A DNA stretch of 64,000 bases, from the NCBI GenBank assembly GCA_013373375.1, contig JABXHY010000032.1, positions 1 to 64,000 of the forward strand, read 5' to 3'. Below the pieces are notes generated by a model, which saw only the letters and a program-made list of their open reading frames with translations, was not told where the DNA came from and made no database searches. The translations under genes and the position numbers were made by a program. Every line of letters begins with the position of its first letter. Position 1 is the first letter of the stretch. This DNA comes from Gammaproteobacteria bacterium. Lineage in GTDB: Bacteria > Pseudomonadota > Gammaproteobacteria > Enterobacterales > Kangiellaceae. Positions 1 to 64,000 of this stretch are shown one piece after another.

Positions 1-83
1 CCAATAAAGCCCAAGAAGCATTGAACCTCATGAATAACGGAAAAATCAAAGGACGGTTATTTAAAGCTCGCATGGTCAAGTAA
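1..83 (+). CDS. C-terminal tail of an unknown CDS, possibly a zinc-type (MDR) alcohol dehydrogenase
   Basis: The reading frame is open from the window edge and ends at TAA 81-83. The last residues include NNGKIKGRLFKARMVK. The pattern 'L..M..GKI.GR' resembles the C-terminal end of medium-chain zinc-dependent alcohol dehydrogenases, where an 'M..GKI.GR.V' motif precedes the stop. Only 26 residues are visible, so the family is a guess and the start lies outside the window. No terminator hairpin follows it directly. Confidence 0.4.
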   Translation, partial: NKAQEALNLMNNGKIKGRLFKARMVK

Positions 84-445
84 TCTTTTAACTAAGTAAT
101 CATTTAACAAAGTAACCTCTTAACTATGTCATGTCTGGACTAACTCATGTCTGAACGCAGTAAATACCGACATAAGATCTGGCAAAAACAACTGATTTCC
201 ATTTTGACAACACGAAAAGTCCTGCAATATTAAGTTCTAGTACTTCCTTAGCATTGCCCTGTATCTTATTGATAAACTTCAATTATATTCTTATTGTAGT
301 ACGGTACTACACCGACTAAGTGGTTCTCTGTTACTATAACGAGTATTCGTTTCAGACTTTCGATTGTGATGCCGACTGTGCTTCCGTTTGTGTTGCCGAT
401 TTTTTTGCCGTCTGTGCTGCCATAAATACAAGGATTAAAGACTCA
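84..445. other. Intergenic gap upstream of the sensory operon
   Basis: About 360 bases with no convincing gene. Near-repeats of the type 'taactaagtaatcatttaacaaagtaacctcttaactatgt' occur around 86-128, as short imperfect direct repeats. The promoter of the downstream operon should lie here, but I cannot fix -10/-35 elements with confidence. The frame of the following gene is open back to GTG 320, but that extension is Cys-rich and low in quality. Confidence 0.4.
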
Positions 446-2374
446 ATGAGTCTCAATAAACCAGTGGTGCTTTACCGTTACGAGACCGCCGAGCATCTCG
501 ATAATTTTAAAAAGTCATTCCAGGAAGACTTTACCATCGTCAGTTGCAGCGATGACGAGCAAGCGCTAAACGAGATCAAAAGCCCTACCATTTTTTGCGC
601 AGTATTCATTGAGCACAATAACTTTTCCAAAATACAAACGTCAAACCTTTACGATCGATTAACCAAGTCTGCTGACCAAAGCAATCCTGAACAAAACAAC
701 CCTGAGCAAAGCAATCATTTTGATTTACCTGTTTTTGTATTAGCTCAGGCAGTACAGATAGATGATATTGCTTCCGTTTTAAAAAGTCACAAAATAAAAA
801 AATTCTACAATAAACCTTACGATACTGATCAGATACGATCAGATGTATTCTCAGCTCACTTAAGTCGACCGCAAAACACCAATCCGTCAGAACCGTCATT
901 CATCCAGCCTGGCAACAACTTTCCTTACAACAACGTTCCTTACAACAACGATCAATGCCCGAAGTTAGGCGTACTTATTGTTGACGATGAAGTACTGGCG
1001 ACTAAATACTTGGTAAAACAACTCCAGCAAAAGAACAGCGCAATCCAGATATTTGTGGCGGCAAATGCAGATGAGGCGCTTAAGCTATTAACCACAACTG
1101 AAAACAATATCGCCGTAATAATTAGCGATCATCGTATGCCGGGGATGAAAGGCGAACAGCTACTCAATGAGATTCGACAACTGCATCCAAATGTCATCCG
1201 TATTCTTACTTCTGCCTATCAAGAAGTGGACGTAGCCTTAGGTGCAATTAACAATGGTCAGATATACCAATATTTAAAAAAGCCTTGGAACGCGCATCAA
1301 GTCAACCAGTTAATAAATGAGGCGCTTCATCAATATCAACAACAAAAAGATAAACAGCACCTGAAGCAAACCGAACTATCAGCGGAGTTATCACGATTAC
1401 TTGAGCGGCGTTATCAAAATTTATTAAAGAGTTTCGATAGCAGCGATTCAACGAGTTTAGGTAAAGTATTTCCCGACTTTATCGAGTTTTTACAATCCAT
1501 TAACCCATCAATTTGGTCGCAATCAAAACAATCTCTTTCAAAAGATTCTCTATCAAAACAATCTTCATCAAACCTTACTAAATCTAAACTGACCCAACCA
1601 AAACTCACAAGCTCGAGTCAAGCTGCTGTACGAGCCAGCAAAGAAACCAACCTGGAAGAAAAGTTACTGAATGATTTTCGTCTTAAAGTGGATCGTTGGT
1701 TTAATATATTGGCTGAATTGCAAGAAGAGACAAATTTCAAGTTTGGACAGACGATTGAAGAACAGCCAGAGTTTAAGTCGATATTAAATCAAGTTGTTTT
1801 AACTGTTGTCGATCAGTTAACCGAAAGTTCCGGTCAGATAAACGAGTGTTCCGATCAATTGAACCAAACCTCCGGTCAGCTAACCGAAACCTCCGATCAG
1901 CTAACCGAAACCTCCGATCAGATAATCGAAACCTCCGGTCAGTTCACCGAAACCAATAATCCCAAACTAAATACGACGATAAATCAAAACCTTTCAGAAA
2001 AGCTAGAGAACTTTCAGCAGTTACAGCACTTACAACAAAAATTAATCGAACAGATCGTCTTCGCCATCAGGCAATTATTAAAAGGTTCAAATTTAAACAC
2101 AGAAGTTTTTCATAAAAGAAGCAATACAAATAGTCATAACGATTTCAGCATTTTAATCGAAAGCGATCCGAATCGGCCGTTTATTGTCCTAAAGCATTTA
2201 CTCAGCCCTCTTACCTCTGCTTCCGATAACTTTACCGATCAGCAGTCGGCGTTATTGCTGTTGTTTTATTTAAATACACTCTCAAAGGATTTGGTCAGTT
2301 TTCAAACACTGAACGACGATTTCCAGGAAAGCGGCTTTCGGCTAATCTTACGCGCTGAGGTATCAGAAAGGTGA
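446..2374 (+). CDS. Response regulator with two receiver-type domains and a long novel C-terminal region
   Basis: I place the start at ATG 446 (642 aa), which has AAGGA upstream, rather than GTG 320. The N-terminal ~105 residues look like a degenerate receiver fold (begins MSLNKPVVLYRYE). A second, canonical receiver starts near residue 173 (LGVLIVDDEV), with predicted phospho-acceptor Asp228 in IISDHRMPGMKG and a conserved Lys in YLKKPW. After the receiver there is no output domain I recognise. Instead there is a Ser/Lys/Gln-rich linker (about residues 355-395), a helical stretch, and a run of 7-residue repeats (about 456-503). Stop and next start overlap (GTGA), so it is coupled to the LuxR regulator and histidine kinase downstream. 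Likely role: phospho-relay or regulatory element for the adjacent kinase. The output is unknown. Confidence 0.75.
   Translation: MSLNKPVVLYRYETAEHLDNFKKSFQEDFTIVSCSDDEQALNEIKSPTIFCAVFIEHNNFSKIQTSNLYDRLTKSADQSNPEQNNPEQSNHFDLPVFVLAQAVQIDDIASVLKSHKIKKFYNKPYDTDQIRSDVFSAHLSRPQNTNPSEPSFIQPGNNFPYNNVPYNNDQCPKLGVLIVDDEVLATKYLVKQLQQKNSAIQIFVAANADEALKLLTTTENNIAVIISDHRMPGMKGEQLLNEIRQLHPNVIRILTSAYQEVDVALGAINNGQIYQYLKKPWNAHQVNQLINEALHQYQQQKDKQHLKQTELSAELSRLLERRYQNLLKSFDSSDSTSLGKVFPDFIEFLQSINPSIWSQSKQSLSKDSLSKQSSSNLTKSKLTQPKLTSSSQAAVRASKETNLEEKLLNDFRLKVDRWFNILAELQEETNFKFGQTIEEQPEFKSILNQVVLTVVDQLTESSGQINECSDQLNQTSGQLTETSDQLTETSDQIIETSGQFTETNNPKLNTTINQNLSEKLENFQQLQHLQQKLIEQIVFAIRQLLKGSNLNTEVFHKRSNTNSHNDFSILIESDPNRPFIVLKHLLSPLTSASDNFTDQQSALLLLFYLNTLSKDLVSFQTLNDDFQESGFRLILRAEVSER
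1811..1953 (+). repeat. 21-bp tandem repeats encoding heptads inside the response regulator
   Basis: About seven consecutive 21-base units encode variants of (T/S)(S)(G/D)QLTE, such as TSGQLTE, TSDQLTE, TSDQIIE and TSGQFTE. The middle units are almost identical at DNA level ('gaaacctccgatcagctaacc'-type). A strict heptad with Leu/Ile/Phe at one position suggests a short amphipathic helix or coiled coil. Such repeats can expand or contract by slippage. Confidence 0.85.
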
Positions 2375-3018
2375 GCAACGCCAATCTGCCAAAAGTTTTT
2401 GTGACCATTGATAAGCTGCTGTACAGAGAATCAGTATTATTCCAGCTACTGCAGCAAGACATCGATATCGTAGGAGAATGTTCAACCGGAGTAGAAACGC
2501 TTCAACAACTTAATTCTTCCCAAGCGACTGTATTAATTATTGAAGAAACATTAAGTGACAACGATGGGTTAACCATTTCAGAAATCGCTCTTGCTAAAAA
2601 TCCTCGACTCGCCGTTATTTTATTGGTCGAAAACAAGATAAACCAAAATCGTTTATCAATATATCTGGATTCTGGTATTAAATCTGTATTGTCAAAAACG
2701 CAATCCATTCGAGATCTCATTAAAACCCTTTATTACGCTCAGTCAGGTCAGGTTTATATCAATGCAGAGCAATTTCACGACAGTTCCGATCATGAATCTT
2801 TGAATAAGAGTAACTTTTTAGAGCTTTCCGATAGAGAACAAGAAGTCGCGACGCTAATTGGACGAAAAATTCCGATTAAAGACATCGCTGAGAATCTTGG
2901 TGTATCGAGCAAAACAGTCCACACCTACAAAGAGCGTATTCTTATTAAAATGGGGTTTGAGCGTTTGCCAGAACTTATACTATTTATGCAACGTTATATT
3001 CGGCAGGTTGGTTTATGA
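2371..3018 (+). CDS. LuxR/NarL-family response regulator with Asp-to-Glu receiver
   Basis: 215 aa from a GTG start that overlaps the stop of the preceding gene (GTGA). The N-terminal receiver-like domain covers about residues 8-125. A NarL/LuxR helix-turn-helix covers about 148-207 (LSDREQEVATLIG, IAENLGVSSKTVHTYKERI). In a normal receiver the phospho-acceptor lies in 'VVLLDLxMPGxDG'. Here the equivalent segment reads VLIIEETLSDNDG, with Glu58 in place of Asp. One residue of the N-terminal acidic pair is also Ile (VFVTIDK). The conserved Lys seems present (SVLSK). The protein is therefore probably phosphorylation-independent, or locked in an active-like state. Next gene overlaps by 4 bases. 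Confidence 0.88.
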   Translation: MSNANLPKVFVTIDKLLYRESVLFQLLQQDIDIVGECSTGVETLQQLNSSQATVLIIEETLSDNDGLTISEIALAKNPRLAVILLVENKINQNRLSIYLDSGIKSVLSKTQSIRDLIKTLYYAQSGQVYINAEQFHDSSDHESLNKSNFLELSDREQEVATLIGRKIPIKDIAENLGVSSKTVHTYKERILIKMGFERLPELILFMQRYIRQVGL

Positions 3019-4430
3019 TGATTTTTAACGGATTAGCCAAAATCAATGAAAAGCCCCCTGCTCAACAACAGGCGTTTGAATTATTCGCGCATGAGACTAT
3101 TCAAAACAAATTTAAACCTCTGTTTGCGGATTGGTCACTTATTGTTGCCATAGTATCGGCGATATTGTTTATTGTTTCTCATTTGCTTAATGACAGCCAT
3201 TCAACACCGGTTCACCCTCTTACTTATGTTTATGTGGTTTTGTTGGGCGGTTTACTGGTTGCCCATCGCAAAACTGAGCTGCGTACAAAGTCACCTCTTG
3301 TTGTTTATCTTATATTTTCGATTATTTCGAGCTTTGGTTTTCTCGATTATTTTGCCAAACAAGGCGACATAAAAGCACTTTATGGGTTGTTTTTCTTTTT
3401 GTCATCGGTCGGCTTTTTAACTTTTTCTATTAAGCACAGTTTAATTATGGTGGGGATCACTTTAGGCATGCTGGTATTGGTAAGCTCTGGCTTGCCTGCT
3501 CAAACACTACAAAACCATTCAACAGTCACTCAAGTTTTATCGGTATTATCCAACTGGCTAATTGTCTCTTGCATTGTGTTGGCTCCTGCTTGGGCGCTGC
3601 TCAATCAGTGGCTATTTCGAAACATCTTAGCATTGCAATTTATTGCCGATAAAACCAATCAAGATTTATCTACCGCATTACGTACTTTAAAAGAAACGGA
3701 AAAGAAGCTGATCCAACAACAGAAGAATCAAGCTCTCAACCATATGGCTGCTGGGTTACTTCACGAAATCATTAATCCAGTGAACAGTTCTATTCAAGCG
3801 ATTAATTATGCGCAAAGTGTGAATCAGCAAGAAGAACTAAACGAAGTATTAGAAGATGCACTACAACAGCAAAAACGGGTGGTGACAACCGTTGAAGAAC
3901 TTAAAGTTTTTTCAAAGCCGAATCCGGACTACGAAAAATCAATTGAGAACTTCAGTGATTTACTCAACACCGCTTCGAATTTATGCAAGCATGAACTGAC
4001 CAATATTACAATCGTGAATAATTTAAAACCGGATTTATCCCTTAAATGCTACCCTACCGCTTGCATTCAGGTGCTGATCAATCTACTGACTAATGCCGCT
4101 AGTGCAATTAAGCAAAAGAGTCATCAACCAAAATCTCATCATGAAAAGGATCGTCAAGAAAAACCTCAACAGGAAAAAGCAGTCATCGAAATTAATGGCG
4201 AAGCCAATAGCGATACAATTACCATTGCCGTTAAAGATAATGGTATTGGCATTAAGCCAGAAGAGCTCGATAAAATATCCGACCCATTTTATTCCAGCCA
4301 GGATACAGAAGACAGAATGGGACTGGGTTTAAGTATATGCCAAACCATTATGCGCCATCACAGTGGTAAGTTGAGTATTGAGAGTGAAATGGGGAAATGG
4401 ACGCAAGTGTCGTTGGTGTTTCCGAATTAA
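3015..4430 (+). CDS. Membrane sensor histidine kinase
   Basis: 471 aa; ATG overlaps the upstream TGA. The N-terminal half has about six hydrophobic segments (roughly 40-58, 69-84, 94-112, 121-138, 142-160, 176-200) and no large periplasmic domain. This suggests sensing within the membrane. A short coiled coil (about 212-240) leads to the HisKA domain with the phospho-accepting His250 in LLHEIINPVN. The ATPase domain shows the N box (LINLLTNAASAI), G1 (VKDNGIGI) and G2 (GLGLSICQTIMRHHSG). This arrangement is that of an active kinase. It is the last gene of a three-gene coupled operon, so its partners are most likely the two regulators upstream. The 'SHQPKSHHEKDRQEKPQQEK' insert between N and G1 boxes is unusual. 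Confidence 0.9.
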   Translation: MMIFNGLAKINEKPPAQQQAFELFAHETIQNKFKPLFADWSLIVAIVSAILFIVSHLLNDSHSTPVHPLTYVYVVLLGGLLVAHRKTELRTKSPLVVYLIFSIISSFGFLDYFAKQGDIKALYGLFFFLSSVGFLTFSIKHSLIMVGITLGMLVLVSSGLPAQTLQNHSTVTQVLSVLSNWLIVSCIVLAPAWALLNQWLFRNILALQFIADKTNQDLSTALRTLKETEKKLIQQQKNQALNHMAAGLLHEIINPVNSSIQAINYAQSVNQQEELNEVLEDALQQQKRVVTTVEELKVFSKPNPDYEKSIENFSDLLNTASNLCKHELTNITIVNNLKPDLSLKCYPTACIQVLINLLTNAASAIKQKSHQPKSHHEKDRQEKPQQEKAVIEINGEANSDTITIAVKDNGIGIKPEELDKISDPFYSSQDTEDRMGLGLSICQTIMRHHSGKLSIESEMGKWTQVSLVFPN

Positions 4431-4526
4431 CTATCTTATTTTTCTGCTCATTCGAACTCATGCTTCTTACCGCGGCTACCAGAGAAGAAGCCTTATGAAG
4501 AATGACCGTAAACCAACAAAAGAACT

Positions 4527-5387
4527 TCAAATATTCTCATCGTATAAATTTCTTTCGCCTTTATAATTGGTAACATACCAAATTCTTACTGCTGCATATT
4601 TGTCGTTAAAAAATGGCATTAATTTGATATGGTAACGAGAATATGTCTCAGCTCTTTGATTATAAATATAAAAATCATAATAATTTTGCCATGACTGTCC
4701 ATCGCCTTCTTTTTTTACAGTGGAGTAATAACCCGAATCTGGTGCTTCGAACATATACTGGTCGGTTGTTTCTATTAAGCCTCCCTTATGGTAGTTAATC
4801 GTAGCCGTCCAGTCGGTCTCGCTTCTCTCAAATCTAATATACATACCGGCTTTTTCAATTTCATCAACTTGTCGAGCATAGAGTTTTGAGTCAAAATCAA
4901 GAAAGTAAAGCCTTCCGTCAGGTATACCTGCAAATAGTCTTTCTCCCGTTTTCACCTGACTTTCAGCTTCTTTTTTCCAGATTACAATAGTAAAGGGAAT
5001 GTCTTTGCTGTAATTGCCCCAATAATTCTGATGATCTTTTTTGGAACGGCCATAAATATTTATTCGTTGCTCGGGGGTATCTTGATTATTATCCAATCTG
5101 AAAACATAATTTCTTTTCTCTATTCCCCACATCGATAAGCCGTTACCATAAGCGCCTTTGGTAAATCCTAATCCGTTGTCGTCCGTTAATAGGTAATCTG
5201 AATCAGATCCGTCGTTTAAGTAACCTGATGTTCCACCATAGTTAATCTTAACTTCCTCGACGGGATTAGAATATTGGTCAACGACTTGCACCCAAAGGTT
5301 GATATTTTTTTGTTTTTTTATAATAAGTAAGACTGAGCCGACCACTCCTACTAGTGCAAGCAAAATAAACGTTTTGTTTTGTTTCAC
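4527..5387 (-). CDS. Membrane-anchored or secreted hypothetical protein
   Basis: 286 aa, on the minus strand and convergent with the sensor kinase. Residues about 7-24 (FILLALVGVVGSVLLIIKK) form a single N-terminal membrane anchor. The rest is polar and rich in Tyr, Asp and Gly, consistent with an exported beta-rich domain. An early segment, 'LWVQVVDQYSNPVEEVKI', resembles the start of a carboxypeptidase-regulatory-like or Big-type beta sandwich ('V.D..g.Pv..v.v'). I recognise no enzyme motif. The 96-base gap to the kinase stop holds no clear terminator. Confidence 0.65.
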   Translation of the reverse strand: MKQNKTFILLALVGVVGSVLLIIKKQKNINLWVQVVDQYSNPVEEVKINYGGTSGYLNDGSDSDYLLTDDNGLGFTKGAYGNGLSMWGIEKRNYVFRLDNNQDTPEQRINIYGRSKKDHQNYWGNYSKDIPFTIVIWKKEAESQVKTGERLFAGIPDGRLYFLDFDSKLYARQVDEIEKAGMYIRFERSETDWTATINYHKGGLIETTDQYMFEAPDSGYYSTVKKEGDGQSWQNYYDFYIYNQRAETYSRYHIKLMPFFNDKYAAVRIWYVTNYKGERNLYDENI

Positions 5388-5586
5388 TAAATCATTTACC
5401 TCCTATAGCCATCACACTAATACATCCTCAACAGGTCTCTCAGAATTGGCATTATTAGCTTTTTTATCACATAAATTATCATACATGAATTTATATATGC
5501 CATGGCCCAATAAACACATCTGCTAGAAAAGCAGTAATCATAAAAGCAAAACTAATAGAACCAATTATAAATATACTATATAAGAG

Positions 5587-5772
5587 CTAATTTTTAGGTA
5601 GTATAATAAATATCTTTGATATAAAAACGAGTCGTGAATATACGATTAAGATGGGGATAACAACGATTGACATAAAGCCGAGCGCCTGTACTCCACCGAT
5701 TATAAAATATATAAGTAATATGACTGCAGTTAAGAACTCACCTATTGAGTAGAGATTTATATGATTTTTCAC
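5587..5772 (-). CDS. Small two-helix membrane protein
   Basis: 61 aa. Two hydrophobic stretches (IGEFLTAVILLIYFIIGGV and about 33-55, FMSIVVIPILIVYSRLVFI) make it a plausible small integral membrane protein. No family recognised. It is short and AT-rich, so chance coding cannot be excluded. Support is the continuous hydrophobic pattern and co-orientation with neighbours. Confidence 0.4.
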   Translation of the reverse strand: MKNHINLYSIGEFLTAVILLIYFIIGGVQALGFMSIVVIPILIVYSRLVFISKIFIILPKN

Positions 5773-5822
5773 AATCTATGACTTAGCCTTTTACGTTTTA
5801 CTCATCGATTTAAGTCATATAA

Positions 5823-6080
5823 TCATTGATAACGTGACCTGACCCCATCACTTTCAGTCAGCTCCATAAAATAGGTCGCGGTTGGGGTCTGAATGACCAT
5901 TTCATCAAGCGTTCGCTCATTCGGCAGGTCAGAATGGTTCGGTTGGATTACTTCAATCAAGTGTTTACCGGTGTCTTTAACAGCTACTTGTACAAGTAGC
6001 TTATTAGGATTCCACTGAATTGGCAAGTTGATACAAAATATTCGGTCATAATGACCATAAGAGAAGAGATATTGAGAGGC
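5823..6080 (-). pseudogene. Remnant of a gene (C-terminal fragment of unknown protein)
   Basis: The frame is open from just after a TAA (complement of 6081-6083) to a TGA at 5823. It reads coherently (SYGHYDRIFCINLPIQW, VAVKDTGKHLIEVIQP, RTLDEMVIQTPTATYFMEL). There is no ATG near its start, only an internal TTG at 6026, and it looks like the end of a longer protein. Its last codons lie inside the GGGGTCAGGTCAC repeat (TESDGVRSRYQ, then stop). This suggests a repeat-mediated truncation. I do not recognise the parent family. It could also be a 67-aa gene using the TTG. Confidence 0.35.
5834..5846 (-). repeat. GGGGTCAGGTCAC motif, copy 1
   Basis: Plus strand reads GTGACCTGACCCC. The complement GGGGTCAGGTCAC recurs in direct form at 10758-10770 and 14131-14143, always at gene ends or in gaps of the accessory region. 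The function is unknown. It may mark ends of a small repeated element. Confidence 0.7.
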
Positions 6081-6260
6081 TTAGACTTTTCTGGTCGAAG
6101 CTCACGGAAACATTTTTGGTGGTTTGCGAAAAAGGGATAATTATCTTAAAAAAAGATTATATCCTCTATTAATCGGAAAATGTCTTGAAACACTCTATAT
6201 CTTTGGCCGTGAACTTTATATAGTCATGTGAATTTGATTGCAAATTTTCAAGAGGAAAAT

Positions 6261-6635
6261 GTGAGTAGATTTATCGTCATATTGTTACTACTGATTAGTA
6301 TACCTAGCTTTTCAAAGTCGTTTAATATTAAAAACCTCGGTGCACTGTACATTCTAAATGAAGGTCCAACTAAGCCTGGTGCCTTGATGGCTGAGTTTCC
6401 AGCATTTCAGAATATTAAAAAGGCGCTGATTTCAACTATTCATAATAAACCGAACGTTAACTCCACAGACGAAGAGTCTCCAACAATTTATAAATTGAAG
6501 TTGATAGACGAAGATAAAAACTGGGTTGATGTATCGCTGAAACCTTACCAACTGCTGGTTGATAGCCGTGTTTACACGATAAGTGATGAAAACTATAACA
6601 TCATAGTTAACAATATTGAGATGAGGCTTAAGTAG
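6261..6635 (+). CDS. Small exported hypothetical protein
   Basis: I choose GTG 6261 (124 aa) because 'caagaggaaaat' places AGAGGA at good spacing before it. It also gives a typical signal peptide (SRFIVILLLLISIPSFS). An upstream GTG at 6228 would add 11 polar residues. The mature part has 'LYILNEGPTKPGALMAEF' and a second half with LKLIDEDKNWVDVSLKPY and YTISDENYNIIVNNIEMRLK. No family recognised. It is the only plus-strand gene within the 4.5-22.6 kb minus-strand run, so it was probably inserted or inverted separately. Confidence 0.6.
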   Translation: MSRFIVILLLLISIPSFSKSFNIKNLGALYILNEGPTKPGALMAEFPAFQNIKKALISTIHNKPNVNSTDEESPTIYKLKLIDEDKNWVDVSLKPYQLLVDSRVYTISDENYNIIVNNIEMRLK

Positions 6636-6746
6636 TGGATATCACTTCAAAGCTGAACTAAGAGTATCAAAGAGTTAGATGGACCACGAGCGCATAACGC
6701 TTTGCTAAAAAGCGCTGGGTTGTCGGCGTCTTCTTTCAGCGCCTGG

Positions 6747-7061
6747 TTAAGTATTTTTTGCATCGCCATTTGGTTTGACGACAAAATTCGTCTTTCGTTT
6801 TTCCGTTCCAGAAGCTTTCTCTGGTAGCAAGCTCCAACTATCGTCCTTCTCAAAAGTATGCTTCAAAAGCTTAGCTCTATAGCCATTTGCATACCGATGC
6901 TGAGATTGGCGTAGACTATAGCCATTAGCACCGCCCTCATAATCTGGGTCAGAAAATTGAACAGAGTCATCTTCCCAGTCGCACAGTTCGCAAATTACGA
7001 AAGTACCTGGCGGTTCCAAATCAAGAGTTTTATAGCCGCAGCACGGGCAAGTAAACTTCAT
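6747..7061 (-). CDS. CPCC-type cysteine-rich (zinc-binding) protein
   Basis: 104 aa. Starts MKFTCPCCGYKTLDLEPPGT, then ICELCDWEDD, then FSDPDYEGGANGYSLRQSQ. This matches the Cys_rich_CPCC family (CPCCGY...C..C.WEDD...DPDY.GGAN..SL..AQ), short proteins with a four-Cys zinc-binding site and no settled function. They occur in accessory regions, often near toxin/immunity-type genes. The stop codon lies in ACTTAAC. Convergent with the small exported protein downstream. Confidence 0.88.
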   Translation of the reverse strand: MKFTCPCCGYKTLDLEPPGTFVICELCDWEDDSVQFSDPDYEGGANGYSLRQSQHRYANGYRAKLLKHTFEKDDSWSLLPEKASGTEKRKTNFVVKPNGDAKNT

Positions 7062-7494
7062 ATGCTGATGATGTCCCTATTTGATACTTACCGCTTATTC
7101 TATTCATGTAAGCGTAAATAAACCGCTCACTTTTCATACCGAATAGCCTACAGCCCTTTGATAACAATGGCTAGAGCAAAAGTCACATTTTCGAATAATG
7201 TTTGATAGAACGCTTAATAGTATATAACTCCATTATATGCGCCAGTGTATTCCCAATAAATTCAACTAGTTAGCGATTTATCCACAGATATATCTACGAA
7301 AATACGATGGGATTTTTCGGTGAAACTCAAGCTTAAAGCCGCTTTGTGAGGTAAGCGGACTAGATTAGGCCGTTATTTGAAGGGCAATAAGAGCTAGTTT
7401 TTCAAAGCACGTTAAGTCCGCTATAAGATAGCTTCCGACACTTCTCAGTTTTGTTTCATTTCGCCTTTCGGCCAAAAGCGGACGTTACAATTTT
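7062..7494. other. 433-base gap with inverted repeats around AGCGGAC
   Basis: No gene seen. The right half holds three copies of a 7-base core: AGCGGAC at 7354-7360 and 7477-7483, and its complement GTCCGCT at 7416-7422. The latter two form an imperfect inverted repeat, GTTAAGTCCGCT (7411-7422) against AGCGGACGTTAC (7477-7488), spaced by 54 bases. The promoter of the CPCC gene should lie near 7070-7200. Confidence 0.6.
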
Positions 7495-8211
7495 TTAATA
7501 AATCTTCCACCCACCCAAGGAATACTTAAAACCACCATCAAGCACGCTATCTATCCAACGCCCCACCTCTGTAGAAAAGAAACCAGGAGCTTTAACAGGC
7601 TGCTCATCTTCTGGCTCAAACCATACTATCGGAAGCGATGAAATCTGACCCAATCCTCCGCCTATTTTTTTGTCTTCTGGAAACCTATTACCAAACTCTT
7701 CTTTTAATCTATGCTTTGCGATAGATTTGGTGACTGTCAAAAATCGTGGTTTGTATAATATCCAGTAGCACTCGACTCCTGACTCTTTGTACCTCTCTTG
7801 CCTCTTAAAATACTCTCTGAGATGCTGGTAAGAATGTTGCACTTCAAAAGCCACTGCTCTAGTAGAATGTTCAAAATATACGTCTGCTTTCCATTTTCCA
7901 GATTTAGAGACGCCAGACACCTCGTCTTTTGCTTTAATTGATCTTTTTTTCAACTCTTTCACAAGTACTTCTTTAACATGTAAATGCCAAATGGTTTAGG
8001 GTGCGGATGCACATTCATCAGAGTAATGCGAGAAAAATGGGAGTCCGTTTGGGCTTGTTTTTAGAATGGCAGGAGCTTTACAACACGGCATCAGGAAATC
8101 CCCAATTCTGTATTTGTTTTTCATCATTTCCCATTCTTGAGGTTCAAATTCAGAAGCAACTGAAAATTCACCATCCTTATTTAGAGCAACTTCTGCCATA
8201 ATACTTTTCAC
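7495..8211 (-). pseudogene. CoiA-like competence/nuclease-type gene split by one in-frame stop
   Basis: Two segments, 8211-7996 and 7962-7495, are in the same frame and separated only by a TAA at 7996-7998 (CCC TAA ACC ATT TGG CAT). The frame between them is open and sensible (TIWHLHVKEVLVKELKK). The first part carries the N-terminal CoiA-like cysteine/histidine region (DFLMPCCKAPAIL, LPFFSHYSDEC). The second carries the nuclease-like core KADVYF...AVAFEVQHS...YKESGVECYWIL, matching 'D....VAFEVQ.S' of the CoiA/PD-(D/E)XK-like family. Read through, it is about 238 residues. Likely a nonsense pseudogene. A sequencing error or readthrough are alternatives. CoiA proteins act on incoming single-stranded DNA during transformation, but CoiA-like domains occur in other contexts too. 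Confidence 0.75.
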
Positions 8212-8446
8212 ATATATTTATTTTACTCTTCATCTAATAGTACCTACATTTTTAATAAGTATATGGATCTTATGTAATGCTCTTTAAGATCATTTCCTAA
8301 CTTAAATGCTGATGCCCGCACAGGATTACTGACTCAAAGTTCGTTATCTCCGCTATGTTTTAAACTCGGATAAAGAAACTCAATATCAAACCAAATTAGA
8401 CAAATAACTTTAGACAATACAGTGATACGAAGCATTGACTTTCATT

Positions 8447-9865
8447 CTACTGATTGGCAAGTTGTTGCTTTGCTTTTTCAAGATTCATTGTTAGTGTGCG
8501 TTGAAGCTGAAGCTCATTCTCTCCAATTATAGTTAATCCCTTTTCGAATACCTTCTTAGCTTTTCCGGGCTGATCCAACGCAAGGAGAACTTCGCCTAAA
8601 CTGTCGTACGCATTAGCCGACTCGGGATATTTTTCAACGTTAAACTGCATAAACAGTAAAGCTACCAGAGGCTGCTGTTTATGAGTTAAGTATTCATAAC
8701 CTATAGAGTTCAACTGCATTTGATTGAGCTCAAGTCTATTTTGAAATTTAGTAAGTTTTGAAAATAACTGAGTCTTTTTGGTATTAAAATCTGAAACATT
8801 TACATCTTTAACTGAGCTATCCAGCCATTGATAAAATGATAGAAAATCAGTTTTATACTTAAGTATGTGAGCCTGGCGCATTTCTTCGGCAGCCTTGGCT
8901 GCATGAGTAACTGCTCGGTCGAAAGCTTCATCAGCTTTAACCTCAATTTCAGGAGCGACACCGACACCTTCCCAGTTGGTTTTAGTCACCGGGTTAATTG
9001 CACGCCCAGTCGCGATGAACATGCCAAAGTAATCGTTAATGCGAAATCCTCGCCCTGGATTAGCGCCTCCGCCAGTTGTTTCGCCAATCAGAGTAGCTCG
9101 CTTTCGCGTTTGCATATTGTAACTAAACTCTTCTGCGGCTGAAAATGTCCTCGAGCTGGTCAATATATAAAGCGGCACACTAGGCATCTTCTGACCATCG
9201 ACACTGTCGAGAGTCCAAAACTCATTAGTGATCTCTCCCTCACGCCAATACAGACTATTGAGTAATAACTTTTCATCAAAAAAGTAACTACTCAAATATT
9301 GAACGGTTGCAGGATCACCCCCGCCGTTTTTGCGCAAGTCAATTATGATCGCGTCTGATGTGCTCAGTAACAACATAGCGGAATCGAGCAACGGTTTTGC
9401 TTGGGAAAGTTCGCTAAAGCTTTTAAGCTCCAAGTAACCAACATTACCCTCTAGCTTGCGTACTTCACTCACTCCCATGTTTGCCTGACGAGAATATTCT
9501 CGTCGCGACAAATGTTCAGAAACAGCGTCTTCTTGACTATGATGACTGCCACCAGAGCGAAGTCCTCTTACTCGAAGATGTTTATCCCCTGTAATCGCCT
9601 GTAATTCATCCGTAAGCGCTCTTGCTAATGCTTCAGGCTGATTAAAGTCATCAAACTTCCCGGCTTCAAGTTGACTAGTCAGAGTCTTAGCCGTTTCTTT
9701 AGCAACTTCAGGAAATACATAATTATCTATCATTAACTCCCCTATTTGCTGTACTGTATTTTTCTTAACTGTAGAATCTAAGGGTTTAGTCTCTGCATGG
9801 AGCACGGTTAATTGGAGAGATATCGCCAAAATCAAAAGTTTTCTTACTCGTTTTAATACCTTCAT
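8447..9865 (-). CDS. S41-family (C-terminal processing-like) serine protease, secreted
   Basis: I choose ATG 9865 (472 aa): AAGGGA precedes it, and it gives a signal peptide (LLILAISLQLTVLHAE). The longer frame to 9928 lacks one. The S41 domain covers roughly residues 30-315. It opens with a helical cap (YVFPEVAKETAKTL), then VGYLELKSFSEL, AIIIDLRKNGGGDP, and the catalytic Ser242 in SSRTFSAAEEF followed by GETTGGGANPG. The C-terminal ~100 residues resemble TPR helices (NAYDSLGEVLLALDQPGKAKKVFEKGL). No PDZ domain is evident between cap and core, unlike Prc/CtpA. It resembles the interphotoreceptor-retinoid-binding-protein-like S41 group. Likely a periplasmic or secreted peptidase. Confidence 0.9.
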   Translation of the reverse strand: MKVLKRVRKLLILAISLQLTVLHAETKPLDSTVKKNTVQQIGELMIDNYVFPEVAKETAKTLTSQLEAGKFDDFNQPEALARALTDELQAITGDKHLRVRGLRSGGSHHSQEDAVSEHLSRREYSRQANMGVSEVRKLEGNVGYLELKSFSELSQAKPLLDSAMLLLSTSDAIIIDLRKNGGGDPATVQYLSSYFFDEKLLLNSLYWREGEITNEFWTLDSVDGQKMPSVPLYILTSSRTFSAAEEFSYNMQTRKRATLIGETTGGGANPGRGFRINDYFGMFIATGRAINPVTKTNWEGVGVAPEIEVKADEAFDRAVTHAAKAAEEMRQAHILKYKTDFLSFYQWLDSSVKDVNVSDFNTKKTQLFSKLTKFQNRLELNQMQLNSIGYEYLTHKQQPLVALLFMQFNVEKYPESANAYDSLGEVLLALDQPGKAKKVFEKGLTIIGENELQLQRTLTMNLEKAKQQLANQ

Positions 9866-10050
9866 GCTGTCCCTTGTTTCTACTGATGTTATACTTAGAG
9901 ATATTGTTCTTACGGCTTTTGATTTCAAGTGCCTAAATGATAATTAATCTTGAAAACATATCTTTTGATGTAATTAGTTTGGTTCGATCGATTGCTGTTG
10001 ACGTTACTATTTCGAACTTAAAATATAGCTTAACTTAAATGCACAACGAA

Positions 10051-10590
10051 TTAAGGATATTCAAAACCAAACCTAAACTCTATCAAAGCTTCATTCTCAA
10101 ACTTATACTGACCGTAATAAATCGGCATATTGTACTCTTCAAAAATATATTGATTTGATTCGGCTCGATAGTAATAGACATTGGCATTAATTGAAGTTGG
10201 TTCGCCCAATTTATTTTTTAGGTAAGAAGGTGAAACTCCCAGTTTAATACCTTTTATTGTCATAAACTCCGAAGTATTCGAAGGATAATTAATGGATGAC
10301 TTATCTCCTTTACCGTACTTTACAGTAACTTCACTAATAGTGAATCGATTCGATCCTGGATGCCAATTAAGTTCTATGTTTTGTGTTTCATCCTTATTAA
10401 AAAAGCAATAATAATCAACGACAACTGCCTTACAGTTTAATGGCATTTCACTTAATAAAGATTTACCAGAGTTTGCATTCTCAAGTTTTAACTCATTTAT
10501 TCCAGTATCTAAGAACTTAGGAGCCTCTCCTGCTTCCAGAGTTAAATGAGCCGCAAAAACTAACAAAACAATTATTATTTTTGTTGGCAT
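10051..10590 (-). CDS. Exported hypothetical protein
   Basis: 179 aa with a signal peptide (MPTKIIIVLLVFAAHLTLEAGEA). Two Cys (LNCKAVVVDYYCFF) could form a disulfide. A central 'GIKLGVSPSYLKNKLGEPT' resembles the 'G.s..ev...lG.P' element of SmpA/OmlA or BLIP-like small exported domains. Followed by aromatic-rich strands (YYYRAESNQYIFEEYN). No enzyme motif. 186 bases downstream of the S41 gene start, same strand. Confidence 0.65.
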   Translation of the reverse strand: MPTKIIIVLLVFAAHLTLEAGEAPKFLDTGINELKLENANSGKSLLSEMPLNCKAVVVDYYCFFNKDETQNIELNWHPGSNRFTISEVTVKYGKGDKSSINYPSNTSEFMTIKGIKLGVSPSYLKNKLGEPTSINANVYYYRAESNQYIFEEYNMPIYYGQYKFENEALIEFRFGFEYP

Positions 10591-10693
10591 TATTTTTTCC
10601 TACTTCACATAGGTTCTTGAACTAATAGCTATAAAGTAAACGACATGAAGAAAGGGCTGTCAATTATTTCGATAGAACATTAATTAGCGCTAA

Positions 10694-10746
10694 ATCGTCG
10701 TATCCCGTTCAAGCACCCAACATCTAGGATTATGGCTAAACCCAAT
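10694..10746 (-). pseudogene. Duplicated fragment of the GNAT acetyltransferase 3' end
   Basis: 53 bases here match 14158-14210, the last codons of the intact acetyltransferase, with four mismatches by my count. The encoded stretch corresponds to GFSHNPRCWVLERD near its C-terminus. The match ends abruptly and is followed by the 24-base AAAAGAGCTTAGGGGTCAGGTCAC segment, which at the intact gene sits on the other side of it. This is a leftover of a duplication or recombination event. Confidence 0.85.
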
Positions 10747-10770
10747 AAAAGAGCTTAGGGGTCAGGTCAC
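10747..10770 (+). repeat. AAAGAGCTTAGGGGTCAGGTCAC repeat, copy 2
   Basis: 24 bases nearly identical to 14120-14143 and sharing the 13-base core GGGGTCAGGTCAC with 5834-5846. The first base differs (A versus G). It abuts the acetyltransferase fragment. Confidence 0.85.
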
Positions 10771-11006
10771 GTGATAAATAACTAAAGGATCCAGCCTCTC
10801 GAGTTTCGCGCGCCCTCTGTCTAAGTAATCAGCATGTTGATAATGTAATTTAGAGATTCAACTCGTAGCCGAAGACAGTTAACGACCTTAAGTCTCCAGT
10901 CGAGCAAGTAGGTTGAAAGAACTTTGGCTTGCTTGTGCTGATAGTAAAATCAACACAAACAAATTACCCATAAGTTCGTCTAAATTAATGACCAACCGTT
11001 AATTGG

Positions 11007-13835
11007 TCATTCTGAATTGCTCTTTATCATGGCTGATAAAGTAGTTTCTTTTGTTTGTTCAGCAATGGGCTCCAGTATTATGCGATCGATATTTGGTCCG
11101 CCAGCATCGGTGTTAGCCTGAATTCTTAATGTATTGAGACCCTTTTCTAACGTTATCGTTTTTCTTTTAGCTTTCCATATTCCCCAACTGCCCGTTGTTG
11201 GGAACTTAATATTGCTTTGACTTTCACTGTTAACGACAATGGCACACTTTCTTTTTGCGCTTTTTCCATTCGAGAAAGTGATAGTTAGCCGATAATCACC
11301 TGCTTTATCAACCTTAATATTGTTCCATTCTATCCACGAACCATTGCCGCCATAATCTACGTAACCAGAGCCTGTGTAACCTGGCTGGCGAGACCTGATT
11401 TTCACATCCTCTCGGTCAGAAGATTCTTCAGCTTGGAATTCTAACTCAACATTAGGTTCGTCATTCTGTATAAATCGTGTTAAGAGCGTGACGTTGGAAA
11501 AATATTCATTAGCTTTTACGTGAATGTAATTCCAGCCTGGTTTTACATTTTCAACTAATATCGTTTCTGTCGTCGTCGGCCCTTTAGAAGCATAATCGTA
11601 GTTAGTTTCACTGGGGCGGCCATCATATTTATGCAGTAGATCGCTATTGCCAGATCCGTGCCGTAACGTAATTTGCATTGTTACATTAACTAAGCCTCTG
11701 GGAACATAGGTTGCCATTTGTAATTGCTCGCCATTATCTGTATTTTCCAGGCAAACTGCTTTTCCTGGAAAAATTTCGTCCGATTCTGGCGGTCTTCCTG
11801 CAGCGCATGCGTCAAACCCAACTTGCTCATCTCCTTGCACATCGTCGACGTCAATTGGTTCAATAGGAGATGGCGGGCGAGTATTATCGATTGTGCAGCC
11901 CGTAGACTTTACAGTAGTCAACCAATTGGCAAAATCTCTATCGAATGTCTTTTTGTCCACCCACTTGTCGACAAAATCATTTCTGTACTTGTTCCATCGA
12001 CCCTTTTTAAATACTTCGAGTAAATCAAAAAATTGATTATTCTGTTCCTCATACATATAGCGTACAGCCAAGTAACCCCAGCGATAAATACGATCCTGAC
12101 CCACGCCATATTCATTCTTGAAGATCGTACTGAGTGCGTATGTTTTTTCTTTCGCTGCATCCGCTGCGTCGTCATTACAATCTTTAAGTGAAAGGTACTC
12201 TCCAACCCCTTCTCCGTACCAAACTGTGCGACCAGCATCGTTCATATCGTAGAAATCGCCATGAGTAACATAACGACCATCAAGGTAGTGAATGTACTCA
12301 TGACGTAAATTCCATATATCAAAAACCGGGCGTTCAGGTACGTCTTCGTAAGCAAAAAACGTAGCCTGATCACCAGGTTTTCCAGGGTCACCTTCTAAAT
12401 ACAATCCGCCATTATTTGTGCTCGCACCGAACAATAGCCCTCCATATAACTCCCACTCATGTTTATTGTTAAAGACAACGATACGTAGCCTATCATTATC
12501 ATCCGGTACTACCGGTGAATAATAGGTTTCCATTTTTTCATGGAAATGTGTTTCATATGATGTTAATGACTGACAAGTCCAGTTAAGCTGAGCTTTATTC
12601 ATGTCTTGTGCAATAATAAAAATACGCTCGGAAGGACAGGTTTTCCTGTTAGACAAAACCAAGTTTATTAACTCTTCTTTTTTTGAACATAAATTATAAA
12701 TTTCACAAGCGTCATTGTCGTCAACGCCCGTCAGGATAGATAGATAAGCTCTCCTGGCTAAATCGCTTTTTAATGGGCCAAAACGTTCAAAAAATTTTGA
12801 AATACGAGTTTCCAGGTTTGAGTCAATATTAGAAAAGTGGGCGTCATCTTTGCTTCGATAAATATTGCCGAGTTGGTAGCCAATATTATGTAAGTGATAG
12901 TCAGTGGCGGGTGTATCGAGCCAATTAATATTATTTTCAATAAAGTCTGACAAAGCATTAACTAACGAATTCTTATGCTCTTTTTTACGACAATCTGGCA
13001 ATCTAGCGCAACTTGCCAACGTGGTCCATGACAGGTTCGCGAGTCCATTTCCCCACTTATCGGTTTTTTCATAGGAGTCGTCATAAATGGATAGGAGTAC
13101 TTTTAATTGACGAACATACTTTTCGCCGATAAGTGCATTATTTAATACTGAAGAAATATGGTTGACGATACTTCCGCTTGATTTTGTATTATCAAAAATG
13201 TGACTGCTGTTAAATAGCTCATCGATTGCTAAAGTTGAAGCTTCTTGGTTGGCAGGCGTGATAAGGCCTCGATTGTCATAGTAATAAAACGCCCGCATCC
13301 AATACAGTAATTTTGTTATTCGTTCGTTCTTGTCGTATCCGTCATACCTGGGAGCTAATCTCTCCAAATGATCAGTAACTGTCATAATATTTGCTTCAGT
13401 AAAAGAAGCTTTGAGAATTCGGTCAGAGGCTTCACCGAATAGCAAGTCGATGCAGTCTAAATCTTGGTCTTTTATTGCATCGAGCAGCTGACTACCAGAA
13501 TTGTTATACCGTTCGGCATCACAAGCTATACTTTTGCTTTTCGCTTCCAGCCGGTGCTTCATGTCTAACGTGTGCTTAGGGTTATCGGGGAGTGCAATAT
13601 CAACCTGTTTGTTTTCACGATGCTTATTGTGCTCTACATTCTCCCGGCGATAGTTGGTTCTCGACAACATGGTACTCTCGTCGGCTGTCGCTTTTTGCAA
13701 GTAAAGCCTGCTGGTAACGTCAAGTGCTCGTGCAAAACTTGAAATTTGAATCAGAGCTATGAAAGCAAAGACTTGAGTGACTAATTTTTTATTGAACATT
13801 CTACTATTTATACTGAAATTTCTACTCACTATCAC
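11007..13835 (-). CDS. Peptidase M9 (microbial collagenase) with C-terminal accessory domains
   Basis: 942 aa. I take GTG 13835 because a full AGGAGG lies 8 bases upstream. ATG 13799 has no Shine-Dalgarno sequence. A signal peptide follows (MFNKKLVTQVFAFIALIQIS...FARA). An N-terminal alpha-helical collagenase activator-type region leads to the gluzincin core: HEYIH at residues 512-516, in RHEYIHYLDGRY, and GEGVGEYLSL with the third zinc ligand Glu. This is the ColA/Vibrio collagenase pattern. C-terminal to it are a pre-peptidase-type (PPC-like) beta domain (about 690-790) and a carbohydrate-binding-like module (about 800-925, GYTGSGYVDYGGNGSWIEW, DAGGPNIDRIIL). Secreted enzyme that should degrade collagen or gelatin. 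Confidence 0.93.
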   Translation of the reverse strand: MIVSRNFSINSRMFNKKLVTQVFAFIALIQISSFARALDVTSRLYLQKATADESTMLSRTNYRRENVEHNKHRENKQVDIALPDNPKHTLDMKHRLEAKSKSIACDAERYNNSGSQLLDAIKDQDLDCIDLLFGEASDRILKASFTEANIMTVTDHLERLAPRYDGYDKNERITKLLYWMRAFYYYDNRGLITPANQEASTLAIDELFNSSHIFDNTKSSGSIVNHISSVLNNALIGEKYVRQLKVLLSIYDDSYEKTDKWGNGLANLSWTTLASCARLPDCRKKEHKNSLVNALSDFIENNINWLDTPATDYHLHNIGYQLGNIYRSKDDAHFSNIDSNLETRISKFFERFGPLKSDLARRAYLSILTGVDDNDACEIYNLCSKKEELINLVLSNRKTCPSERIFIIAQDMNKAQLNWTCQSLTSYETHFHEKMETYYSPVVPDDNDRLRIVVFNNKHEWELYGGLLFGASTNNGGLYLEGDPGKPGDQATFFAYEDVPERPVFDIWNLRHEYIHYLDGRYVTHGDFYDMNDAGRTVWYGEGVGEYLSLKDCNDDAADAAKEKTYALSTIFKNEYGVGQDRIYRWGYLAVRYMYEEQNNQFFDLLEVFKKGRWNKYRNDFVDKWVDKKTFDRDFANWLTTVKSTGCTIDNTRPPSPIEPIDVDDVQGDEQVGFDACAAGRPPESDEIFPGKAVCLENTDNGEQLQMATYVPRGLVNVTMQITLRHGSGNSDLLHKYDGRPSETNYDYASKGPTTTETILVENVKPGWNYIHVKANEYFSNVTLLTRFIQNDEPNVELEFQAEESSDREDVKIRSRQPGYTGSGYVDYGGNGSWIEWNNIKVDKAGDYRLTITFSNGKSAKRKCAIVVNSESQSNIKFPTTGSWGIWKAKRKTITLEKGLNTLRIQANTDAGGPNIDRIILEPIAEQTKETTLSAMIKSNSE

Positions 13836-14147
13836 GACGATCCCCTCCTATGCTTGCGCAAATAACCTTTCACCAAACGGTGATTAGCAATTAATCATGT
13901 TAAGCAATGCTTAACAGGGAAGTCTGTATGAACTATGGTTTTCAGGGAAATATCAGAACTTGGTAAGCATTCATATAAGAATAATAAGTAAATAATTCAA
14001 ATTACAGTTGGCTATAATGCTTTTGGAGATATCTGTTGGTCAGCTGTAGAACCTCAAACGGTGTGAATAGAGTATTGGCGCAGCGAAACTATAAAAACGC
14101 TTAGAGGTCAAAAAACTTAGAAAGAGCTTAGGGGTCAGGTCACCTTA
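13836..14147. other. 312-base gap between collagenase and acetyltransferase
   Basis: No gene seen. It holds the collagenase ribosome-binding site AGGAGG (complement, about 13844-13849) and presumably its promoter, and the third GGGGTCAGGTCAC copy at its right end. Confidence 0.5.
14120..14143 (+). repeat. AAAGAGCTTAGGGGTCAGGTCAC repeat, copy 3
   Basis: Same 24-base segment as 10747-10770. It lies just 3' of the acetyltransferase stop. A related but diverged 'cttagaggtcaaaaaacttag' precedes it. Confidence 0.85.
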
Positions 14148-14564
14148 TCAACAATCAATCGTTCCATCCCGCTCAAGCACCCAACATCTAGGATTATGGC
14201 TAAACCCAATATGTTCATAATATTCGTTGGCCGCTGGCGCCGCTAAAAGTATAAGCTTGCACTGTGGACCAAGCTGCTCTTGAGTGAGTTTTTGTAACTG
14301 CTTGCCAATGCCCTGATTTTGATAACTTTTAGAAACGGCTAAGTCAGACAGATAGCAAGCGTAATGAAAGTCTGTCATACAACGAGAAATACCAATCAGC
14401 TTTTCACCATCCCATGCACTAACGGTCAGATTACTATTTGAAATCATACCTTCCATGCAGTCACGATCGTCAACTGGCCGACGTTCACCCAAAGTTGACT
14501 CTTTCAGCAGTGTTATAAAGTCATCGGTGTTAATAGAATGATTTATTTTATATTCGATGTTCAT
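14148..14564 (-). CDS. GNAT-family N-acetyltransferase
   Basis: 138 aa. The acetyl-CoA site is visible: LSDLAVSKSYQNQGIGKQLQ, the Q/RxxGxG/A motif A, followed by LILLAAPAANEYYEHIGFSH, motif B with the usual Tyr. Substrate unknown. Small single-domain GNATs modify amines, aminoglycosides, peptides or toxins. A fragment of its 3' end is duplicated 3.4 kb away. 45 bases downstream of the next minus-strand gene. Confidence 0.92.
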   Translation of the reverse strand: MNIEYKINHSINTDDFITLLKESTLGERRPVDDRDCMEGMISNSNLTVSAWDGEKLIGISRCMTDFHYACYLSDLAVSKSYQNQGIGKQLQKLTQEQLGPQCKLILLAAPAANEYYEHIGFSHNPRCWVLERDGTIDC

Positions 14565-14609
14565 AAGTTCCAGAAATCTCTAAACAAAGGTAGTTGAGTG
14601 TATTAATAC

Positions 14610-15158
14610 TTAATCTGTCGATTGAAAAAGAATATGAAACAATTTATCCCAAGGTTTTTTCGCTTTGCAATAGTCTATAGGCTTTAGACCACCAGGCAGT
14701 TTCGAATTAACCTGATAAGGTTCTACTAGTTTGTAACAGGTACTTCGTAAACATTCCTTTACGATTTTAGAAATCTTACAATTCATATTTTGTGGGTTAC
14801 TCAGTTCATTATAATCCAATAAAGAATAGGCAATCGATTCATTAGAAAGGTGTATTCTTGATAGTCCAATTACGGCAAAAGGAGCTAGTGTACTTAAGCT
14901 AATCTGAATTCCATTAATCTGGCCAGAAGTTTTCTTGTCAGTGCTCAAGAATATTGAGTAGAAACTCCCGAGAACTCCTTTTTCTAGAATTAACACTTCC
15001 AACCACTTATTAGCGTTTAATCGTTGTAATAAAGGGTCCAATTCCTTAATACAAATATCTTCTTCTGATTGATATCCTCTATCGGAAAACAAATCAAAAA
15101 GCGGTTGCCATTGACTTAGAAGACTCAACTCGGTTTCTGATAATGTTATCGTTTTCAT
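14610..15158 (-). CDS. Hypothetical protein, 182 aa
   Basis: No family recognised. No signal peptide or membrane helix, so probably cytoplasmic. Begins MKTITLSETELSLLSQWQPL. A middle beta-rich segment (GSFYSIFLSTDKKTSGQING...) is followed by Cys-containing helices (CKISKIVKECLRSTCYKLVE). Neighbours are other small cytoplasmic unknowns in the same orientation, the setting expected for accessory immunity-type genes. That reading is inference only. Confidence 0.6.
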   Translation of the reverse strand: MKTITLSETELSLLSQWQPLFDLFSDRGYQSEEDICIKELDPLLQRLNANKWLEVLILEKGVLGSFYSIFLSTDKKTSGQINGIQISLSTLAPFAVIGLSRIHLSNESIAYSLLDYNELSNPQNMNCKISKIVKECLRSTCYKLVEPYQVNSKLPGGLKPIDYCKAKKPWDKLFHILFQSTD

Positions 15159-15268
15159 TGGACTATTATCACTTTAAAAAATGGGTCATTGATTTGAGAC
15201 AATTTTCGTTAATAACCAATATACTTAAATAAATAGATATGAAAGAAAGATATCTGTATTTCAAAGGT

Positions 15269-15724
15269 TTAAAAAAAACCAACGCGCCTTATTTCAATGT
15301 TTGGGTCGTGTGGTCTACTGCGTCCACCAAACCAGCCTAAATATAGTCTTCCTAAGTCTGTTTCTATTGTTAATTGACCTATGTAGGGTTTACCGACTCC
15401 AAATTCGCTATGAAATTTTCGATTAACCTCAGTCTCAAACCAGTACTCAACATTCGCACTCGCAACCCATCTCTCAGCAATACCACGACTACTTAACTGG
15501 CGAAATATTCGTTTTTTATAAGTTTCTACAATACCAATTATAGATGAGTGATTCGGCTCGACCTTATTGCCAATAATATCAACCTTAATATTATCGACAC
15601 CATTACCTAGCGCTACACTATAAAGCTGCCCCACCGCCCAATACCCCTTGAAGTCATTGTTTCTGGAAGAGAACGACTGACAAAGATCATTTACTACAGC
15701 CTTAAGTTCAATTCGCCTTCCCAT
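15269..15724 (-). CDS. Hypothetical cytoplasmic protein, 151 aa
   Basis: Begins MGRRIELKAVVNDLCQSFSS, followed by SRNNDFKGYWAVGQLY. Toward the end there is a conserved-looking ETDLGRLYLGWFGG. I believe I have seen this N-terminal pattern ('SRNND..GYW..G.L') in other proteobacterial hypothetical proteins of similar size, but I cannot give a family name or function. 48 bases upstream of it lies another small unknown in the same strand, so the two may be co-transcribed. Confidence 0.65.
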   Translation of the reverse strand: MGRRIELKAVVNDLCQSFSSRNNDFKGYWAVGQLYSVALGNGVDNIKVDIIGNKVEPNHSSIIGIVETYKKRIFRQLSSRGIAERWVASANVEYWFETEVNRKFHSEFGVGKPYIGQLTIETDLGRLYLGWFGGRSRPHDPNIEIRRVGFF

Positions 15725-15772
15725 AATAATTAATGCCTACTAAGAATATTTAACGGAATTCTTAATTGAATA

Positions 15773-16204
15773 CTACATTATTTCAATATCATTTTTTACT
15801 TTCACATAAAGTGCTTTCACTTCTTTAAACTCATAACTCAATTTCTTATTGGCAAGTACTGCATCAATGCCTTTAATCAATTCCCGCTTTTGCCTCGCAT
15901 TGAGACTACAGTTTTTGAGCCTCCGCGCCATTGTTGCTCTAATATATCCAGAATAATGAAAATACACAGGACTAGCGACTAAAGAAACACTTAGTTCAAT
16001 TGCTCCCGGGTCTTCAGATTTCAATTCCAAAGAAATCATTTGCAAAGCTTTTTTTATGCGAATTATCTCTGGTAATTTCGCGACGAATTCAAATGATATC
16101 GCGCACTCCTTGCCGCAATCGTTATTTATTTTATTATAACGACTGACGATGGATTCGAAACTCCATTCTTCTGGTGGGTTATAATAAGGGTCTTTATTAT
16201 CCAT
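15773..16204 (-). CDS. Hypothetical helical protein, 143 aa
   Basis: Begins MDNKDPYYNPPEEWSFESIV. Mostly helical with charged surface (IRATMARRLKNCSLNARQKR, SYEFKEVKALYVKVK). No signal peptide. No family recognised. Probably the first gene of a pair with 15269-15724. Confidence 0.6.
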   Translation of the reverse strand: MDNKDPYYNPPEEWSFESIVSRYNKINNDCGKECAISFEFVAKLPEIIRIKKALQMISLELKSEDPGAIELSVSLVASPVYFHYSGYIRATMARRLKNCSLNARQKRELIKGIDAVLANKKLSYEFKEVKALYVKVKNDIEIM

Positions 16205-16295
16205 CTATACTAAAGGTGATATTAACGTTTCAATGATAGACAATGCACAACCGAGAACAGTAGTGTTTTTCCTTCGTTTATTACCTTGATAATCA

Positions 16296-16874
16296 TTAGT
16301 AAACACAACTCATAGAATCAGACTCTTCCAACGCTCTAATATTTGAAACAAGTAGCTCTGGAATTGCGTGAGGCCACATCTCGAAAACTCCTCCTCTGGC
16401 AATTACAGGACAACTACTCGTTTTATGAAGGTTACCTTTGAAGTCAATCATATCTAAATGAAACTTCATTCTTTTCGGAAATGGATTTTTTACAGAAAGC
16501 ATCATATCCACTTTCCCTTCCATTTGTGTAAAGTTAAAGACTATTGTTTTCTCTGGATTAGTTATTTCTTCAACCATTTTGAAGTTAACAAAACGTCCAT
16601 CAATAAGCTCAGCTTCAATGAATACCTTTTCATTTGCAAGCAATGACAGAACTTCACCTTGAACAACAGGCCAATATAGGTCTAGGTGCTGTTCGAAAGG
16701 ACCTGCATTTGTCATAAACTTCAAAGTTATGTTTTCTCGACATTTATCTATCTTACACACTTGCTCTAAAGATACTTCATCAGTATTCTCGGCTTGCGGG
16801 ATTTCTTCTTTTATTGTTGCGGTTTTACAGCCAAGTAGCATCAATACTACAACCAAGAATATAAATTTTTTCAT
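16296..16874 (-). CDS. Lipoprotein, hypothetical
   Basis: 192 aa. Lipobox LMLLGCKT at residues about 12-18, cleavage before Cys16. The residue after Cys is Lys, not Asp, so outer-membrane sorting is expected. The mature part is beta-rich with four Cys (EQVCKIDKCREN, SSCPV, SMSCVY), likely in two disulfides. No family recognised. Confidence 0.7.
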   Translation of the reverse strand: MKKFIFLVVVLMLLGCKTATIKEEIPQAENTDEVSLEQVCKIDKCRENITLKFMTNAGPFEQHLDLYWPVVQGEVLSLLANEKVFIEAELIDGRFVNFKMVEEITNPEKTIVFNFTQMEGKVDMMLSVKNPFPKRMKFHLDMIDFKGNLHKTSSCPVIARGGVFEMWPHAIPELLVSNIRALEESDSMSCVY

Positions 16875-17068
16875 AACGATCCTTTTTTCTCAATGTGTCT
16901 TGCAGTGGCGACCAAATCTGAATACTAAAAGTTTGGATTGCTGCCTCACCTTTTTGAAGACACGTATCTGTTAAGTAGCTATATGCTCAATAATAGTTTA
17001 AGAAAGAAATTTTAATGTCGCTTTTATTCTTCAATAAATCACTGTCTTTCTAAGAGAACTCACCACAA

Positions 17069-17860
17069 TCAGTAACTGATCACCAACGGCACCAGGGGAC
17101 GATAATCCTTTCGTTCGCCTTGCGCCCCGTTATCGAACTCGATTTCCATCAGCGCTTCGTCTCCTCGCACTATCTCCACATAAGTCCCATTGAGAGCCTC
17201 TGTTGCTTGAGGGAAACCCTCCGGCTGGGTAACGATTCGAACAGCAGTAACCATCTTAACTCCGAGGGAATGATCAAGGTACTTAGCTGCCTTCTTTGGA
17301 TCTTTTGCCCTCCACTCTGCAGCTTCAGCAGCATCGAACCCTTCCATGTATCTGGGAACGACAAATAGAGCTGGTGCCAATAATTCATCTTCATCATTCA
17401 GGATACGCATTTCTGTCCCAGGCTCCATCCACTCCGCGACATACGATCTCGACGGAAACGGAAGCTCTTCAGGTGCTTCAGGAACTCGTCGCAGTCCGAC
17501 GCCAAAAGGAGAAGCTCCTGTTGTCTCCCACTCGAAGGCTCGCTCTAACTGTTCAATTGGAGTGGCATCGGGTTCAAGCCATAGCAGTTCCAGATAGGCA
17601 TTATCAAACCGAATGTATCGGCCTACCACGCCATCGGGAAATACGTTCCGATTGTCGTCCACTATGAATCCACTTTCTCTAAGAGCTTGAACGACGTCAT
17701 CCTCTGAAGCGCTTAGGGACGGGGCAACATAAACATGATCCAACTCTATCATTGGCGCTGAAGTCGACGACTCTGTCGCACGAAGTGGTCCTTGGCTACA
17801 ACCAGAAACGAAAGCAAATACCAGAATTGAAACAGATATCGCCAGTGCTATTCTTTGCAT
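17069..17860 (-). CDS. Lipoprotein with glyoxalase-like (VOC-type) domain
   Basis: 263 aa. Signal peptide and lipobox (FVSGCSQG, Cys21). Mature part starts with ELDHVYVAPS and includes VVGRYIRFDNAYLELLWLEP, the pattern of glyoxalase-like domains (HDHV...G..N..........YLELL), here with His as the likely first metal ligand. Composition stands out: the line 17461-17520 has 34 G+C of 60 by hand count, against 25 of 60 in 18301-18360 in the neighbouring gene. Its use of GCG, CTC and CGC-type codons is also heavier. This suggests acquisition from a GC-richer genome. Substrate unknown. Confidence 0.8.
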   Translation of the reverse strand: MQRIALAISVSILVFAFVSGCSQGPLRATESSTSAPMIELDHVYVAPSLSASEDDVVQALRESGFIVDDNRNVFPDGVVGRYIRFDNAYLELLWLEPDATPIEQLERAFEWETTGASPFGVGLRRVPEAPEELPFPSRSYVAEWMEPGTEMRILNDEDELLAPALFVVPRYMEGFDAAEAAEWRAKDPKKAAKYLDHSLGVKMVTAVRIVTQPEGFPQATEALNGTYVEIVRGDEALMEIEFDNGAQGERKDYRPLVPLVISY

Positions 17861-18015
17861 ATTACTCTCCTAAATTGACAAGATTATTTTATATCCGTCG
17901 GCGCATAAGCAAACCTATCAATAACTTAAAAAGCCTATTATTTGTGTGATGTGATATTAAACGGCATCGATTGCTTAACAAGTTAATCATGGAATTAAAT
18001 TCAGTTGACGCAGTC

Positions 18016-18681
18016 TCAACATTCTTCATTAGGCGTTAAAAAGATATCGATTCTATCTTTACCCTTACCTATATTTTTTCTTTTTAGGGAAATTCCCCCA
18101 ACCTCGCCTGTCGATTTTAAATGTGTACCACCACAAGGAACTTTTGCGAAGCCGTCTATTTGCCAATATCGTTTCTGTTGCGATTCATCTTCAAACGCAC
18201 TGGTTATCGGTAGATTGCACTCGACAACTTTTGAGGATAATTCAATCAATTTTGGAAAAAGCTTGGATATATTCTCTGGCCAGTAAAAATCGATACGAGC
18301 TTTATTCTCGGCAATGTGAGCTCCAACTTTCTGTACATCGCCGCACTCTTTGTACATAATTTCTAAGATTAACTCAGCAGCAAAATGATGCCTCATAAGA
18401 GAATACCGTCTTTTCCAATCGATGCAGATCTTAACATTGTCGCCAGACTCTAAATCATGAGAGTCATTCATCGAATAAACAATGTCATACTCTTGCTTAG
18501 TCGCCGTTTCAACGTCATAGCCGCCTATTGTTCCGGAGTCGCTCTCTTGCCCACCTGAGAACGCATAGAAAATAGTTTTATCGAGAGTTATGTCATTGCC
18601 ATTAACTGAGACAACTGATGCATCAAGCTCTGTCAGGTATGGGTCTTGCCAAAAAACTTTTTCTAACATGGAAATATCCAA
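18016..18681 (-). CDS. AlaX-type alanyl-tRNA editing domain protein
   Basis: 221 aa. Has the AlaRS second additional domain: FYAFSGGQESDSGTIG near the N-terminus (the 'F.p.gGGQ..D.G.i' motif), LMRHHFAAELIL at 95-106, and CGGTHLKSTGEVG at 183-195. The standard zinc site is HxxxH plus CxxxH. Here the first half reads H99-F-A-A-E103, so the second His is replaced by Glu, while C183 and H187 are kept. The free-standing protein normally hydrolyses mischarged Ser- or Gly-tRNA(Ala). Whether HxxxE still binds zinc is open. Confidence 0.9.
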   Translation of the reverse strand: MDISMLEKVFWQDPYLTELDASVVSVNGNDITLDKTIFYAFSGGQESDSGTIGGYDVETATKQEYDIVYSMNDSHDLESGDNVKICIDWKRRYSLMRHHFAAELILEIMYKECGDVQKVGAHIAENKARIDFYWPENISKLFPKLIELSSKVVECNLPITSAFEDESQQKRYWQIDGFAKVPCGGTHLKSTGEVGGISLKRKNIGKGKDRIDIFLTPNEEC

Positions 18682-18894
18682 AACAAAGTGTTTAAAACTA
18701 GTTATTTTAAATCGTTTTTACAGGCTATATTTCAAAACCATAACTTAGCATATTCCATTAACGATAATATATCGTTAACATTGGCATGATTAAATTGAGA
18801 TAATTCATTTGTGTAATAATGAAACTGTAAATCTCCAACCAACCCATTTCTCCAGTCGATTACAACATAGTTTATCTACAGCTGAACCACTCTA

Positions 18895-19281
18895 CTAATC
18901 AACCACCTGCATGCCAGGTGGATAATAGGTAATTTCAAAACGAATTCCATCAGGGTCTTTCATAAACAGTGCATGCGCACCACCCAAATTTTGTATCTCG
19001 GGTACGTTAAAGCCCGAATCTTTCATTTTAAGTTGTACCTCTTGCACGAAATCTGCCGAAGGCGCTGAAAAACCAATATGATTCATCCCTGCACCATATC
19101 GCTCGTAATTACTTGTTCCTTCTTTTGCCTGATCGAACTGAAAGAAAAATCCATCTTGATTAGACCATACATAATCTCGAATTTTGGTGAACCCGATTAA
19201 ATCAAATAGTTTCGTGTAATAAGGCATACTATCTTTTAAAGATGTGACTAAAATCGTGACATGATCAACTTTGAATGACAT
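18895..19281 (-). CDS. VOC-family (glyoxalase/bleomycin resistance-like) protein
   Basis: I choose ATG 19281 (128 aa) with AAGGG upstream. The frame extends to 19317 without a good site. Two beta-alpha-beta-beta-beta repeats are seen: VDHVTILVTSLKDSMPYY...LFDLIGFTKI, and GMNHIGFSAPSADFVQEV...ALFMKDPDGIRFEITYYP. Likely metal ligands are His in VDHVT, His in MNHIG and Glu in FEIT. The substrate cannot be inferred. Confidence 0.92.
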   Translation of the reverse strand: MSFKVDHVTILVTSLKDSMPYYTKLFDLIGFTKIRDYVWSNQDGFFFQFDQAKEGTSNYERYGAGMNHIGFSAPSADFVQEVQLKMKDSGFNVPEIQNLGGAHALFMKDPDGIRFEITYYPPGMQVVD

Positions 19282-19560
19282 AAAGAACCCTTTGCATATC
19301 TTCTTCCAAAGACACAATTAGTAAGATTTGTACTGTAATTTGAGTTTACAATTACAACATATTTTTAATACGTTTTGTCTAAGCATAACCGTCCGATGAA
19401 AGCAGAATTAATAAGAAAATCTACCCAAAAGACTGTATGAATTAACATCGCTAATAACGTATTCAAGAAATTAACGGTGATTTAGAAATCAATACCTTTT
19501 TTCTATCTTTAATGTGTTAAAGCTGAAGGATATAGGATCATACCTTCAGCTGATTGCTAT

Positions 19561-20337
19561 TTATAATATAACTCGGATTATGCTCTCAAAGGTGCCACCC
19601 TCAATAAAATCTCCTGTGGGTGTTTCAGCTCTCACGAAATTTCCGTCTACTGCCCTATTCGTTTCGTCAATAATGAAATCTCCTCGAACTACTACTCGAT
19701 AAACGCCACTAATGTCTGCTGGATCAGTCGCATTTATTCTTAGCAATTGAAACCCATGGACTGTTGTTTCCATTGGATCTGGACGAAGGGTAAAATCAGC
19801 AATCAATCCATTCGCGTCTACTGATACATCCGTAACTTGATTGATGTCGATGTCAAACACCAAATCCCAGTCAGTGCCATATTTAAATAACTGTACATGA
19901 TAATTAAAATTTGGGGGAACTAACGATTCAGTTATCACACGATTGGAAAACCAAACCACCAAACCACTGTCAATAAAGTCAGTTACGGAAATTTGTGCGT
20001 AATGTTCCCAGTTAATATTTTCAATTCGAGTAAGTCCTGATGGATGGTAACTCTGAAGCGTATTGACTGCTGTCTGCAGTTCAGAGACAGTGGACTGGAT
20101 GTTGCTCACATTCGACTGAACGTTCAACAGGTCGTTAATGGTTTGGCTCAAACTTGTTTCTGCAGCTTCGATTCGAGCATTGTTATCATTAACCGCAACG
20201 GCTGTGCTAACGAAATTTTCATTGACTTCTGCTGCTCGGGCAGGAGTGCCAGCGACAAACTCATTGGGAACTTGAAGAGGTCCAGCTATAAGTGATAGCG
20301 GAAAATTTGTTAAAAAAAACCTTAATAATGTTTTCAT
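19561..20337 (-). CDS. Secreted protein with coiled coil and beta C-terminal domain
   Basis: 258 aa. Hydrophobic leader (LLRFFLTNFPLSLIAGPLQ) followed by VPNEFVAGTPARAAEVNENF, an N-terminal signature found in a family of exported proteins with 'VPN.F.aGtpArAaEVN.NF'. Residues about 45-100 form a coiled coil (NDLLNVQSNVSNIQSTVSEL). The rest is beta-rich (GLVVWFSNRVITE..., DWDLVFDIDINQV). Trimeric fibre-like architecture is plausible. Lies 18 bases after a small lipoprotein gene (20356-20499), and the two likely form an operon. Confidence 0.7.
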   Translation of the reverse strand: MKTLLRFFLTNFPLSLIAGPLQVPNEFVAGTPARAAEVNENFVSTAVAVNDNNARIEAAETSLSQTINDLLNVQSNVSNIQSTVSELQTAVNTLQSYHPSGLTRIENINWEHYAQISVTDFIDSGLVVWFSNRVITESLVPPNFNYHVQLFKYGTDWDLVFDIDINQVTDVSVDANGLIADFTLRPDPMETTVHGFQLLRINATDPADISGVYRVVVRGDFIIDETNRAVDGNFVRAETPTGDFIEGGTFESIIRVIL

Positions 20338-20355
20338 TAGTTATCTCCTTGAAGT

Positions 20356-20499
20356 TTAATTCCAGTTACTTTCGTCCCAGTTCATACTGTCCCAATGACT
20401 ACTCGGTACTTCGGTATCCGTGCCTGAGGATTTAGACGATCCCCCGCAAGAACTCAAGAGAAAAACCGAAACAACACCAAGACTGAAACTTCGCAACAT
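20356..20499 (-). CDS. Small lipoprotein ending in WDSMNWDESNWN
   Basis: 47 aa from ATG 20499. The longer frame to 20565 is unlikely. The lipobox is LLSSCGGS, with Cys about residue 19, then a Gly/Ser-rich stretch and an acidic, Trp-rich tail (HWDSMNWDESNWN). Too short for a domain. It sits directly upstream of the coiled-coil secreted protein, and the tail could be a recognition or anchoring peptide for it. That is inference. Confidence 0.6.
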   Translation of the reverse strand: MLRSFSLGVVSVFLLSSCGGSSKSSGTDTEVPSSHWDSMNWDESNWN

Positions 20500-20988
20500 A
20501 TTCCTTATCTCTCTCCTTTGAAACAATAACCTATATACGAGTGTAAAATTTGATAGCGCCTTCATACCTTTTCTCCTGGCCCTGCGGCTATTGCCGACTG
20601 ATAATCAAATCTTTGTTTTCTACTAAACACCTTTTAAATTTCCATAAATCCTAATATATTCAATGCATTACAGCATTCTTTAAGAAACCGTCTGAACTTA
20701 GTAAATAACCTAAACCAAATTGAGATTACCTAGTATTTCGAGTTGATTCAACAACTATGTAAGACCTCATAGTAAGTGTTGTAAGCCGTATTTCAGCAAG
20801 CTTTTTTAAATTCTAACGACGTGAATTTAATTGCCAAACACAAATCCAAATCGAGTCTGAATGTGGATGATTAAAAATGAGATGGCAACCAAGGAATGAC
20901 TACCGGTATTACAAAAAAGAAATTGGTTTACCAAAAAGATATTGGTTTACAAAAATATAGTATTTAAGCGAAAAAACTTACTTTATAG
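20500..20988. other. 489-base gap with short direct repeats
   Basis: No gene supported. At about 20920-20960 'aaattggtttaccaaaaagatattggtttacaaaaat' holds an imperfect direct repeat of about 18 bases. Otherwise AT-rich and featureless. Confidence 0.45.
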
Positions 20989-21204
20989 TTAGGAAGAATT
21001 ATTGATAGCGCCACTATCGATAAAAAAATAAATAAAAGTTCCTACTCCAACATAAGCCAAACAAGTTATCCAGTAAGCGATGGGCTCATCAGCCTTATAA
21101 ACATATCTTGCGGACCATTTATCTTTAGCGTATACCTTACCGACATAAATTCCATAAAGTCCGTATAACGCCATTAACGCTGCAACTATTTTTAGTATTC
21201 CCAT
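20989..21204 (-). CDS. Small membrane protein, two TM helices
   Basis: 71 aa. Helix 1 is about residues 3-24 (ILKIVAALMALYGLYGIYVG). A charged loop (KVYAKDKWSARYVYKADEP) follows, then helix 2, about 43-63 (YWITCLAYVGVGTFIYFFI). Looks like a genuine small inner-membrane protein. Family unknown. Confidence 0.6.
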   Translation of the reverse strand: MGILKIVAALMALYGLYGIYVGKVYAKDKWSARYVYKADEPIAYWITCLAYVGVGTFIYFFIDSGAINNSS

Positions 21205-21266
21205 AATACCCTATCCAAATTATTAAAATTTGAAAAACGAAATTTGAAAAAACTAAAATTGAGCAA

Positions 21267-21608
21267 TCACCTCGATGCACCATCTATATCCCTAACGAAA
21301 ATCCCTTTTAACACATCATTTTCCGCCATACGCATATTTACGGCTAACATATCCTCATCACATTTAGGTGTCGTAATATAGTGCGTCACGCATCCGCAAA
21401 TGCTACAACGATGAAACTCAACTTCTTTATCACCCCATATATAAAATACTGTCTTTTCTTTTGCATAAGAGATTGTTATTTCATCTGGTGAATAATATGC
21501 CCATAAAGCGCTATATCTACTACAGATAGAACAATTGCACTTACCGACTTCTTTAGGTATCGATGGCAATTCAATTCGTACATTGTCACAATGACAGGTT
21601 ATTTCCAT
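21267..21608 (-). CDS. GFA-domain protein (glutathione-dependent formaldehyde-activating enzyme-like)
   Basis: 113 aa. The zinc-binding Cys pattern of the GFA fold is complete: CHCDNVRIEL, CNCSICSRYSALWAYY, and HRCSICGCVTHYI. Members are often annotated as formaldehyde-activating, but only a few bind glutathione, so substrate is unknown. Cytoplasmic. Confidence 0.92.
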   Translation of the reverse strand: MEITCHCDNVRIELPSIPKEVGKCNCSICSRYSALWAYYSPDEITISYAKEKTVFYIWGDKEVEFHRCSICGCVTHYITTPKCDEDMLAVNMRMAENDVLKGIFVRDIDGASR

Positions 21609-21725
21609 TCACGTCTTACCATGAGTTTATTTTCAATTGTCTTTGCTAGCATGAGCTTATATTTAACAGGCTTGGCTTTCATGAGTTTGGCGAAGCTCAA
21701 AGACAAAGCAAATTCACTTAATAAG

Positions 21726-22592
21726 TTAGTTTATTGATTTGTCACTTTGCGGCTTAACATATTGGTTTTTTATCAAAAACTTTAATAACTTATCATTACC
21801 ATCCTTTACATGCACAGGATCAGGATCGAAATTATTTTCTTGATTCTCTAAATTTCGAGTAAGTAAATGACCGACTTTTGGATAAGTGTGCAGTTCACAA
21901 ACACCATTATTAGATTCAACTTTTTTACAAAAGCTGCTCGCACCAGTTAATGGCGTTAATGTATCAAGCTCTCCTTGTATAATTGACACGGGTGGCATGT
22001 TTTTGTTCACTGTGGCAAGCGGTGAAGATTCAGCAACAGGGTGTTTTCCTAACAATAGCTTTTTAAACCAACCATCATTCTCCATGTCTAATGCTGGCGA
22101 CCATAAGAGAAGAAGATCTGGCCCGCCATTTTTCTTCGAGCCCAATTTATTGCCACATCCCTTGGTCGCTGCTATTGAGCTCAAATGACCTCCTGCTGAA
22201 ACGCCATAGGCAGCAACTTTATCAGGATCGATTTGATATTTCTCAGATTTCTCTCGTACCCAATTCAAAGCCATGCAAACATCGCGCTTTGCATCGACTG
22301 GCGTAATCGTATCATTTGACAGCCGATAATCGACCGCTACCGCTAACATGCCAGCATCTGCGAACATTTTTGAAGCCCTAAAAGTCCACTCAGCTTTACC
22401 CCACTTCCAGCCGCCCCCATGAACCGTAATAATGGCACTTCCCGAACGATTATTATCCTTAGGTTCAAATACGTATATCTTAAAGCTACTAGAGTCCGCT
22501 GTTGTTAACGCATACTCCTTAGGTGTGGGAATCTCGTTACAAAAAATTGAATAGGAGAATGTCAGTAACAGTAAGCTAATTATGTTTTTCAT
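21726..22592 (-). CDS. Exported alpha/beta hydrolase, esterase/lipase of the HSL type
   Basis: 288 aa with a signal peptide (MKNIISLLLLTFSYSIFCNE). HGGGW oxyanion motif at 58-62. Nucleophile Ser132 in GVSAGG, acid Asp210 in QGELDTLTP, His242 in KVGHLLT. The order and spacing match the hormone-sensitive-lipase/BD-FAE group of carboxylesterases. Two Cys pairs (DVCMALN/KGCGN, SFCKK/GVCEL) may be disulfides, in line with export. Substrate likely a short-chain ester. Confidence 0.9.
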   Translation of the reverse strand: MKNIISLLLLTFSYSIFCNEIPTPKEYALTTADSSSFKIYVFEPKDNNRSGSAIITVHGGGWKWGKAEWTFRASKMFADAGMLAVAVDYRLSNDTITPVDAKRDVCMALNWVREKSEKYQIDPDKVAAYGVSAGGHLSSIAATKGCGNKLGSKKNGGPDLLLLWSPALDMENDGWFKKLLLGKHPVAESSPLATVNKNMPPVSIIQGELDTLTPLTGASSFCKKVESNNGVCELHTYPKVGHLLTRNLENQENNFDPDPVHVKDGNDKLLKFLIKNQYVKPQSDKSIN

Positions 22593-22670
22593 TTTATTAA
22601 TTTAGTCCTTTATTAAATTAGTGAGATTATTCTCGAGTATTGTTTACTAATTAACCAGCAGCGCAATCTT

Positions 22671-22734
22671 TCACTCTTAAAATGTTTCGCTCTTACAATG
22701 TTTCGCTCTTACAATGTTTCACTCTTACAATCAT
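22671..22734. repeat. 16-bp tandem repeat, four units
   Basis: Units TCACTCTTAAAATGTT, TCGCTCTTACAATGTT (twice, identical) and TCACTCTTACAATCAT. Directly contiguous, no spacers, so not CRISPR. Confidence 0.9.
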
Positions 22735-22811
22735 TGACTTTTATCGCCATGCTATTTTAATGAGTGCTTAAACGGCTATTGTAAAGCTCATGCATTAATA
22801 CAACAACCGTG

Positions 22812-22901
22812 AGCATTGTATCCACTTTGAACAAGTTATCCACCTTCAGCAAAGTATCTACCGTTAACAATGTATTTACTGTTAGTAATGTATCTTGTAA
22901 T
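22812..22901. repeat. 18-bp degenerate tandem repeat, five units
   Basis: Units at 22812, 22830, 22848, 22866 and 22884 follow ARCAATGTATCTACTGTT loosely, for example AACAATGTATTTACTGTT. The fifth unit drifts at its end. No spacers. Confidence 0.75.
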
Positions 22902-22943
22902 GCAGTCGTCTATTAAGAGCAATTTTTTAAGGAACTTCAAGAT

Positions 22944-22976
22944 TTCTTTAAGAGTTCTTTGAGAGTGCTTTGAGAC
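22944..22976. repeat. 11-bp tandem repeat, three units
   Basis: TTCTTTAAGAG, TTCTTTGAGAG, TGCTTTGAGAC in direct tandem. Confidence 0.75.
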
Positions 22977-23051
22977 TGCAATTAAAGTGCTTAGAACAGT
23001 CGAAGCTGATTTTCGCTATTAAGTCCAATGTTCTAAATTTTTATTACAGGA

Positions 23052-23083
23052 TTAAATAAAATGACAGCAGATGAATCTGCTGT
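23052..23083 (-). terminator. Rho-independent terminator after the OprO/P-type porin
   Basis: On the minus strand, 14 bases past the stop, an 8-bp perfect stem ACAGCAGA/TCTGCTGT with a 4-base loop is followed by CATTTTATTT. It closes the four-gene CotH/VTC operon. Confidence 0.8.
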
Positions 23084-23097
23084 GGAATAAAAATAGT

Positions 23098-24480
23098 TTA
23101 TAGGGAATATACCCACCTCAGGCTAGCAGCCTTTCCCTGGTCACTGCCTCCCACAACCTCGCCTTCAACTTTCGTCTGGTACACACTTAGTTTAAGAATA
23201 TTAGACTCTGATAGATAATAGTTAATCCCTGTTTCTAAAACTGTAGTTTGGTTGCCGGATAGACTTCCACTAATATTATCTTGCAAGTCTGTCTGATTCA
23301 CTCGGACGACCCACTCCCAAATTCCCGATATTTCGGCTTTACTTGCTTTAAACTTAGCTGTTTGAGAATTAATTGATTTCGATTTTAACGACTTTCGCCT
23401 GCCTTTATCGTAGTCTGTAAATAGTTTGTCCCCACCGAGTATCCAACTTGATTGGACATAATACCCTGAATAATTGTAATCAAAACCATTCACATCTGTT
23501 ACTAACTCTTGCATCGCTTCTGATTGAATAGAAAAATTATTGTAGTTCCACACAAACTCTAGACCTTGCAAGGATAATTTGTCAGCGTTGAACCGTTCGC
23601 TGCGGGCAATGTTATCACCAGAAAATAGACTGACCGATTCCTTATGCCGAAACTCAACTCCATTTAAATGTCTTTCAGTGGCCGCAAATCCCAGGTGAAT
23701 GTAATGTGCATTACTCTTCGTGTCGTTGAAGAGGAATAATTTAGTAATTCGTCCGGTATAAGCAGTGATTTCATCATTATCACGATCTTTAAAATACCCT
23801 ATTGACCACGTCCATTTTTTAAACTTTTGTCCAAACTGTATGCCACGATTACGTCCAGGAGCGAAGGTCGATGTAGTTAATGAACGTTCATTGGTAGGTA
23901 AATCCATCGGACTCGCAAGACGCTCGAGCCCAAAAGGCTCTTTAAACTGACCAAATTTCACTTCTAAATCGTTATTGAACTCGTATTCAATATTAAAATC
24001 ACTAATGTCAGATTCTAGGCCTTTGTCATCACCGTCAATTAAACTTTCTGCAACAACCTCCATCTCAATGGATAGCTTATTATCATTTTCAAAACGCCTA
24101 TCAAGTTCAACACCTAACTTTAATCGACGTAAGAATAGCTGATTATCACCTAGAAGTTGCTTATCATAAAATTCGCTATAACTCTCAGTGCCTAAAATCA
24201 AATCTGCATCGAACTCGAACTCAGTCTTTGACTTAGCTTTGCGCTTCGACTTACTTGAATTGTCAATATCGATCTTGCTGTCATTATCTTGATTTTCTGT
24301 TTGACCGCCTCCGGTTTGATGTATTTCTGGTTGACGTTTTTCATTCACGTTAACTTGACTATCAATGACCAAAACGCTTGCGCTAACATTATTTACGAGC
24401 AAGAAAGTCAAAAATAACAGTGCGCTGACTTTATAGGCACCTGCTTTAATAAAGGATAACTTACACTCAGACCTAACCAT
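23098..24480 (-). CDS. OprO/OprP-type outer-membrane porin
   Basis: About 460 aa from ATG 24480 (a TTG at 24510 is possible). Signal peptide VSALLFLTFLLVNNVSASV. A charged linker rich in Lys/Asp/Ser follows (about 45-75), then a 16-strand-type barrel with porin O/P motifs: LFLRRLKLGVELDRR, VKFGQFKEPFGLERL, TFAPGRNRGIQFGQKF, ending in Trp-Val-Tyr-Ser-Leu (hydrophobic C-terminal residue typical of BAM substrates). The family transports phosphate or polyphosphate in Pseudomonas. Its start overlaps the DUF4956 gene, placing it in the CotH-VTC operon, where anion or polyphosphate passage would make sense (inference). Confidence 0.85.
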   Translation of the reverse strand: MVRSECKLSFIKAGAYKVSALLFLTFLLVNNVSASVLVIDSQVNVNEKRQPEIHQTGGGQTENQDNDSKIDIDNSSKSKRKAKSKTEFEFDADLILGTESYSEFYDKQLLGDNQLFLRRLKLGVELDRRFENDNKLSIEMEVVAESLIDGDDKGLESDISDFNIEYEFNNDLEVKFGQFKEPFGLERLASPMDLPTNERSLTTSTFAPGRNRGIQFGQKFKKWTWSIGYFKDRDNDEITAYTGRITKLFLFNDTKSNAHYIHLGFAATERHLNGVEFRHKESVSLFSGDNIARSERFNADKLSLQGLEFVWNYNNFSIQSEAMQELVTDVNGFDYNYSGYYVQSSWILGGDKLFTDYDKGRRKSLKSKSINSQTAKFKASKAEISGIWEWVVRVNQTDLQDNISGSLSGNQTTVLETGINYYLSESNILKLSVYQTKVEGEVVGGSDQGKAASLRWVYSL

Positions 24481-25234
24481 GTCGACTATAACTCTGTGTT
24501 TTATCGACAATATCTTTTACAGGATTTTCTAGAGGTTCTTTTATAGGAGCTTTTATAGGATCTTCTATAGGTTCTTCTATATCTCGATTATCGACTGAAG
24601 AACCAGCTCGTTCTTTCAAGTTTTCACGATCTTGAGAGTTTTCGTATTCTTCAGAGTTTTCGTATTCTTCACACATCTCGCCCTTGTAATGAAGCCTTAA
24701 TATTGCCGTGTCTTTTAAAAAGCTAACTGAGACAATATCGACTTTAATAACATTCAAGCCGGTTCGATCTTTTAGATCATTAATTAGTTGTTGACGATTA
24801 CCTGGCTTAATATTCTCAATCACCTCATACTCAACAATCTTTTCCTGACTCACAGGCAGTATTATTGACGTTTCAAGTAATACACTGGTTAAAATAATTA
24901 GTAGATTAAGAGCAATAAGTTCAATGGGTTCCATTTTTGCCACCGCGGCCAGTAACGCTATGGCAATTACAAGAAACAAGTAGGTCATATCTTTAATATC
25001 GATGGCTTCTGTTCGATAGCGCAGCATTGAAAAAATCGCAAATAACCCAAACGCAAATCCCATGGTCACATCAGCATCGTGAAGTAAACTGGTCACTAAA
25101 AAAACACCTAAACCAAATAAAACAAAAGCCGCAGCGTTATTTCTATGTCGTGAGACTTTAAAGTAACAGAAAACCAATAAGAATATTGATACCGTTGATA
25201 TAATAAAACGTAAGGCAAAATCAATATTGCTCAT
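24473..25234 (-). CDS. DUF4956 membrane protein
   Basis: 253 aa. Four hydrophobic segments (about 7-25, 33-50, 52-70, 83-125) are followed by a cytosolic domain (VIENIKPGNRQQLINDLKDR...VDIVSVSFLKDTAILRLHYKG). RYRTEAIDIKDMTYLF in the second loop is the diagnostic DUF4956 motif. The C-terminal tail from about 190 is a low-complexity acidic/proline stretch with near-repeats (EEYENSEEYENS, EEPIEDPIKAPIKEPLENPV). Genes for this family commonly sit beside VTC-domain genes, as here (14-base overlap). The function is undefined. Confidence 0.88.
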   Translation of the reverse strand: MSNIDFALRFIISTVSIFLLVFCYFKVSRHRNNAAAFVLFGLGVFLVTSLLHDADVTMGFAFGLFAIFSMLRYRTEAIDIKDMTYLFLVIAIALLAAVAKMEPIELIALNLLIILTSVLLETSIILPVSQEKIVEYEVIENIKPGNRQQLINDLKDRTGLNVIKVDIVSVSFLKDTAILRLHYKGEMCEEYENSEEYENSQDRENLKERAGSSVDNRDIEEPIEDPIKAPIKEPLENPVKDIVDKTQSYSRHG

Positions 25235-26144
25235 AATAACTTCCTATAACACTTAATTTATTTGACGATTTAGCCTGACGACTCAACAAAGAATAATGAT
25301 AAGGCAATCTATTTTGAACGCTATGCTTATCGTATCCTGCCAAACCTTTCTGACCATTTTGGGTTTTAAGGCTTGTTAAACCTTCAATACGATCAAGACG
25401 CTGTAAGATAGGCTTAAAGCGATTCATCTTTACGTCTTGTTCTCGGCTTAGTGCCATACCCAAGCAATATTTACTGCACGAAGTTGTCCGAAAATTTCTT
25501 GAACGAAATAGTTGGTAAGCGACAGAATCTTTTAAGCCGTTCTTTCGTTTGATCTCAACAATCGCTGTTTTACATAAGCATTTCGAATCGCCAGTTCCTC
25601 TGTCGGAAAAATAAAGATTGGTATCAATAGTGACCCTTTCCTCAACATTCATTCCTAAAAGCGTGACTCTGTGGTACCCAATATTCAAAATAGGAGTTAA
25701 TTGAGAGAAGGTCTGACCGATAAACCTTTGCACAAAATTGTCTGCTTCACGTTCTTTATGTTTCTCAAACTCACGATAGGTTTGGCAACCTTGCTCAATA
25801 GGTATTCGATATTTATGCGTTCTGCCCTTAACATCTTTGTACTTCACTTCGAGAAAAGATAATAGTGAGTCGACATAATGACGAATCCGAATCTTGTATC
25901 GATTAGCTTTGCCATTATGATGTGCTCGATAAAACTCAAAGCTCTCTGTGTCGAAATAGTTTGAAAGGTAGTGAAAATTGCGTTTCCCGTTTATCTCGAG
26001 CACTGTGTAATTCGATGACAATAAATCGAGGCAATCGACAAGCGCAGAAACCGGCAACATAAACTTCACTTCATTCCTGTGCATTAACGAGGCAGAGTCT
26101 TGTTCATCGAGTCCGTGCGATTTAAATTTTGAAGTATCTAACAT
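25221..26144 (-). CDS. VTC-domain protein (polyphosphate polymerase-type)
   Basis: 307 aa. The triphosphate-tunnel fold of the VTC family is recognisable: RNEVKFMLP at the N-terminus, NYFDTESFEFY, RYKIRIRHY with the phosphate-binding basic residues, FLEVKYKDVKGRTHKYR, TIDTNLYF, and IVEIKRKNGL near the end. In yeast Vtc4 this domain makes polyphosphate from ATP. Bacterial homologues are largely uncharacterised. The C-terminal ~70 residues are polar and unlike the fold. Lies 10 bases after the CotH-like gene and overlaps DUF4956, so all are one transcript. Confidence 0.88.
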   Translation of the reverse strand: MLDTSKFKSHGLDEQDSASLMHRNEVKFMLPVSALVDCLDLLSSNYTVLEINGKRNFHYLSNYFDTESFEFYRAHHNGKANRYKIRIRHYVDSLLSFLEVKYKDVKGRTHKYRIPIEQGCQTYREFEKHKEREADNFVQRFIGQTFSQLTPILNIGYHRVTLLGMNVEERVTIDTNLYFSDRGTGDSKCLCKTAIVEIKRKNGLKDSVAYQLFRSRNFRTTSCSKYCLGMALSREQDVKMNRFKPILQRLDRIEGLTSLKTQNGQKGLAGYDKHSVQNRLPYHYSLLSRQAKSSNKLSVIGSYYEQY

Positions 26145-26154
26145 AATTTTTAAC

Positions 26155-27981
26155 TTAAGGATTAACTAGGTTAGTGGCATTATTCTCCCCAGTCTCAAAC
26201 TCTACTTTTCCTCTAATGGTGAGATCGAACGCATAGGGGTTCGCACTGCCATCTGCTGTTCTGGTAACATTAACTAAATTCATTTCACCGCTGTCCCCTA
26301 GTGCCAGAGTTGAGACGCCAAGGGGTTTTGAATCATCGACGTTGAATAGCAGAACGGTACTTGCAAATCCGTGAAACTCAAAACCTCCGTTAGCGAACTG
26401 CGGCTTTTCGATAAATACCTGCAACACATAAGGCTTATAGTTGTCATTAGTGTCCGCGCCAATTAATAGCACACTCACAACGGGTGGATTTGAGTTGTTC
26501 TGCTCACTGATAACGGCGCTATCAACATTGAAGGCTGCAAGCGTAATGCTGGCGTTAACAAGATGGCCTGATGGCAATGTAAATTGAAAAGTCCCAGAGT
26601 CTGCATCACTCTGAATGGATGCGTTTACAATGAGATCAGAATTCACTGGCGACGAACAATCAGGAGCGACATCCGGTATCAAGTATTCTTTACCAACATC
26701 CGGCATGTTTTCGAGTGCGTTAGTGAGAAGTACTTTCTGTGAAGGTTTATAACCATCATCTTCTGGCGCTCCTCTCCCTTTCACAAACTCCGTTATCGAA
26801 ACTAAGTTTTCCTGTGGGGTGCCGGTAAATGACGCAATTTGATTTAACGATTCGATGAATTGATCTTCATCCCATTCATCTTGCAGGTATTGTTCAAGCG
26901 TTTCTCTATACTGATTTCGATACTGTTCGATATTATAAAGGCGCGATGCTAACCGAAAATTACGATACAAAGGCCCTGAATCTGGTTTAAATAAATGTCG
27001 GCCGGTAAAACTGGCATCAGTGCCCCAAGGAATAAAGTGAAACAGGTTGTCCGAACTTGAGCGATAAATATAAAAGTTATTGCCATTTCCCGTCGCGGAA
27101 TCCCAATGTCCAACTAATGTTTCCATAGCCCAGAACTTAATAAACTCATCTATATCGATATAACTTTTGATTAGATCGATAAACTCTTCATCGGGCAGTT
27201 GAAACGCTTCAGCAATTAAACGTAAATCATTTCTATCATTTTCAGTTTCATTGGTTTTCTTTTCAAATCGGTTATTGAGGTGTAGGCCAAAGTCTGCAAG
27301 TTGCGCTTCATATAAATTCCCGTCTTTATTGTCAAATACTCGGTTAAGAAAGGGCTTTTTTATCGGCTCTATATGTGTAAATATCCCCAGGTCTTCACCA
27401 TTAACGGTTACTTTTGCAAAGTTACATCTAGGAGCAGGCAAACCAGCCTTACGAAAGTGATCGTAGGTTAAACATTGACGCGCATTCGAAGGATCTTGTC
27501 GATTATTATTGAGCGTCATTCGCTCTCTGTGTTGATAAGATTGATCTTTCAAAATATCGTTAAAATCTAGTTTTATCGAAGGGCGTGTCGGACTCAGTGA
27601 ACCTAAATAACCTTTTTTCCTTACTTTAACTTTCTCGATCACATCTCCATCTATGGTGACCGTGGCGTCGAACTCTGTGTACTCAAATTGTTCAGGGCAT
27701 TCACGTGAAGTGCTTGCCAAAGTTCTTCCTTCGGCTTTAAGTTGACGATAATCAGCTTCTGAAAGCGTTATATTGATATTCAGTAAGCGGTCTCTTTTAA
27801 ACGGATCACCGTCACCCCCTATATTCTCGCCACTTCCTGCAGGAGTCTCGGTACTTGAAGTACTGCTATTGCAACCAGTTAAAGCAAACAGACTTAAAAA
27901 TAGAAAGCAAAGAATCGTTTTGCTTTTAAACGTACCGTTAGTTTTTAAAACAGGCAGAAAAATTGGGTGTGATTTGTTCAT
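26155..27981 (-). CDS. CotH-kinase-family lipoprotein
   Basis: About 608 aa from ATG 27981. Lipobox SLFALTGCNSS. CotH domain from about 65: INITLSEADYRQL, VKVRKKGYLGSLSPTRPSIK, RERMTLNNNRQDPS, CNFAKVTVNGEDLGIFTHIE, GNLYEAQLADF, FWAMETLVGHWDSATGNGNN, FHFIPWGTDASF. These correspond to the atypical kinase fold of CotH, with the conserved Asp of WGTD as a metal ligand. The C-terminal 160 residues form a beta-rich domain that precedes the stop. Surface-exposed kinase acting outside the cytoplasm or in the periplasm. First gene of an operon with VTC, DUF4956 and a porin. Confidence 0.9.
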   Translation of the reverse strand: MNKSHPIFLPVLKTNGTFKSKTILCFLFLSLFALTGCNSSTSSTETPAGSGENIGGDGDPFKRDRLLNINITLSEADYRQLKAEGRTLASTSRECPEQFEYTEFDATVTIDGDVIEKVKVRKKGYLGSLSPTRPSIKLDFNDILKDQSYQHRERMTLNNNRQDPSNARQCLTYDHFRKAGLPAPRCNFAKVTVNGEDLGIFTHIEPIKKPFLNRVFDNKDGNLYEAQLADFGLHLNNRFEKKTNETENDRNDLRLIAEAFQLPDEEFIDLIKSYIDIDEFIKFWAMETLVGHWDSATGNGNNFYIYRSSSDNLFHFIPWGTDASFTGRHLFKPDSGPLYRNFRLASRLYNIEQYRNQYRETLEQYLQDEWDEDQFIESLNQIASFTGTPQENLVSITEFVKGRGAPEDDGYKPSQKVLLTNALENMPDVGKEYLIPDVAPDCSSPVNSDLIVNASIQSDADSGTFQFTLPSGHLVNASITLAAFNVDSAVISEQNNSNPPVVSVLLIGADTNDNYKPYVLQVFIEKPQFANGGFEFHGFASTVLLFNVDDSKPLGVSTLALGDSGEMNLVNVTRTADGSANPYAFDLTIRGKVEFETGENNATNLVNP

Positions 27982-28132
27982 TATTATCAACCATCTACTT
28001 TAATGTTGTTTCCAGTATTAAGGTTGGTAATAGATAAGTCTGTAGGAAAGTATGACAAGGCAACTAAGTTAATAACGAGTTCAAGTGAGAAAGTGATTTA
28101 TATTATTCTAAGCACTTCCAGTTAAAGTAAAT

Positions 28133-28408
28133 TTAGTTCTCATTCACTAGAGGAAAAGTAGAAATCACTCGTCCCACATTTTCATAAACAAGGGATTCCA
28201 ATTTAGCCCGCTTCTTTTCGGTCATAGGCTCATTTTGGTGTGACGACCATCGTGCTACTGATACTTGATGTTCTAAATGAGTCATTTTTGTATATGCGAT
28301 CGCTTCATAATCGCCTGTCCATGGCGCATTGAGCTCATCCGTATTAATTGGACAATGCTGTTCTATTTCTAGAGGTGCGCCACATACTTTACAATTGATA
28401 TGCTTCAC
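28133..28408 (-). CDS. Small protein with N-terminal zinc-ribbon-like motif
   Basis: 91 aa. Starts MKHINCKVCGAPLEIEQHCP, a CxxC plus later Cys as in half of a zinc ribbon. The rest is helical (TEKKRAKLESLVYENVGRVI). No family recognised. 35 bases downstream of the DUF4287/DUF5655 gene and likely co-transcribed. Confidence 0.6.
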   Translation of the reverse strand: MKHINCKVCGAPLEIEQHCPINTDELNAPWTGDYEAIAYTKMTHLEHQVSVARWSSHQNEPMTEKKRAKLESLVYENVGRVISTFPLVNEN

Positions 28409-28443
28409 AGATTAAACCTGTAAGAAATAGAAAGTATCACTAG

Positions 28444-28986
28444 TTACTTTGAGCTTTCATAAGCAGTCGCAAGCCAACCAATAAGTTCTGCATCGACTTC
28501 AGACTCAGATTTTAATTGAACCCTGTGAGTACACATAGTTCCAAACGGACCCGATGTTTCCAGTCGGCCCTCCGGCGAGATGCCTCTTAGCTTAAGTCCT
28601 AAATCAATCCGGGTTTTGGTCGCAGGCTTAATAAGAGCGAATTGTTTTTGGGTTTTGATACTGACACTGCCCTTTTTGGGGACTACTTGAACATCAGTAC
28701 CAAGCTTTGTAACTACTTTTACAATCTCTTTATAGATAGGAATGAGACTTTCTTTGCCTTTATATTGATTGTCGACCAAATCAACATCAGACGAATCATT
28801 CTCTTTCGACAAACTTACTATAGTATTAGCAAACCCATGTGTCACACCATGCTCTTTCTTTAAGAAGTTGACAGCTTCAGAGTGCTTTGAGAACTCAAAA
28901 CCCTTGAGAATAGTTTTCCATTCATCCAAACTGTTCCCTGTTTTCTCAGGCATATTTGCGATCATCGTTTCTAGCGCTTTCTCCAT
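28444..28986 (-). CDS. DUF4287 plus DUF5655 protein
   Basis: 180 aa. Residues 1-60 match DUF4287 (MIANMPEKTGNSLDEWKTIL, LKKEHGVTHGFANTIV). Residues about 75-178 match DUF5655 (LIPIYKEIVKVVTKLGTDVQ, SVSIKTQKQFALIKPATKTR, DLGLKLRG). The two domains commonly occur fused. The domain is thought to be a DNA- or ligand-binding fold, but no role is established. Cytoplasmic. Confidence 0.85.
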   Translation of the reverse strand: MEKALETMIANMPEKTGNSLDEWKTILKGFEFSKHSEAVNFLKKEHGVTHGFANTIVSLSKENDSSDVDLVDNQYKGKESLIPIYKEIVKVVTKLGTDVQVVPKKGSVSIKTQKQFALIKPATKTRIDLGLKLRGISPEGRLETSGPFGTMCTHRVQLKSESEVDAELIGWLATAYESSK

Positions 28987-29263
28987 TTTTTCCTCCTGTA
29001 CACCTGATATTGGTCGATTTATCTAATATTTAATATACATCCAAAACAGTGTTGAATAAATAAGCAAAAATTAACCTAACACCTGTGTTTATACATGGTA
29101 GAGATAGATTTAAGTCTAAAAATTACCTCATTTAGAGAATTTATGACAAGTAATTGACACTTAATGACTAACCTTTTTAACCCCTCTGCCTTTAAGGTGT
29201 GACCGTGATAATGACACAAACCAAAAGAATAAAAGCAATAACTAACCAGATAGGACCAAAACT

Positions 29264-29752
29264 ATGAATCTTATTAAAAAAACAATCACAGGTGCACTCA
29301 TTGCTGGTGCTTTAAGCATGTCAGTAACGGCAAACGCAGCTTCTTGCGGCGATCCAGTTGAAAAACTAACCAGAGTTTTAAACTGTATTGATGTAGAAAA
29401 TGCTTTCTGTGCAGCAAGTGGCTACGATACATGGAGATTTAAAAAGTTCCACAATGGTGTCGACACAAAAACTAATCGCTTTTCGCTAACAACTATTGGT
29501 TGGTTAACAACCTTTAACTTCATCGGTTTTGAATTTGATATTAAACACCTTGAGCAAATTGACGACGATACAGTTGAAATTCATTATGATGAGTTCGTTC
29601 GTTTCCCTGATGGCGAAATCATTAAACAATACGAAGAAGCGAAAGTTACTTTTAACAGCCGTTGCCGTATGACCGTTTGGGATCAAGTTGGTGACCAAGC
29701 TGAGCAAGATGCTGTTGATGATAAAGTTAAAGAACTTTTCCCTTGGTTCTAA
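29264..29752 (+). CDS. Exported hypothetical protein
   Basis: 162 aa with AGGA upstream of the ATG. Clear signal peptide with AxA cleavage (GALSMSVTANAASC). The mature protein is about 135 residues with four Cys (CGDPV, LNCIDV, AFCAAS, RCRMTV). It contains LTTIGWLTTFNFIGFEF and a beta-rich end. No family recognised. A strong terminator follows. Confidence 0.75.
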   Translation: MNLIKKTITGALIAGALSMSVTANAASCGDPVEKLTRVLNCIDVENAFCAASGYDTWRFKKFHNGVDTKTNRFSLTTIGWLTTFNFIGFEFDIKHLEQIDDDTVEIHYDEFVRFPDGEIIKQYEEAKVTFNSRCRMTVWDQVGDQAEQDAVDDKVKELFPWF

Positions 29753-29783
29753 TTCAAACCTAAGGTAAATAGCAGGAAATAAT

Positions 29784-29808
29784 AGCCTGGCTATACAGCT
29801 GGGCTTTT
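29784..29808 (+). terminator. Rho-independent terminator
   Basis: AGCCTGGCT-ATAC-AGCTGGGCT makes a 9-bp stem (two G-T wobbles), followed by TTTTCC. 32 bases after the stop of the exported protein. Confidence 0.85.
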
Positions 29809-29870
29809 CCGGTTTTGAAGGAAAAAAGATTAAATAATAGACTAACTCACTTAGCATTTGGGGTTGAAGT

Positions 29871-30716
29871 TTGGACAAACGAAGTATTTTTATTTTAGTG
29901 ACCATCGCAGTGGTGACCACATCTTATTTTGTATTCCAATTTGGAACAAAAGGTAATGATCGCTCTATCGACAGTCCAGAAGCATCTTCCCTAGTTGCCA
30001 GTTCAGAGCAGCAGCAAATCAACAACAGGCCTACCGAAGGTTTAAGTGAACAGGCAGAACCTGTTATTGATTCCGGTAAAGATAATCTAACCCAGTCGAA
30101 TAAAACGCTGTCAAAAGAATACGATTATCTAGAAACGCTAGAAAAAGTGAGCGAACTACAAAAACAATTGATTAAACTTGGTTATTTTGTACCACCAGAA
30201 TATGTTGCTGCTTACGAAAGCTACACTGAAGATGCATTACTCCAGATGGCAGAATATGGCGACATGGTTGCAATAAAAACCTTACAAAATCGATATGCGC
30301 AAGCCGAACAATGGGATGCTCTTCGTGTGATGCAAGAAGAAGCTGTTCGACAAGGTTCCGTGTCCGATATATCGGATTTGCACGATGCCGAATTTTCAAA
30401 ATATTCTGGAGAAGAATCCAGAGACAGTCTTTTAAAGTCGGCAGCTTATGCAGAGTTAGCAGGATTAAGGGGCTCAAGCGTTACCGTGCATTATGCAATC
30501 AATAACTTTAATGAAAATGGAATTGAGTTTTCTCCGTCCGAACTGGATCAAATAAGTCAATTAGCAAAAGACATGCTGAATCAAATTAACAATGAGCGTG
30601 TTAGAAGCGGTAAAGAAGCTCTTGGAATAATTGATGACTCTCAGTTAATTAGCTTTATGCCAGATGCTTCCACTAGTGGCTGGGGTTCGAAGTTTGTTGA
30701 AAGAAGTCAGGAATGA
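29871..30716 (+). CDS. Single-pass membrane-anchored hypothetical protein
   Basis: 281 aa from a TTG start (no ATG fits). N-terminal anchor about residues 6-24 (IFILVTIAVVTTSYFVFQF). Then an Ala/Ser/Gln linker (about 30-75) and a helical region with Sel1-like spacing (YTEDALLQMAEYGDMVAIKT, LRVMQEEAVRQGSVSDISDL). The helical repeats suggest a protein-interaction role on the periplasmic side. Family unassigned. The preceding gene ends with a terminator, so this has its own promoter. Confidence 0.65.
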   Translation: MDKRSIFILVTIAVVTTSYFVFQFGTKGNDRSIDSPEASSLVASSEQQQINNRPTEGLSEQAEPVIDSGKDNLTQSNKTLSKEYDYLETLEKVSELQKQLIKLGYFVPPEYVAAYESYTEDALLQMAEYGDMVAIKTLQNRYAQAEQWDALRVMQEEAVRQGSVSDISDLHDAEFSKYSGEESRDSLLKSAAYAELAGLRGSSVTVHYAINNFNENGIEFSPSELDQISQLAKDMLNQINNERVRSGKEALGIIDDSQLISFMPDASTSGWGSKFVERSQE

Positions 30717-30861
30717 TTTTCACCAAATCTTATTGTTCCATAATTGTATAACGATCAAATACGAAGCAATTTATTACTTGGCGTTATATTAACTCTGAAA
30801 CTAAGCGTTAGATCTAGTCTTTACTCAGCTCGTTCATTTTGCGTCGTTATTTAATAAAAGG

Positions 30862-31317
30862 CTAAGGCTCATTTCGATCTCGAAGTTTCTTATAAATAGA
30901 AAAAGCTACATATAACTTAAGGTCGCGTTCATCCTTCACTTCGAAACTTTGATTTTCCATCATTTGGATTGTATTAGGCGATAGCTCTAACCAAAGCCAG
31001 TCCCTCAAGACTTTAATAAAGTCTGATTCTTTTGCGCTTCGTTGCTTTACATTATATTTATAAGGAATCGGATGCTTGGTAAAAAACAGAGGCTGCTCAG
31101 AGTCTTTAGTCTCTAAATCTCCAGCAATCCCAAATGAAAACATTCTTCCACTAGCATCCTCAACTGTGACAACTAATGTGCCACCATCAGTAAATGCCCA
31201 CGCTTCTTTTACCTTCGTTTGATCATCAAAATCTGGAATTACCCCAACGTAGACATGTACAGCATATATCAAACAACCGACAAAAATAGTAATGGCTATA
31301 AGTATTCTTAAGAACAT
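30862..31317 (-). CDS. Membrane-anchored hypothetical protein
   Basis: 151 aa from ATG 31317. The frame reaches 31383, but that extension is the translation of a palindrome (see 31317-31398). Residues 3-24 are a TM anchor (FLRILIAITIFVGCLIYAVH). The rest is an external mixed domain with WAFTDGGTLVVTVEDASGR and an acidic C-terminus. Family unknown. Separated from the next upstream gene by the palindrome only. Confidence 0.6.
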   Translation of the reverse strand: MFLRILIAITIFVGCLIYAVHVYVGVIPDFDDQTKVKEAWAFTDGGTLVVTVEDASGRMFSFGIAGDLETKDSEQPLFFTKHPIPYKYNVKQRSAKESDFIKVLRDWLWLELSPNTIQMMENQSFEVKDERDLKLYVAFSIYKKLRDRNEP

Positions 31318-31398
31318 ATGGTTATCGCCTAAAGGCCGAGGAAGCAGCGCGTTGCTCTTCCTTGCCGCGATAGTAATAACCACATCGCACTGTTAAAC
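31317..31398 (-). other. Long imperfect palindrome between two small genes
   Basis: Read on the minus strand, arms ATGTGGTTAT...ATCGC...AAGGAAG and CTTCCTC...GCGAT..AACCATAT flank a short loop (AGCAACGCGCTG). The upstream gene's stop lies in GTTTAAC at its edge. Exact reverse complement GTTAAAC sits just before that gene's start (31747-31753). The length is too long for a usual terminator and there is no T-run. Could be an mRNA-stabilising or recombination-type hairpin. Confidence 0.6.
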
Positions 31399-31740
31399 AT
31401 TTTGCACCACCTTTTGCCAAAGTAAATCAAACTCTTCCTTGGTAGAAGGCTCCAACTCTTCAATTTCAAACTTTTTATCACTGTCTGTCCAGAAGCCAAA
31501 ATTGCGATCGTCTGGTGCGGAAAATAAAGGAACATTGTTTTCATCAAGGCCTATTTCCCGCACTAGAACACCACTTTCATCGATTTCGATGAGCCACTTG
31601 GCCACATACGGGTATAGTTTTTCATGATCGGGATTAGCTCGCGGAATGAAAAACAGTACGATTTTGATTAGACGAATGCCAACACTATTCAACTCTTTAT
31701 CGTTCCAGTCTGTAGCCAGAGTGGTAAATCCGTAGTTCAT
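31393..31740 (-). CDS. Hypothetical cytoplasmic protein, 115 aa
   Basis: I prefer ATG 31740 over TTG 31755. Begins MNYGFTTLATDWNDKELNSV. Contains KWLIEIDESGVLVREIGLD, with a YWFEID-like pattern common in small immunity-type proteins (SMI1/DUF6881-like 'W.vEvD..G...Rei..'), then an acidic C-terminus (EIEELEPSTKEEFDLLWQ). The 'WLIEIDESGVLVREI' phrase resembles the DUF6881-type fold, but I am not certain. Such genes usually pair with toxins. No toxin is evident here. Confidence 0.6.
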   Translation of the reverse strand: MNYGFTTLATDWNDKELNSVGIRLIKIVLFFIPRANPDHEKLYPYVAKWLIEIDESGVLVREIGLDENNVPLFSAPDDRNFGFWTDSDKKFEIEELEPSTKEEFDLLWQKVVQNV

Positions 31741-32221
31741 TTTGGTGTTTAACAACTAGCTATGCGGATGAGCACCGTGCAGTCCGCAGACTTTAGCAAC
31801 GACTTAGTTCTGCTACAATCAAAACGGCTATCGTTGTGCTTTAAATGCGTTAGCAACGACTTTAAGTGCATCATTTTGCCTTTGTCCTCCAATCCGATAC
31901 CTACTATTGTCTCCAAATGACTCTTCAACTGTAAACACGGTGCTTTTAATTTCAATTGTTCAGAATACTTCTTTTCGTAACCACGAAAGAAACCGTTTAG
32001 GAGATTGCGTAATTATCACACAAGCTCTTTTATTCCGTAGTTGAATTCTGTAGTTCAACGATCACTGAACTTACTTGGCTCTTATACCGGCCATTTGACG
32101 TCTTCTTTTACGATCTTCATTCTAGCTTATTAGTCTTGCTACCCATAGCAAAGATTGAAATCAGTATTTATATCGCAGAGCTCCCTAAGTGAGCATCTAA
32201 TCCAAATTCAAATCAATTGAA
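31741..32221. other. Gap with direct repeats
   Basis: No convincing gene; a 68-codon frame over 31749-31955 does not look like protein. Direct repeats TTAGCAACGACTTA at 31793-31806 and TTAGCAACGACTTTA at 31850-31864, and a small hairpin TGCGGA...TCCGCA (31763-31788). The remainder is unremarkable. Confidence 0.5.
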
Positions 32222-32280
32222 AAAGAAAAATAATAGAGAGGAGCAAGCTCTCTAACTTTTGAAAACATTAGAAAGCTTGC
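32222..32280 (-). terminator. Probable terminator of the trypsin-like protease
   Basis: Minus strand: GCAAGCTTTCTAA...TTAGAGAGCTTGC, a 13-bp stem with one mismatch around an AT-rich loop. Followed by TCCTCTCTATTATTTTTCTTTT. It lies about 60 bases past the stop. Confidence 0.65.
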
Positions 32281-32340
32281 CGATTTCAGACACTATGCTC
32301 GCCCATATATAAGGACACGGGCGAACAAGTTTATTGCAGA

Positions 32341-34359
32341 TTAACGAACGTTCGGTGCAGGTATAATAGTTTTACCATCTGGTAATTTACGATACTTTCG
32401 CAACAAGGTATTCATAGCTGGAGCATCCAACACTGTTGGAATAGCTTCACCTTCGTTTAATACCGTTATTGTATAGTCACCAACTTCTTCACCAAAGTAA
32501 GACGATACGCCAAGCAAATAATTGACTCCCGGTTCTGGGAATATAATAAACTCCGCTGGCTCACCCGGTACAAACGAGAAAGTATAATCTAAAATACCAC
32601 CACCACCGAAAGCTTCACGGAAGTCACGATCATAAAGACTTACAAATGGGATAAAGCTATCAGTATTGACACGTATTGCGATTGCCTTAGTACTTGTTAA
32701 TCCAGATAGATCGTAGTAATCGACAAAGAAATTATCGAAGGTGTAATCCGGATCGATTTCATCTCCAATGGCTAAGGCGCCTTGAGCATTCGTTTCAGAT
32801 GGTTGTCCAACAATAATGCTCGATACACGGGAGAAATTGGTATCACCCAACTGCGCAGTTAAAGAAGGTAAAAACACGCCATCTTCAAACTCACCAATAG
32901 AGATTTGATTTTCTCCTGCTTTACAAGGAATTGGTACTTCATTAAGAGGCCCACGTCCGTCAGCATCTGCACCACAATTGAATACTCGATCCCAACCTGA
33001 CTCGTCGATAATGCGCCAGTTATACGTAAATCCATTTTCTTCATCATGTGTGACTTCAGAATTGACTAACTGCCAACGAGGATCAATAGGTTTGTTTGGC
33101 TCAAATCGAGTGGATTGATTTCCAAATTTAGCAAACTTGAACGAACCATTTCTTAATGTAACTCTGTGCGCTCGAGAAGGTTCAATAGCAGCTTCTTTTG
33201 CCCAATCCGACAGTACCGAGACGCGCGCCCAAACACCAGGATTACCCGGCAATGCGCATCCATTTCCATAACTCGTTACACCAGCAAGTTTCCATTGATC
33301 AGACTCAAAGTTTCGGACTAATAATGGTCCACCACTGTCACCCTGACATGCATCGATACCGCCTTCAGGAGCTGCGCCACATATCTGAGTTTCAAAGTTT
33401 ATGGAGGAAGAATAAACACTCGCACATTCTTCTTGATTAGAAACTGGTAAATGCACATCTTGAAGCAATCGAGATTGTAGGTCTGAAGCGCCCCAACCCA
33501 CTGCTGTCGCCAATACGCCCTCTGCTGCCAAATCGCCATTATTTTCCGATAACATATCAACGGTTTCTAAACCATTTTCACCAAGTGGTACTGGGCTTTC
33601 CAACTCCCACAGGGCAATATCATAACCTGCACTCACTGAAAAAGGATCGCCTGGCTCTGCCGGAGACACGACAAACTCAGGATGCAATTGAATGCTTTTA
33701 ACTTTTATAACTGCACCGCTTCCATCTTCTACATTGTTGGTGCCTGCTAAAACGGCGACTTCACTGGGATCAGTGTTAGTCGAACAGTGAGCCGCGGTTG
33801 CAACCCATCGATCAGAAATAAGAACACCACCACAGAACTGAAAGAAACTATCATCAAATAATGCGCCTACAGCAACCATAAACGGATATTCATTAATTGC
33901 TGTTTCATCACCGCCAATAATCGATGGCTTAATAATATTATCTTCATTAATCTGTACGGGTTTTACATCTTCGCCGGAACCGCCACTGGTATTTCGCCAA
34001 CCAAATGGCACTTCTTGGCGAATAACATAATCACCTGCAGGAAGATTAAAAAACTTATAAAAACCAAATCGATTAGTCTCGGTAGACTTTTCTTCGGGGT
34101 CACGAATACCATTATCATTTTCATCCAAATAGACGGTAACTTCTCTTTGGCCTTGTTCTCTAAAATCATATCGTCCGTTATTATTGGAATCATTCCAAAT
34201 AAATCCCCAGACTCCCGCTGGAAGATTAAATCCTTTATGTAATTTCGAATTGTCCTCTAACTTAGTTGAATTTGAGGTTGCTCCAGCAATTAAACCTCCG
34301 CTTAACACACTTGCTACGCACAAACTGATAAGTTGCCTGCCTTTGATAGGGAAAAACAT
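32341..34359 (-). CDS. Secreted trypsin-like (S1) serine protease with SdrD-B-type N-terminal domain
   Basis: 672 aa; AAGGAG upstream of ATG. Signal peptide to about residue 27. Residues about 47-122 form an SdrD B-like/Cna-type domain: VWGFIWNDSNNNGRYDFREQ, DENDNGIRDPEE, with DxDxNG calcium-type loops. Trypsin domain about 147-395: IIGGDETAINEYPFMVAVG, His191 in TAAHC, Asp247 in DIALWEL, Ser342 in CQGDSGGPL. Asp336 in GIDACQG occupies the S1 position expected for trypsin specificity (Arg/Lys). The C-terminal 270 residues carry beta domains with no clear name. Extracellular protease that needs activation cleavage before IIGG. Confidence 0.92.
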   Translation of the reverse strand: MFFPIKGRQLISLCVASVLSGGLIAGATSNSTKLEDNSKLHKGFNLPAGVWGFIWNDSNNNGRYDFREQGQREVTVYLDENDNGIRDPEEKSTETNRFGFYKFFNLPAGDYVIRQEVPFGWRNTSGGSGEDVKPVQINEDNIIKPSIIGGDETAINEYPFMVAVGALFDDSFFQFCGGVLISDRWVATAAHCSTNTDPSEVAVLAGTNNVEDGSGAVIKVKSIQLHPEFVVSPAEPGDPFSVSAGYDIALWELESPVPLGENGLETVDMLSENNGDLAAEGVLATAVGWGASDLQSRLLQDVHLPVSNQEECASVYSSSINFETQICGAAPEGGIDACQGDSGGPLLVRNFESDQWKLAGVTSYGNGCALPGNPGVWARVSVLSDWAKEAAIEPSRAHRVTLRNGSFKFAKFGNQSTRFEPNKPIDPRWQLVNSEVTHDEENGFTYNWRIIDESGWDRVFNCGADADGRGPLNEVPIPCKAGENQISIGEFEDGVFLPSLTAQLGDTNFSRVSSIIVGQPSETNAQGALAIGDEIDPDYTFDNFFVDYYDLSGLTSTKAIAIRVNTDSFIPFVSLYDRDFREAFGGGGILDYTFSFVPGEPAEFIIFPEPGVNYLLGVSSYFGEEVGDYTITVLNEGEAIPTVLDAPAMNTLLRKYRKLPDGKTIIPAPNVR

Positions 34360-35245
34360 AGGCCATCTCCTTTACTTTAAGTAGTTTAATTGACTTACTG
34401 CAAAACTTTCCCTAATCATGCTCTATAGAAGAGTAAAAGATTATGCAGAAAATCATTTCATTTCTTTAAAACAATCCTAAAACAACTTCTTAAAATTTAT
34501 TCTGTACTGTTCAATCACCTCCCAATTTAATCTCAAATAAAAAACATAAATCAACATCGCCAGAAAAATACAGCGGCTATCATTTCATAGACTCATCTTT
34601 AGACTCATCTTTAGACTCATTAAACTAACAGATACCAATCTAACCTAACTCGAACTTCGACATACTTATGCGTGATTAGTTCTTTCAATAAATCAAATCT
34701 AATGAAACGTTAAGTACTTCAAAAAAGCTCTGCTGAAATCTTGGTGTTTCAAATTTCTATTCCGAAATAATACGTTCTTTGAATTAAAGTATTAATGAGA
34801 TAATTAAATCATTTCTCATCCGTTAATCTTTAATTCTCAATCAACTTATCATGTGCGCGATCACAAAATCGCGTGTAATATTCCACTAAATTCTGAGATG
34901 TTATGGTCGAAAAGTCTCAATCAATGGTTTTATGTGAGACTTTCTTGATTTTTGGTTGTGCTAGTAATATTTAATAGCGTTACGGGATATGTTCAGGAAG
35001 AGTTAAATTAAAACAGATAGGATATGATTGCCCATTAATCTATTGAGATATTTTTAGTATTGGTCGGTTATTTTTATACAATAATAGGAAAGAAGATTTA
35101 GTTTAAACTAAGCCAAAAAATTGAGCTTTTATTAGTATGATAGTTTAATTCTTTTAGCAAACTCTTAGAAGAGTCTTTAAGAAGATATTATAGAAAGAGT
35201 CCTTATGCAGAGTGTTCTGACAGCCTCTCACCCAATTAATCGCCC
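34360..35245. other. 886-base gap, largest in the window
   Basis: No gene of reasonable length. Contents: 12-base direct repeat AGACTCATCTTT, 2.7 copies (34589-34620); short perfect hairpin CGCGAT-CACAAA-ATCGCG around 34858-34875; a stronger one with terminator look (34911-34953, separate entry). A small RNA could be encoded between, but that is a guess. Confidence 0.5.
34911..34953 (+). terminator. Orphan terminator-like hairpin
   Basis: Plus strand AAAGTCTCA...TGAGACTTT is a perfect 9-bp stem with a 15-base loop, followed by CTTGATTTTT. No coding gene lies upstream on this strand, so it may end a small RNA. Confidence 0.5.
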
Positions 35246-37141
35246 TTAAGCATTTTGATTAATATTCTTGTCGAGAAAGTTTAAAAACTCGTTAAAAGGA
35301 ACTGGTCGCGACCAATAATACCCCTGCCCTAAAATGCATCCGGTTGAGTTCAAGAATTTTGCTGTTTCTTCATCCTCAACTCCTTCTGCAATATTGGTAA
35401 GTCCAAGCCCATGACTCATTTCAACAATGGCTTTCACGATATGTTGATTTCTTACCGACTCGACAATAGGTCCGACAAAAGAACGATCAATTTTCAATTT
35501 ACTGGCATTAAATAGATGCAGGTAATTGAGGTTTGAATATCCAGCGCCAAAATCATCAATCGCAAACTCACAACCCATGCCAACCAAGCTATTGATTTGA
35601 GCCTGGGCGAATTCAATATCCTCCACGAATAGCGATTCTGTAATTTCTAGATAGAGTAATTTTGCTGGTAAGCCTGTATAACTTAACGCTTCAGCGATTA
35701 CTCTTTGCAAATTACCTTTTCTAAATTGTACCGGAGACAAATTAACGGCAACACAAATGTTTTCAAATCCTTGTTCAGTCCAATGTTTAGCGTCAGTACA
35801 TGCCTGATTGATGATCCACTCCCCTAGCTCATTAATTAAGCCTGAAGCTTCAGCCTGAGGAATGAACTGATCAGGGAATATTTGAGTACCGTCTTTTTTA
35901 ATCCATCGAATCAATGCTTCAGCAGCGATCGCTTTACCGGTACTTAAATCGATAATAGGTTGGTAATACAGTAGAAACTCATCGTTTCTTAAACCTTGTT
36001 TAATGTCTTTAATAAGATTTAATTTCTGATTTATCTTTTTTTCTATTTGAGTGTCAAAAAAACAGTAACCGCCTTTTTGCTGTCGAGCTTCTATTAGAGC
36101 GGTTTGCGACTTTCTTCTGAGATCGATGAATTTTAGTCCATCATCAGGTGATACTGCAATTCCCAAACTGCTTCTTGGCTCTACTTCATAATCTTCAATT
36201 AAGATAGGACTCTCTAATGTTCGAGAAATTTGCTCAGCTAACTCTTCAATACGAGAGTATTCTTCAGCAAACTTAAGAATCAAAAACTCACTGCCTGTCG
36301 ATCGATATAGTTTTGCATCACCAATGAGTGTGACCAATCGTTCTGCAAGCGATAAGATTACTCGATCACCGACCTCTCGACCGAGTGTTGAGTTAAACAG
36401 CTTAAAGTTATTGATATCGACGGTAATAATGGCAAGATTATGTACGGAATCAACCTTTTTCCTAAAGTCGCTAAATTCGATTTCAGCACGATTAATATTG
36501 GGAAGCTTGGTTAAACTGTCGTATTCAAATTTTTCCTTAGCAAGAGCTTCAAGTTGTTCACTTCTTAATGACTCATCGGATAGTCGAGTAATTGCTTGCT
36601 TAAACAAGCGAGCGATCATCAACATACCCAATAAGCTGAGTATAAGAATAATCAGGATATTATTAACTTTTCCCCAGGGCGATTCGGTAGAAGCATCGTA
36701 CTCTGATCCCAAACCAAACATGTCGGCTAACACGAAACAATACAGTGTAATAATTAAGTAAAGTGCAATGTAGACGGTTGACACCCACCCACACAAAAGC
36801 ACCGAAAATACAATAAGACATGGATAAAGCAAAATAACAGTAGAGTTGATACCATTTAACGTCCAGGCAACATAAGACGCAAATATTGCGGCTACCCAAA
36901 CCATCATAATAACGACGATTGGTGTTGTATCTCGTGAAGTAAAATAATAAAAATAGGTAAATACACAACTGACGGCGATGAATTCGTATACAAACCTGGA
37001 GTTTAAAAAGAGAAAGCTATTAACTAATGCCAATGTGCTGATGAAAATTAGGATAAGAAGAATTCGCCTTACAAATTTTACTTTTTCATCTGGAGTATGA
37101 AGGGACAATAAAGAATGCAGCTTAAATTTTTGCTCCTCCAT
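35246..37141 (-). CDS. Membrane GGDEF-EAL protein, probable c-di-GMP phosphodiesterase
   Basis: 631 aa. N-terminal membrane region (about residues 25-185) with six hydrophobic segments and no periplasmic domain. GGDEF domain about 210-365 is degenerate: the motif reads TGSEF (YRSTGSEFLILKF), so cyclase activity is unlikely. The EAL domain (about 385-625) has the expected active residues: AEALIRW, VNLSPVQF, LEITES, IDDFGAGYSNL, KIDRSFV, AEGVE, GQGYYWSRP. Hence it should hydrolyse c-di-GMP. Last gene of the porin-PBP-cyclase operon (3-base gap). It may counteract the diguanylate cyclase just upstream. Confidence 0.92.
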   Translation of the reverse strand: MEEQKFKLHSLLSLHTPDEKVKFVRRILLILIFISTLALVNSFLFLNSRFVYEFIAVSCVFTYFYYFTSRDTTPIVVIMMVWVAAIFASYVAWTLNGINSTVILLYPCLIVFSVLLCGWVSTVYIALYLIITLYCFVLADMFGLGSEYDASTESPWGKVNNILIILILSLLGMLMIARLFKQAITRLSDESLRSEQLEALAKEKFEYDSLTKLPNINRAEIEFSDFRKKVDSVHNLAIITVDINNFKLFNSTLGREVGDRVILSLAERLVTLIGDAKLYRSTGSEFLILKFAEEYSRIEELAEQISRTLESPILIEDYEVEPRSSLGIAVSPDDGLKFIDLRRKSQTALIEARQQKGGYCFFDTQIEKKINQKLNLIKDIKQGLRNDEFLLYYQPIIDLSTGKAIAAEALIRWIKKDGTQIFPDQFIPQAEASGLINELGEWIINQACTDAKHWTEQGFENICVAVNLSPVQFRKGNLQRVIAEALSYTGLPAKLLYLEITESLFVEDIEFAQAQINSLVGMGCEFAIDDFGAGYSNLNYLHLFNASKLKIDRSFVGPIVESVRNQHIVKAIVEMSHGLGLTNIAEGVEDEETAKFLNSTGCILGQGYYWSRPVPFNEFLNFLDKNINQNA

Positions 37142-37144
37142 AAC

Positions 37145-38716
37145 TTAATTCGACCCTTTACGATAAAAAGTTACTAAGGTTTTATTCTCATCATGTTTAT
37201 GACGTTTGGCTTGATACATGGCTTGATCAGCGTTTTCATAAAGTACCGCTAGACTCTCCCCATCTCTTGGATAAAAAACTGCACCGCAACTGAAGCTCGG
37301 AATAATAGTTTGATCGGTATCGGGTATAGTTACACCGTGATCAATAACGCTTTTTATTTTTTTAATGATGTGCTCTGCTTGAGAGATATTATTCGCATCG
37401 ACGATGAGCGCAAACTCATCACCGCCCCATCGCACCGCATAGTCGTTTTCTCGAATCGATGTTTTCATTGCTTCTGCAATAAACTTTAAAACTTGATCGC
37501 CTACTGTATGACCATATTGATCGTTTATTGGTTTGAAATCGTTTAGGTCAACGAGAATAAAACAAAACTTTGCTTTTTTATGGATCAAACTGTTTACTCG
37601 CTCTTCGGCGGCTTTCCGATTGAATATTCCGGTTAAACGATCGTAGTCAATCTGGGTATTTAATTCATCCAGTTCTTGGCGTCTTTCTGTTATGTCGTTG
37701 AAGGTTAACAAATAATATATTTTTCCATCATCTGAGCGAACTGGGTTAATCATGAGTTGTACCCAAACGTTGTCCTTATTTTCTTGACTGAATAAAGGGT
37801 ACTCACCTATATGAAATCCGCCTTTGAAAATACTCAATTCAGCTTCTTCAACAAGTTGTTCGCCATCTTGAAACAAACCAGACATAAACTGTCCATAGTT
37901 ACGCATTTGTTTTATACCGCAACGAATGATTAATTGATTGAAAGCGCCATTAGCAAGAGAGATGGTGCCCTTAGGTTCAATTAAGACAATTGGCGCAACA
38001 GAGTTCTCGAATAGCATTCTAAATCGGCGTTCAAGGTTTTCTATTTCAGAACGTAATTCGCGCTCCTGATTAAACTGCTCTTCAGTCTTTTCAAGTAATC
38101 TATTAATATCATTTACCAAGTCGCCTAACTCACTTTCATGGTTGAGATTAGGTTTGGGAATTCTGGAATGCGTTCCGGGTGTAATACGATTAAGAACTCT
38201 TGCAACTCGACTCATAGGTCGTGTAATCAACCAATAACAAACAACGATTACCATGCCAGTAACAAAAATACTCTGGATATTAACGACCATTGAATTGTAA
38301 AAACCAATACTTTTCGCTTTTTGCTTTATGTAATTAATGTCTGGCTGAATGACAACTTTGCCGAGGGTTGTACCGTTAATAAATGGATGAGAAATTGGAT
38401 ACTCTACGTTTTCTTCTGAGTTGATTTTTATTTCACCGAACTCAATGTCCTTTGCTTCAAATCGAGCTTCTTTTATAATTCGGTTTTTCTTTAGTCCTAA
38501 TACGACTTCCTTAGCTAATTCAGCATCTTCAACATAAGCCGCAATTGATGCAGTTGACGATACCGTGTTAACCAGGTTTTCAATGTCTTTTTGTGTACTC
38601 TCTAATTCATCAAGGTAGGCTATTCGATAAAATACTTGAGATGACACGAAGCCAATGGCCAGTGCACAAAATACAACAACAACGGCTAACCGCGTTAATA
38701 AGCTCTTATTGTTCAT
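37145..38716 (-). CDS. Membrane diguanylate cyclase (HAMP-PAS-GGDEF)
   Basis: 523 aa. TM1 about residues 7-27, a periplasmic domain of ~110 residues with CHASE8-like character (STASIAAYVEDAELAKEVVL), TM2 about 140-160, HAMP (about 162-215), a short coil (about 215-235), PAS (about 240-350, NSVAPIVLIEPKGTISLANG). Then a GGDEF domain with intact RWGGDEFALIV near residue 435 and LVDLNDFKPINDQYGH. All catalytic features are present, so it should make c-di-GMP in response to a periplasmic signal. Overlaps the PBP-like gene upstream by 11 bases. Confidence 0.93.
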   Translation of the reverse strand: MNNKSLLTRLAVVVVFCALAIGFVSSQVFYRIAYLDELESTQKDIENLVNTVSSTASIAAYVEDAELAKEVVLGLKKNRIIKEARFEAKDIEFGEIKINSEENVEYPISHPFINGTTLGKVVIQPDINYIKQKAKSIGFYNSMVVNIQSIFVTGMVIVVCYWLITRPMSRVARVLNRITPGTHSRIPKPNLNHESELGDLVNDINRLLEKTEEQFNQERELRSEIENLERRFRMLFENSVAPIVLIEPKGTISLANGAFNQLIIRCGIKQMRNYGQFMSGLFQDGEQLVEEAELSIFKGGFHIGEYPLFSQENKDNVWVQLMINPVRSDDGKIYYLLTFNDITERRQELDELNTQIDYDRLTGIFNRKAAEERVNSLIHKKAKFCFILVDLNDFKPINDQYGHTVGDQVLKFIAEAMKTSIRENDYAVRWGGDEFALIVDANNISQAEHIIKKIKSVIDHGVTIPDTDQTIIPSFSCGAVFYPRDGESLAVLYENADQAMYQAKRHKHDENKTLVTFYRKGSN

Positions 38717-39182
38717 CGATGGTATATACCACTCTTAAATCGTCCGTAACACTGTAGTCTGGTAGGTAGCCAATGGCATTTGGGTTAACAGAAATATAGT
38801 TCAACACATCGTCCGAAGTTGCCACCTTTATAGGTGGGCGCGCTCTACCAGTAAATTTGAGTCTAGACCAATATGCATTAACTCGCGCGAGTGTTAAGCC
38901 AGTCAGCTCATTATAAAATTGGGCTCTTAGTGCTTCTCCACTTTCAATGTCAATTGGTGTCAACAGATCGCCTTGAGGAGAACTGACCCTTTTGCCCATA
39001 AAAAGATCCACCACTTGCTCGTATTCCAAAGAATGTAAAGTATTACTTTTATGCACAACGATCGAAATATTGTAGGACTTATGCTGCTCACTGCTTGCCA
39101 ATATCTCGAGCGGCAGACTTATCATCAACAAGGACACCAGTGAGAGACGAAAAATTTTTGACCTCTTCATCGTCTTCACCAT
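38706..39182 (-). CDS. Small PstS-like periplasmic substrate-binding protein
   Basis: 158 aa, half the length of normal PstS. Signal peptide (LSLVSLLMISLPLEILA). Mature part: YNISIVVHKSN, LEYEQVVDLFMGKRVSSPQG, TPIDIESGEALRAQFYNEL, NAYWSRLKFTGRARPP, AIGYLPDY, as in the N- and C-terminal halves of phosphate ABC binding-like (PBP_like_2) proteins. Probably presents a ligand to the adjacent sensor rather than serving transport. It has no ABC partner here. Start ATG overlaps porin stop (TAATG); Met5 is an alternative. Confidence 0.8.
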   Translation of the reverse strand: MVKTMKRSKIFRLSLVSLLMISLPLEILASSEQHKSYNISIVVHKSNTLHSLEYEQVVDLFMGKRVSSPQGDLLTPIDIESGEALRAQFYNELTGLTLARVNAYWSRLKFTGRARPPIKVATSDDVLNYISVNPNAIGYLPDYSVTDDLRVVYTIDEQ

Positions 39183-40396
39183 TAAAAACTAAAGCTTAAG
39201 CCGGTACTTAAGCTATTAATCGTTTGTTTTGGTAAGGTATAACGTAACACTCCGTCGGCATCCCATAATCCATTTCCGGCTTCGTCAATGTGCGTTCTTT
39301 GTACTTGAAGCTTAAACGCCAAATTTTCTTTGATATCCCATCGCCATCCAATTGACTGGCTGATCTGATTGGAACGAAAAAAGGTACTGACTTCAGCTAC
39401 GAAAATTAACGCTTGATCAACTACCGGATCATTCGGAGCACTGCCTTCAAATTGGTATGGAGGAGAATCAGTAAACGACCCTATCCAATAAAAGCTGTGG
39501 TTATTAAATTGATAGCTAACATTTACGTAACCGTTTTTTAGATCCTCTATGATTAAGCTGCTAGAGTCTATTTCTGCAAACTCGGCTTTTAAACTCCAGG
39601 CATCCCAGCTGTACTGCAAATAAAGACTGGTGTAGCGAATGTCGTGTTGTGCAAAATCAATTTGGTAGGACAGTTGTTCTGCCTCTGGCCAGAAGGGAAT
39701 TAACGAATCTAATAGATCAACGACGTTTTGTGTTGATTGATTATTCTTATCAACATCACCTTCTGTATGTCGAATAAAAATTGTGATATCACCAAAGTAA
39801 CCTCCGACACCAATGCCTCTCAAGTTTTTAAACTCGACGGGATCATCACTGCGACTGGTCACTTCAGCTTCACTTTCACCTAGAAAAGCAAATACTGAAA
39901 CAGGAAAGCTACCCAATTCCATACTGTAGTTAACATCGACACCATCAATGTATCGATTGGGTATAAGTCCATAAACCTCGGTCGGTGCTTTTGCCCAAGA
40001 GTATGCAATTCCAACATCTCGATATTCACTCATCTCGAATAAGTTGAAGGCCGTACGCCCCAAGCGAAATGACCATTTTTCTGATGGAATGTATCTTAAA
40101 AAGGCAAGTCGAGTGTATCCGTTAAAGTTATCTTCTTCTTGATCCATCAAGGTCCATTGGGTCACTAAGTCCCAATGAGAATTAAAGTTCACATCTAATT
40201 GAACTCCTAAATTGGAGTGTGGTTTAAATGAAAAGTCACCGTCAAATACACCATCATTTGCAGAAACATCATTGCGAAAACCTAGTACATCAGAGTCACT
40301 GGAAGTAACAATAACATTACCGAATCCACTGGTTTGAACATCAACCGCAAAAATGTTGGTGGATAGAATAAAAACGCCTGCCAACAAAGAACGCAT
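39182..40396 (-). CDS. Outer-membrane porin-like protein
   Basis: 404 aa. Signal peptide (MRSLLAGVFILSTNIFAVDV). Alternating beta strands with aromatic girdles (LGVQLDVNFNSHWDLVTQWT, LAFLRYIPSEKWSFRLGRTA) and a C-terminus ending in ...LSFSF, a beta-barrel signal. Family not pinned down. Such porins are often encoded with PstS-like proteins and c-di-GMP enzymes, as here. First gene of the operon. The promoter should lie at 40400-40500. Confidence 0.8.
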   Translation of the reverse strand: MRSLLAGVFILSTNIFAVDVQTSGFGNVIVTSSDSDVLGFRNDVSANDGVFDGDFSFKPHSNLGVQLDVNFNSHWDLVTQWTLMDQEEDNFNGYTRLAFLRYIPSEKWSFRLGRTAFNLFEMSEYRDVGIAYSWAKAPTEVYGLIPNRYIDGVDVNYSMELGSFPVSVFAFLGESEAEVTSRSDDPVEFKNLRGIGVGGYFGDITIFIRHTEGDVDKNNQSTQNVVDLLDSLIPFWPEAEQLSYQIDFAQHDIRYTSLYLQYSWDAWSLKAEFAEIDSSSLIIEDLKNGYVNVSYQFNNHSFYWIGSFTDSPPYQFEGSAPNDPVVDQALIFVAEVSTFFRSNQISQSIGWRWDIKENLAFKLQVQRTHIDEAGNGLWDADGVLRYTLPKQTINSLSTGLSFSF

Positions 40397-40643
40397 TTAC
40401 TTCCTAAAGAATGTTAAAAATCTCTCGTAAATATAGAATATTATTGGGTAATTTCAATTAGACAACAGCATAAAAGCACCAGAGCCGTACTTTTTAAACT
40501 TGTTAATTTATTGAACGAAAATAAAGCCTTCAAAAAATCTCTTGATCGAGATTGAGCCGCTCACTTTTTGTGATGATAGCTCACCAAAATATCGCTAATA
40601 AGCGATAATCAGGAAAGCCAAGATGTCAATCGACCAATTTAGT
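40397..40643. other. Intergenic region between divergent porin operon and hipBA
   Basis: No gene. Includes the promoter zone of the porin operon on the minus strand and upstream part of the hipBA control region. Confidence 0.4.
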
Positions 40644-40753
40644 GGTCACTATACTATCTTTTATTAGAATAAATAACTCATTTGGTTACTTATACTATCT
40701 CTTATTTCCAATACTTGATATAACTTGCAAGGTTAATTATACTAACCCTTATA
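40644..40753 (+). promoter_or_regulatory. hipBA promoter and three operator-like repeats
   Basis: Sigma-70 elements TTGATA (40715-40720) and TATACT (40738-40743), spaced 17. Three related 22-23-base direct repeats begin at 40644 (GGTCACTATACTATCTTTTA), 40684 (GGTTACTTATACTATCTCTT) and 40731 (GGTTAATTATACTAACCCTT). The third contains the palindrome GGTTA-N7-TAACC and covers the -10 element. HipB-type repressors usually bind several such sites, so autoregulation is expected. Confidence 0.75.
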
Positions 40754-40782
40754 ACGATATATTGCTATTAATGGTTAGTTAA

Positions 40783-41148
40783 ATGAGTATAGATGACCTT
40801 TATTCCTATTCAGATGAAGCGCTCTGCGGCGAGTTATTTGAGCGCTTAGAGAAAGTAAGGTTAAGTAAAAATATTAGCCAAAAGTCCATAGCGGACGAAG
40901 TCGGTATCACTCCCGTTACTTACCGGAACATTAAATCCGGTAATGCGAAATTGGTGACATTCATAGCCGTGATGAGAACATTAGACAAACTTGAGCAGTT
41001 GGATAACCTGTTGCCCGATGAGCCACTGAGTCCGATTCAACTCGCTAAACGGCAAGGAAAAAGCCGTCAACGTGCGAGAGGAAAACTGGACGTGAGCAAT
41101 GAAATAAACGATACCGATCAGTCTGATAGCAAAGAGCTCGATTGGTAA
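40783..41148 (+). CDS. hipB: HipB-like antitoxin, XRE-family transcriptional regulator
   Basis: 121 aa. Helix-turn-helix of the Cro/CI type around residues 25-70 (SKNISQKSIADEVGITPVTY, RNIKSGNAKLVTFIAVMRTL), then a linker and basic/acidic tail (QGKSRQRARGKL, QSDSKELDW). One base separates its stop from the kinase gene. Expected to bind the upstream operator repeats together with HipA. Confidence 0.85.
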   Translation: MSIDDLYSYSDEALCGELFERLEKVRLSKNISQKSIADEVGITPVTYRNIKSGNAKLVTFIAVMRTLDKLEQLDNLLPDEPLSPIQLAKRQGKSRQRARGKLDVSNEINDTDQSDSKELDW

Positions 41149-41149
41149 G

Positions 41150-42538
41150 ATGGCCATTAAACCCAACACTTCCGTTTTATCGAGTATAAAACGACACACA
41201 GCAGCCGAAGTTTTCTTTCAGGATCAATTTGTCGGTGCTGTTGCTTATTCACCTGGTGACGCTTACTCGTCAGGTGAAAAAATTGCGACCTTTGAATACG
41301 ATGCCGTTTGGCGAGACTCAGGAATTGAACTCTCCCCTATTACTATGCCGCTTTCCGAAAAAAAATATCAATTTCCGAGTCTACCAGAAGCTACATTCAA
41401 AGGATTACCAGGAATGTTGGCAGATTGTTTACCCGACGATTTTGGCAATGCAGTAATTAACGCTTGGTTGGCGAGAGAAAATCGACCGTCCAATTCCTTT
41501 AGTGCAATTGAGCGACTACTTTATACAGGACAACGAGGTATGGGTGCTCTCGAATTTAAACCCACGCTTGGCACTCGAATTCGAACACCTAAGTCAATTC
41601 ATCTCGACGCTTTAATTGAAATGGCTCAACAGGTTTTGGACAACCGTCAAACCATAAAAGGTGATTTACAAAGCGACAAAGATGAAGCATTAAAAGAAAT
41701 TTTATTGGTTGGTACTTCCGCCGGAGGAGCAAGACCTAAAGCGGTTGTTGCAATCGATAAACAACAAACCAAAATATTAAGTGGTCAGGTGACTGTACCC
41801 GAAGGGTTCACGCATTACCTTTTAAAATTTGATGGCGTGGTTACCCGAAACCAAGGCCAGGAAACTTTTGGCGATCCCGCTGGGTTTGGCCGCATGGAAT
41901 ACGCTTATTATTTAATGGCAAAGGATGCTGGAATTAATATGATGCCATCCTTCATTTTGGAAGATGGCAATCTTGCTCACTTTGTCACAGAGCGTTTTGA
42001 CCGTATCGGTAATCAAAAACGACACATTCAATCCTTATGCGGATTTGTACATGCCGATTACAAGCAGCCCGGCCTTTATTCATATGAAGAATTATTTCAG
42101 TTAATGCGTCGATTAAAACTACGTCGCTCTGATGCGCTACAGATGTTTCGTCGTATGGCATTCAATGTCATCGCTCGTAATCACGATGATCACACTAAAA
42201 ATTTCGCCTTTATACTTAATCCGACTCAACAATCAAAAAATTTAATAGAGCAACAACTGACCTGGAACCTTGCGCCCGCTTTTGATGTTGCTTTTAGTTA
42301 CAAGCCAGGCTCTCCCTGGGTAAATTCTCATCAAATGACTATTAATGGCAAGCGAGACGATTTTACCAAAGACGATTTAATTGGTGTTGTACCAAACTCA
42401 TTAAGAAACGATGTCTCTGACATACTCGAAGAGGTTATTGATGTGGTGAGCGACTGGCCTAAATATTCAAAACAAGCCGGTGTGTTTTCTGAATTAGATA
42501 CCTTCATAAAACAGAGTCATAGAACCAATATCAAATAA
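41150..42538 (+). CDS. hipA: HipA-like Ser/Thr kinase toxin
   Basis: 462 aa, slightly longer than E. coli HipA (440). N-terminal HipA-N domain (AEVFFQDQFVGAVAYSPGDA, LSPITMPLS, LPGMLADCLPDDFGNAVINA). P-loop-like VGTSAGGARPKA, including the serine of the activation loop. Kinase core FVTERFDR, NVIARNHDDHTKNFAFIL with the catalytic Asp and metal-binding residues intact, then APAFDVAFSYKPG. HipA phosphorylates tRNA synthetases (GltX) in E. coli. Substrates of this group vary. No sign of disruption. Confidence 0.92.
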   Translation: MAIKPNTSVLSSIKRHTAAEVFFQDQFVGAVAYSPGDAYSSGEKIATFEYDAVWRDSGIELSPITMPLSEKKYQFPSLPEATFKGLPGMLADCLPDDFGNAVINAWLARENRPSNSFSAIERLLYTGQRGMGALEFKPTLGTRIRTPKSIHLDALIEMAQQVLDNRQTIKGDLQSDKDEALKEILLVGTSAGGARPKAVVAIDKQQTKILSGQVTVPEGFTHYLLKFDGVVTRNQGQETFGDPAGFGRMEYAYYLMAKDAGINMMPSFILEDGNLAHFVTERFDRIGNQKRHIQSLCGFVHADYKQPGLYSYEELFQLMRRLKLRRSDALQMFRRMAFNVIARNHDDHTKNFAFILNPTQQSKNLIEQQLTWNLAPAFDVAFSYKPGSPWVNSHQMTINGKRDDFTKDDLIGVVPNSLRNDVSDILEEVIDVVSDWPKYSKQAGVFSELDTFIKQSHRTNIK

Positions 42539-42574
42539 AAAACTTACATAAAACAAATACAACTAACCTACAAT

Positions 42575-42605
42575 AAAAAAGGCACCGGTCTTTGGAAACC
42601 GGTGC
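42575..42605 (-). terminator. Rho-independent terminator for the subtilisin-like protease
   Basis: Minus strand: GCACCGGT-TTCCAAAG-ACCGGTGC followed by CTTTTTTATTG. Perfect 8-bp GC-rich stem. Located 37 bases downstream of hipA on the other strand as well, where it lacks a T-run, so it mainly serves the minus-strand gene. Confidence 0.9.
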
Positions 42606-42640
42606 ATTAAAGTTACTACACACAATTAACTATATAAGTT

Positions 42641-44839
42641 TTAATCCGCGTAATAAAAATTACCTCCCCAAACAAAAGGTGTCGATCCTGCTGGAGCCGT
42701 TCCTATGTAACAGTGAGCACCGTCGTATGATCCATCAATACAACTCGGTGAGCTTGAATCAGCTGTTGTATAAAAATTGCCATCGTAAATAAAAGCCGTT
42801 GTTCCCGCTGGCGCAGAAGCAATATAACAATTTGCTGAATCATTAGTTCCAACTGAACACGCATCATAGGTGGTATAGAAATTATTAGCATAAATAAAAC
42901 CACCTGCTGGTTTTGGCATTACAAAACAATTTGCACCATCAAACCAACCCAAAGGACATACATTTCCAGGTAACGGTGTTGTGTAGAAATTATTACTGTA
43001 GATGAAAGCCGTTGTTCCCGATGGCGCGGATGATATGTAGCAATTTGCTGAATCGTTAGTACCGATCGAACATGCATCGTAAGTGGTGTAAAAATTATTT
43101 GAATAAATAAAACCACCAGCAGGCATAGGCATTACATAACAATTCGCACCATCGTAACTTCCTAGTGGGCATGATGTAAAAGAAGCATCAATATAATAAT
43201 TCCCTGCGTAAACAAATGGATTTGTTGCACCGGATGGAACCGACATTACAAAACAATTGGCAGAGTCAAACCAGGGATTTATTTGTGATCCGTCGTGATA
43301 TGCGACAGGTTGATGACAAGCTTCTCTCCAGTATGCCAATAAATTAGGAGAACCAGCACCGATACTGCTTAGTTGACCCGTTGTGGCATCCGATAAAATA
43401 CTCGCCATAACAGTTGCAGGCGTAGAGAAAGGATTATTCTGTAAAAACAATGCAACGATTCCAGCAACGTGAGGTGACGCCATTGAGGTACCGTTTAAAG
43501 ATCTCGAGCCATTAGTGGTTCCGGCCCTTGCAGATATAATGTCTGAGCCAGGTGCAAATACGTCAACACAAGAACCAAAGTTAGAATAAGACGCTCGGTC
43601 ATCGTCAATTTCAGTCGCACCAACGGTTATCGCATTGTTTACTCTTGCTGGAGAATAATTACAGGCATTCGCACTGCTATTTCCTGCTGCTACCACATAA
43701 GAGTATCCGGCATTAATTGAGTCATTAACTGCAGCATCAATTGCGTTTGATGCCGAGCCACCAAGACTCATGTTAACAACCGCAGGTGCGGTTCCATTAT
43801 TGGTCACCCAGTTAATCGCAGCAACTATGGTCGAAGTCGTTGCTCCGCCAGAACAACCAAATACACGCACAGGAATGACAGTTGCTTGCTTCGCGATTCC
43901 GAATTGTGTGCCTGCGACCGTACCAGCAACGTGTGTGCCATGACCATTACAGTCTGCATTAAATGCTCCTGAAACAAAGCTAGCGCCAGCGCCGATTCTT
44001 CCTGTGAAATCAGAGTGATTTCCGTCAACACCTGAATCAATAATGTAAGCATTGACCCCAGTTCCAGTTGATAAATAGGTCCAACGAGAATCGAGTGTTA
44101 AAGGTCGCTCATCAACACGGTCTAGTCCCCATGATGGCGCAGGATTTTGAATGGTGTACATTTCAACATAGCCATCTTTTTCGACACTGGCGATATTGCT
44201 GTCTTCCATCATAGATTGCACCGACTCTAATGGCATTACAGCGCTGAATCCTTTGTAAACTGCATCATAAATATAATGAATCTTTGCATCGTATTGTTCA
44301 GCTAGAGCAGCGGATAATTTCTTTACGTCAGAGGCTGATTGTCGGCGAATGGACAATTTAACCATGTATCGATTGGGTACGACCGTTGATGACGCGCAAA
44401 CCTTTGATGATTCCAGTCTATTTTCTGCGCATATTTTCCATTCTTTGGTTTCATTTTGCAGCACTTTATTGGCATTAAATAATGTTGCGCCATTAGCGCT
44501 TAATGTAAGAGTCGTCTCTAAATAGGACGGTCTTTCATTGCCGTTTAAATATACCTGAATATTCGAAAAGTCTTGCTCACCAGTCTCTGCTAACTCTTTC
44601 AAAAGTGCATCGAGAGGAAGTTCTCTCCCTTGCTTTTGATAGGAAAAAGAGGACACTGGCGCAACCCATTTATCATCGAGTAAAATAGCGTACGGTTTAT
44701 CTGCTACAGTATCTTGAGATATGGGGACGGGTTCTTTGTTCAATTCCTTTGTTATTAAATTAGAACTTTCCACCGATTGCGCTGCCGCAGATGACAGCCC
44801 TAGCGTGATAGCTATCAACTTTAAATAATTACTGCTCAT
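42641..44839 (-). CDS. Subtilisin-like (S8, proteinase K type) protease with six C-terminal repeats
   Basis: 732 aa. Signal peptide, a long propeptide (about 25-230) including an I9-like inhibitor (NRYMVKLSIRRQSASDVKKL). Catalytic triad Asp268 (YIIDSGVDG), His300 (NGHGTHVAG), Ser452 (NGTSMASPHVAG), with Asn387 (AAGNSS) at the oxyanion hole. From about 520 to the end there are six ~34-residue units of the form C..G..D.ANC(Y/F)V....AG...FIY.NNFYTT. Units 2+3 and 4+5 are duplicates of each other. Each unit has two Cys and many aromatics, perhaps for binding polymer or cell surface. Extracellular protease. Confidence 0.93.
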   Translation of the reverse strand: MSSNYLKLIAITLGLSSAAAQSVESSNLITKELNKEPVPISQDTVADKPYAILLDDKWVAPVSSFSYQKQGRELPLDALLKELAETGEQDFSNIQVYLNGNERPSYLETTLTLSANGATLFNANKVLQNETKEWKICAENRLESSKVCASSTVVPNRYMVKLSIRRQSASDVKKLSAALAEQYDAKIHYIYDAVYKGFSAVMPLESVQSMMEDSNIASVEKDGYVEMYTIQNPAPSWGLDRVDERPLTLDSRWTYLSTGTGVNAYIIDSGVDGNHSDFTGRIGAGASFVSGAFNADCNGHGTHVAGTVAGTQFGIAKQATVIPVRVFGCSGGATTSTIVAAINWVTNNGTAPAVVNMSLGGSASNAIDAAVNDSINAGYSYVVAAGNSSANACNYSPARVNNAITVGATEIDDDRASYSNFGSCVDVFAPGSDIISARAGTTNGSRSLNGTSMASPHVAGIVALFLQNNPFSTPATVMASILSDATTGQLSSIGAGSPNLLAYWREACHQPVAYHDGSQINPWFDSANCFVMSVPSGATNPFVYAGNYYIDASFTSCPLGSYDGANCYVMPMPAGGFIYSNNFYTTYDACSIGTNDSANCYISSAPSGTTAFIYSNNFYTTPLPGNVCPLGWFDGANCFVMPKPAGGFIYANNFYTTYDACSVGTNDSANCYIASAPAGTTAFIYDGNFYTTADSSSPSCIDGSYDGAHCYIGTAPAGSTPFVWGGNFYYAD
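42743..43171 (-). repeat. Duplicated two-unit block in protease C-terminus
   Basis: Residues 557-627 and 628-699 are close copies: CPLG(S/W)(Y/F)DGANC plus MP(M/K)PAGGFIY(S/A)NNFY, then CS(I/V)GTNDSANCYI(S/A)SAP. The DNA is also similar, indicating recent tandem duplication of about 214 bases. Confidence 0.8.
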
Positions 44840-45213
44840 AGAATTTCTCCATTTTCTATACTGATTTCACAATGTTAAGTTACAACACCAAATCTCAAAT
44901 CGAACTTTAAAAGCGTTTCTCGATTTGGTGTATTAGTTCCTTTTGCGCAAAAGGTTCACCAACCCTTAGGTGATGACAAAAATGTAACCTTTTGAGTGAA
45001 ACTAGAGTAGAAAATGAGCGGGCAATTAAAGGACAAGCGTTAAAATTTACCCAAACTTACCCAATAAATGCAGGATGCAGATTAAAAGAAATTTCAAATA
45101 ACAATATTATTGTGAAGAGCAATATTCTATGAAGTTGATATGCGAGTAATTATGCTAACAATCAACTTAAAAAAATAAGTATATGAAGTGACTTTTGGAC
45201 GAATTACCTTTAA
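44840..45213. other. 374-base gap
   Basis: No gene. Presumed protease promoter at its left side. A weak hairpin TCACC...GGTGA near 44948. I see no terminator for the adjacent operon end. Confidence 0.4.
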
Positions 45214-46392
45214 TCATTCAATAAAATTAATTGCTTCATCGAGTCCATTTATTAACGTATCCAATTGATCAGTGGTGTGATTTGCTGTGACATGAACTCG
45301 AATAAGAGATTCCCCTTCTGGTGTGTTTGGATAGCATAAACCGCTCGCCAAAATATTATGCTCAAATAAATACTCGACCATCTTTTGAGCTCTGAGAGTG
45401 CTACCCACTTTTATACTTACCATTGGATGCTCATTAACCACCATAGGTAAATCTTTGAGCTTTAAATTATCTTTCAAGTATTTCGCATTGTCGTGAAGCC
45501 TACCCATACTTCCACCGTCACGATCTAATATCTCAATTGCTTTTAAGGTTACTGCTGCATTTATGGGCGAAATTGGTTCCGATAAAAAATAGGGTCTGGC
45601 GGTTTGTCGAAGCCAATTAATAAGCGTACGATCACCCCCGATAAATCCACCGCCAACATTGCCTAACGCGTAGGCAAATGAACCAGTAACCAAATCTTGT
45701 TTATCCTGGATGTCGAGTTTACTGAATAAACCTCTTCCTTTTTCCCCTAATATACCGAGTCCCATGCTGTCATCAACCACAGTGATTGCATCATAAGTAC
45801 TTTTATATTCCTGAATACGTTCTAATTCAGCAAGTTCACCACTGGAATTAAATACGGAATCTGTAACAATTAACCGAAATCGAGCGTTCAACGAGCATTT
45901 TAAATGGTATTCTAAATTTTCATTGTCTCTATTCTTATAAAATACTGATTTCGCATTAGAAAACCGAATACCATCAATGAATGAAAGGTTGGACATTTCA
46001 TCAATAAACACAACATCTCGATTACTTGTTAATGGTTCAAATATGCTTGCGTTTGCACTGTAGACTGAAGGAAAAACCATGCAATCTTCTAAGAATAAGA
46101 AGTCACACAAGGCTGATTCAAGCTCTTTATAAACATCGAGTGTTCCAATAAAGGTTCTTGCAGAAGTATTCCCAGTTCCATATTTTGCTAAAGCCTCTTC
46201 TGCAGCACTTTTTAGCTCTTCATTACCACGCCAACCTAAAAAATCATTATCAATAAAGTTAAGTGCTTGACGAACACCAAAGTCCGCTTGCATATCCTTA
46301 TTTTGGGTGACGGGTAGCTCGTAACGTAAAAGTCCAGCGGCATCCATATTAGCCATTTCCTTAGCAAATAGCTTTTTCATTTTAGAAGACAT
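45214..46392 (-). CDS. Alpha-oxoamine synthase homologue lacking the PLP lysine (likely pseudoenzyme)
   Basis: 392 aa. Aligns throughout with KBL/BioF/SPT-type class II aminotransferase fold enzymes: NFIDNDFLGWRGNEEL, TGNTSARTFIGTLDVYKELE, VVDDSMGLGILGEKGRG, SLIRVHVTANHT. But key cofactor residues are changed. The Schiff-base Lys (KBL 'TGTLGKALGG') is Tyr241 here (TGSFAYALGN). The His of 'DDSHAVG' is Met210. The His of 'LNHASIIDG' is Asn135 (MSNLSFIDG). Asn49 (NDFLG) and the C-terminal Arg are kept. The fold is preserved without frameshifts, as in the LCB1 subunit of serine palmitoyltransferase, suggesting a structural or regulatory role. Last gene of a six-gene operon. Confidence 0.88.
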   Translation of the reverse strand: MSSKMKKLFAKEMANMDAAGLLRYELPVTQNKDMQADFGVRQALNFIDNDFLGWRGNEELKSAAEEALAKYGTGNTSARTFIGTLDVYKELESALCDFLFLEDCMVFPSVYSANASIFEPLTSNRDVVFIDEMSNLSFIDGIRFSNAKSVFYKNRDNENLEYHLKCSLNARFRLIVTDSVFNSSGELAELERIQEYKSTYDAITVVDDSMGLGILGEKGRGLFSKLDIQDKQDLVTGSFAYALGNVGGGFIGGDRTLINWLRQTARPYFLSEPISPINAAVTLKAIEILDRDGGSMGRLHDNAKYLKDNLKLKDLPMVVNEHPMVSIKVGSTLRAQKMVEYLFEHNILASGLCYPNTPEGESLIRVHVTANHTTDQLDTLINGLDEAINFIE

Positions 46393-46407
46393 AACACCCC
46401 TACTCCT

Positions 46408-47004
46408 TCACCTTGATGTACCTAAAAACCAAATGATAGCGCTGGTACAATACTGCCAAGACAAGCTTTGTTGATTGGTATACTGCAGGCAAAAAGAATC
46501 CAGGTTTTCTGCCATACATCGATTATTGTCATACTCACATGACGTTTGTGCGGTTAAAGCAAATTGAGTAACTAAACGAGAATATTTTTGCTCGAGCTTA
46601 TTTAATATAACCTGACGCCTATCACCGACACTGTTTTTGAGAATGCGATACCGTTCTTTTCTCGGTATAAATACATTTTCACTTAACTTATTAGCGACAA
46701 TAATATCGGAATACAGCTCACAATAGTTTCTTTGTTCCGCTTGTCTAAGACTCTTACAATTATCAATGGCGTACTGAATTAAACACTGTGTGCGTAAGCT
46801 TGATAAACTAGAAGAGCAATTATTACGATCGACAACGTTGATGTAGCTATGTACATTAAAAATATCTTGAAGCTTGGCCGAATTAATCGCTAACAAGACA
46901 CTGTTTATATACTCAATCCGATTTTCCTTATTGTAAGGTTGTTCAGTCGCGAATAAATTCAGGCCGTAGAGCAAAAACAAAGCGTAAAAATAATGTCTCA
47001 TCAT
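46408..47004 (-). CDS. Small secreted protein with conserved cysteines
   Basis: 198 aa. Signal peptide (MMRHYFYALFLLYGLNLFATE). The mature protein is helical with about eight Cys (NNCSSS, TQCLIQ, DNCKSL, NYCELY, TSCEYD, RCMAEN, SFCLQY, QYCTSA), likely all paired. This resembles small periplasmic helical cysteine-rich proteins. Start overlaps the upstream gene's stop by 4 bases. No family recognised. Confidence 0.75.
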   Translation of the reverse strand: MMRHYFYALFLLYGLNLFATEQPYNKENRIEYINSVLLAINSAKLQDIFNVHSYINVVDRNNCSSSLSSLRTQCLIQYAIDNCKSLRQAEQRNYCELYSDIIVANKLSENVFIPRKERYRILKNSVGDRRQVILNKLEQKYSRLVTQFALTAQTSCEYDNNRCMAENLDSFCLQYTNQQSLSWQYCTSAIIWFLGTSR

Positions 47005-48836
47005 AACCGACCATGCTCCTTTTCGTACTCAGTGCGAAATTTTTCAACATAGTTTTTCAGATGAACATGATAGGGATAAACTTCCAGCAAATCATCACGC
47101 TTTAATACCCATTCATTTCCCAAAAAGACATCAATGTTTTTTAGAACCTCGAGTCGAGACATTAAATAATTAGGTTGAGCTAAGAAATCATTCTCACTTG
47201 CTGTCGCCTCTGGATCTCGATTTACACTGAGTTCGGACTGACTGTTATATTGAGTATAACGAAACTTATCTTCCATAAGACGTGATACTTGTTTATACAT
47301 TGCGATTTGTGAGTCTTCAGAACTATCCATGAAAGTCACATATCGAGTAGGCACTTCGAACTGAGTCCCTTGAATCACAACATTTTTCTTTTTTGTTGTG
47401 CTCTTTCCATTTGCTTTATTTACGAAGCACTGAAAACTGACAATTTCCTCTTTATCTCGAAGTTGTTGCTCGCTTTTGGCAATCTTACTTTTAGTGATCG
47501 GACCCTTCTCATTTTTCTTTTGCTCATTCAATAGCTTTGAATCGATACCTTCGTTGGTTGTATCAAGCTCGCTTTCAGGGGTTTCAAACTCTTTAAGCTT
47601 ATCGTCAAGCGCGAGTATTATCTTGGCTAAATCATGTCGCTTCATCACCAAATTGACTTCTTGATAAACTTTTTCAGTAGTAAGAAAGGTAATCGGATTT
47701 GTCGCTAGCTGGTCGCAAGCATCCTCGGCAGCATTCCAGTGAATGGTATACTCCTTACAAAAGCCAGCTGTAATGTTAACATTAGGATTAAACAATAATT
47801 GACCGTATGCATGTTGCATTTGCTGGCTGTATTTTCGTTCATCAGCATCTTCGACTGTTATAGTATTGGTTTGATTTTGGAACTGCTCTATACAGCGACT
47901 GGGCAATAGTATTTCTGCGAATTTATGATAAAGATCCGGTTCTGGATACGGCAAGTTAGTCCAGATATGATGCGATGCTCTTGGTGCGGCACTAATCGCA
48001 TATACTTGATAGTCTTTCAAGGGTTCTAACTGCTCTAATTGAGTATCGAATTTCTTTCGGATGTTCTTAACATCATTGCCCGAGAAAAATGCGACTGACA
48101 TTTCAACAAAATTCGTAATTTTTCGGCTAAAATAGTGAAAGTAAGGCTCATCTATACGTCTATCGGTACACACCTCTAACTTATCGACTTCAACTTTATT
48201 TGGCTCACACTCTCCGAGATTCTTTGCGTATCCGAGCTCAAAGGCTTTAAGAATTAAAGCACATCCTTCCTTCGGCTCAGTTTCTTCTAGCAACTCCAAT
48301 TTTTCTGGGCAAAAATCATCAGAGGACTGAGCTAAACTCTCAGGAAGTTCCGTAACCTCATCAAACCCTCGATTATCCAATGTTACCAAAGCAAGCAAGA
48401 AAAAAATCGAAACACTCAGTAGTCGACGTAAAAACAATGGGAGTTCTGATGCCTCTACTTTTGACAGGTAGCTGGTTGCGAAGGTTAAATTATTGGCCGT
48501 GAAGAAAATATTGGCTTCTCTCGGTATATTTTCTGGTCGCGTAAGATGAAAAATATAAGAACTTTTTCGATCCAGTTTCCAATATTTAAGAAATACCCAA
48601 CCAAGAATGAGCGCAAAAAACCCGAGAAAGAAACCTAAGGCTCCACTGAGGCTCTTTAAATAATCTAAGTTAAGTGCGTCAAAGTTGTACGCCATCAAAA
48701 CAAGCGATAAGAGAATTAAAATGATAGCAATAGAGTTCGCACCAATATTCAAATTGATGAAGTCAAAATTTCGGTCTTTAATTCGAACCAAAACCCGCTC
48801 TATATCAGTTCTCTTTTTTAAGAAGTAACGTTTCAT
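47001..48836 (-). CDS. Large membrane protein of unknown family (operon gene 4)
   Basis: 611 aa. Hydrophobic segments about 30-50 and 65-85 (SIAIILILLSLVLMAY, ALGFFLGFFALILGWVFL), and about 140-158 (LLSVSIFFLLALVTLD). A long region of about 450 residues follows, with Cys pairs (DDFCPEKL, EGCALIL, GECEPNK, EVCTDRR, SRCIEQF, GFCKEYT, DACDQLA, FQCFVNK). The presence of Cys suggests it faces the periplasm. A charged coil lies at 410-450. No known domain. Overlaps both neighbours by 4 bases, so it should be made in stoichiometric coupling with the MotB-like subunit. Confidence 0.8.
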   Translation of the reverse strand: MKRYFLKKRTDIERVLVRIKDRNFDFINLNIGANSIAIILILLSLVLMAYNFDALNLDYLKSLSGALGFFLGFFALILGWVFLKYWKLDRKSSYIFHLTRPENIPREANIFFTANNLTFATSYLSKVEASELPLFLRRLLSVSIFFLLALVTLDNRGFDEVTELPESLAQSSDDFCPEKLELLEETEPKEGCALILKAFELGYAKNLGECEPNKVEVDKLEVCTDRRIDEPYFHYFSRKITNFVEMSVAFFSGNDVKNIRKKFDTQLEQLEPLKDYQVYAISAAPRASHHIWTNLPYPEPDLYHKFAEILLPSRCIEQFQNQTNTITVEDADERKYSQQMQHAYGQLLFNPNVNITAGFCKEYTIHWNAAEDACDQLATNPITFLTTEKVYQEVNLVMKRHDLAKIILALDDKLKEFETPESELDTTNEGIDSKLLNEQKKNEKGPITKSKIAKSEQQLRDKEEIVSFQCFVNKANGKSTTKKKNVVIQGTQFEVPTRYVTFMDSSEDSQIAMYKQVSRLMEDKFRYTQYNSQSELSVNRDPEATASENDFLAQPNYLMSRLEVLKNIDVFLGNEWVLKRDDLLEVYPYHVHLKNYVEKFRTEYEKEHGRL

Positions 48837-49432
48837 TCGTTCTCGAAATTATTAATGATTTTATCTTCGATGGTAATTCGTCGATTTTTGGATTTAGCTG
48901 CCCTTAGAATTTCGCGTTGAGCCTTAGAGATCTTACCTTCAAAATCGGGTACCTCCTGTACCGAGGTATTATCAGCGTGCGTACAGATGACTACGTGATC
49001 GGAAATATCGTTACTGTAATTTTTCAGCTCTTCATAAGCGGCATAAGCTCTTCGATAACCTAGGTTGAAATTTCTTTCTTTTTGCCCATCGCCATCCGTA
49101 TGACCATGAATAATTAACATTCTTTTTGTTAAACCATCTGTTTCAAAATTCAGGACTTGTCCGGTTTCATCGTAAAATAATTCATTAAATACCTCTTTTC
49201 CTTCCTCAGAGATACGATCTTTTCCCGGCGCGAATAAAACGTCACCAGGAAGATTTAACATTCGCGCTGTAACGTCACCTATTGTCTCACTTACACCGAT
49301 ATCTTTGCCTTGATTGAGCGACCAAAGAATAACGAAAAAAACCATGATTATGGTCATTAAGTCAGTATAAATAACCTGCCAAGCTGCAGCCCCGGAGTTT
49401 TTAACTCTTGTAGGTTTCGCAAAACTTTTCAT
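48833..49432 (-). CDS. MotB/OmpA-type stator subunit
   Basis: 199 aa from ATG 49432, which overlaps the upstream TAA by one base (TAATG). The frame extends to 49486, but that part overlaps the previous gene. One TM helix near residues 18-38 with the essential acidic residue: WQVIYTDLMTIIMVFFVILW, Asp at the position of MotB Asp32. The periplasmic OmpA-like domain has LFAPGKDRISEEGKEV, IIHGHTDGDGQKERNFNLGY, RRAYAAYEEL and a final KSKNRRI, matching the peptidoglycan-binding HTD...N...RA...NRR pattern. It should anchor the complex to the cell wall and form the ion path with the MotA-like partner. Confidence 0.9.
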   Translation of the reverse strand: MKSFAKPTRVKNSGAAAWQVIYTDLMTIIMVFFVILWSLNQGKDIGVSETIGDVTARMLNLPGDVLFAPGKDRISEEGKEVFNELFYDETGQVLNFETDGLTKRMLIIHGHTDGDGQKERNFNLGYRRAYAAYEELKNYSNDISDHVVICTHADNTSVQEVPDFEGKISKAQREILRAAKSKNRRITIEDKIINNFENE

Positions 49433-50385
49433 TACTCTACCCGAATAGTATTTTTGTTTTCGACGACAACCTGCAAGGCTCGACAAAATGTATCGTAATC
49501 ATAATCAAGGTCAACCATACGACGTTCAAAGCGAGTCCCAATAATTCTATATAAGGAAGAAAATATCGCTCCGTATAATGTCGTTTTCAAAGCAAGTGCT
49601 AGTTGAGGAGAAAGCGATTCCACCGTTACGTCGGACCCAAGACTGTCAAACATGGTAATCAAACCGATTATGGTTCCGATTAATCCAAATAATGGCATTG
49701 CACTGGATACAAAATCAAAATTTGAACTTGATGACTCATATAACTCGTGACACTCGACATAATAAGAGTGAGCAACAAATTCGGCGTAATCGAAATTCTT
49801 TCCCGATGAAACCACTTCTTGAATATCGCGACTAAGTGAGTTATCCGGTAAGCCAATCGGTCTACCTTCTTCGACCAAACCCACCGCAATACTGCCATCA
49901 CGTCCTCTTTGTATGTTAAGTAAATTTTGCAAAGCAACTAATGTTTCCTGCATGTTCGATGCTTTACTGTTTAAATGCTTAGAGGAGAAGAAAATAATAA
50001 ACGATGAGAACATTAACTTAATAAGCCCAAGCCCAGTTACGTAAATCAACAGCCCTATGGAAATTGTAAACATGGAGATAAAGTAATTTTCTGTGATAAA
50101 AAATACGGACGCCACGACCAACATGATTCCAAAACCTATTAATCCGGCAAATCCGGCTCCAGCAGACGATTGCTTTACCGCTCGGGTGGTCTTATTAAAA
50201 GACGGATAATAAGTATCTTCTTCCTTTGCCTCCGCTTTATCTTGCGGCAAATACTCACCTGTCATTTCTCCATATTCAGGTTCATGATTCTGGTCATTCT
50301 CTTGATCGATAGCTTTCCCTTGATCAATTCGATTTTCATGATCACTTCCATTCCCATGCTCATTCTCATGCTTATCATTGCTCAT
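49432..50385 (-). CDS. MotA/TolQ/ExbB-type proton-channel subunit
   Basis: 317 aa. A Asn/His/Glu-rich hydrophilic N-terminus (1-60, SNDKHENEHGNGSDHENRID) is unusual. Two TM helices about 78-98 and 105-130. A cytoplasmic loop (135-215) follows. Then two more helices: SSAMPLFGLIGTIIGLITMF and LALALKTTLYGAIFSSLYRI, the conserved 'P..GllGTv.Gl...f' and 'al.tTl.Gl' motifs of the MotA/TolQ/ExbB superfamily. Start overlaps the preceding gene by 11 bases. Together with the OmpA-type protein it should form an ion-driven rotary or torque unit. Confidence 0.9.
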   Translation of the reverse strand: MSNDKHENEHGNGSDHENRIDQGKAIDQENDQNHEPEYGEMTGEYLPQDKAEAKEEDTYYPSFNKTTRAVKQSSAGAGFAGLIGFGIMLVVASVFFITENYFISMFTISIGLLIYVTGLGLIKLMFSSFIIFFSSKHLNSKASNMQETLVALQNLLNIQRGRDGSIAVGLVEEGRPIGLPDNSLSRDIQEVVSSGKNFDYAEFVAHSYYVECHELYESSSSNFDFVSSAMPLFGLIGTIIGLITMFDSLGSDVTVESLSPQLALALKTTLYGAIFSSLYRIIGTRFERRMVDLDYDYDTFCRALQVVVENKNTIRVE

Positions 50386-52675
50386 TATTTTCGCTCTCTT
50401 CTTTTATCTCTTCTTCTTTACCTTCGTCGTTCGCTTTTTCTATCGCTTCACGAATAGCCTGTTTCTCTTGTTCAATGATCGAAATGTACCGATCATTATA
50501 TTGATAAGCATCATAGCCAATCCATCCGAATACACTGATGACACTTATAGAAAATAGTAACTTAAAATAAAACCGTAATCTGGGGCTCTTTCGCTCACTC
50601 ATCGGGTGCACACAAAACATTGAGAGCCATACTATTCGATCACATTCATCGGTTCTAAAAAACTTTCGCTTACGCTCATCAAGCATTTTGTTAACTTCAG
50701 TAAATATTTTATCCTGACTTTCAAGTATTAAATGAGATAAGCGACGAGAGGTTATAAATCCTTTGTTTCGGGTCATCTGGAAATACAGGTGTTGAATTAG
50801 GTGATGCAAACCAAAGTTAAGAACAACAAACGTATCCGCTATCCTAGAAAAGTATTTTGATAACACAAAGTTGTATGATTTTTTCTTAGCACCCACTTTA
50901 TAACGAAAGTAAAAATAAAAGGTAGTAAACACGTGCTCGTGCCTTAATAGACCGCCAAGCTTTTGCAGAATAATCCCAAATAAAAAGTCTTTATCATCGA
51001 GACTTGAGTCGTCTACCTCTGCGTCCTCGTCGTATGGTGCATTATATTGAGCGTCCTCAAGTAACAGGGCTTCAACGATTTGCATATCATCAAAATTGTC
51101 CGACATTAAAGATGGTAAGTCATCTTGAGGCTCAAACTCAGGATAGATAATACCTTTCGCATTTCGACTTTTAGCTTCCAATGAAGCTTTTCTGTGGTTA
51201 ACATTATCCGAATAAAACTCAGACATTCTTTCAAGCGCAGTATTTCTTTTCGAGTCACTCATCGAAAACAAACTTTTCTTTTTTTGCTCCAAATTTAAGT
51301 TTGGCTGTAAAGAAAATGCATTAGCATAACGATAAACAGGCTTAACCAGTTTTTTCACATAATCTCTGGCGATCGCTAAATCAATCAACTCCTTTTCGAT
51401 TACGATACGAGGTCTTGTCAATCCTCCTGCATAACTCATAACACCTTTATTTTTTCCTGGTATGAATACTACGTCATCTACCAGTTGTTTATTGAGCGTC
51501 ACGCCATTTCTTTTTAAGTATCCAATCAGGTACCGTTTTACTTTGATATGAGTTAAGGAATTATAATCGAGGTGCCCGTCGACCAACTTAACATCCAAAC
51601 TCATCGCAAACACATCCAGCAGTAAACCGATCCAATAACAAATTAAAAGGCCTGCTGTTGGTAAAACGAAAATAACAATAGTCTCATTACTAATACCCAT
51701 ATCTTTAGAGTAAGTATAAATGCCATAAAAATACGCTGTAAAAAGTAATCCAATAAACAAAAGCTTAATAACAAAGGTTACAAAAAACGCTTTAATCACT
51801 GGGAATAAAGCATTTTGCTTAATACGCTCAATACCCTGTAAATGAGGCACCACAATTTGGAATATTAGAATTAAAAAGTAAGCCCAAATACATCCACCAA
51901 GAATGGTAATTAACCACCAGTAGGTTTCGGTTAATGGCATCACAGCATTGATAATTTGACTAAAGTTTATGTAGTTTTTTGCGATCGGATAACTTAAAAC
52001 TAAGAGACAAACTAAAAGGTAAGGATAAAAATATCGCCGAATGATCTGTTTTCTTTCGGTATGTTTCCTTGGCTTACCTATAAATGTAAGCAAATAAGGA
52101 AAACAAATGAATAAAACCAGACCAATAAAAATCTCATTACTAAAATAGGCCGTAGAGACCGGTTGTTCTGATGTTTGTGCAACCGGAGTATCTTCAGTAT
52201 CGATTATACGATATTGCCTTTGCTCTAATATTCCGCCTTTCTCCAGAAAAGCCTGAAAAGCAGAGAAAGCTTCCATTCTTAATTTCAACATAGTCGTTGA
52301 GCGAACGGATATTGAGCCGGTTTCGACCAAGTTACCGGTTCGAACATCATAGACTCGATAATCAATGTAAGACTCCCCGACTTCACCAAGCATCAATGCA
52401 TCGATATTATCTTCGCGGTAGATATCGATCAGGCAACTGCTAGAGCGATTAACACAAGAAGCTTCTTTTTCGGACTTTATTATGGGTATAAATCGAGCAT
52501 AACCAGAAAGATCGTTGTATAAATTCTTTTCCAGTGCATTAACTAACCAGGACGGCTGTTGATCAACCGAGACAAAGCTAACCACATACTTGCCCTTAAC
52601 GACTTCTTCATTGGCATGAAGTGAGTTCGTTGCAATTATAAGGCTAGAGAGTAATATGAAGAATAAACGCAGCAA
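50375..52675 (-). CDS. Large membrane protein with TolB-N-like periplasmic domain (operon gene 1)
   Basis: 766 aa. Signal peptide to about 22. A periplasmic domain about 25-150 resembles TolB-N/CsgG-like folds: YVVSFVSVDQQPSWLVNALE, GYARFIPIIKSEKEASC, YREDNIDALMLGEVGESYID, YRVYDVRTGNLVETGSI. Then about five TM helices (about 180-355), a cytoplasmic region of some 350 residues (370-710) with no known domain, and a final TM helix near 715-735, with an acidic C-terminus. Heads the operon that continues with MotA- and MotB-like genes. It may be the platform that links ion flow to an unknown output. Confidence 0.8.
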   Translation of the reverse strand: MLRLFFILLSSLIIATNSLHANEEVVKGKYVVSFVSVDQQPSWLVNALEKNLYNDLSGYARFIPIIKSEKEASCVNRSSSCLIDIYREDNIDALMLGEVGESYIDYRVYDVRTGNLVETGSISVRSTTMLKLRMEAFSAFQAFLEKGGILEQRQYRIIDTEDTPVAQTSEQPVSTAYFSNEIFIGLVLFICFPYLLTFIGKPRKHTERKQIIRRYFYPYLLVCLLVLSYPIAKNYINFSQIINAVMPLTETYWWLITILGGCIWAYFLILIFQIVVPHLQGIERIKQNALFPVIKAFFVTFVIKLLFIGLLFTAYFYGIYTYSKDMGISNETIVIFVLPTAGLLICYWIGLLLDVFAMSLDVKLVDGHLDYNSLTHIKVKRYLIGYLKRNGVTLNKQLVDDVVFIPGKNKGVMSYAGGLTRPRIVIEKELIDLAIARDYVKKLVKPVYRYANAFSLQPNLNLEQKKKSLFSMSDSKRNTALERMSEFYSDNVNHRKASLEAKSRNAKGIIYPEFEPQDDLPSLMSDNFDDMQIVEALLLEDAQYNAPYDEDAEVDDSSLDDKDFLFGIILQKLGGLLRHEHVFTTFYFYFRYKVGAKKKSYNFVLSKYFSRIADTFVVLNFGLHHLIQHLYFQMTRNKGFITSRRLSHLILESQDKIFTEVNKMLDERKRKFFRTDECDRIVWLSMFCVHPMSERKSPRLRFYFKLLFSISVISVFGWIGYDAYQYNDRYISIIEQEKQAIREAIEKANDEGKEEEIKEESENNEQ

Positions 52676-53086
52676 TTTTATTCAACTTTTTAGTTTGTTA
52701 TTAAATTAATATGACGTTTTCTAGAGTTGAACATGCTCCCTTTTCCTTCTGGGACTTCTAACAAATAGTTCATACCGTCTTTAAAGTCAAAATTTGTCAA
52801 TGAGATTTAAGAGTACTCTCCTTACTCTTACTCACAAAGGGCATTCATCACAGTGTTAAAAACTTGAAGTAATAAAAAGCACCAGATTTATCTGTAAATG
52901 ATAAGATTGGTAATATTGACAGCTAAAATGTGATGGGGTTGTACTTTCTTGAATCAGGAACATTCCGTGCCATTTATGAATTTAGATGACTCAAAAGCAA
53001 AATGTGTATCCATTAGAAATACTTTCACTTAGTACAGAATATTAACCTTAAGAATAAAAATAACTTCCATAGGAATTTAACGACTG
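52676..53086. other. 411-base gap before the six-gene operon
   Basis: No gene. Contains the operon's promoter zone near 52690-52780. I do not see a clear terminator after the MepA-like gene. Confidence 0.4.
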
Positions 53087-53794
53087 TCAGTGTTCACAAG
53101 GAATATCAAAGTCAACGTGGTAGTGTTCGTCATGTCTGACCCAAGAAGGTCGTTCTGAAAACTGTACATTTGCCTTTAAATAGGCACCGTACTGAGTTTT
53201 AAATAGATTGGGTTGTAATTCAGGATCGAATATTACACGCCATAAATCATGGCCTTGTGCTTTGGCTTGTTGATGTAAGGCAACAACATGAGCAGCTATG
53301 GCCTCATAATCAATATATAGTCCATCATAATGATCTTTTTTATCAAACTCGATATCGTAGCCAAATCGATTGAAAGGATTTGTTGGAAGTTGAACAGACC
53401 GCCCTTCCTTGTTAACAACCGGCGTCATAAAGTCAACCGATAATCCATTGCGATGAGTTTTGTGCGGTTTAAATTCACCACCTGACTCAAATCCCGTTTC
53501 CGCATATTTATAGAGCTTCTCAGGTTGTTCTTTTTCTAATTGCTTATAGGCCGCTAGAATAATCTTTTTTACTTCAGAGTGGACATAGGTTCTGCCTGCA
53601 ATACGAGCAACGGTACTATAAACCACAAAATTTGGACCGCTTGATGGCAGTTGAACGCCGTTACTTAATTTTCCATTTGATGTCGTTCCATAACACACAC
53701 TCGAGTCGCCCGCTGCAATCAATGGCAAGGTCATAAGAGGAAAAATCAATAAACATAGTACACGCTGCATTTGGTTTAAATAGTTCTTCTTCAT
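53087..53794 (-). CDS. mepA: MepA-family (M74) murein endopeptidase
   Basis: 235 aa, signal peptide to about 28 (LLIFPLMTLPLIAAGD). Metal and catalytic motifs of the penicillin-insensitive endopeptidase family: HKTHRNGLSVDFMTPV (H...D), IDYEAIAAHVVALHQQA, and C-terminal WVRHDEHYHVDFDIPC. Cleaves D-Ala-meso-DAP cross-links in peptidoglycan. Somewhat shorter than E. coli MepA (274). Periplasmic. 80 bases from the M24 peptidase gene. Confidence 0.88.
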   Translation of the reverse strand: MKKNYLNQMQRVLCLLIFPLMTLPLIAAGDSSVCYGTTSNGKLSNGVQLPSSGPNFVVYSTVARIAGRTYVHSEVKKIILAAYKQLEKEQPEKLYKYAETGFESGGEFKPHKTHRNGLSVDFMTPVVNKEGRSVQLPTNPFNRFGYDIEFDKKDHYDGLYIDYEAIAAHVVALHQQAKAQGHDLWRVIFDPELQPNLFKTQYGAYLKANVQFSERPSWVRHDEHYHVDFDIPCEH

Positions 53795-53858
53795 TTTAAA
53801 AGTTAATACTTTTCAAGCTAACTTATTATCTACTCACTTCATTAAACGCGAGTCGTCT

Positions 53859-53876
53859 AAATCACTCAGTGATTTT
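53859..53876 (-). other. Short palindrome after the M24 peptidase
   Basis: AAATCAC-TGA-GTGATTT directly at the stop of the peptidase gene. No T-run, so only a weak candidate for attenuation. Confidence 0.4.
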
Positions 53877-55248
53877 ACTTTACAAAATGAAATCCAGTTT
53901 GACGACCACCCAGGTAGTTTACTTTTCCATTTTGATATATCGCTGTTTGTTCTAACATCACTTGAATCTTTTGATTATCCCACTCAGGAAGTTGAACTTT
54001 AACATTACCTTCAATGGCATACGCTGTATTGTTGTATAGCGGCCAGTCTCCTTGAACAGGCGTTGGCCCCTGGTTATCCCACATCCCTATTGTAGGTCCT
54101 ACAGCATGACCTACATACCCTATGGGATGAGTATAAACGCTACCGTCGACGTTTTTTCTTTTTAATTCTTTTAACGTATTACTTAATATTTGATTACCGC
54201 TTAATCCAGTTTTGAAGTTACTGGTTAAAATATCCTGCCAGCGATTACCCTCTTCCATTGCTTTCACGATACCTTTCGGTAATGTGAACTCATCGAGTTT
54301 CGCGACATAGCCCATTTCTTGTGTGTCAGTGCATAATGTTAAATAACAAATGCCAACATCGGTGTGGAGAATATCGCCGGGCAAAATCACACGACCAGAA
54401 CGACCAAAAAAACTCACATGCGAAGTATTATCGTCGCCTTGACGTTGAGTTGAAACCGATGGCTGGAACCAGGGACGTAACTGTAAATCTTCAAATCGTT
54501 GACGAATAAACCAGGCAACATCATCGGCAGTGGTGACGCCCGGAACAATGGTTTTACGAGAAAATGCCTCAGCAATCACGCTTCGTGCTAACTTTACAAT
54601 ATCAGGATAAATTGCCAACTCAGGTTCCGTTCGTGTTTCAAACCAACGTATAACCATGGACTCGGAGGATACCAAGCGTTGTTGGTATTTATCCGGTAGC
54701 GCTTCCATTAAAAGTTGTTTAATACCGGAAGTAAGACCGTCAGCCAACGCCCAGTTTTGACTAGTGTTAATACCTATTTTTTTAGGGTCGTATTGCTGAA
54801 TTATTTCTGCAAGTCGCTGCCATTGTTCTTGCTTAGTGCCACCTTCCCAACGAGTCTTGTAAACGTCACCGATGGAATAACGACTTACACTGAATCGCTC
54901 AACGCCGTTATCGTTTTTAGCAAACACTAAAATGGTGGTTCTACGAGCTGCAAAAGTTGGCTGCGGAACTAAGGTATAAAATAAAGCATCCTCGCCGTAT
55001 TCTCGATTAATCACAATCCACATATCGAGCTCAGATGCTTCCATCAGCTTTGGTAAAAGATTATCCAGGCGGTAATTTAAAAGCTTATTTATAACATTTG
55101 CGCGTTCTCGAAATGGCAGAACTTTCCCGGCGTAATTTACACTTAAACCCTGCTCCGCCGCAGATGCCTGTTTAAATGACCAAATCCCTATGTTAACCGC
55201 AGCAATAAACACAATCGAAAAAAATATACTTCGATTTCGTCTGGTCAT
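53875..55248 (-). CDS. M24-family (Xaa-Pro aminopeptidase-like) metallopeptidase
   Basis: 457 aa. N-terminal anchor or signal (FFSIVFIAAVNIGIWSF). N-terminal creatinase-like domain (about 35-220), then the pita-bread core. Metal ligands are visible: Asp in ILHTDVGICY, Asp in LCTDTQEMG, His in YTHPIGYVGHAVGP, Glu in AIEGNVKVQLPE and Glu in VMLEQTAIY. Probably a periplasmic or membrane-bound peptidase removing residues before proline. It lies 14 bases after ligA and is likely co-transcribed with it. Confidence 0.88.
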   Translation of the reverse strand: MTRRNRSIFFSIVFIAAVNIGIWSFKQASAAEQGLSVNYAGKVLPFRERANVINKLLNYRLDNLLPKLMEASELDMWIVINREYGEDALFYTLVPQPTFAARRTTILVFAKNDNGVERFSVSRYSIGDVYKTRWEGGTKQEQWQRLAEIIQQYDPKKIGINTSQNWALADGLTSGIKQLLMEALPDKYQQRLVSSESMVIRWFETRTEPELAIYPDIVKLARSVIAEAFSRKTIVPGVTTADDVAWFIRQRFEDLQLRPWFQPSVSTQRQGDDNTSHVSFFGRSGRVILPGDILHTDVGICYLTLCTDTQEMGYVAKLDEFTLPKGIVKAMEEGNRWQDILTSNFKTGLSGNQILSNTLKELKRKNVDGSVYTHPIGYVGHAVGPTIGMWDNQGPTPVQGDWPLYNNTAYAIEGNVKVQLPEWDNQKIQVMLEQTAIYQNGKVNYLGGRQTGFHFVK

Positions 55249-55262
55249 AATCGTTGGTCCTA

Positions 55263-57278
<2,016 letters not shown>

Positions 57279-58244
57279 CTAATGTTTTGTAAGAGTTTTT
57301 CGACGATATTCGTTAATTTGTTCTAAATCGTGTTGATAAGTTTGCTCAGTAAATACACTTCGCCGGCTATCCATAATCTTACCACCCAACTGTTTTTTAA
57401 TTCCTCTTGCGGCCTCGACCATTGCTTTGTAAGCAACTTCAGGTTCGGCTGGCCCAGGAACCCCCATAAAAAATGAAATTCCTTTAAAACTTTCGTTTTG
57501 CATGTTATCCAAATCAAAAACACCGGGATTAAAAGCATTTGCCACAGAAAAATATTTATTCTTTGTGCTATTCGCCGCCTTGAAACGATGAAATATATTC
57601 ATATCACCAAACCGACAACCGTTTTCGATAAGTTGTGATAACAGTTCTTGGCCATGGAATGCATTATCGTCATTCGCTAATAGCGTTAACGAAAATATTA
57701 GCTCAGGTTCAACAAGATCATCAGCGGCATCACTGTCTACATCGCCACTGGATTCACTTGCTGTCATCGATTCGTCTTCATTGATTTGTTCTTTCACCGA
57801 AAAGTCATCACGACGAGCGACAATAGCATCGGATTGCTCTTCGCTGTTTAACTCGTCATTGACAAGATCGTTATTAGAATAGCCATCATTAAAAAACTGC
57901 TCATCATTTGGCTCTCGACGAATCGTCTCAGACAAAGGAGCTTGGTCAACTGGACCTCGAGTTGATTGAACGCTTTTATTTTTTGAACCTGTGTTGTGTA
58001 ACGCCGATTCTTGCGAGTTAGATTTTGCTTCTACGGCATCTGAATCTGACGACTGGCGCACGCGCACTTCACCCACGCCATCTAAATCAAAACCTTGGTT
58101 ATCTCGCGCTTTGGGATCTAAATCGACCGTGAAGGATCGTTTTAACTGCTTTTTTCTTTGGCTTTTACGATAGCCATCATAAGCAACGACACCAATTATT
58201 ATGACACCTATTACGGCTAATATTATGCGTAATTCCGATTCCAT
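57279..58244 (-). CDS. zipA: Cell-division protein ZipA
   Basis: 321 aa. N-terminal TM anchor (RIILAVIGVIIIGVVAYDGY), basic stretch, a charged/Ser/Glu-rich linker of about 140 residues, and the FtsZ-binding C-terminal domain (ELIFSLTLLANDDNAFHGQE, FHRFKAANSTKNKYFSVANA, ISFFMGVPGPAEP). Tethers FtsZ to the membrane. Position between smc and ligA is conserved in Gammaproteobacteria. Confidence 0.95.
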   Translation of the reverse strand: MESELRIILAVIGVIIIGVVAYDGYRKSQRKKQLKRSFTVDLDPKARDNQGFDLDGVGEVRVRQSSDSDAVEAKSNSQESALHNTGSKNKSVQSTRGPVDQAPLSETIRREPNDEQFFNDGYSNNDLVNDELNSEEQSDAIVARRDDFSVKEQINEDESMTASESSGDVDSDAADDLVEPELIFSLTLLANDDNAFHGQELLSQLIENGCRFGDMNIFHRFKAANSTKNKYFSVANAFNPGVFDLDNMQNESFKGISFFMGVPGPAEPEVAYKAMVEAARGIKKQLGGKIMDSRRSVFTEQTYQHDLEQINEYRRKTLTKH

Positions 58245-58256
58245 AAGCGGCTATCC

Positions 58257-61200
58257 TTATTGTGACGCCAATGCCGCTGCTTCATCAATATCAACGGCAA
58301 CCAATCGCGATACGCCTGGCTCTTGCATCGTAACACCCGCTAACTGATGCGCCATTTCCATCGCAACTTTATTGTGAGAAATATAAATAAACTGCACACG
58401 TTCCGACATACTTTTAACCAAATTACAAAAACGACCAACGTTAGCATCATCTAATGGAGCATCGACCTCATCCAGCATACAGAAAGGCGCTGGATTCAAT
58501 TGGAAGATAGAGAATACTAACGCAATTGCGGTTAACGCTTTTTCTCCACCCGATAACAAATGAATCGTTGAGTTACGTTTTCCTGGTGGGCGAGCCATTA
58601 CCGTAACACCAGTGTCTAATAAGTCTTCACCGGTAAGTTCCAGATACGCATGGCCACCACCAAAAACTTTCGGGAATAAATCTTTCAATCCAGTATTAAT
58701 TTTTTCGAAAGTTTCTTTAAAGCGTGTACGAGTTTCTTTATCAATTTTTCTAATCGCGGCTTCAAGTGTTTCAAGCGCTTCAGCCAAATCTTCATGTTGA
58801 GCATCAAGATAAACTTTACGTTCTTCTTGTTGTTTGTGCTCGTCTATTGCAGCGAGATTTATCGCACCTAAACGTTGAATCTTCGCGTTTATCGCTTCTA
58901 TCTGTTCTTGCCAGTCATGCTCGTTGGCTTCTTCAGGAATCGTTTTGGCAATATCTTCAATCGATAAGTCTTCTTCTGCCAAAGTTTCGGCTTGGGTATT
59001 TTGTCGAGTTTTACACTCTTGCCATTCCATCCGAGCTCTTTCAAGTCGACTGCGAATGGCCTGTGAAGCTTGTTCTGCTTCCATACGTTTTTTATCAAAG
59101 GCACGAAGATTATTATCGGCTTCTGTTACTTTTTCACGAGCCGACTTTAGTTCTTCTTCTACTAGTAAACGTTTCTCTAATGCTTCTTCGAGTTCAATTT
59201 TTTGTTCGTCACCTGGCTCTGAAAGATTATTAAGCGAGTCTTCCAGTTCTATTTTCCGACTTTGCAGTTGAGCTAACTGCTGATCCATACGTTGGAAATT
59301 ATTTTGTGCCGAGCTCATTTCAGTTTTAATTGACTCGACTCTTAAGGCCAACTTGTGAGCAACATCTTTAGCATCGCGTGCACGATTTCGCGCTTGCTCT
59401 AATTGCGCTTTAATTTCTTCACGCTTAATCATTAATGCGTCTTTTTGATCCGTGTCGCTCGCCATGTGCTCGACTAACTCTTGAATCAAAGCTCGGCTCG
59501 ACGCCATCGATCGTTCGTCATCTTTCATTTGCTGAATCGCTTCAGCTTTTTCTTTATTGAGCTTCTCAATACGATTACGAGTTTGTTCTAATTTGGCTTG
59601 TTGACTACCGACCTTAACTCGTAACTCACTGTATTTTTTGTTGGCAACTTGAAGATCCCGTTGTTTTTGTTCCCAACTGGATTCAAGGTCGCGTATTTTA
59701 TCGCGCAGTTCTTGATCTTGCTCTTCAAGTTCTTCGAGTAAATTTTGTTTTTCTTCAAGAGTTACTGTAAGTTCTTTTAATTCTGCTTCACGTTCGACCA
59801 AACCAGCTTCTGACTGAGTGGCACGTGACACTTTTATCCAATTGCGACCTAACCAAATGCCGTCTTGAGTGATAACACTTTCACCCTCTGCCAACTGTTC
59901 TTGCAAGCTTGTCGCTTCTGCCAAACTGTTGGCCGTTTTGATACTGGCTAATACATCTAAACTGCCGACTGATGACGTTACTTTTGCCGCTAGCGAATCA
60001 CTTGCAGCATTTCCGTTTACTGCATTACGACGGAATAAAGTTAAATCACCATCTTTTAATTCATCTAACTTATTCGCAATGTCAAAGTCATCAACCAGCA
60101 CTGCGTGCAAGGTGTCGCCCAATACCGTTTCAACCGCTTTCTCCCAGCCCGATGCAACTTCAACTTGTTCTAACAGTCGACCATTTTGAGCAAGACCTTT
60201 TGACTCAAGCCATTGGTCAGTCGATGAGTTATCGTGGCCTAGAGCTGCGGCTTGAAGAGCTTCTAAGGAGACTTTGCGACCGTTCATTTGCTGAACTTCT
60301 TTTCGCAGGATGTCCATTTCTTCTGTTTTATGACGTCGTTGATCGCGTAATTCGTTTATTTTCTCAACCGACTCATCCACCACTTCGGCTAAGGTGGCAG
60401 CTTCCATTTCAACTTTTGAAAGTTCCGCCGATGCATCAACTACCGATTGTTCCATCGGTTCAGACTCTAAGCCGCTTAACTCGCGATCCATTGCATCTAA
60501 ACGTGCATTCAAGCGGGTTAAGTGAGCTTCAAGCGATTGAATTCGAGTTTTTTCGACCTCGAGCCGTTGAGTATTACCCGATGCCCCCTGGTTGAAGCTA
60601 TCCCAATCCTGTTGCCAATGATTCATGGACTCTTCAAGCTGGAGGAGCTGTTCATTAGCAGCTTCAACCGTCTCGTTTTGCATCTCTAGCTCAGGTTCGT
60701 TTTCGAGCAACTCTTCTTTTAACTGTTCCAAACGACTTTCATCGCTCATTTTTTGTTCAGTTAAGTGTTTGAGAGAGGCAGACGCGTTTTGAATATCTTC
60801 CTGCAACTGCACACGACGTTCAGATGAGTGCTTGATGCTTTGCTCTAATCGAGCGATATCGGCACCAATTCCATAAAATCGACCTTGCACTTCATTGAAT
60901 GAGTCGCTGAGCTCAACATGAAGATCTCGAGTTTGTTCTATTTCTGCATCAGCACGACGTTGTTCTGCAATTCTTGACTCCAGTTCGGTCTCTAATTGAC
61001 CAATTAAACTGTTGTACTCTTGAATTTGCTGATTAAACCGCTGCCATCGAAGGACCGATAATTGAGATTTTAACTCTCGCTCTTCCGATTTAAATTCTTT
61101 GTATTTCATTGCGGCTGTGGCTTGGCGCTGTAAGTGAGCCAGCTGTTTGCCGAGTTCTTCACGAATATCTTCTAAGCGCTCGAGGTTCTCTCGAGTGTGT

Positions 61201-61754
61201 CGAATACGGTTCTCGGTTTCGCGACGTCGCTCTTTATATTTCGAAATACCTGCGGCTTCTTCAATAAAAATACGGAGTTCTTGCGGCTTCGACTCGATAA
61301 GACGGCTGATCATACCCTGCTCGATGATCGCGTAAGAGCGCGGGCCCAGCCCTGTGCCTAAGAACAGGTCAGTAATGTCTTTTCGACGACACTTGGTGCC
61401 ATTAAGGAAGTAAATTGATTGGCCATCGCGGGTCACGGTACGGCGGACTGATATTTCGGCGTACTGAGCATATTCGCCCACTAATTTACCTTCGCTGTTA
61501 TCAAACACCAGTTCTATAGAGGCTTGCCCCACAGGTTTACGCGCCGTCGAACCATTAAAGATAACGTCGGTCATAGAATCGCCACGAAGATGCTTCGCGG
61601 AAGACTCACCCATTACCCAACGCACAGCGTCGATTAGGTTTGATTTACCACAACCGTTGGGCCCAACTATCGCCGTTAAGTTCTGCGGAAATGGCACCAC
61701 GGTGGGATCAACAAAGGATTTAAAGCCAGCTAATTTTATTTGTTTTAAACGCAT
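58257..61754 (-). CDS. smc: Chromosome partition protein SMC
   Basis: 1165 aa. Walker A GPNGCGKS at 31-38 in the N-terminal head. Long coiled-coil arms (about 170-500 and 660-1000). Hinge about 505-640. C-terminal head with signature LLSGGEKALTAIAL and Walker B FCMLDEVDAPLDDAN. Condenses and separates chromosomes with ScpA/ScpB, which are not in this window. Divergent from cysZ, with a 159-base spacer. Head of an operon with zipA, ligA and probably the M24 peptidase. Confidence 0.97.
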   Translation of the reverse strand: MRLKQIKLAGFKSFVDPTVVPFPQNLTAIVGPNGCGKSNLIDAVRWVMGESSAKHLRGDSMTDVIFNGSTARKPVGQASIELVFDNSEGKLVGEYAQYAEISVRRTVTRDGQSIYFLNGTKCRRKDITDLFLGTGLGPRSYAIIEQGMISRLIESKPQELRIFIEEAAGISKYKERRRETENRIRHTRENLERLEDIREELGKQLAHLQRQATAAMKYKEFKSEERELKSQLSVLRWQRFNQQIQEYNSLIGQLETELESRIAEQRRADAEIEQTRDLHVELSDSFNEVQGRFYGIGADIARLEQSIKHSSERRVQLQEDIQNASASLKHLTEQKMSDESRLEQLKEELLENEPELEMQNETVEAANEQLLQLEESMNHWQQDWDSFNQGASGNTQRLEVEKTRIQSLEAHLTRLNARLDAMDRELSGLESEPMEQSVVDASAELSKVEMEAATLAEVVDESVEKINELRDQRRHKTEEMDILRKEVQQMNGRKVSLEALQAAALGHDNSSTDQWLESKGLAQNGRLLEQVEVASGWEKAVETVLGDTLHAVLVDDFDIANKLDELKDGDLTLFRRNAVNGNAASDSLAAKVTSSVGSLDVLASIKTANSLAEATSLQEQLAEGESVITQDGIWLGRNWIKVSRATQSEAGLVEREAELKELTVTLEEKQNLLEELEEQDQELRDKIRDLESSWEQKQRDLQVANKKYSELRVKVGSQQAKLEQTRNRIEKLNKEKAEAIQQMKDDERSMASSRALIQELVEHMASDTDQKDALMIKREEIKAQLEQARNRARDAKDVAHKLALRVESIKTEMSSAQNNFQRMDQQLAQLQSRKIELEDSLNNLSEPGDEQKIELEEALEKRLLVEEELKSAREKVTEADNNLRAFDKKRMEAEQASQAIRSRLERARMEWQECKTRQNTQAETLAEEDLSIEDIAKTIPEEANEHDWQEQIEAINAKIQRLGAINLAAIDEHKQQEERKVYLDAQHEDLAEALETLEAAIRKIDKETRTRFKETFEKINTGLKDLFPKVFGGGHAYLELTGEDLLDTGVTVMARPPGKRNSTIHLLSGGEKALTAIALVFSIFQLNPAPFCMLDEVDAPLDDANVGRFCNLVKSMSERVQFIYISHNKVAMEMAHQLAGVTMQEPGVSRLVAVDIDEAAALASQ

Positions 61755-61913
61755 AACCCTGCAATCTGTCTCTAAAGGCTTTACAATACAGCCACTTGAG
61801 TTAAGTAAGTAGCCAGCAAATGCCGTTGCATTTGTGAATATTTAAACGCGATAGTGTAAATTATTTCTCTTTCGAAACACACTATTGAATCACAATTAAG
61901 CGAAACTTTTTAT

Positions 61914-62666
61914 ATGACTGAATCAAGCTTTAGCGGTGTACAATATTTCGCCAAAGGATTAGAGTTAATTCGACGCAAAGGTGTGCGCCATTTCGTTATT
62001 TGGCCATTGTTAGTCAACCTGATATTTTTAACCACAGCCAGCATCTGGTTATTTAATAAACTATTGGAGTGGAAAGACCAATTTTACAATTGGAGTTGGG
62101 AATGGGTTCAGTGGTTATTGGATCATCTAGGATGGCTAATTTGGCCACTCATGTTAATCGTGATTTTTATTGCGGTTTTTTACTTTTTTGCCATGGTGGC
62201 TAATTGGATTGCAGCGCCATTCAATGGTTTGTTGTCTGAAGCGGTAGAGCGAGAACTTACTCAAGACTACACAGAACAACCCACCTCAATGAAAGACGTC
62301 GTAAAAGATCTACCACGTATATTCAAAAGAGAATGGAAAAAATTTATCTATTGGGCACCAAGAGCTCTCGTCTGCTTGCTGCTGTTTCTTATTCCCATGG
62401 TTAATTTTGTTGCACCGATCATTTGGATTATTTTTAGCGCCTGGATGATGTCGATTCAGTACATTGATTACCCAATGGATAATCATAAAGTACCTTTTGA
62501 TAATATGTTGCAACGGTTGAAGCAACGAAAACTTGGTCCTTTTGGCTTTGGCGGTATGGTTATGATGTTTACTATGATTCCTGTTATCAACCTGTTCGTT
62601 ATGCCAATTGCAGTTGCAGGAGCTACTGCGCTATTTGTGGATCACTATCGAAAAGATGTATTGTAA
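61914..62666 (+). CDS. cysZ: CysZ-type sulfate permease
   Basis: 250 aa. EI24/CysZ family, about four TM segments (about 25-48, 72-97, 143-170, 205-235). Conserved features: FAKGLELIRRKGVRHFVIWP, GLLSEAVERELTQ, WAPRALVCLLLFLIP, FGGMVMMFTMIPVINLFVMP. Imports sulfate for cysteine synthesis. The smc-zipA-ligA plus cysZ arrangement is usual in related bacteria. Confidence 0.93.
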   Translation: MTESSFSGVQYFAKGLELIRRKGVRHFVIWPLLVNLIFLTTASIWLFNKLLEWKDQFYNWSWEWVQWLLDHLGWLIWPLMLIVIFIAVFYFFAMVANWIAAPFNGLLSEAVERELTQDYTEQPTSMKDVVKDLPRIFKREWKKFIYWAPRALVCLLLFLIPMVNFVAPIIWIIFSAWMMSIQYIDYPMDNHKVPFDNMLQRLKQRKLGPFGFGGMVMMFTMIPVINLFVMPIAVAGATALFVDHYRKDVL

Positions 62667-62815
62667 ATCGTGTCAATAATATAGGTCGTTTTAAAATGAC
62701 AACTCTCAATACTAATTAGCGAGTTACAATTTATTACGACCAACATGAATAAATAACTGTACCCACAAATGAAAACTTTCGAAAATTTATTTACTATTTT
62801 ATGTAAGCGATAATC

Positions 62816-64000
62816 ATGAATCTTCGTAAGTGGCCATTAGTTGTGATTGGATTGATTATTATCCTAACAGTCCATGTTCATGCGACGAATCAATTTCAAC
62901 ACTTAACGACTTCAGATGGACTCGCAGGCCCTTTGGTAAGGGATATCGCACAGGATAAAAATGGGTTTTTGTGGTTTGCAACTGCTTATGGATTATCCCG
63001 CTACGACGGCTACAAATTTAAAAACTTCTATCATAATAAAGACGATCGTCATTCTCTTTCGAGCAACAACCTCTGGAAACTGCATTTTGATGATAACGAT
63101 AACTTATGGGTAGTCAGTTCACTCGGTATTGATAGATTTAATGGCATTAACTTCGATAGATACTTAATCGATACCGACAGGATTACAAGTATCGAATCAA
63201 TTAATTCAAGAATAATAATTGGCACCAACAACGGCATCTATCAAGCGAACTTCAATTCTATACTTAACAATTATGAGATTGAACTCATGATTGGTAATGT
63301 TTACGTCAATGACCTTTACAAGAACAAGAATGGCAATATCCTTGCTGCTACTAATAGCGGCATATTTAGACTCCAAAGTACTGTTAAGCAACTCAGTAAG
63401 TTAGAATTTTTACACTTAGAAGGATCTGCCAAATTCAAAAAACTGTTCTCTGGTAAGAATAATACCTTACTGGCCTCAACAGATAACAAACTATTTTCAA
63501 TTGACCTGGAAAAAAAGAGCTTTTACGAAGTTTATCCTAGTATTAGCAAGCACTTTATCCAATCCATTGCCTTTGATGAAAACCTGATGGTTATAGGTAC
63601 ACGACATAATGGCCTATACAAGATAATTGACGATCTGGTATTTCATTATCAATATCAACCAACACTTAAACGTTCTCTTAGTGAAAATATTATTACCTCA
63701 GTGTATTTTGATAAAGATAAAACCCTGTGGGTTGGAACCTTTAGTTCTGGTCTCAATTTCCAAAATGATTATTCCCAACATTTTGGATTAAACCAAAGCC
63801 AGTTGAAACATCTTAAATGCCTCAATACCTCAACCGTCAATGCAATATTAGAATTGAGCTCAAATGATTTGCTATTAGGCACAAATAGTGGCCTGTTCAG
63901 AATCAAAAATAATGAAAGCTGCGAAAAACTTCGTCTTTTAAATGGTGAAAACTTGGTTCAGCCGAGAGTCTACGCAATTCTTAGAGAATCAGAAGATACC
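62816..64000 (+). CDS. N-terminal part of a Reg_prop-type two-component sensor (runs off window)
   Basis: Starts ATG 62816 and is open to the end (395 codons seen). Signal peptide or anchor (WPLVVIGLIIILTVHVHAT). Then repeated beta-propeller motifs: FQHLTTSDGLAGPLVRDIAQ, DKNGFLWFATAYGLSRYDGY, DDNDNLWVVSSLGIDRFNG, IIIGTNNGIYQ, TLWVGTFSSGLN. This is the ligand-binding sensor fold of hybrid histidine kinases or GGDEF proteins (Y_Y_Y family). The output domain is beyond the window. Upstream spacing of 149 bases from cysZ suggests an own promoter. Confidence 0.88.
   Translation, partial: MNLRKWPLVVIGLIIILTVHVHATNQFQHLTTSDGLAGPLVRDIAQDKNGFLWFATAYGLSRYDGYKFKNFYHNKDDRHSLSSNNLWKLHFDDNDNLWVVSSLGIDRFNGINFDRYLIDTDRITSIESINSRIIIGTNNGIYQANFNSILNNYEIELMIGNVYVNDLYKNKNGNILAATNSGIFRLQSTVKQLSKLEFLHLEGSAKFKKLFSGKNNTLLASTDNKLFSIDLEKKSFYEVYPSISKHFIQSIAFDENLMVIGTRHNGLYKIIDDLVFHYQYQPTLKRSLSENIITSVYFDKDKTLWVGTFSSGLNFQNDYSQHFGLNQSQLKHLKCLNTSTVNAILELSSNDLLLGTNSGLFRIKNNESCEKLRLLNGENLVQPRVYAILRESEDT

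Follow-up and report, generated by a model that had tools for sequence, protein, structure and literature searches.

Six open reading frames lie on the minus strand at positions 45214-52675 of the window, the whole stretch of 64,000 nucleotides analysed here, exactly as the initial annotation had placed them. P1 (50375..52675) starts with TTG and encodes 766 amino acids. It is followed by MotA (49432..50385, 317 amino acids), which overlaps P1 by 11 bases, and by MotB (48833..49432, 199 amino acids), which shares 1 base with MotA; for MotB we used the ATG at 49432 as start, the program-made list of reading frames beginning at TTG 49486. P4 (47001..48836, 611 amino acids) overlaps MotB by 4 bases, P5 (46408..47004, 198 amino acids) overlaps P4 by another 4, and P6 (45214..46392, 392 amino acids) follows after a gap of 15 bases. 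All of these junctions agree to the base with the earlier description, and from the overlaps we infer translational coupling of the six genes.

Among the six window proteins, Pfam recognizes MotA_ExbB (1.3e-15), MotB_plug (1e-8), OmpA (5.3e-7) and an aminotransferase fold (9.3e-35). For the operon proteins, Pfam, NCBIfam and PADLOC provide names only for the two motor subunits and the fold of P6 and no named operon, and no open-access publication, judged by titles and abstract starts among the matches listed, describes the six-gene operon. Within these resources the gene set matches no named system, as had been proposed from the sequence.

Occurrence and neighbourhood of the gene set

We found the gene set in 17 genomes, including Pleionea, Teredinibacter and Pseudohongiella, and also in MAGs labelled Bdellovibrionota, Oligoflexales and Deltaproteobacteria. 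The distribution is sparse. All six genes stand in the window order in 12 of the 17 loci, which span Gammaproteobacteria and more distant lineages and have varied neighbourhoods. This retention of gene order is far beyond chance, and the co-occurrence for which the initial annotation had proposed a search thus extends beyond close strains.

P1, MotA and MotB are encoded at 17/17 loci and P4 and P5 at 16/16, L014 being outside the latter count as it breaks off within MotB. P6 is kept at its operon position in 12 loci. It is missing from L046, where P1 is short, and from L036 and L037, which nevertheless retain the cytosolic domain of P1; its status is not scorable in L018, where the contig ends just after P1, or in L014. 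A weak P1 match in G440 (9e-4) comes without an operon and was not counted.

In BLAST comparisons between loci just two neighbour pairs recur, namely GGDEF (window and L011) and a VWA + L7/L12-C protein (L010 and L013), the gene for the latter differing in orientation between its two loci. The survey of neighbours with Pfam and PADLOC covered 103 proteins, a part of all neighbours, with none from L083 or L084. The commonest Pfam families among these are Response_reg (5) and VWA (3), and Phage_integrase occurs in 2 proteins. Close to the window operon there is a HipA-type gene.

The motor pair and its relatives

The initial reading of MotA and MotB as a stator pair is borne out by the Pfam assignments and by the channel aspartate of MotB (YTDLMT in the window), which is invariant in 17/17 loci. 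Most of the window MotA can be aligned with PomA, and the protein stops about 45 residues past the KTTLYG motif, with no long tail. Measured from stop to stop, the A-subunit frames comprise 265-337 amino acids in 16 loci and 380 in L013. Four transmembrane segments are predicted from the PomA alignment; hydropathy alone gives a long hydrophobic stretch at 81-125 and another at 231-246. A proline and a threonine in TM3 and one threonine in TM4 are conserved in 17/17 loci and the residue beside the latter in 15/17, and we take the proline and threonines to be channel-lining positions. MotB continues into a plug region and an OmpA-type domain, whose aspartate, asparagine and arginine are present in 16/16 complete copies; in the same 16/16 copies, 85-86 residues separate the channel aspartate from the OmpA motif.

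Trees of the A-subunit core place this family in two ways. In the first (59 rows), built after FIT_L072, FIT_L104, ZOR_L148 and ZOR_L149 had been dropped for want of a recognisable core, the A subunits join flagellar-type rows at 95/86 and the 17 operon rows form one group (98/90). In the second (56 rows), computed without UNK_L110, GIT_L111 and GIT_L080, they join Zorya-type rows at 94/91 and the 17 operon rows are not one group; over its 76 columns, a union with flagellar rows (p 0.341) or with TolQ/ExbB rows (p 0.321) is not rejected. The labels FIT, GIT and ZOR of the reference rows, like the label 'Kbl-type' in the P6 tree below, were assigned in this analysis from search matches and sequence. 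L066 and L068 gave no match.

The second tree is one of several observations pointing towards a Zorya-like antiphage system, in which MotAB would sense envelope damage at phage entry and P6 and P1 would serve as effector or relay. PADLOC ZorB models match MotB in its OmpA region (best 3e-11), and a ZorA2 model weakly matches 5/15 A subunits (best 8.8e-5). The top match of MotB among solved structures, covering only the TM region 6-40, is 8qyd_F ('Membrane protein', E 1.1e-6), which is presumably ZorB. The sparse distribution would also suit a defence system, as would the HipA-type gene and single neighbours that match defence models, the strongest being one protein with matches to reverse transcriptase models (L010:9375-10796). 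However, PADLOC at E <= 0.1 gives no match for P1, P4, P5 or P6 and hence no ZorC/D/E-type effector, the A subunit is without the long cytosolic ZorA tail, and the bulk of the extra protein mass seems to be periplasmic. Among the 103 neighbours, 48 PADLOC families match at 1e-10, and the best 25 of these 48 are each found in no more than 2 proteins. A single-sequence search retrieved neither MotB nor P4 from plasmids, nor MotB from the phages searched, and a pattern scan of viral contigs gave no match for P4 or MotB. We consider a defence function of this kind rather unlikely.

A second stator set, or a unit supplying torque to flagella or to some other apparatus of surface motility, would agree with the first tree and with the presence of FlhA-like genes in 16/17 host genomes (14 above cut-off). 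The NCBIfam PomA and MotP models match 15/15 A subunits, as do the TolQ and ExbB models; scores against curated flagellar-stator models stay far under the cut-offs (41.5 against 341 bits). We nevertheless judge this role distinctly improbable, since the MotB spacing is short and fixed, the 25 commonest of 151 neighbour families include none of flagellar type, and several host genomes hold other A-subunit genes that look flagellar by inspection. In addition, G433, a MAG that may be incomplete, carries the operon and has no FlhA match.

Partner proteins P1, P4, P5 and P6

P1 combines a signal-peptide-like N end and a TolB-N-like domain with about five hydrophobic segments, a hydrophilic domain at about 360-700 that we place in the cytosol, and one final hydrophobic segment before a short tail. 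The initial annotation had called this protein TolB-N-like, and the claim stands in part. A profile alignment of P1 24-158 with TolB-N (hhalign) gave E 2.7e-5 over 143 columns, seven unrelated profiles giving E 0.2-0.94, but its probability was 49%; Pfam TolB_N matches 1/10 P1 members (E 0.0018), and a TolB_N search of genomes found one gene in each of 8/8, never P1. A TolB-N-like N domain is thus moderately supported. P1 otherwise has no convincing match in Pfam or PDB, and an assignment of its cytosolic domain to the M48 peptidases was rejected (profile comparison probability 0.03). In L046, where P1 is short, its N-domain and tail remain along with two hydrophobic segments, and the cytosolic domain is gone.

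P4 had been described as a cysteine-rich protein with two to three transmembrane segments, and it indeed contains three hydrophobic segments, followed by a large domain with 8 cysteines invariant in 16/16 copies. P5 has a signal-peptide-like start and 8 conserved cysteines, 6 of them invariant. Neither protein has a convincing family or structure match in Pfam or PDB. P5 also showed no match to P1 or P4 in profile comparisons made without the fused L037 frame, in which P5 is joined to the N end of P1, and without the overlong L016, L083 and L084; P1-P5 profile scores of 100% were an artefact of the L037 fusion. P1 adds a conserved cysteine pair within its TolB-N-like domain (16/16 and 15/16), and the conserved cysteines of P1 (2), P4 (8) and P5 (8) are compatible with an oxidising periplasm.

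P6, which by eye has no signal peptide, appears to be a pseudoenzyme of the Kbl branch of the alpha-oxoamine synthase family. Kbl is its best-scoring model (5.9e-96), the best serine palmitoyltransferase model reaches 1.5e-75, and no model reaches its cut-off. In the P6 tree, P6 falls on a common branch with the Kbl-type rows (100/99), on which the 12 P6 copies are not shown as one clade (3 changes). The initial annotation called P6 a PLP-less oxoamine synthase homologue, and the residues agree: in the window copy a tyrosine replaces the PLP lysine of GTLGKALG, and the complete set of this lysine and both active-site histidines is found in 0/12 P6 copies versus 23/23 other family members (row L103, a repeat of the L009 P6, is outside the 23). 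The lysine is lost in 10/12 copies and retained in L016 and L045, so inactivity is not proven for these two. Catalytic residues were lost in varied ways, and the operon place persists in 12 loci. In the Pseudohongiella genome G430 the P6 profile matches only P6 itself at E <= 0.001, so that no active family partner was found there. P6 shares its superfamily and the missing lysine with eukaryotic LCB1/SPTLC1 (PMC3794620), but a lipid system with P6 as dead subunit beside an active oxoamine synthase is most improbable, given the better scores and grouping with Kbl, the absence of a second family match in G430 and the two recurring neighbour pairs (GGDEF, VWA), which include no lipid gene.

A candidate envelope machine and known systems

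We lean slightly towards reading the operon as an ion-driven trans-envelope force machine, in which the MotAB motor is joined by a periplasmic part rich in disulfides and, optionally, by a pseudoenzyme module in the cytosol. By analogy with their family, MotA and MotB would form a 5:2 rotary motor at the inner membrane, driven by ion flow, and the OmpA domain would tie MotB to the cell wall, close to the membrane and at a constant spacing from it. P1, P4 and P5 could build a disulfide-stabilised periplasmic assembly that receives the motion of the motor and transmits force into the envelope. The cytosolic domain of P1 may dock or gate together with P6, as a module absent in some lineages. The P5-P1 fusion in L037 and the joint absence of P6 and the P1 cytosolic domain in L046 speak for a single machine; against it, no outer-membrane partner was found in the operon. 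Docking of P6 on P1 would not be strictly linked, because L036 and L037 keep the P1 domain without P6. The initial annotation had suggested action on the envelope, on phage or on lipids; the envelope part fits this proposal, and nothing favours phage or lipids over other envelope roles.

To our knowledge, few jobs are on record for 5:2 ion motors: they drive swimming, gliding/type 9 secretion and Ton import, maintain the envelope in Tol and serve defence in Zorya. That a conserved operon pairs an intact motor with three families without a recognised fold points to a further job. Whether the operon represents a separate new class of rotary envelope machine, distinct from Mot, Tol, Ton, Gld, Agl and Zorya, with P1, P4 and P5 taking up torque and the dead Kbl homologue acting as cytosolic clutch or sensor, is to our mind evenly balanced. 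If true, bacteria would here offer a clear example of an enzyme fold retained as a motor part after losing its cofactor lysine, with varied replacements. The operon is a compact gene set open to experiment.

The comparison with known systems delimits this candidate machine. Flagellar MotAB/PomAB likewise has a MotA-type A subunit and a B subunit with channel aspartate, plug and OmpA domain, whereas the operon combines short, fixed MotB spacing with new partner families and scores far under curated cut-offs. According to PMC11890865, Zorya is a motor whose B subunit has a peptidoglycan-binding-type domain close to the membrane; the operon MotB resembles ZorB in its OmpA-type domain with conserved aspartate and arginine (predicted binding) and in the short spacing of this domain from the membrane segment, but the operon lacks the ZorA tail and ZorC/D/E and adds P1, P4, P5 and P6. 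With Tol-Pal it shares an ion motor and perhaps, at moderate support, the TolB-N-like domain, but its A subunit is MotA-type, Pfam detects neither TolA nor Pal nor a full TolB in it, and a separate TolB_N gene lies elsewhere in the 8/8 genomes searched. The exclusion of Zorya and Tol-Pal in the initial annotation is supported by these missing features. P6 is similar over its full length to Kbl (glycine C-acetyltransferase) and the alpha-oxoamine synthases, from which it departs in the catalytic residues described above. It differs from LCB1/SPTLC1 in its best model, Kbl, and in that no active partner was found in G430. The two have the fold in common, and in 10/12 P6 copies also the loss of the PLP lysine; according to PMC3794620, LCB1/SPTLC1 is retained in this form within a membrane complex, as one of the subunits.

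Organization and distribution of the operon

The six genes (window 45214-52675, minus strand) lie head to tail and encode P1, a TolB-N-like membrane protein, the motor A and B subunits MotA and MotB, the Cys-rich proteins P4 and P5, and P6, an apparent Kbl-type pseudoenzyme. The junctions are the same as in the initial annotation: the genes overlap by 11, 1, 4 and 4 bases in turn, and a gap of 15 bases separates the last two. Upstream of the operon, 411 bases hold no called gene. Promoter-like (27 versus 25.8) and terminator-like (6 versus 5.4) patterns in the operon region are no commoner than in shuffles. Expression of the six genes as a single transcript is thus predicted from the gene overlaps.

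The operon is rare among the genomes sampled. Searches with P1 gave matches in 2 of 61 genomes (its own genome and relatives) and in 2 of 369 across the class, its own genome counted, while profile searches identified operon-bearing genomes in 3 of 58 (including one seed genome; a fourth profile match among these 58 lacked the operon), 5 of 290 (three known before) and 3 of 195 (including one seed genome). A three-row MotA alignment scanned against GTDB r220 contigs matched 116 stretches, nine of which encode a relative, and all nine carry the operon to the extent of each contig; one of them is the Pleionea sediminis copy L011, known before the scan.

Co-occurrence of the genes was thereby confirmed at 17 loci in all (the window, L009 through L018, L036, L037, L045, L046, L083 and L084), 12 of which keep the full order P1-MotA-MotB-P4-P5-P6. 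At L036 and L046 genes one to five are present with no adjoining P6, L037 reads MotA-MotB-P4 followed by P5 fused to P1, L018 reads MotA-MotB-P4-P5-P1 with the contig end directly beyond, and L014 is truncated by a contig end shortly past the MotB start. The genes flanking the operon vary between loci. The named hosts comprise P. sediminis, Teredinibacter sp. ISS155, MAGs of Ectothiorhodospiraceae and Pseudohongiella, and further MAGs labelled Bdellovibrionota, bacterium, Deltaproteobacteria, Proteobacteria or Oligoflexales. A flagellar role of the operon is possible, as FlhA-like genes occur in 16 of the 17 host genomes, but FlhA had no match in the remaining MAG.

Motor subunits and their putative partners

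Residue conservation gives good support for an ion motor. The MotB channel Asp is kept in 17/17 copies, all 16 complete copies retain Asp, Asn and Arg of the OmpA domain, and the channel Asp lies 85 or 86 residues from the OmpA motif (16/16). The best solved match of MotB, 8qyd_F (E 1.1e-6, positions 6-40 only), is labelled 'Membrane protein' and is presumably ZorB. The A subunit contains a MotA_ExbB domain and, as a single sequence, aligns with PomA across positions 80-279, which suggests four transmembrane segments; mean hydropathy of 17 copies has a long stretch with room for two segments and one for a third, the fourth falling below threshold. PomA and MotP are the best NCBIfam models for 15/15 A subunits, TolQ and ExbB models likewise match all 15, and the closest solved chains are MotA, PomA and TolQ. 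Two trees on a 76-column core placed the A subunit with conflicting sister groups, alternative placements not being rejected.

None of P1, P4 and P5 could be assigned convincingly to a Pfam family; across all members the lowest E values were 0.0018 for P1 (TolB_N), 0.027 for P4 and 0.0017 for P5 (an unrelated eukaryotic family). Profile searches against solved structures gave no relative of the three either, with lowest E values of 2, 0.3 and 0.67. P1 begins with a signal-peptide-like segment, followed by a domain alignable with TolB-N. This profile comparison (E 2.7e-5, probability 49%, against E 0.2-0.94 for seven unrelated profiles) lends the proposed TolB-type domain moderate support. The conserved cysteines (two in P1, eight each in P4 and P5) and the P5-P1 fusion suggest a periplasmic location for P5, for the N-domain of P1 and for the large domain of P4. 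Cys150 of MotB (window 48983-48985, minus strand) is invariant in 16/16 copies as the sole conserved Cys of the OmpA domain, and could bond with P1, P4 or P5.

Most likely, the operon encodes an ion motor anchored to the cell wall, which would pass its motion on to a disulfide-rich periplasmic assembly of the P1 N-domain, P4 and P5, a coupling that we infer, with an optional cytosolic control module composed of the P1 C-domain and P6. At L046, a short P1 (249 aa, L046:9506-10252) retains its N-domain together with two hydrophobic segments and a YHPxY tail, but lacks the cytosolic domain; since P6 is missing there too, this hints that P6 may act together with that domain. Contrary to such a pairing, P1 of L036 and L037 has the cytosolic domain, yet no P6 is adjacent.

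The Kbl-type protein P6

P6 had been described as a PLP-less oxoamine synthase homologue, and we agree: it matches Kbl-type enzymes over its full length, and the PLP-lysine position of the 12 copies holds Tyr (5), His (3), Lys (2), Asn (1) or Asp (1). The lysine together with both active-site histidines occurs in 0/12 copies, compared with 23/23 other family members in the searched genomes. The Asp that faces the PLP nitrogen in this family is conserved in 12/12. The varied residues at the lysine position suggest that catalysis was lost repeatedly, or that the site drifted once lost, the fold being retained. Two copies (L016:6694-7995 and L045:7746-8939) keep the lysine with one active-site histidine gone and are possible intermediates. 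In a 36-row tree, all 12 copies fall on a branch with Kbl-type rows (100/99), though not necessarily as a single clade. P6 is the sole P6-profile match in the Pseudohongiella genome G430, so an active family partner was not found there. On the contig of the P. sediminis operon, an oxoamine-synthase domain (G001:C22:150134-151174) lies within a 1229-aa open frame.

Neighbouring genes and comparison with known systems

A defence role is possible in that some neighbours match defence models, such as a reverse transcriptase downstream of the operon (L010:9375-10796, RVT_1 9.1e-35), and in the window a HipA-type gene behind a small HTH-like gene (HipB-like by eye) is close to the operon (40783-42538, plus strand, HipA_C 5.4e-47), but no effector and, among the matches listed, no recurring defence neighbour was found, and there was no match in phages (MotB), plasmids or viral contigs (MotB, P4). 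Only one gene separates the HipA-type gene from the operon, a secreted subtilisin-like protease by eye (window 42641-44839, minus strand), whose C-terminal part contains repeats that bear NCYVMP/NCYI and FIYxNNFYTT motifs. At two loci the operon adjoins, in differing orientations, a VWA protein whose C-terminal domain is of the ribosomal L7/L12 type (L010:7277-8821, L013:15333-16979), and in genome G359 it is followed by an enzyme of the thiamine-diphosphate type that by eye resembles acetolactate synthase (L009:4690-6366, minus strand).

Tol-Pal comprises TolA, TolB and Pal. None of these was found within the operon, and 8/8 genomes searched have a TolB_N gene elsewhere, which upholds the distinction from Tol-Pal. 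Zorya is characterized, in the available text of PMC11890865, by a ZorA tail plus ZorC/D or ZorE; neither was found in the operon, in line with the initial annotation, which had noted no ZorC/ZorD. Among 5:2 motors, the accessible part of a 2022 review names the Mot, Exb, Tol, Agl and Gld systems (PMC9389320). Consistent with the earlier view that the operon matches no named system, the open-access literature, by title and abstract start, yielded no description of such an operon among the matches listed. According to the available portion of a 2025 survey, which omitted Zorya from its phylogeny, B subunits of its non-flagellar group are without an OmpA-like domain (PMC12505986); the operon's B subunit has one.
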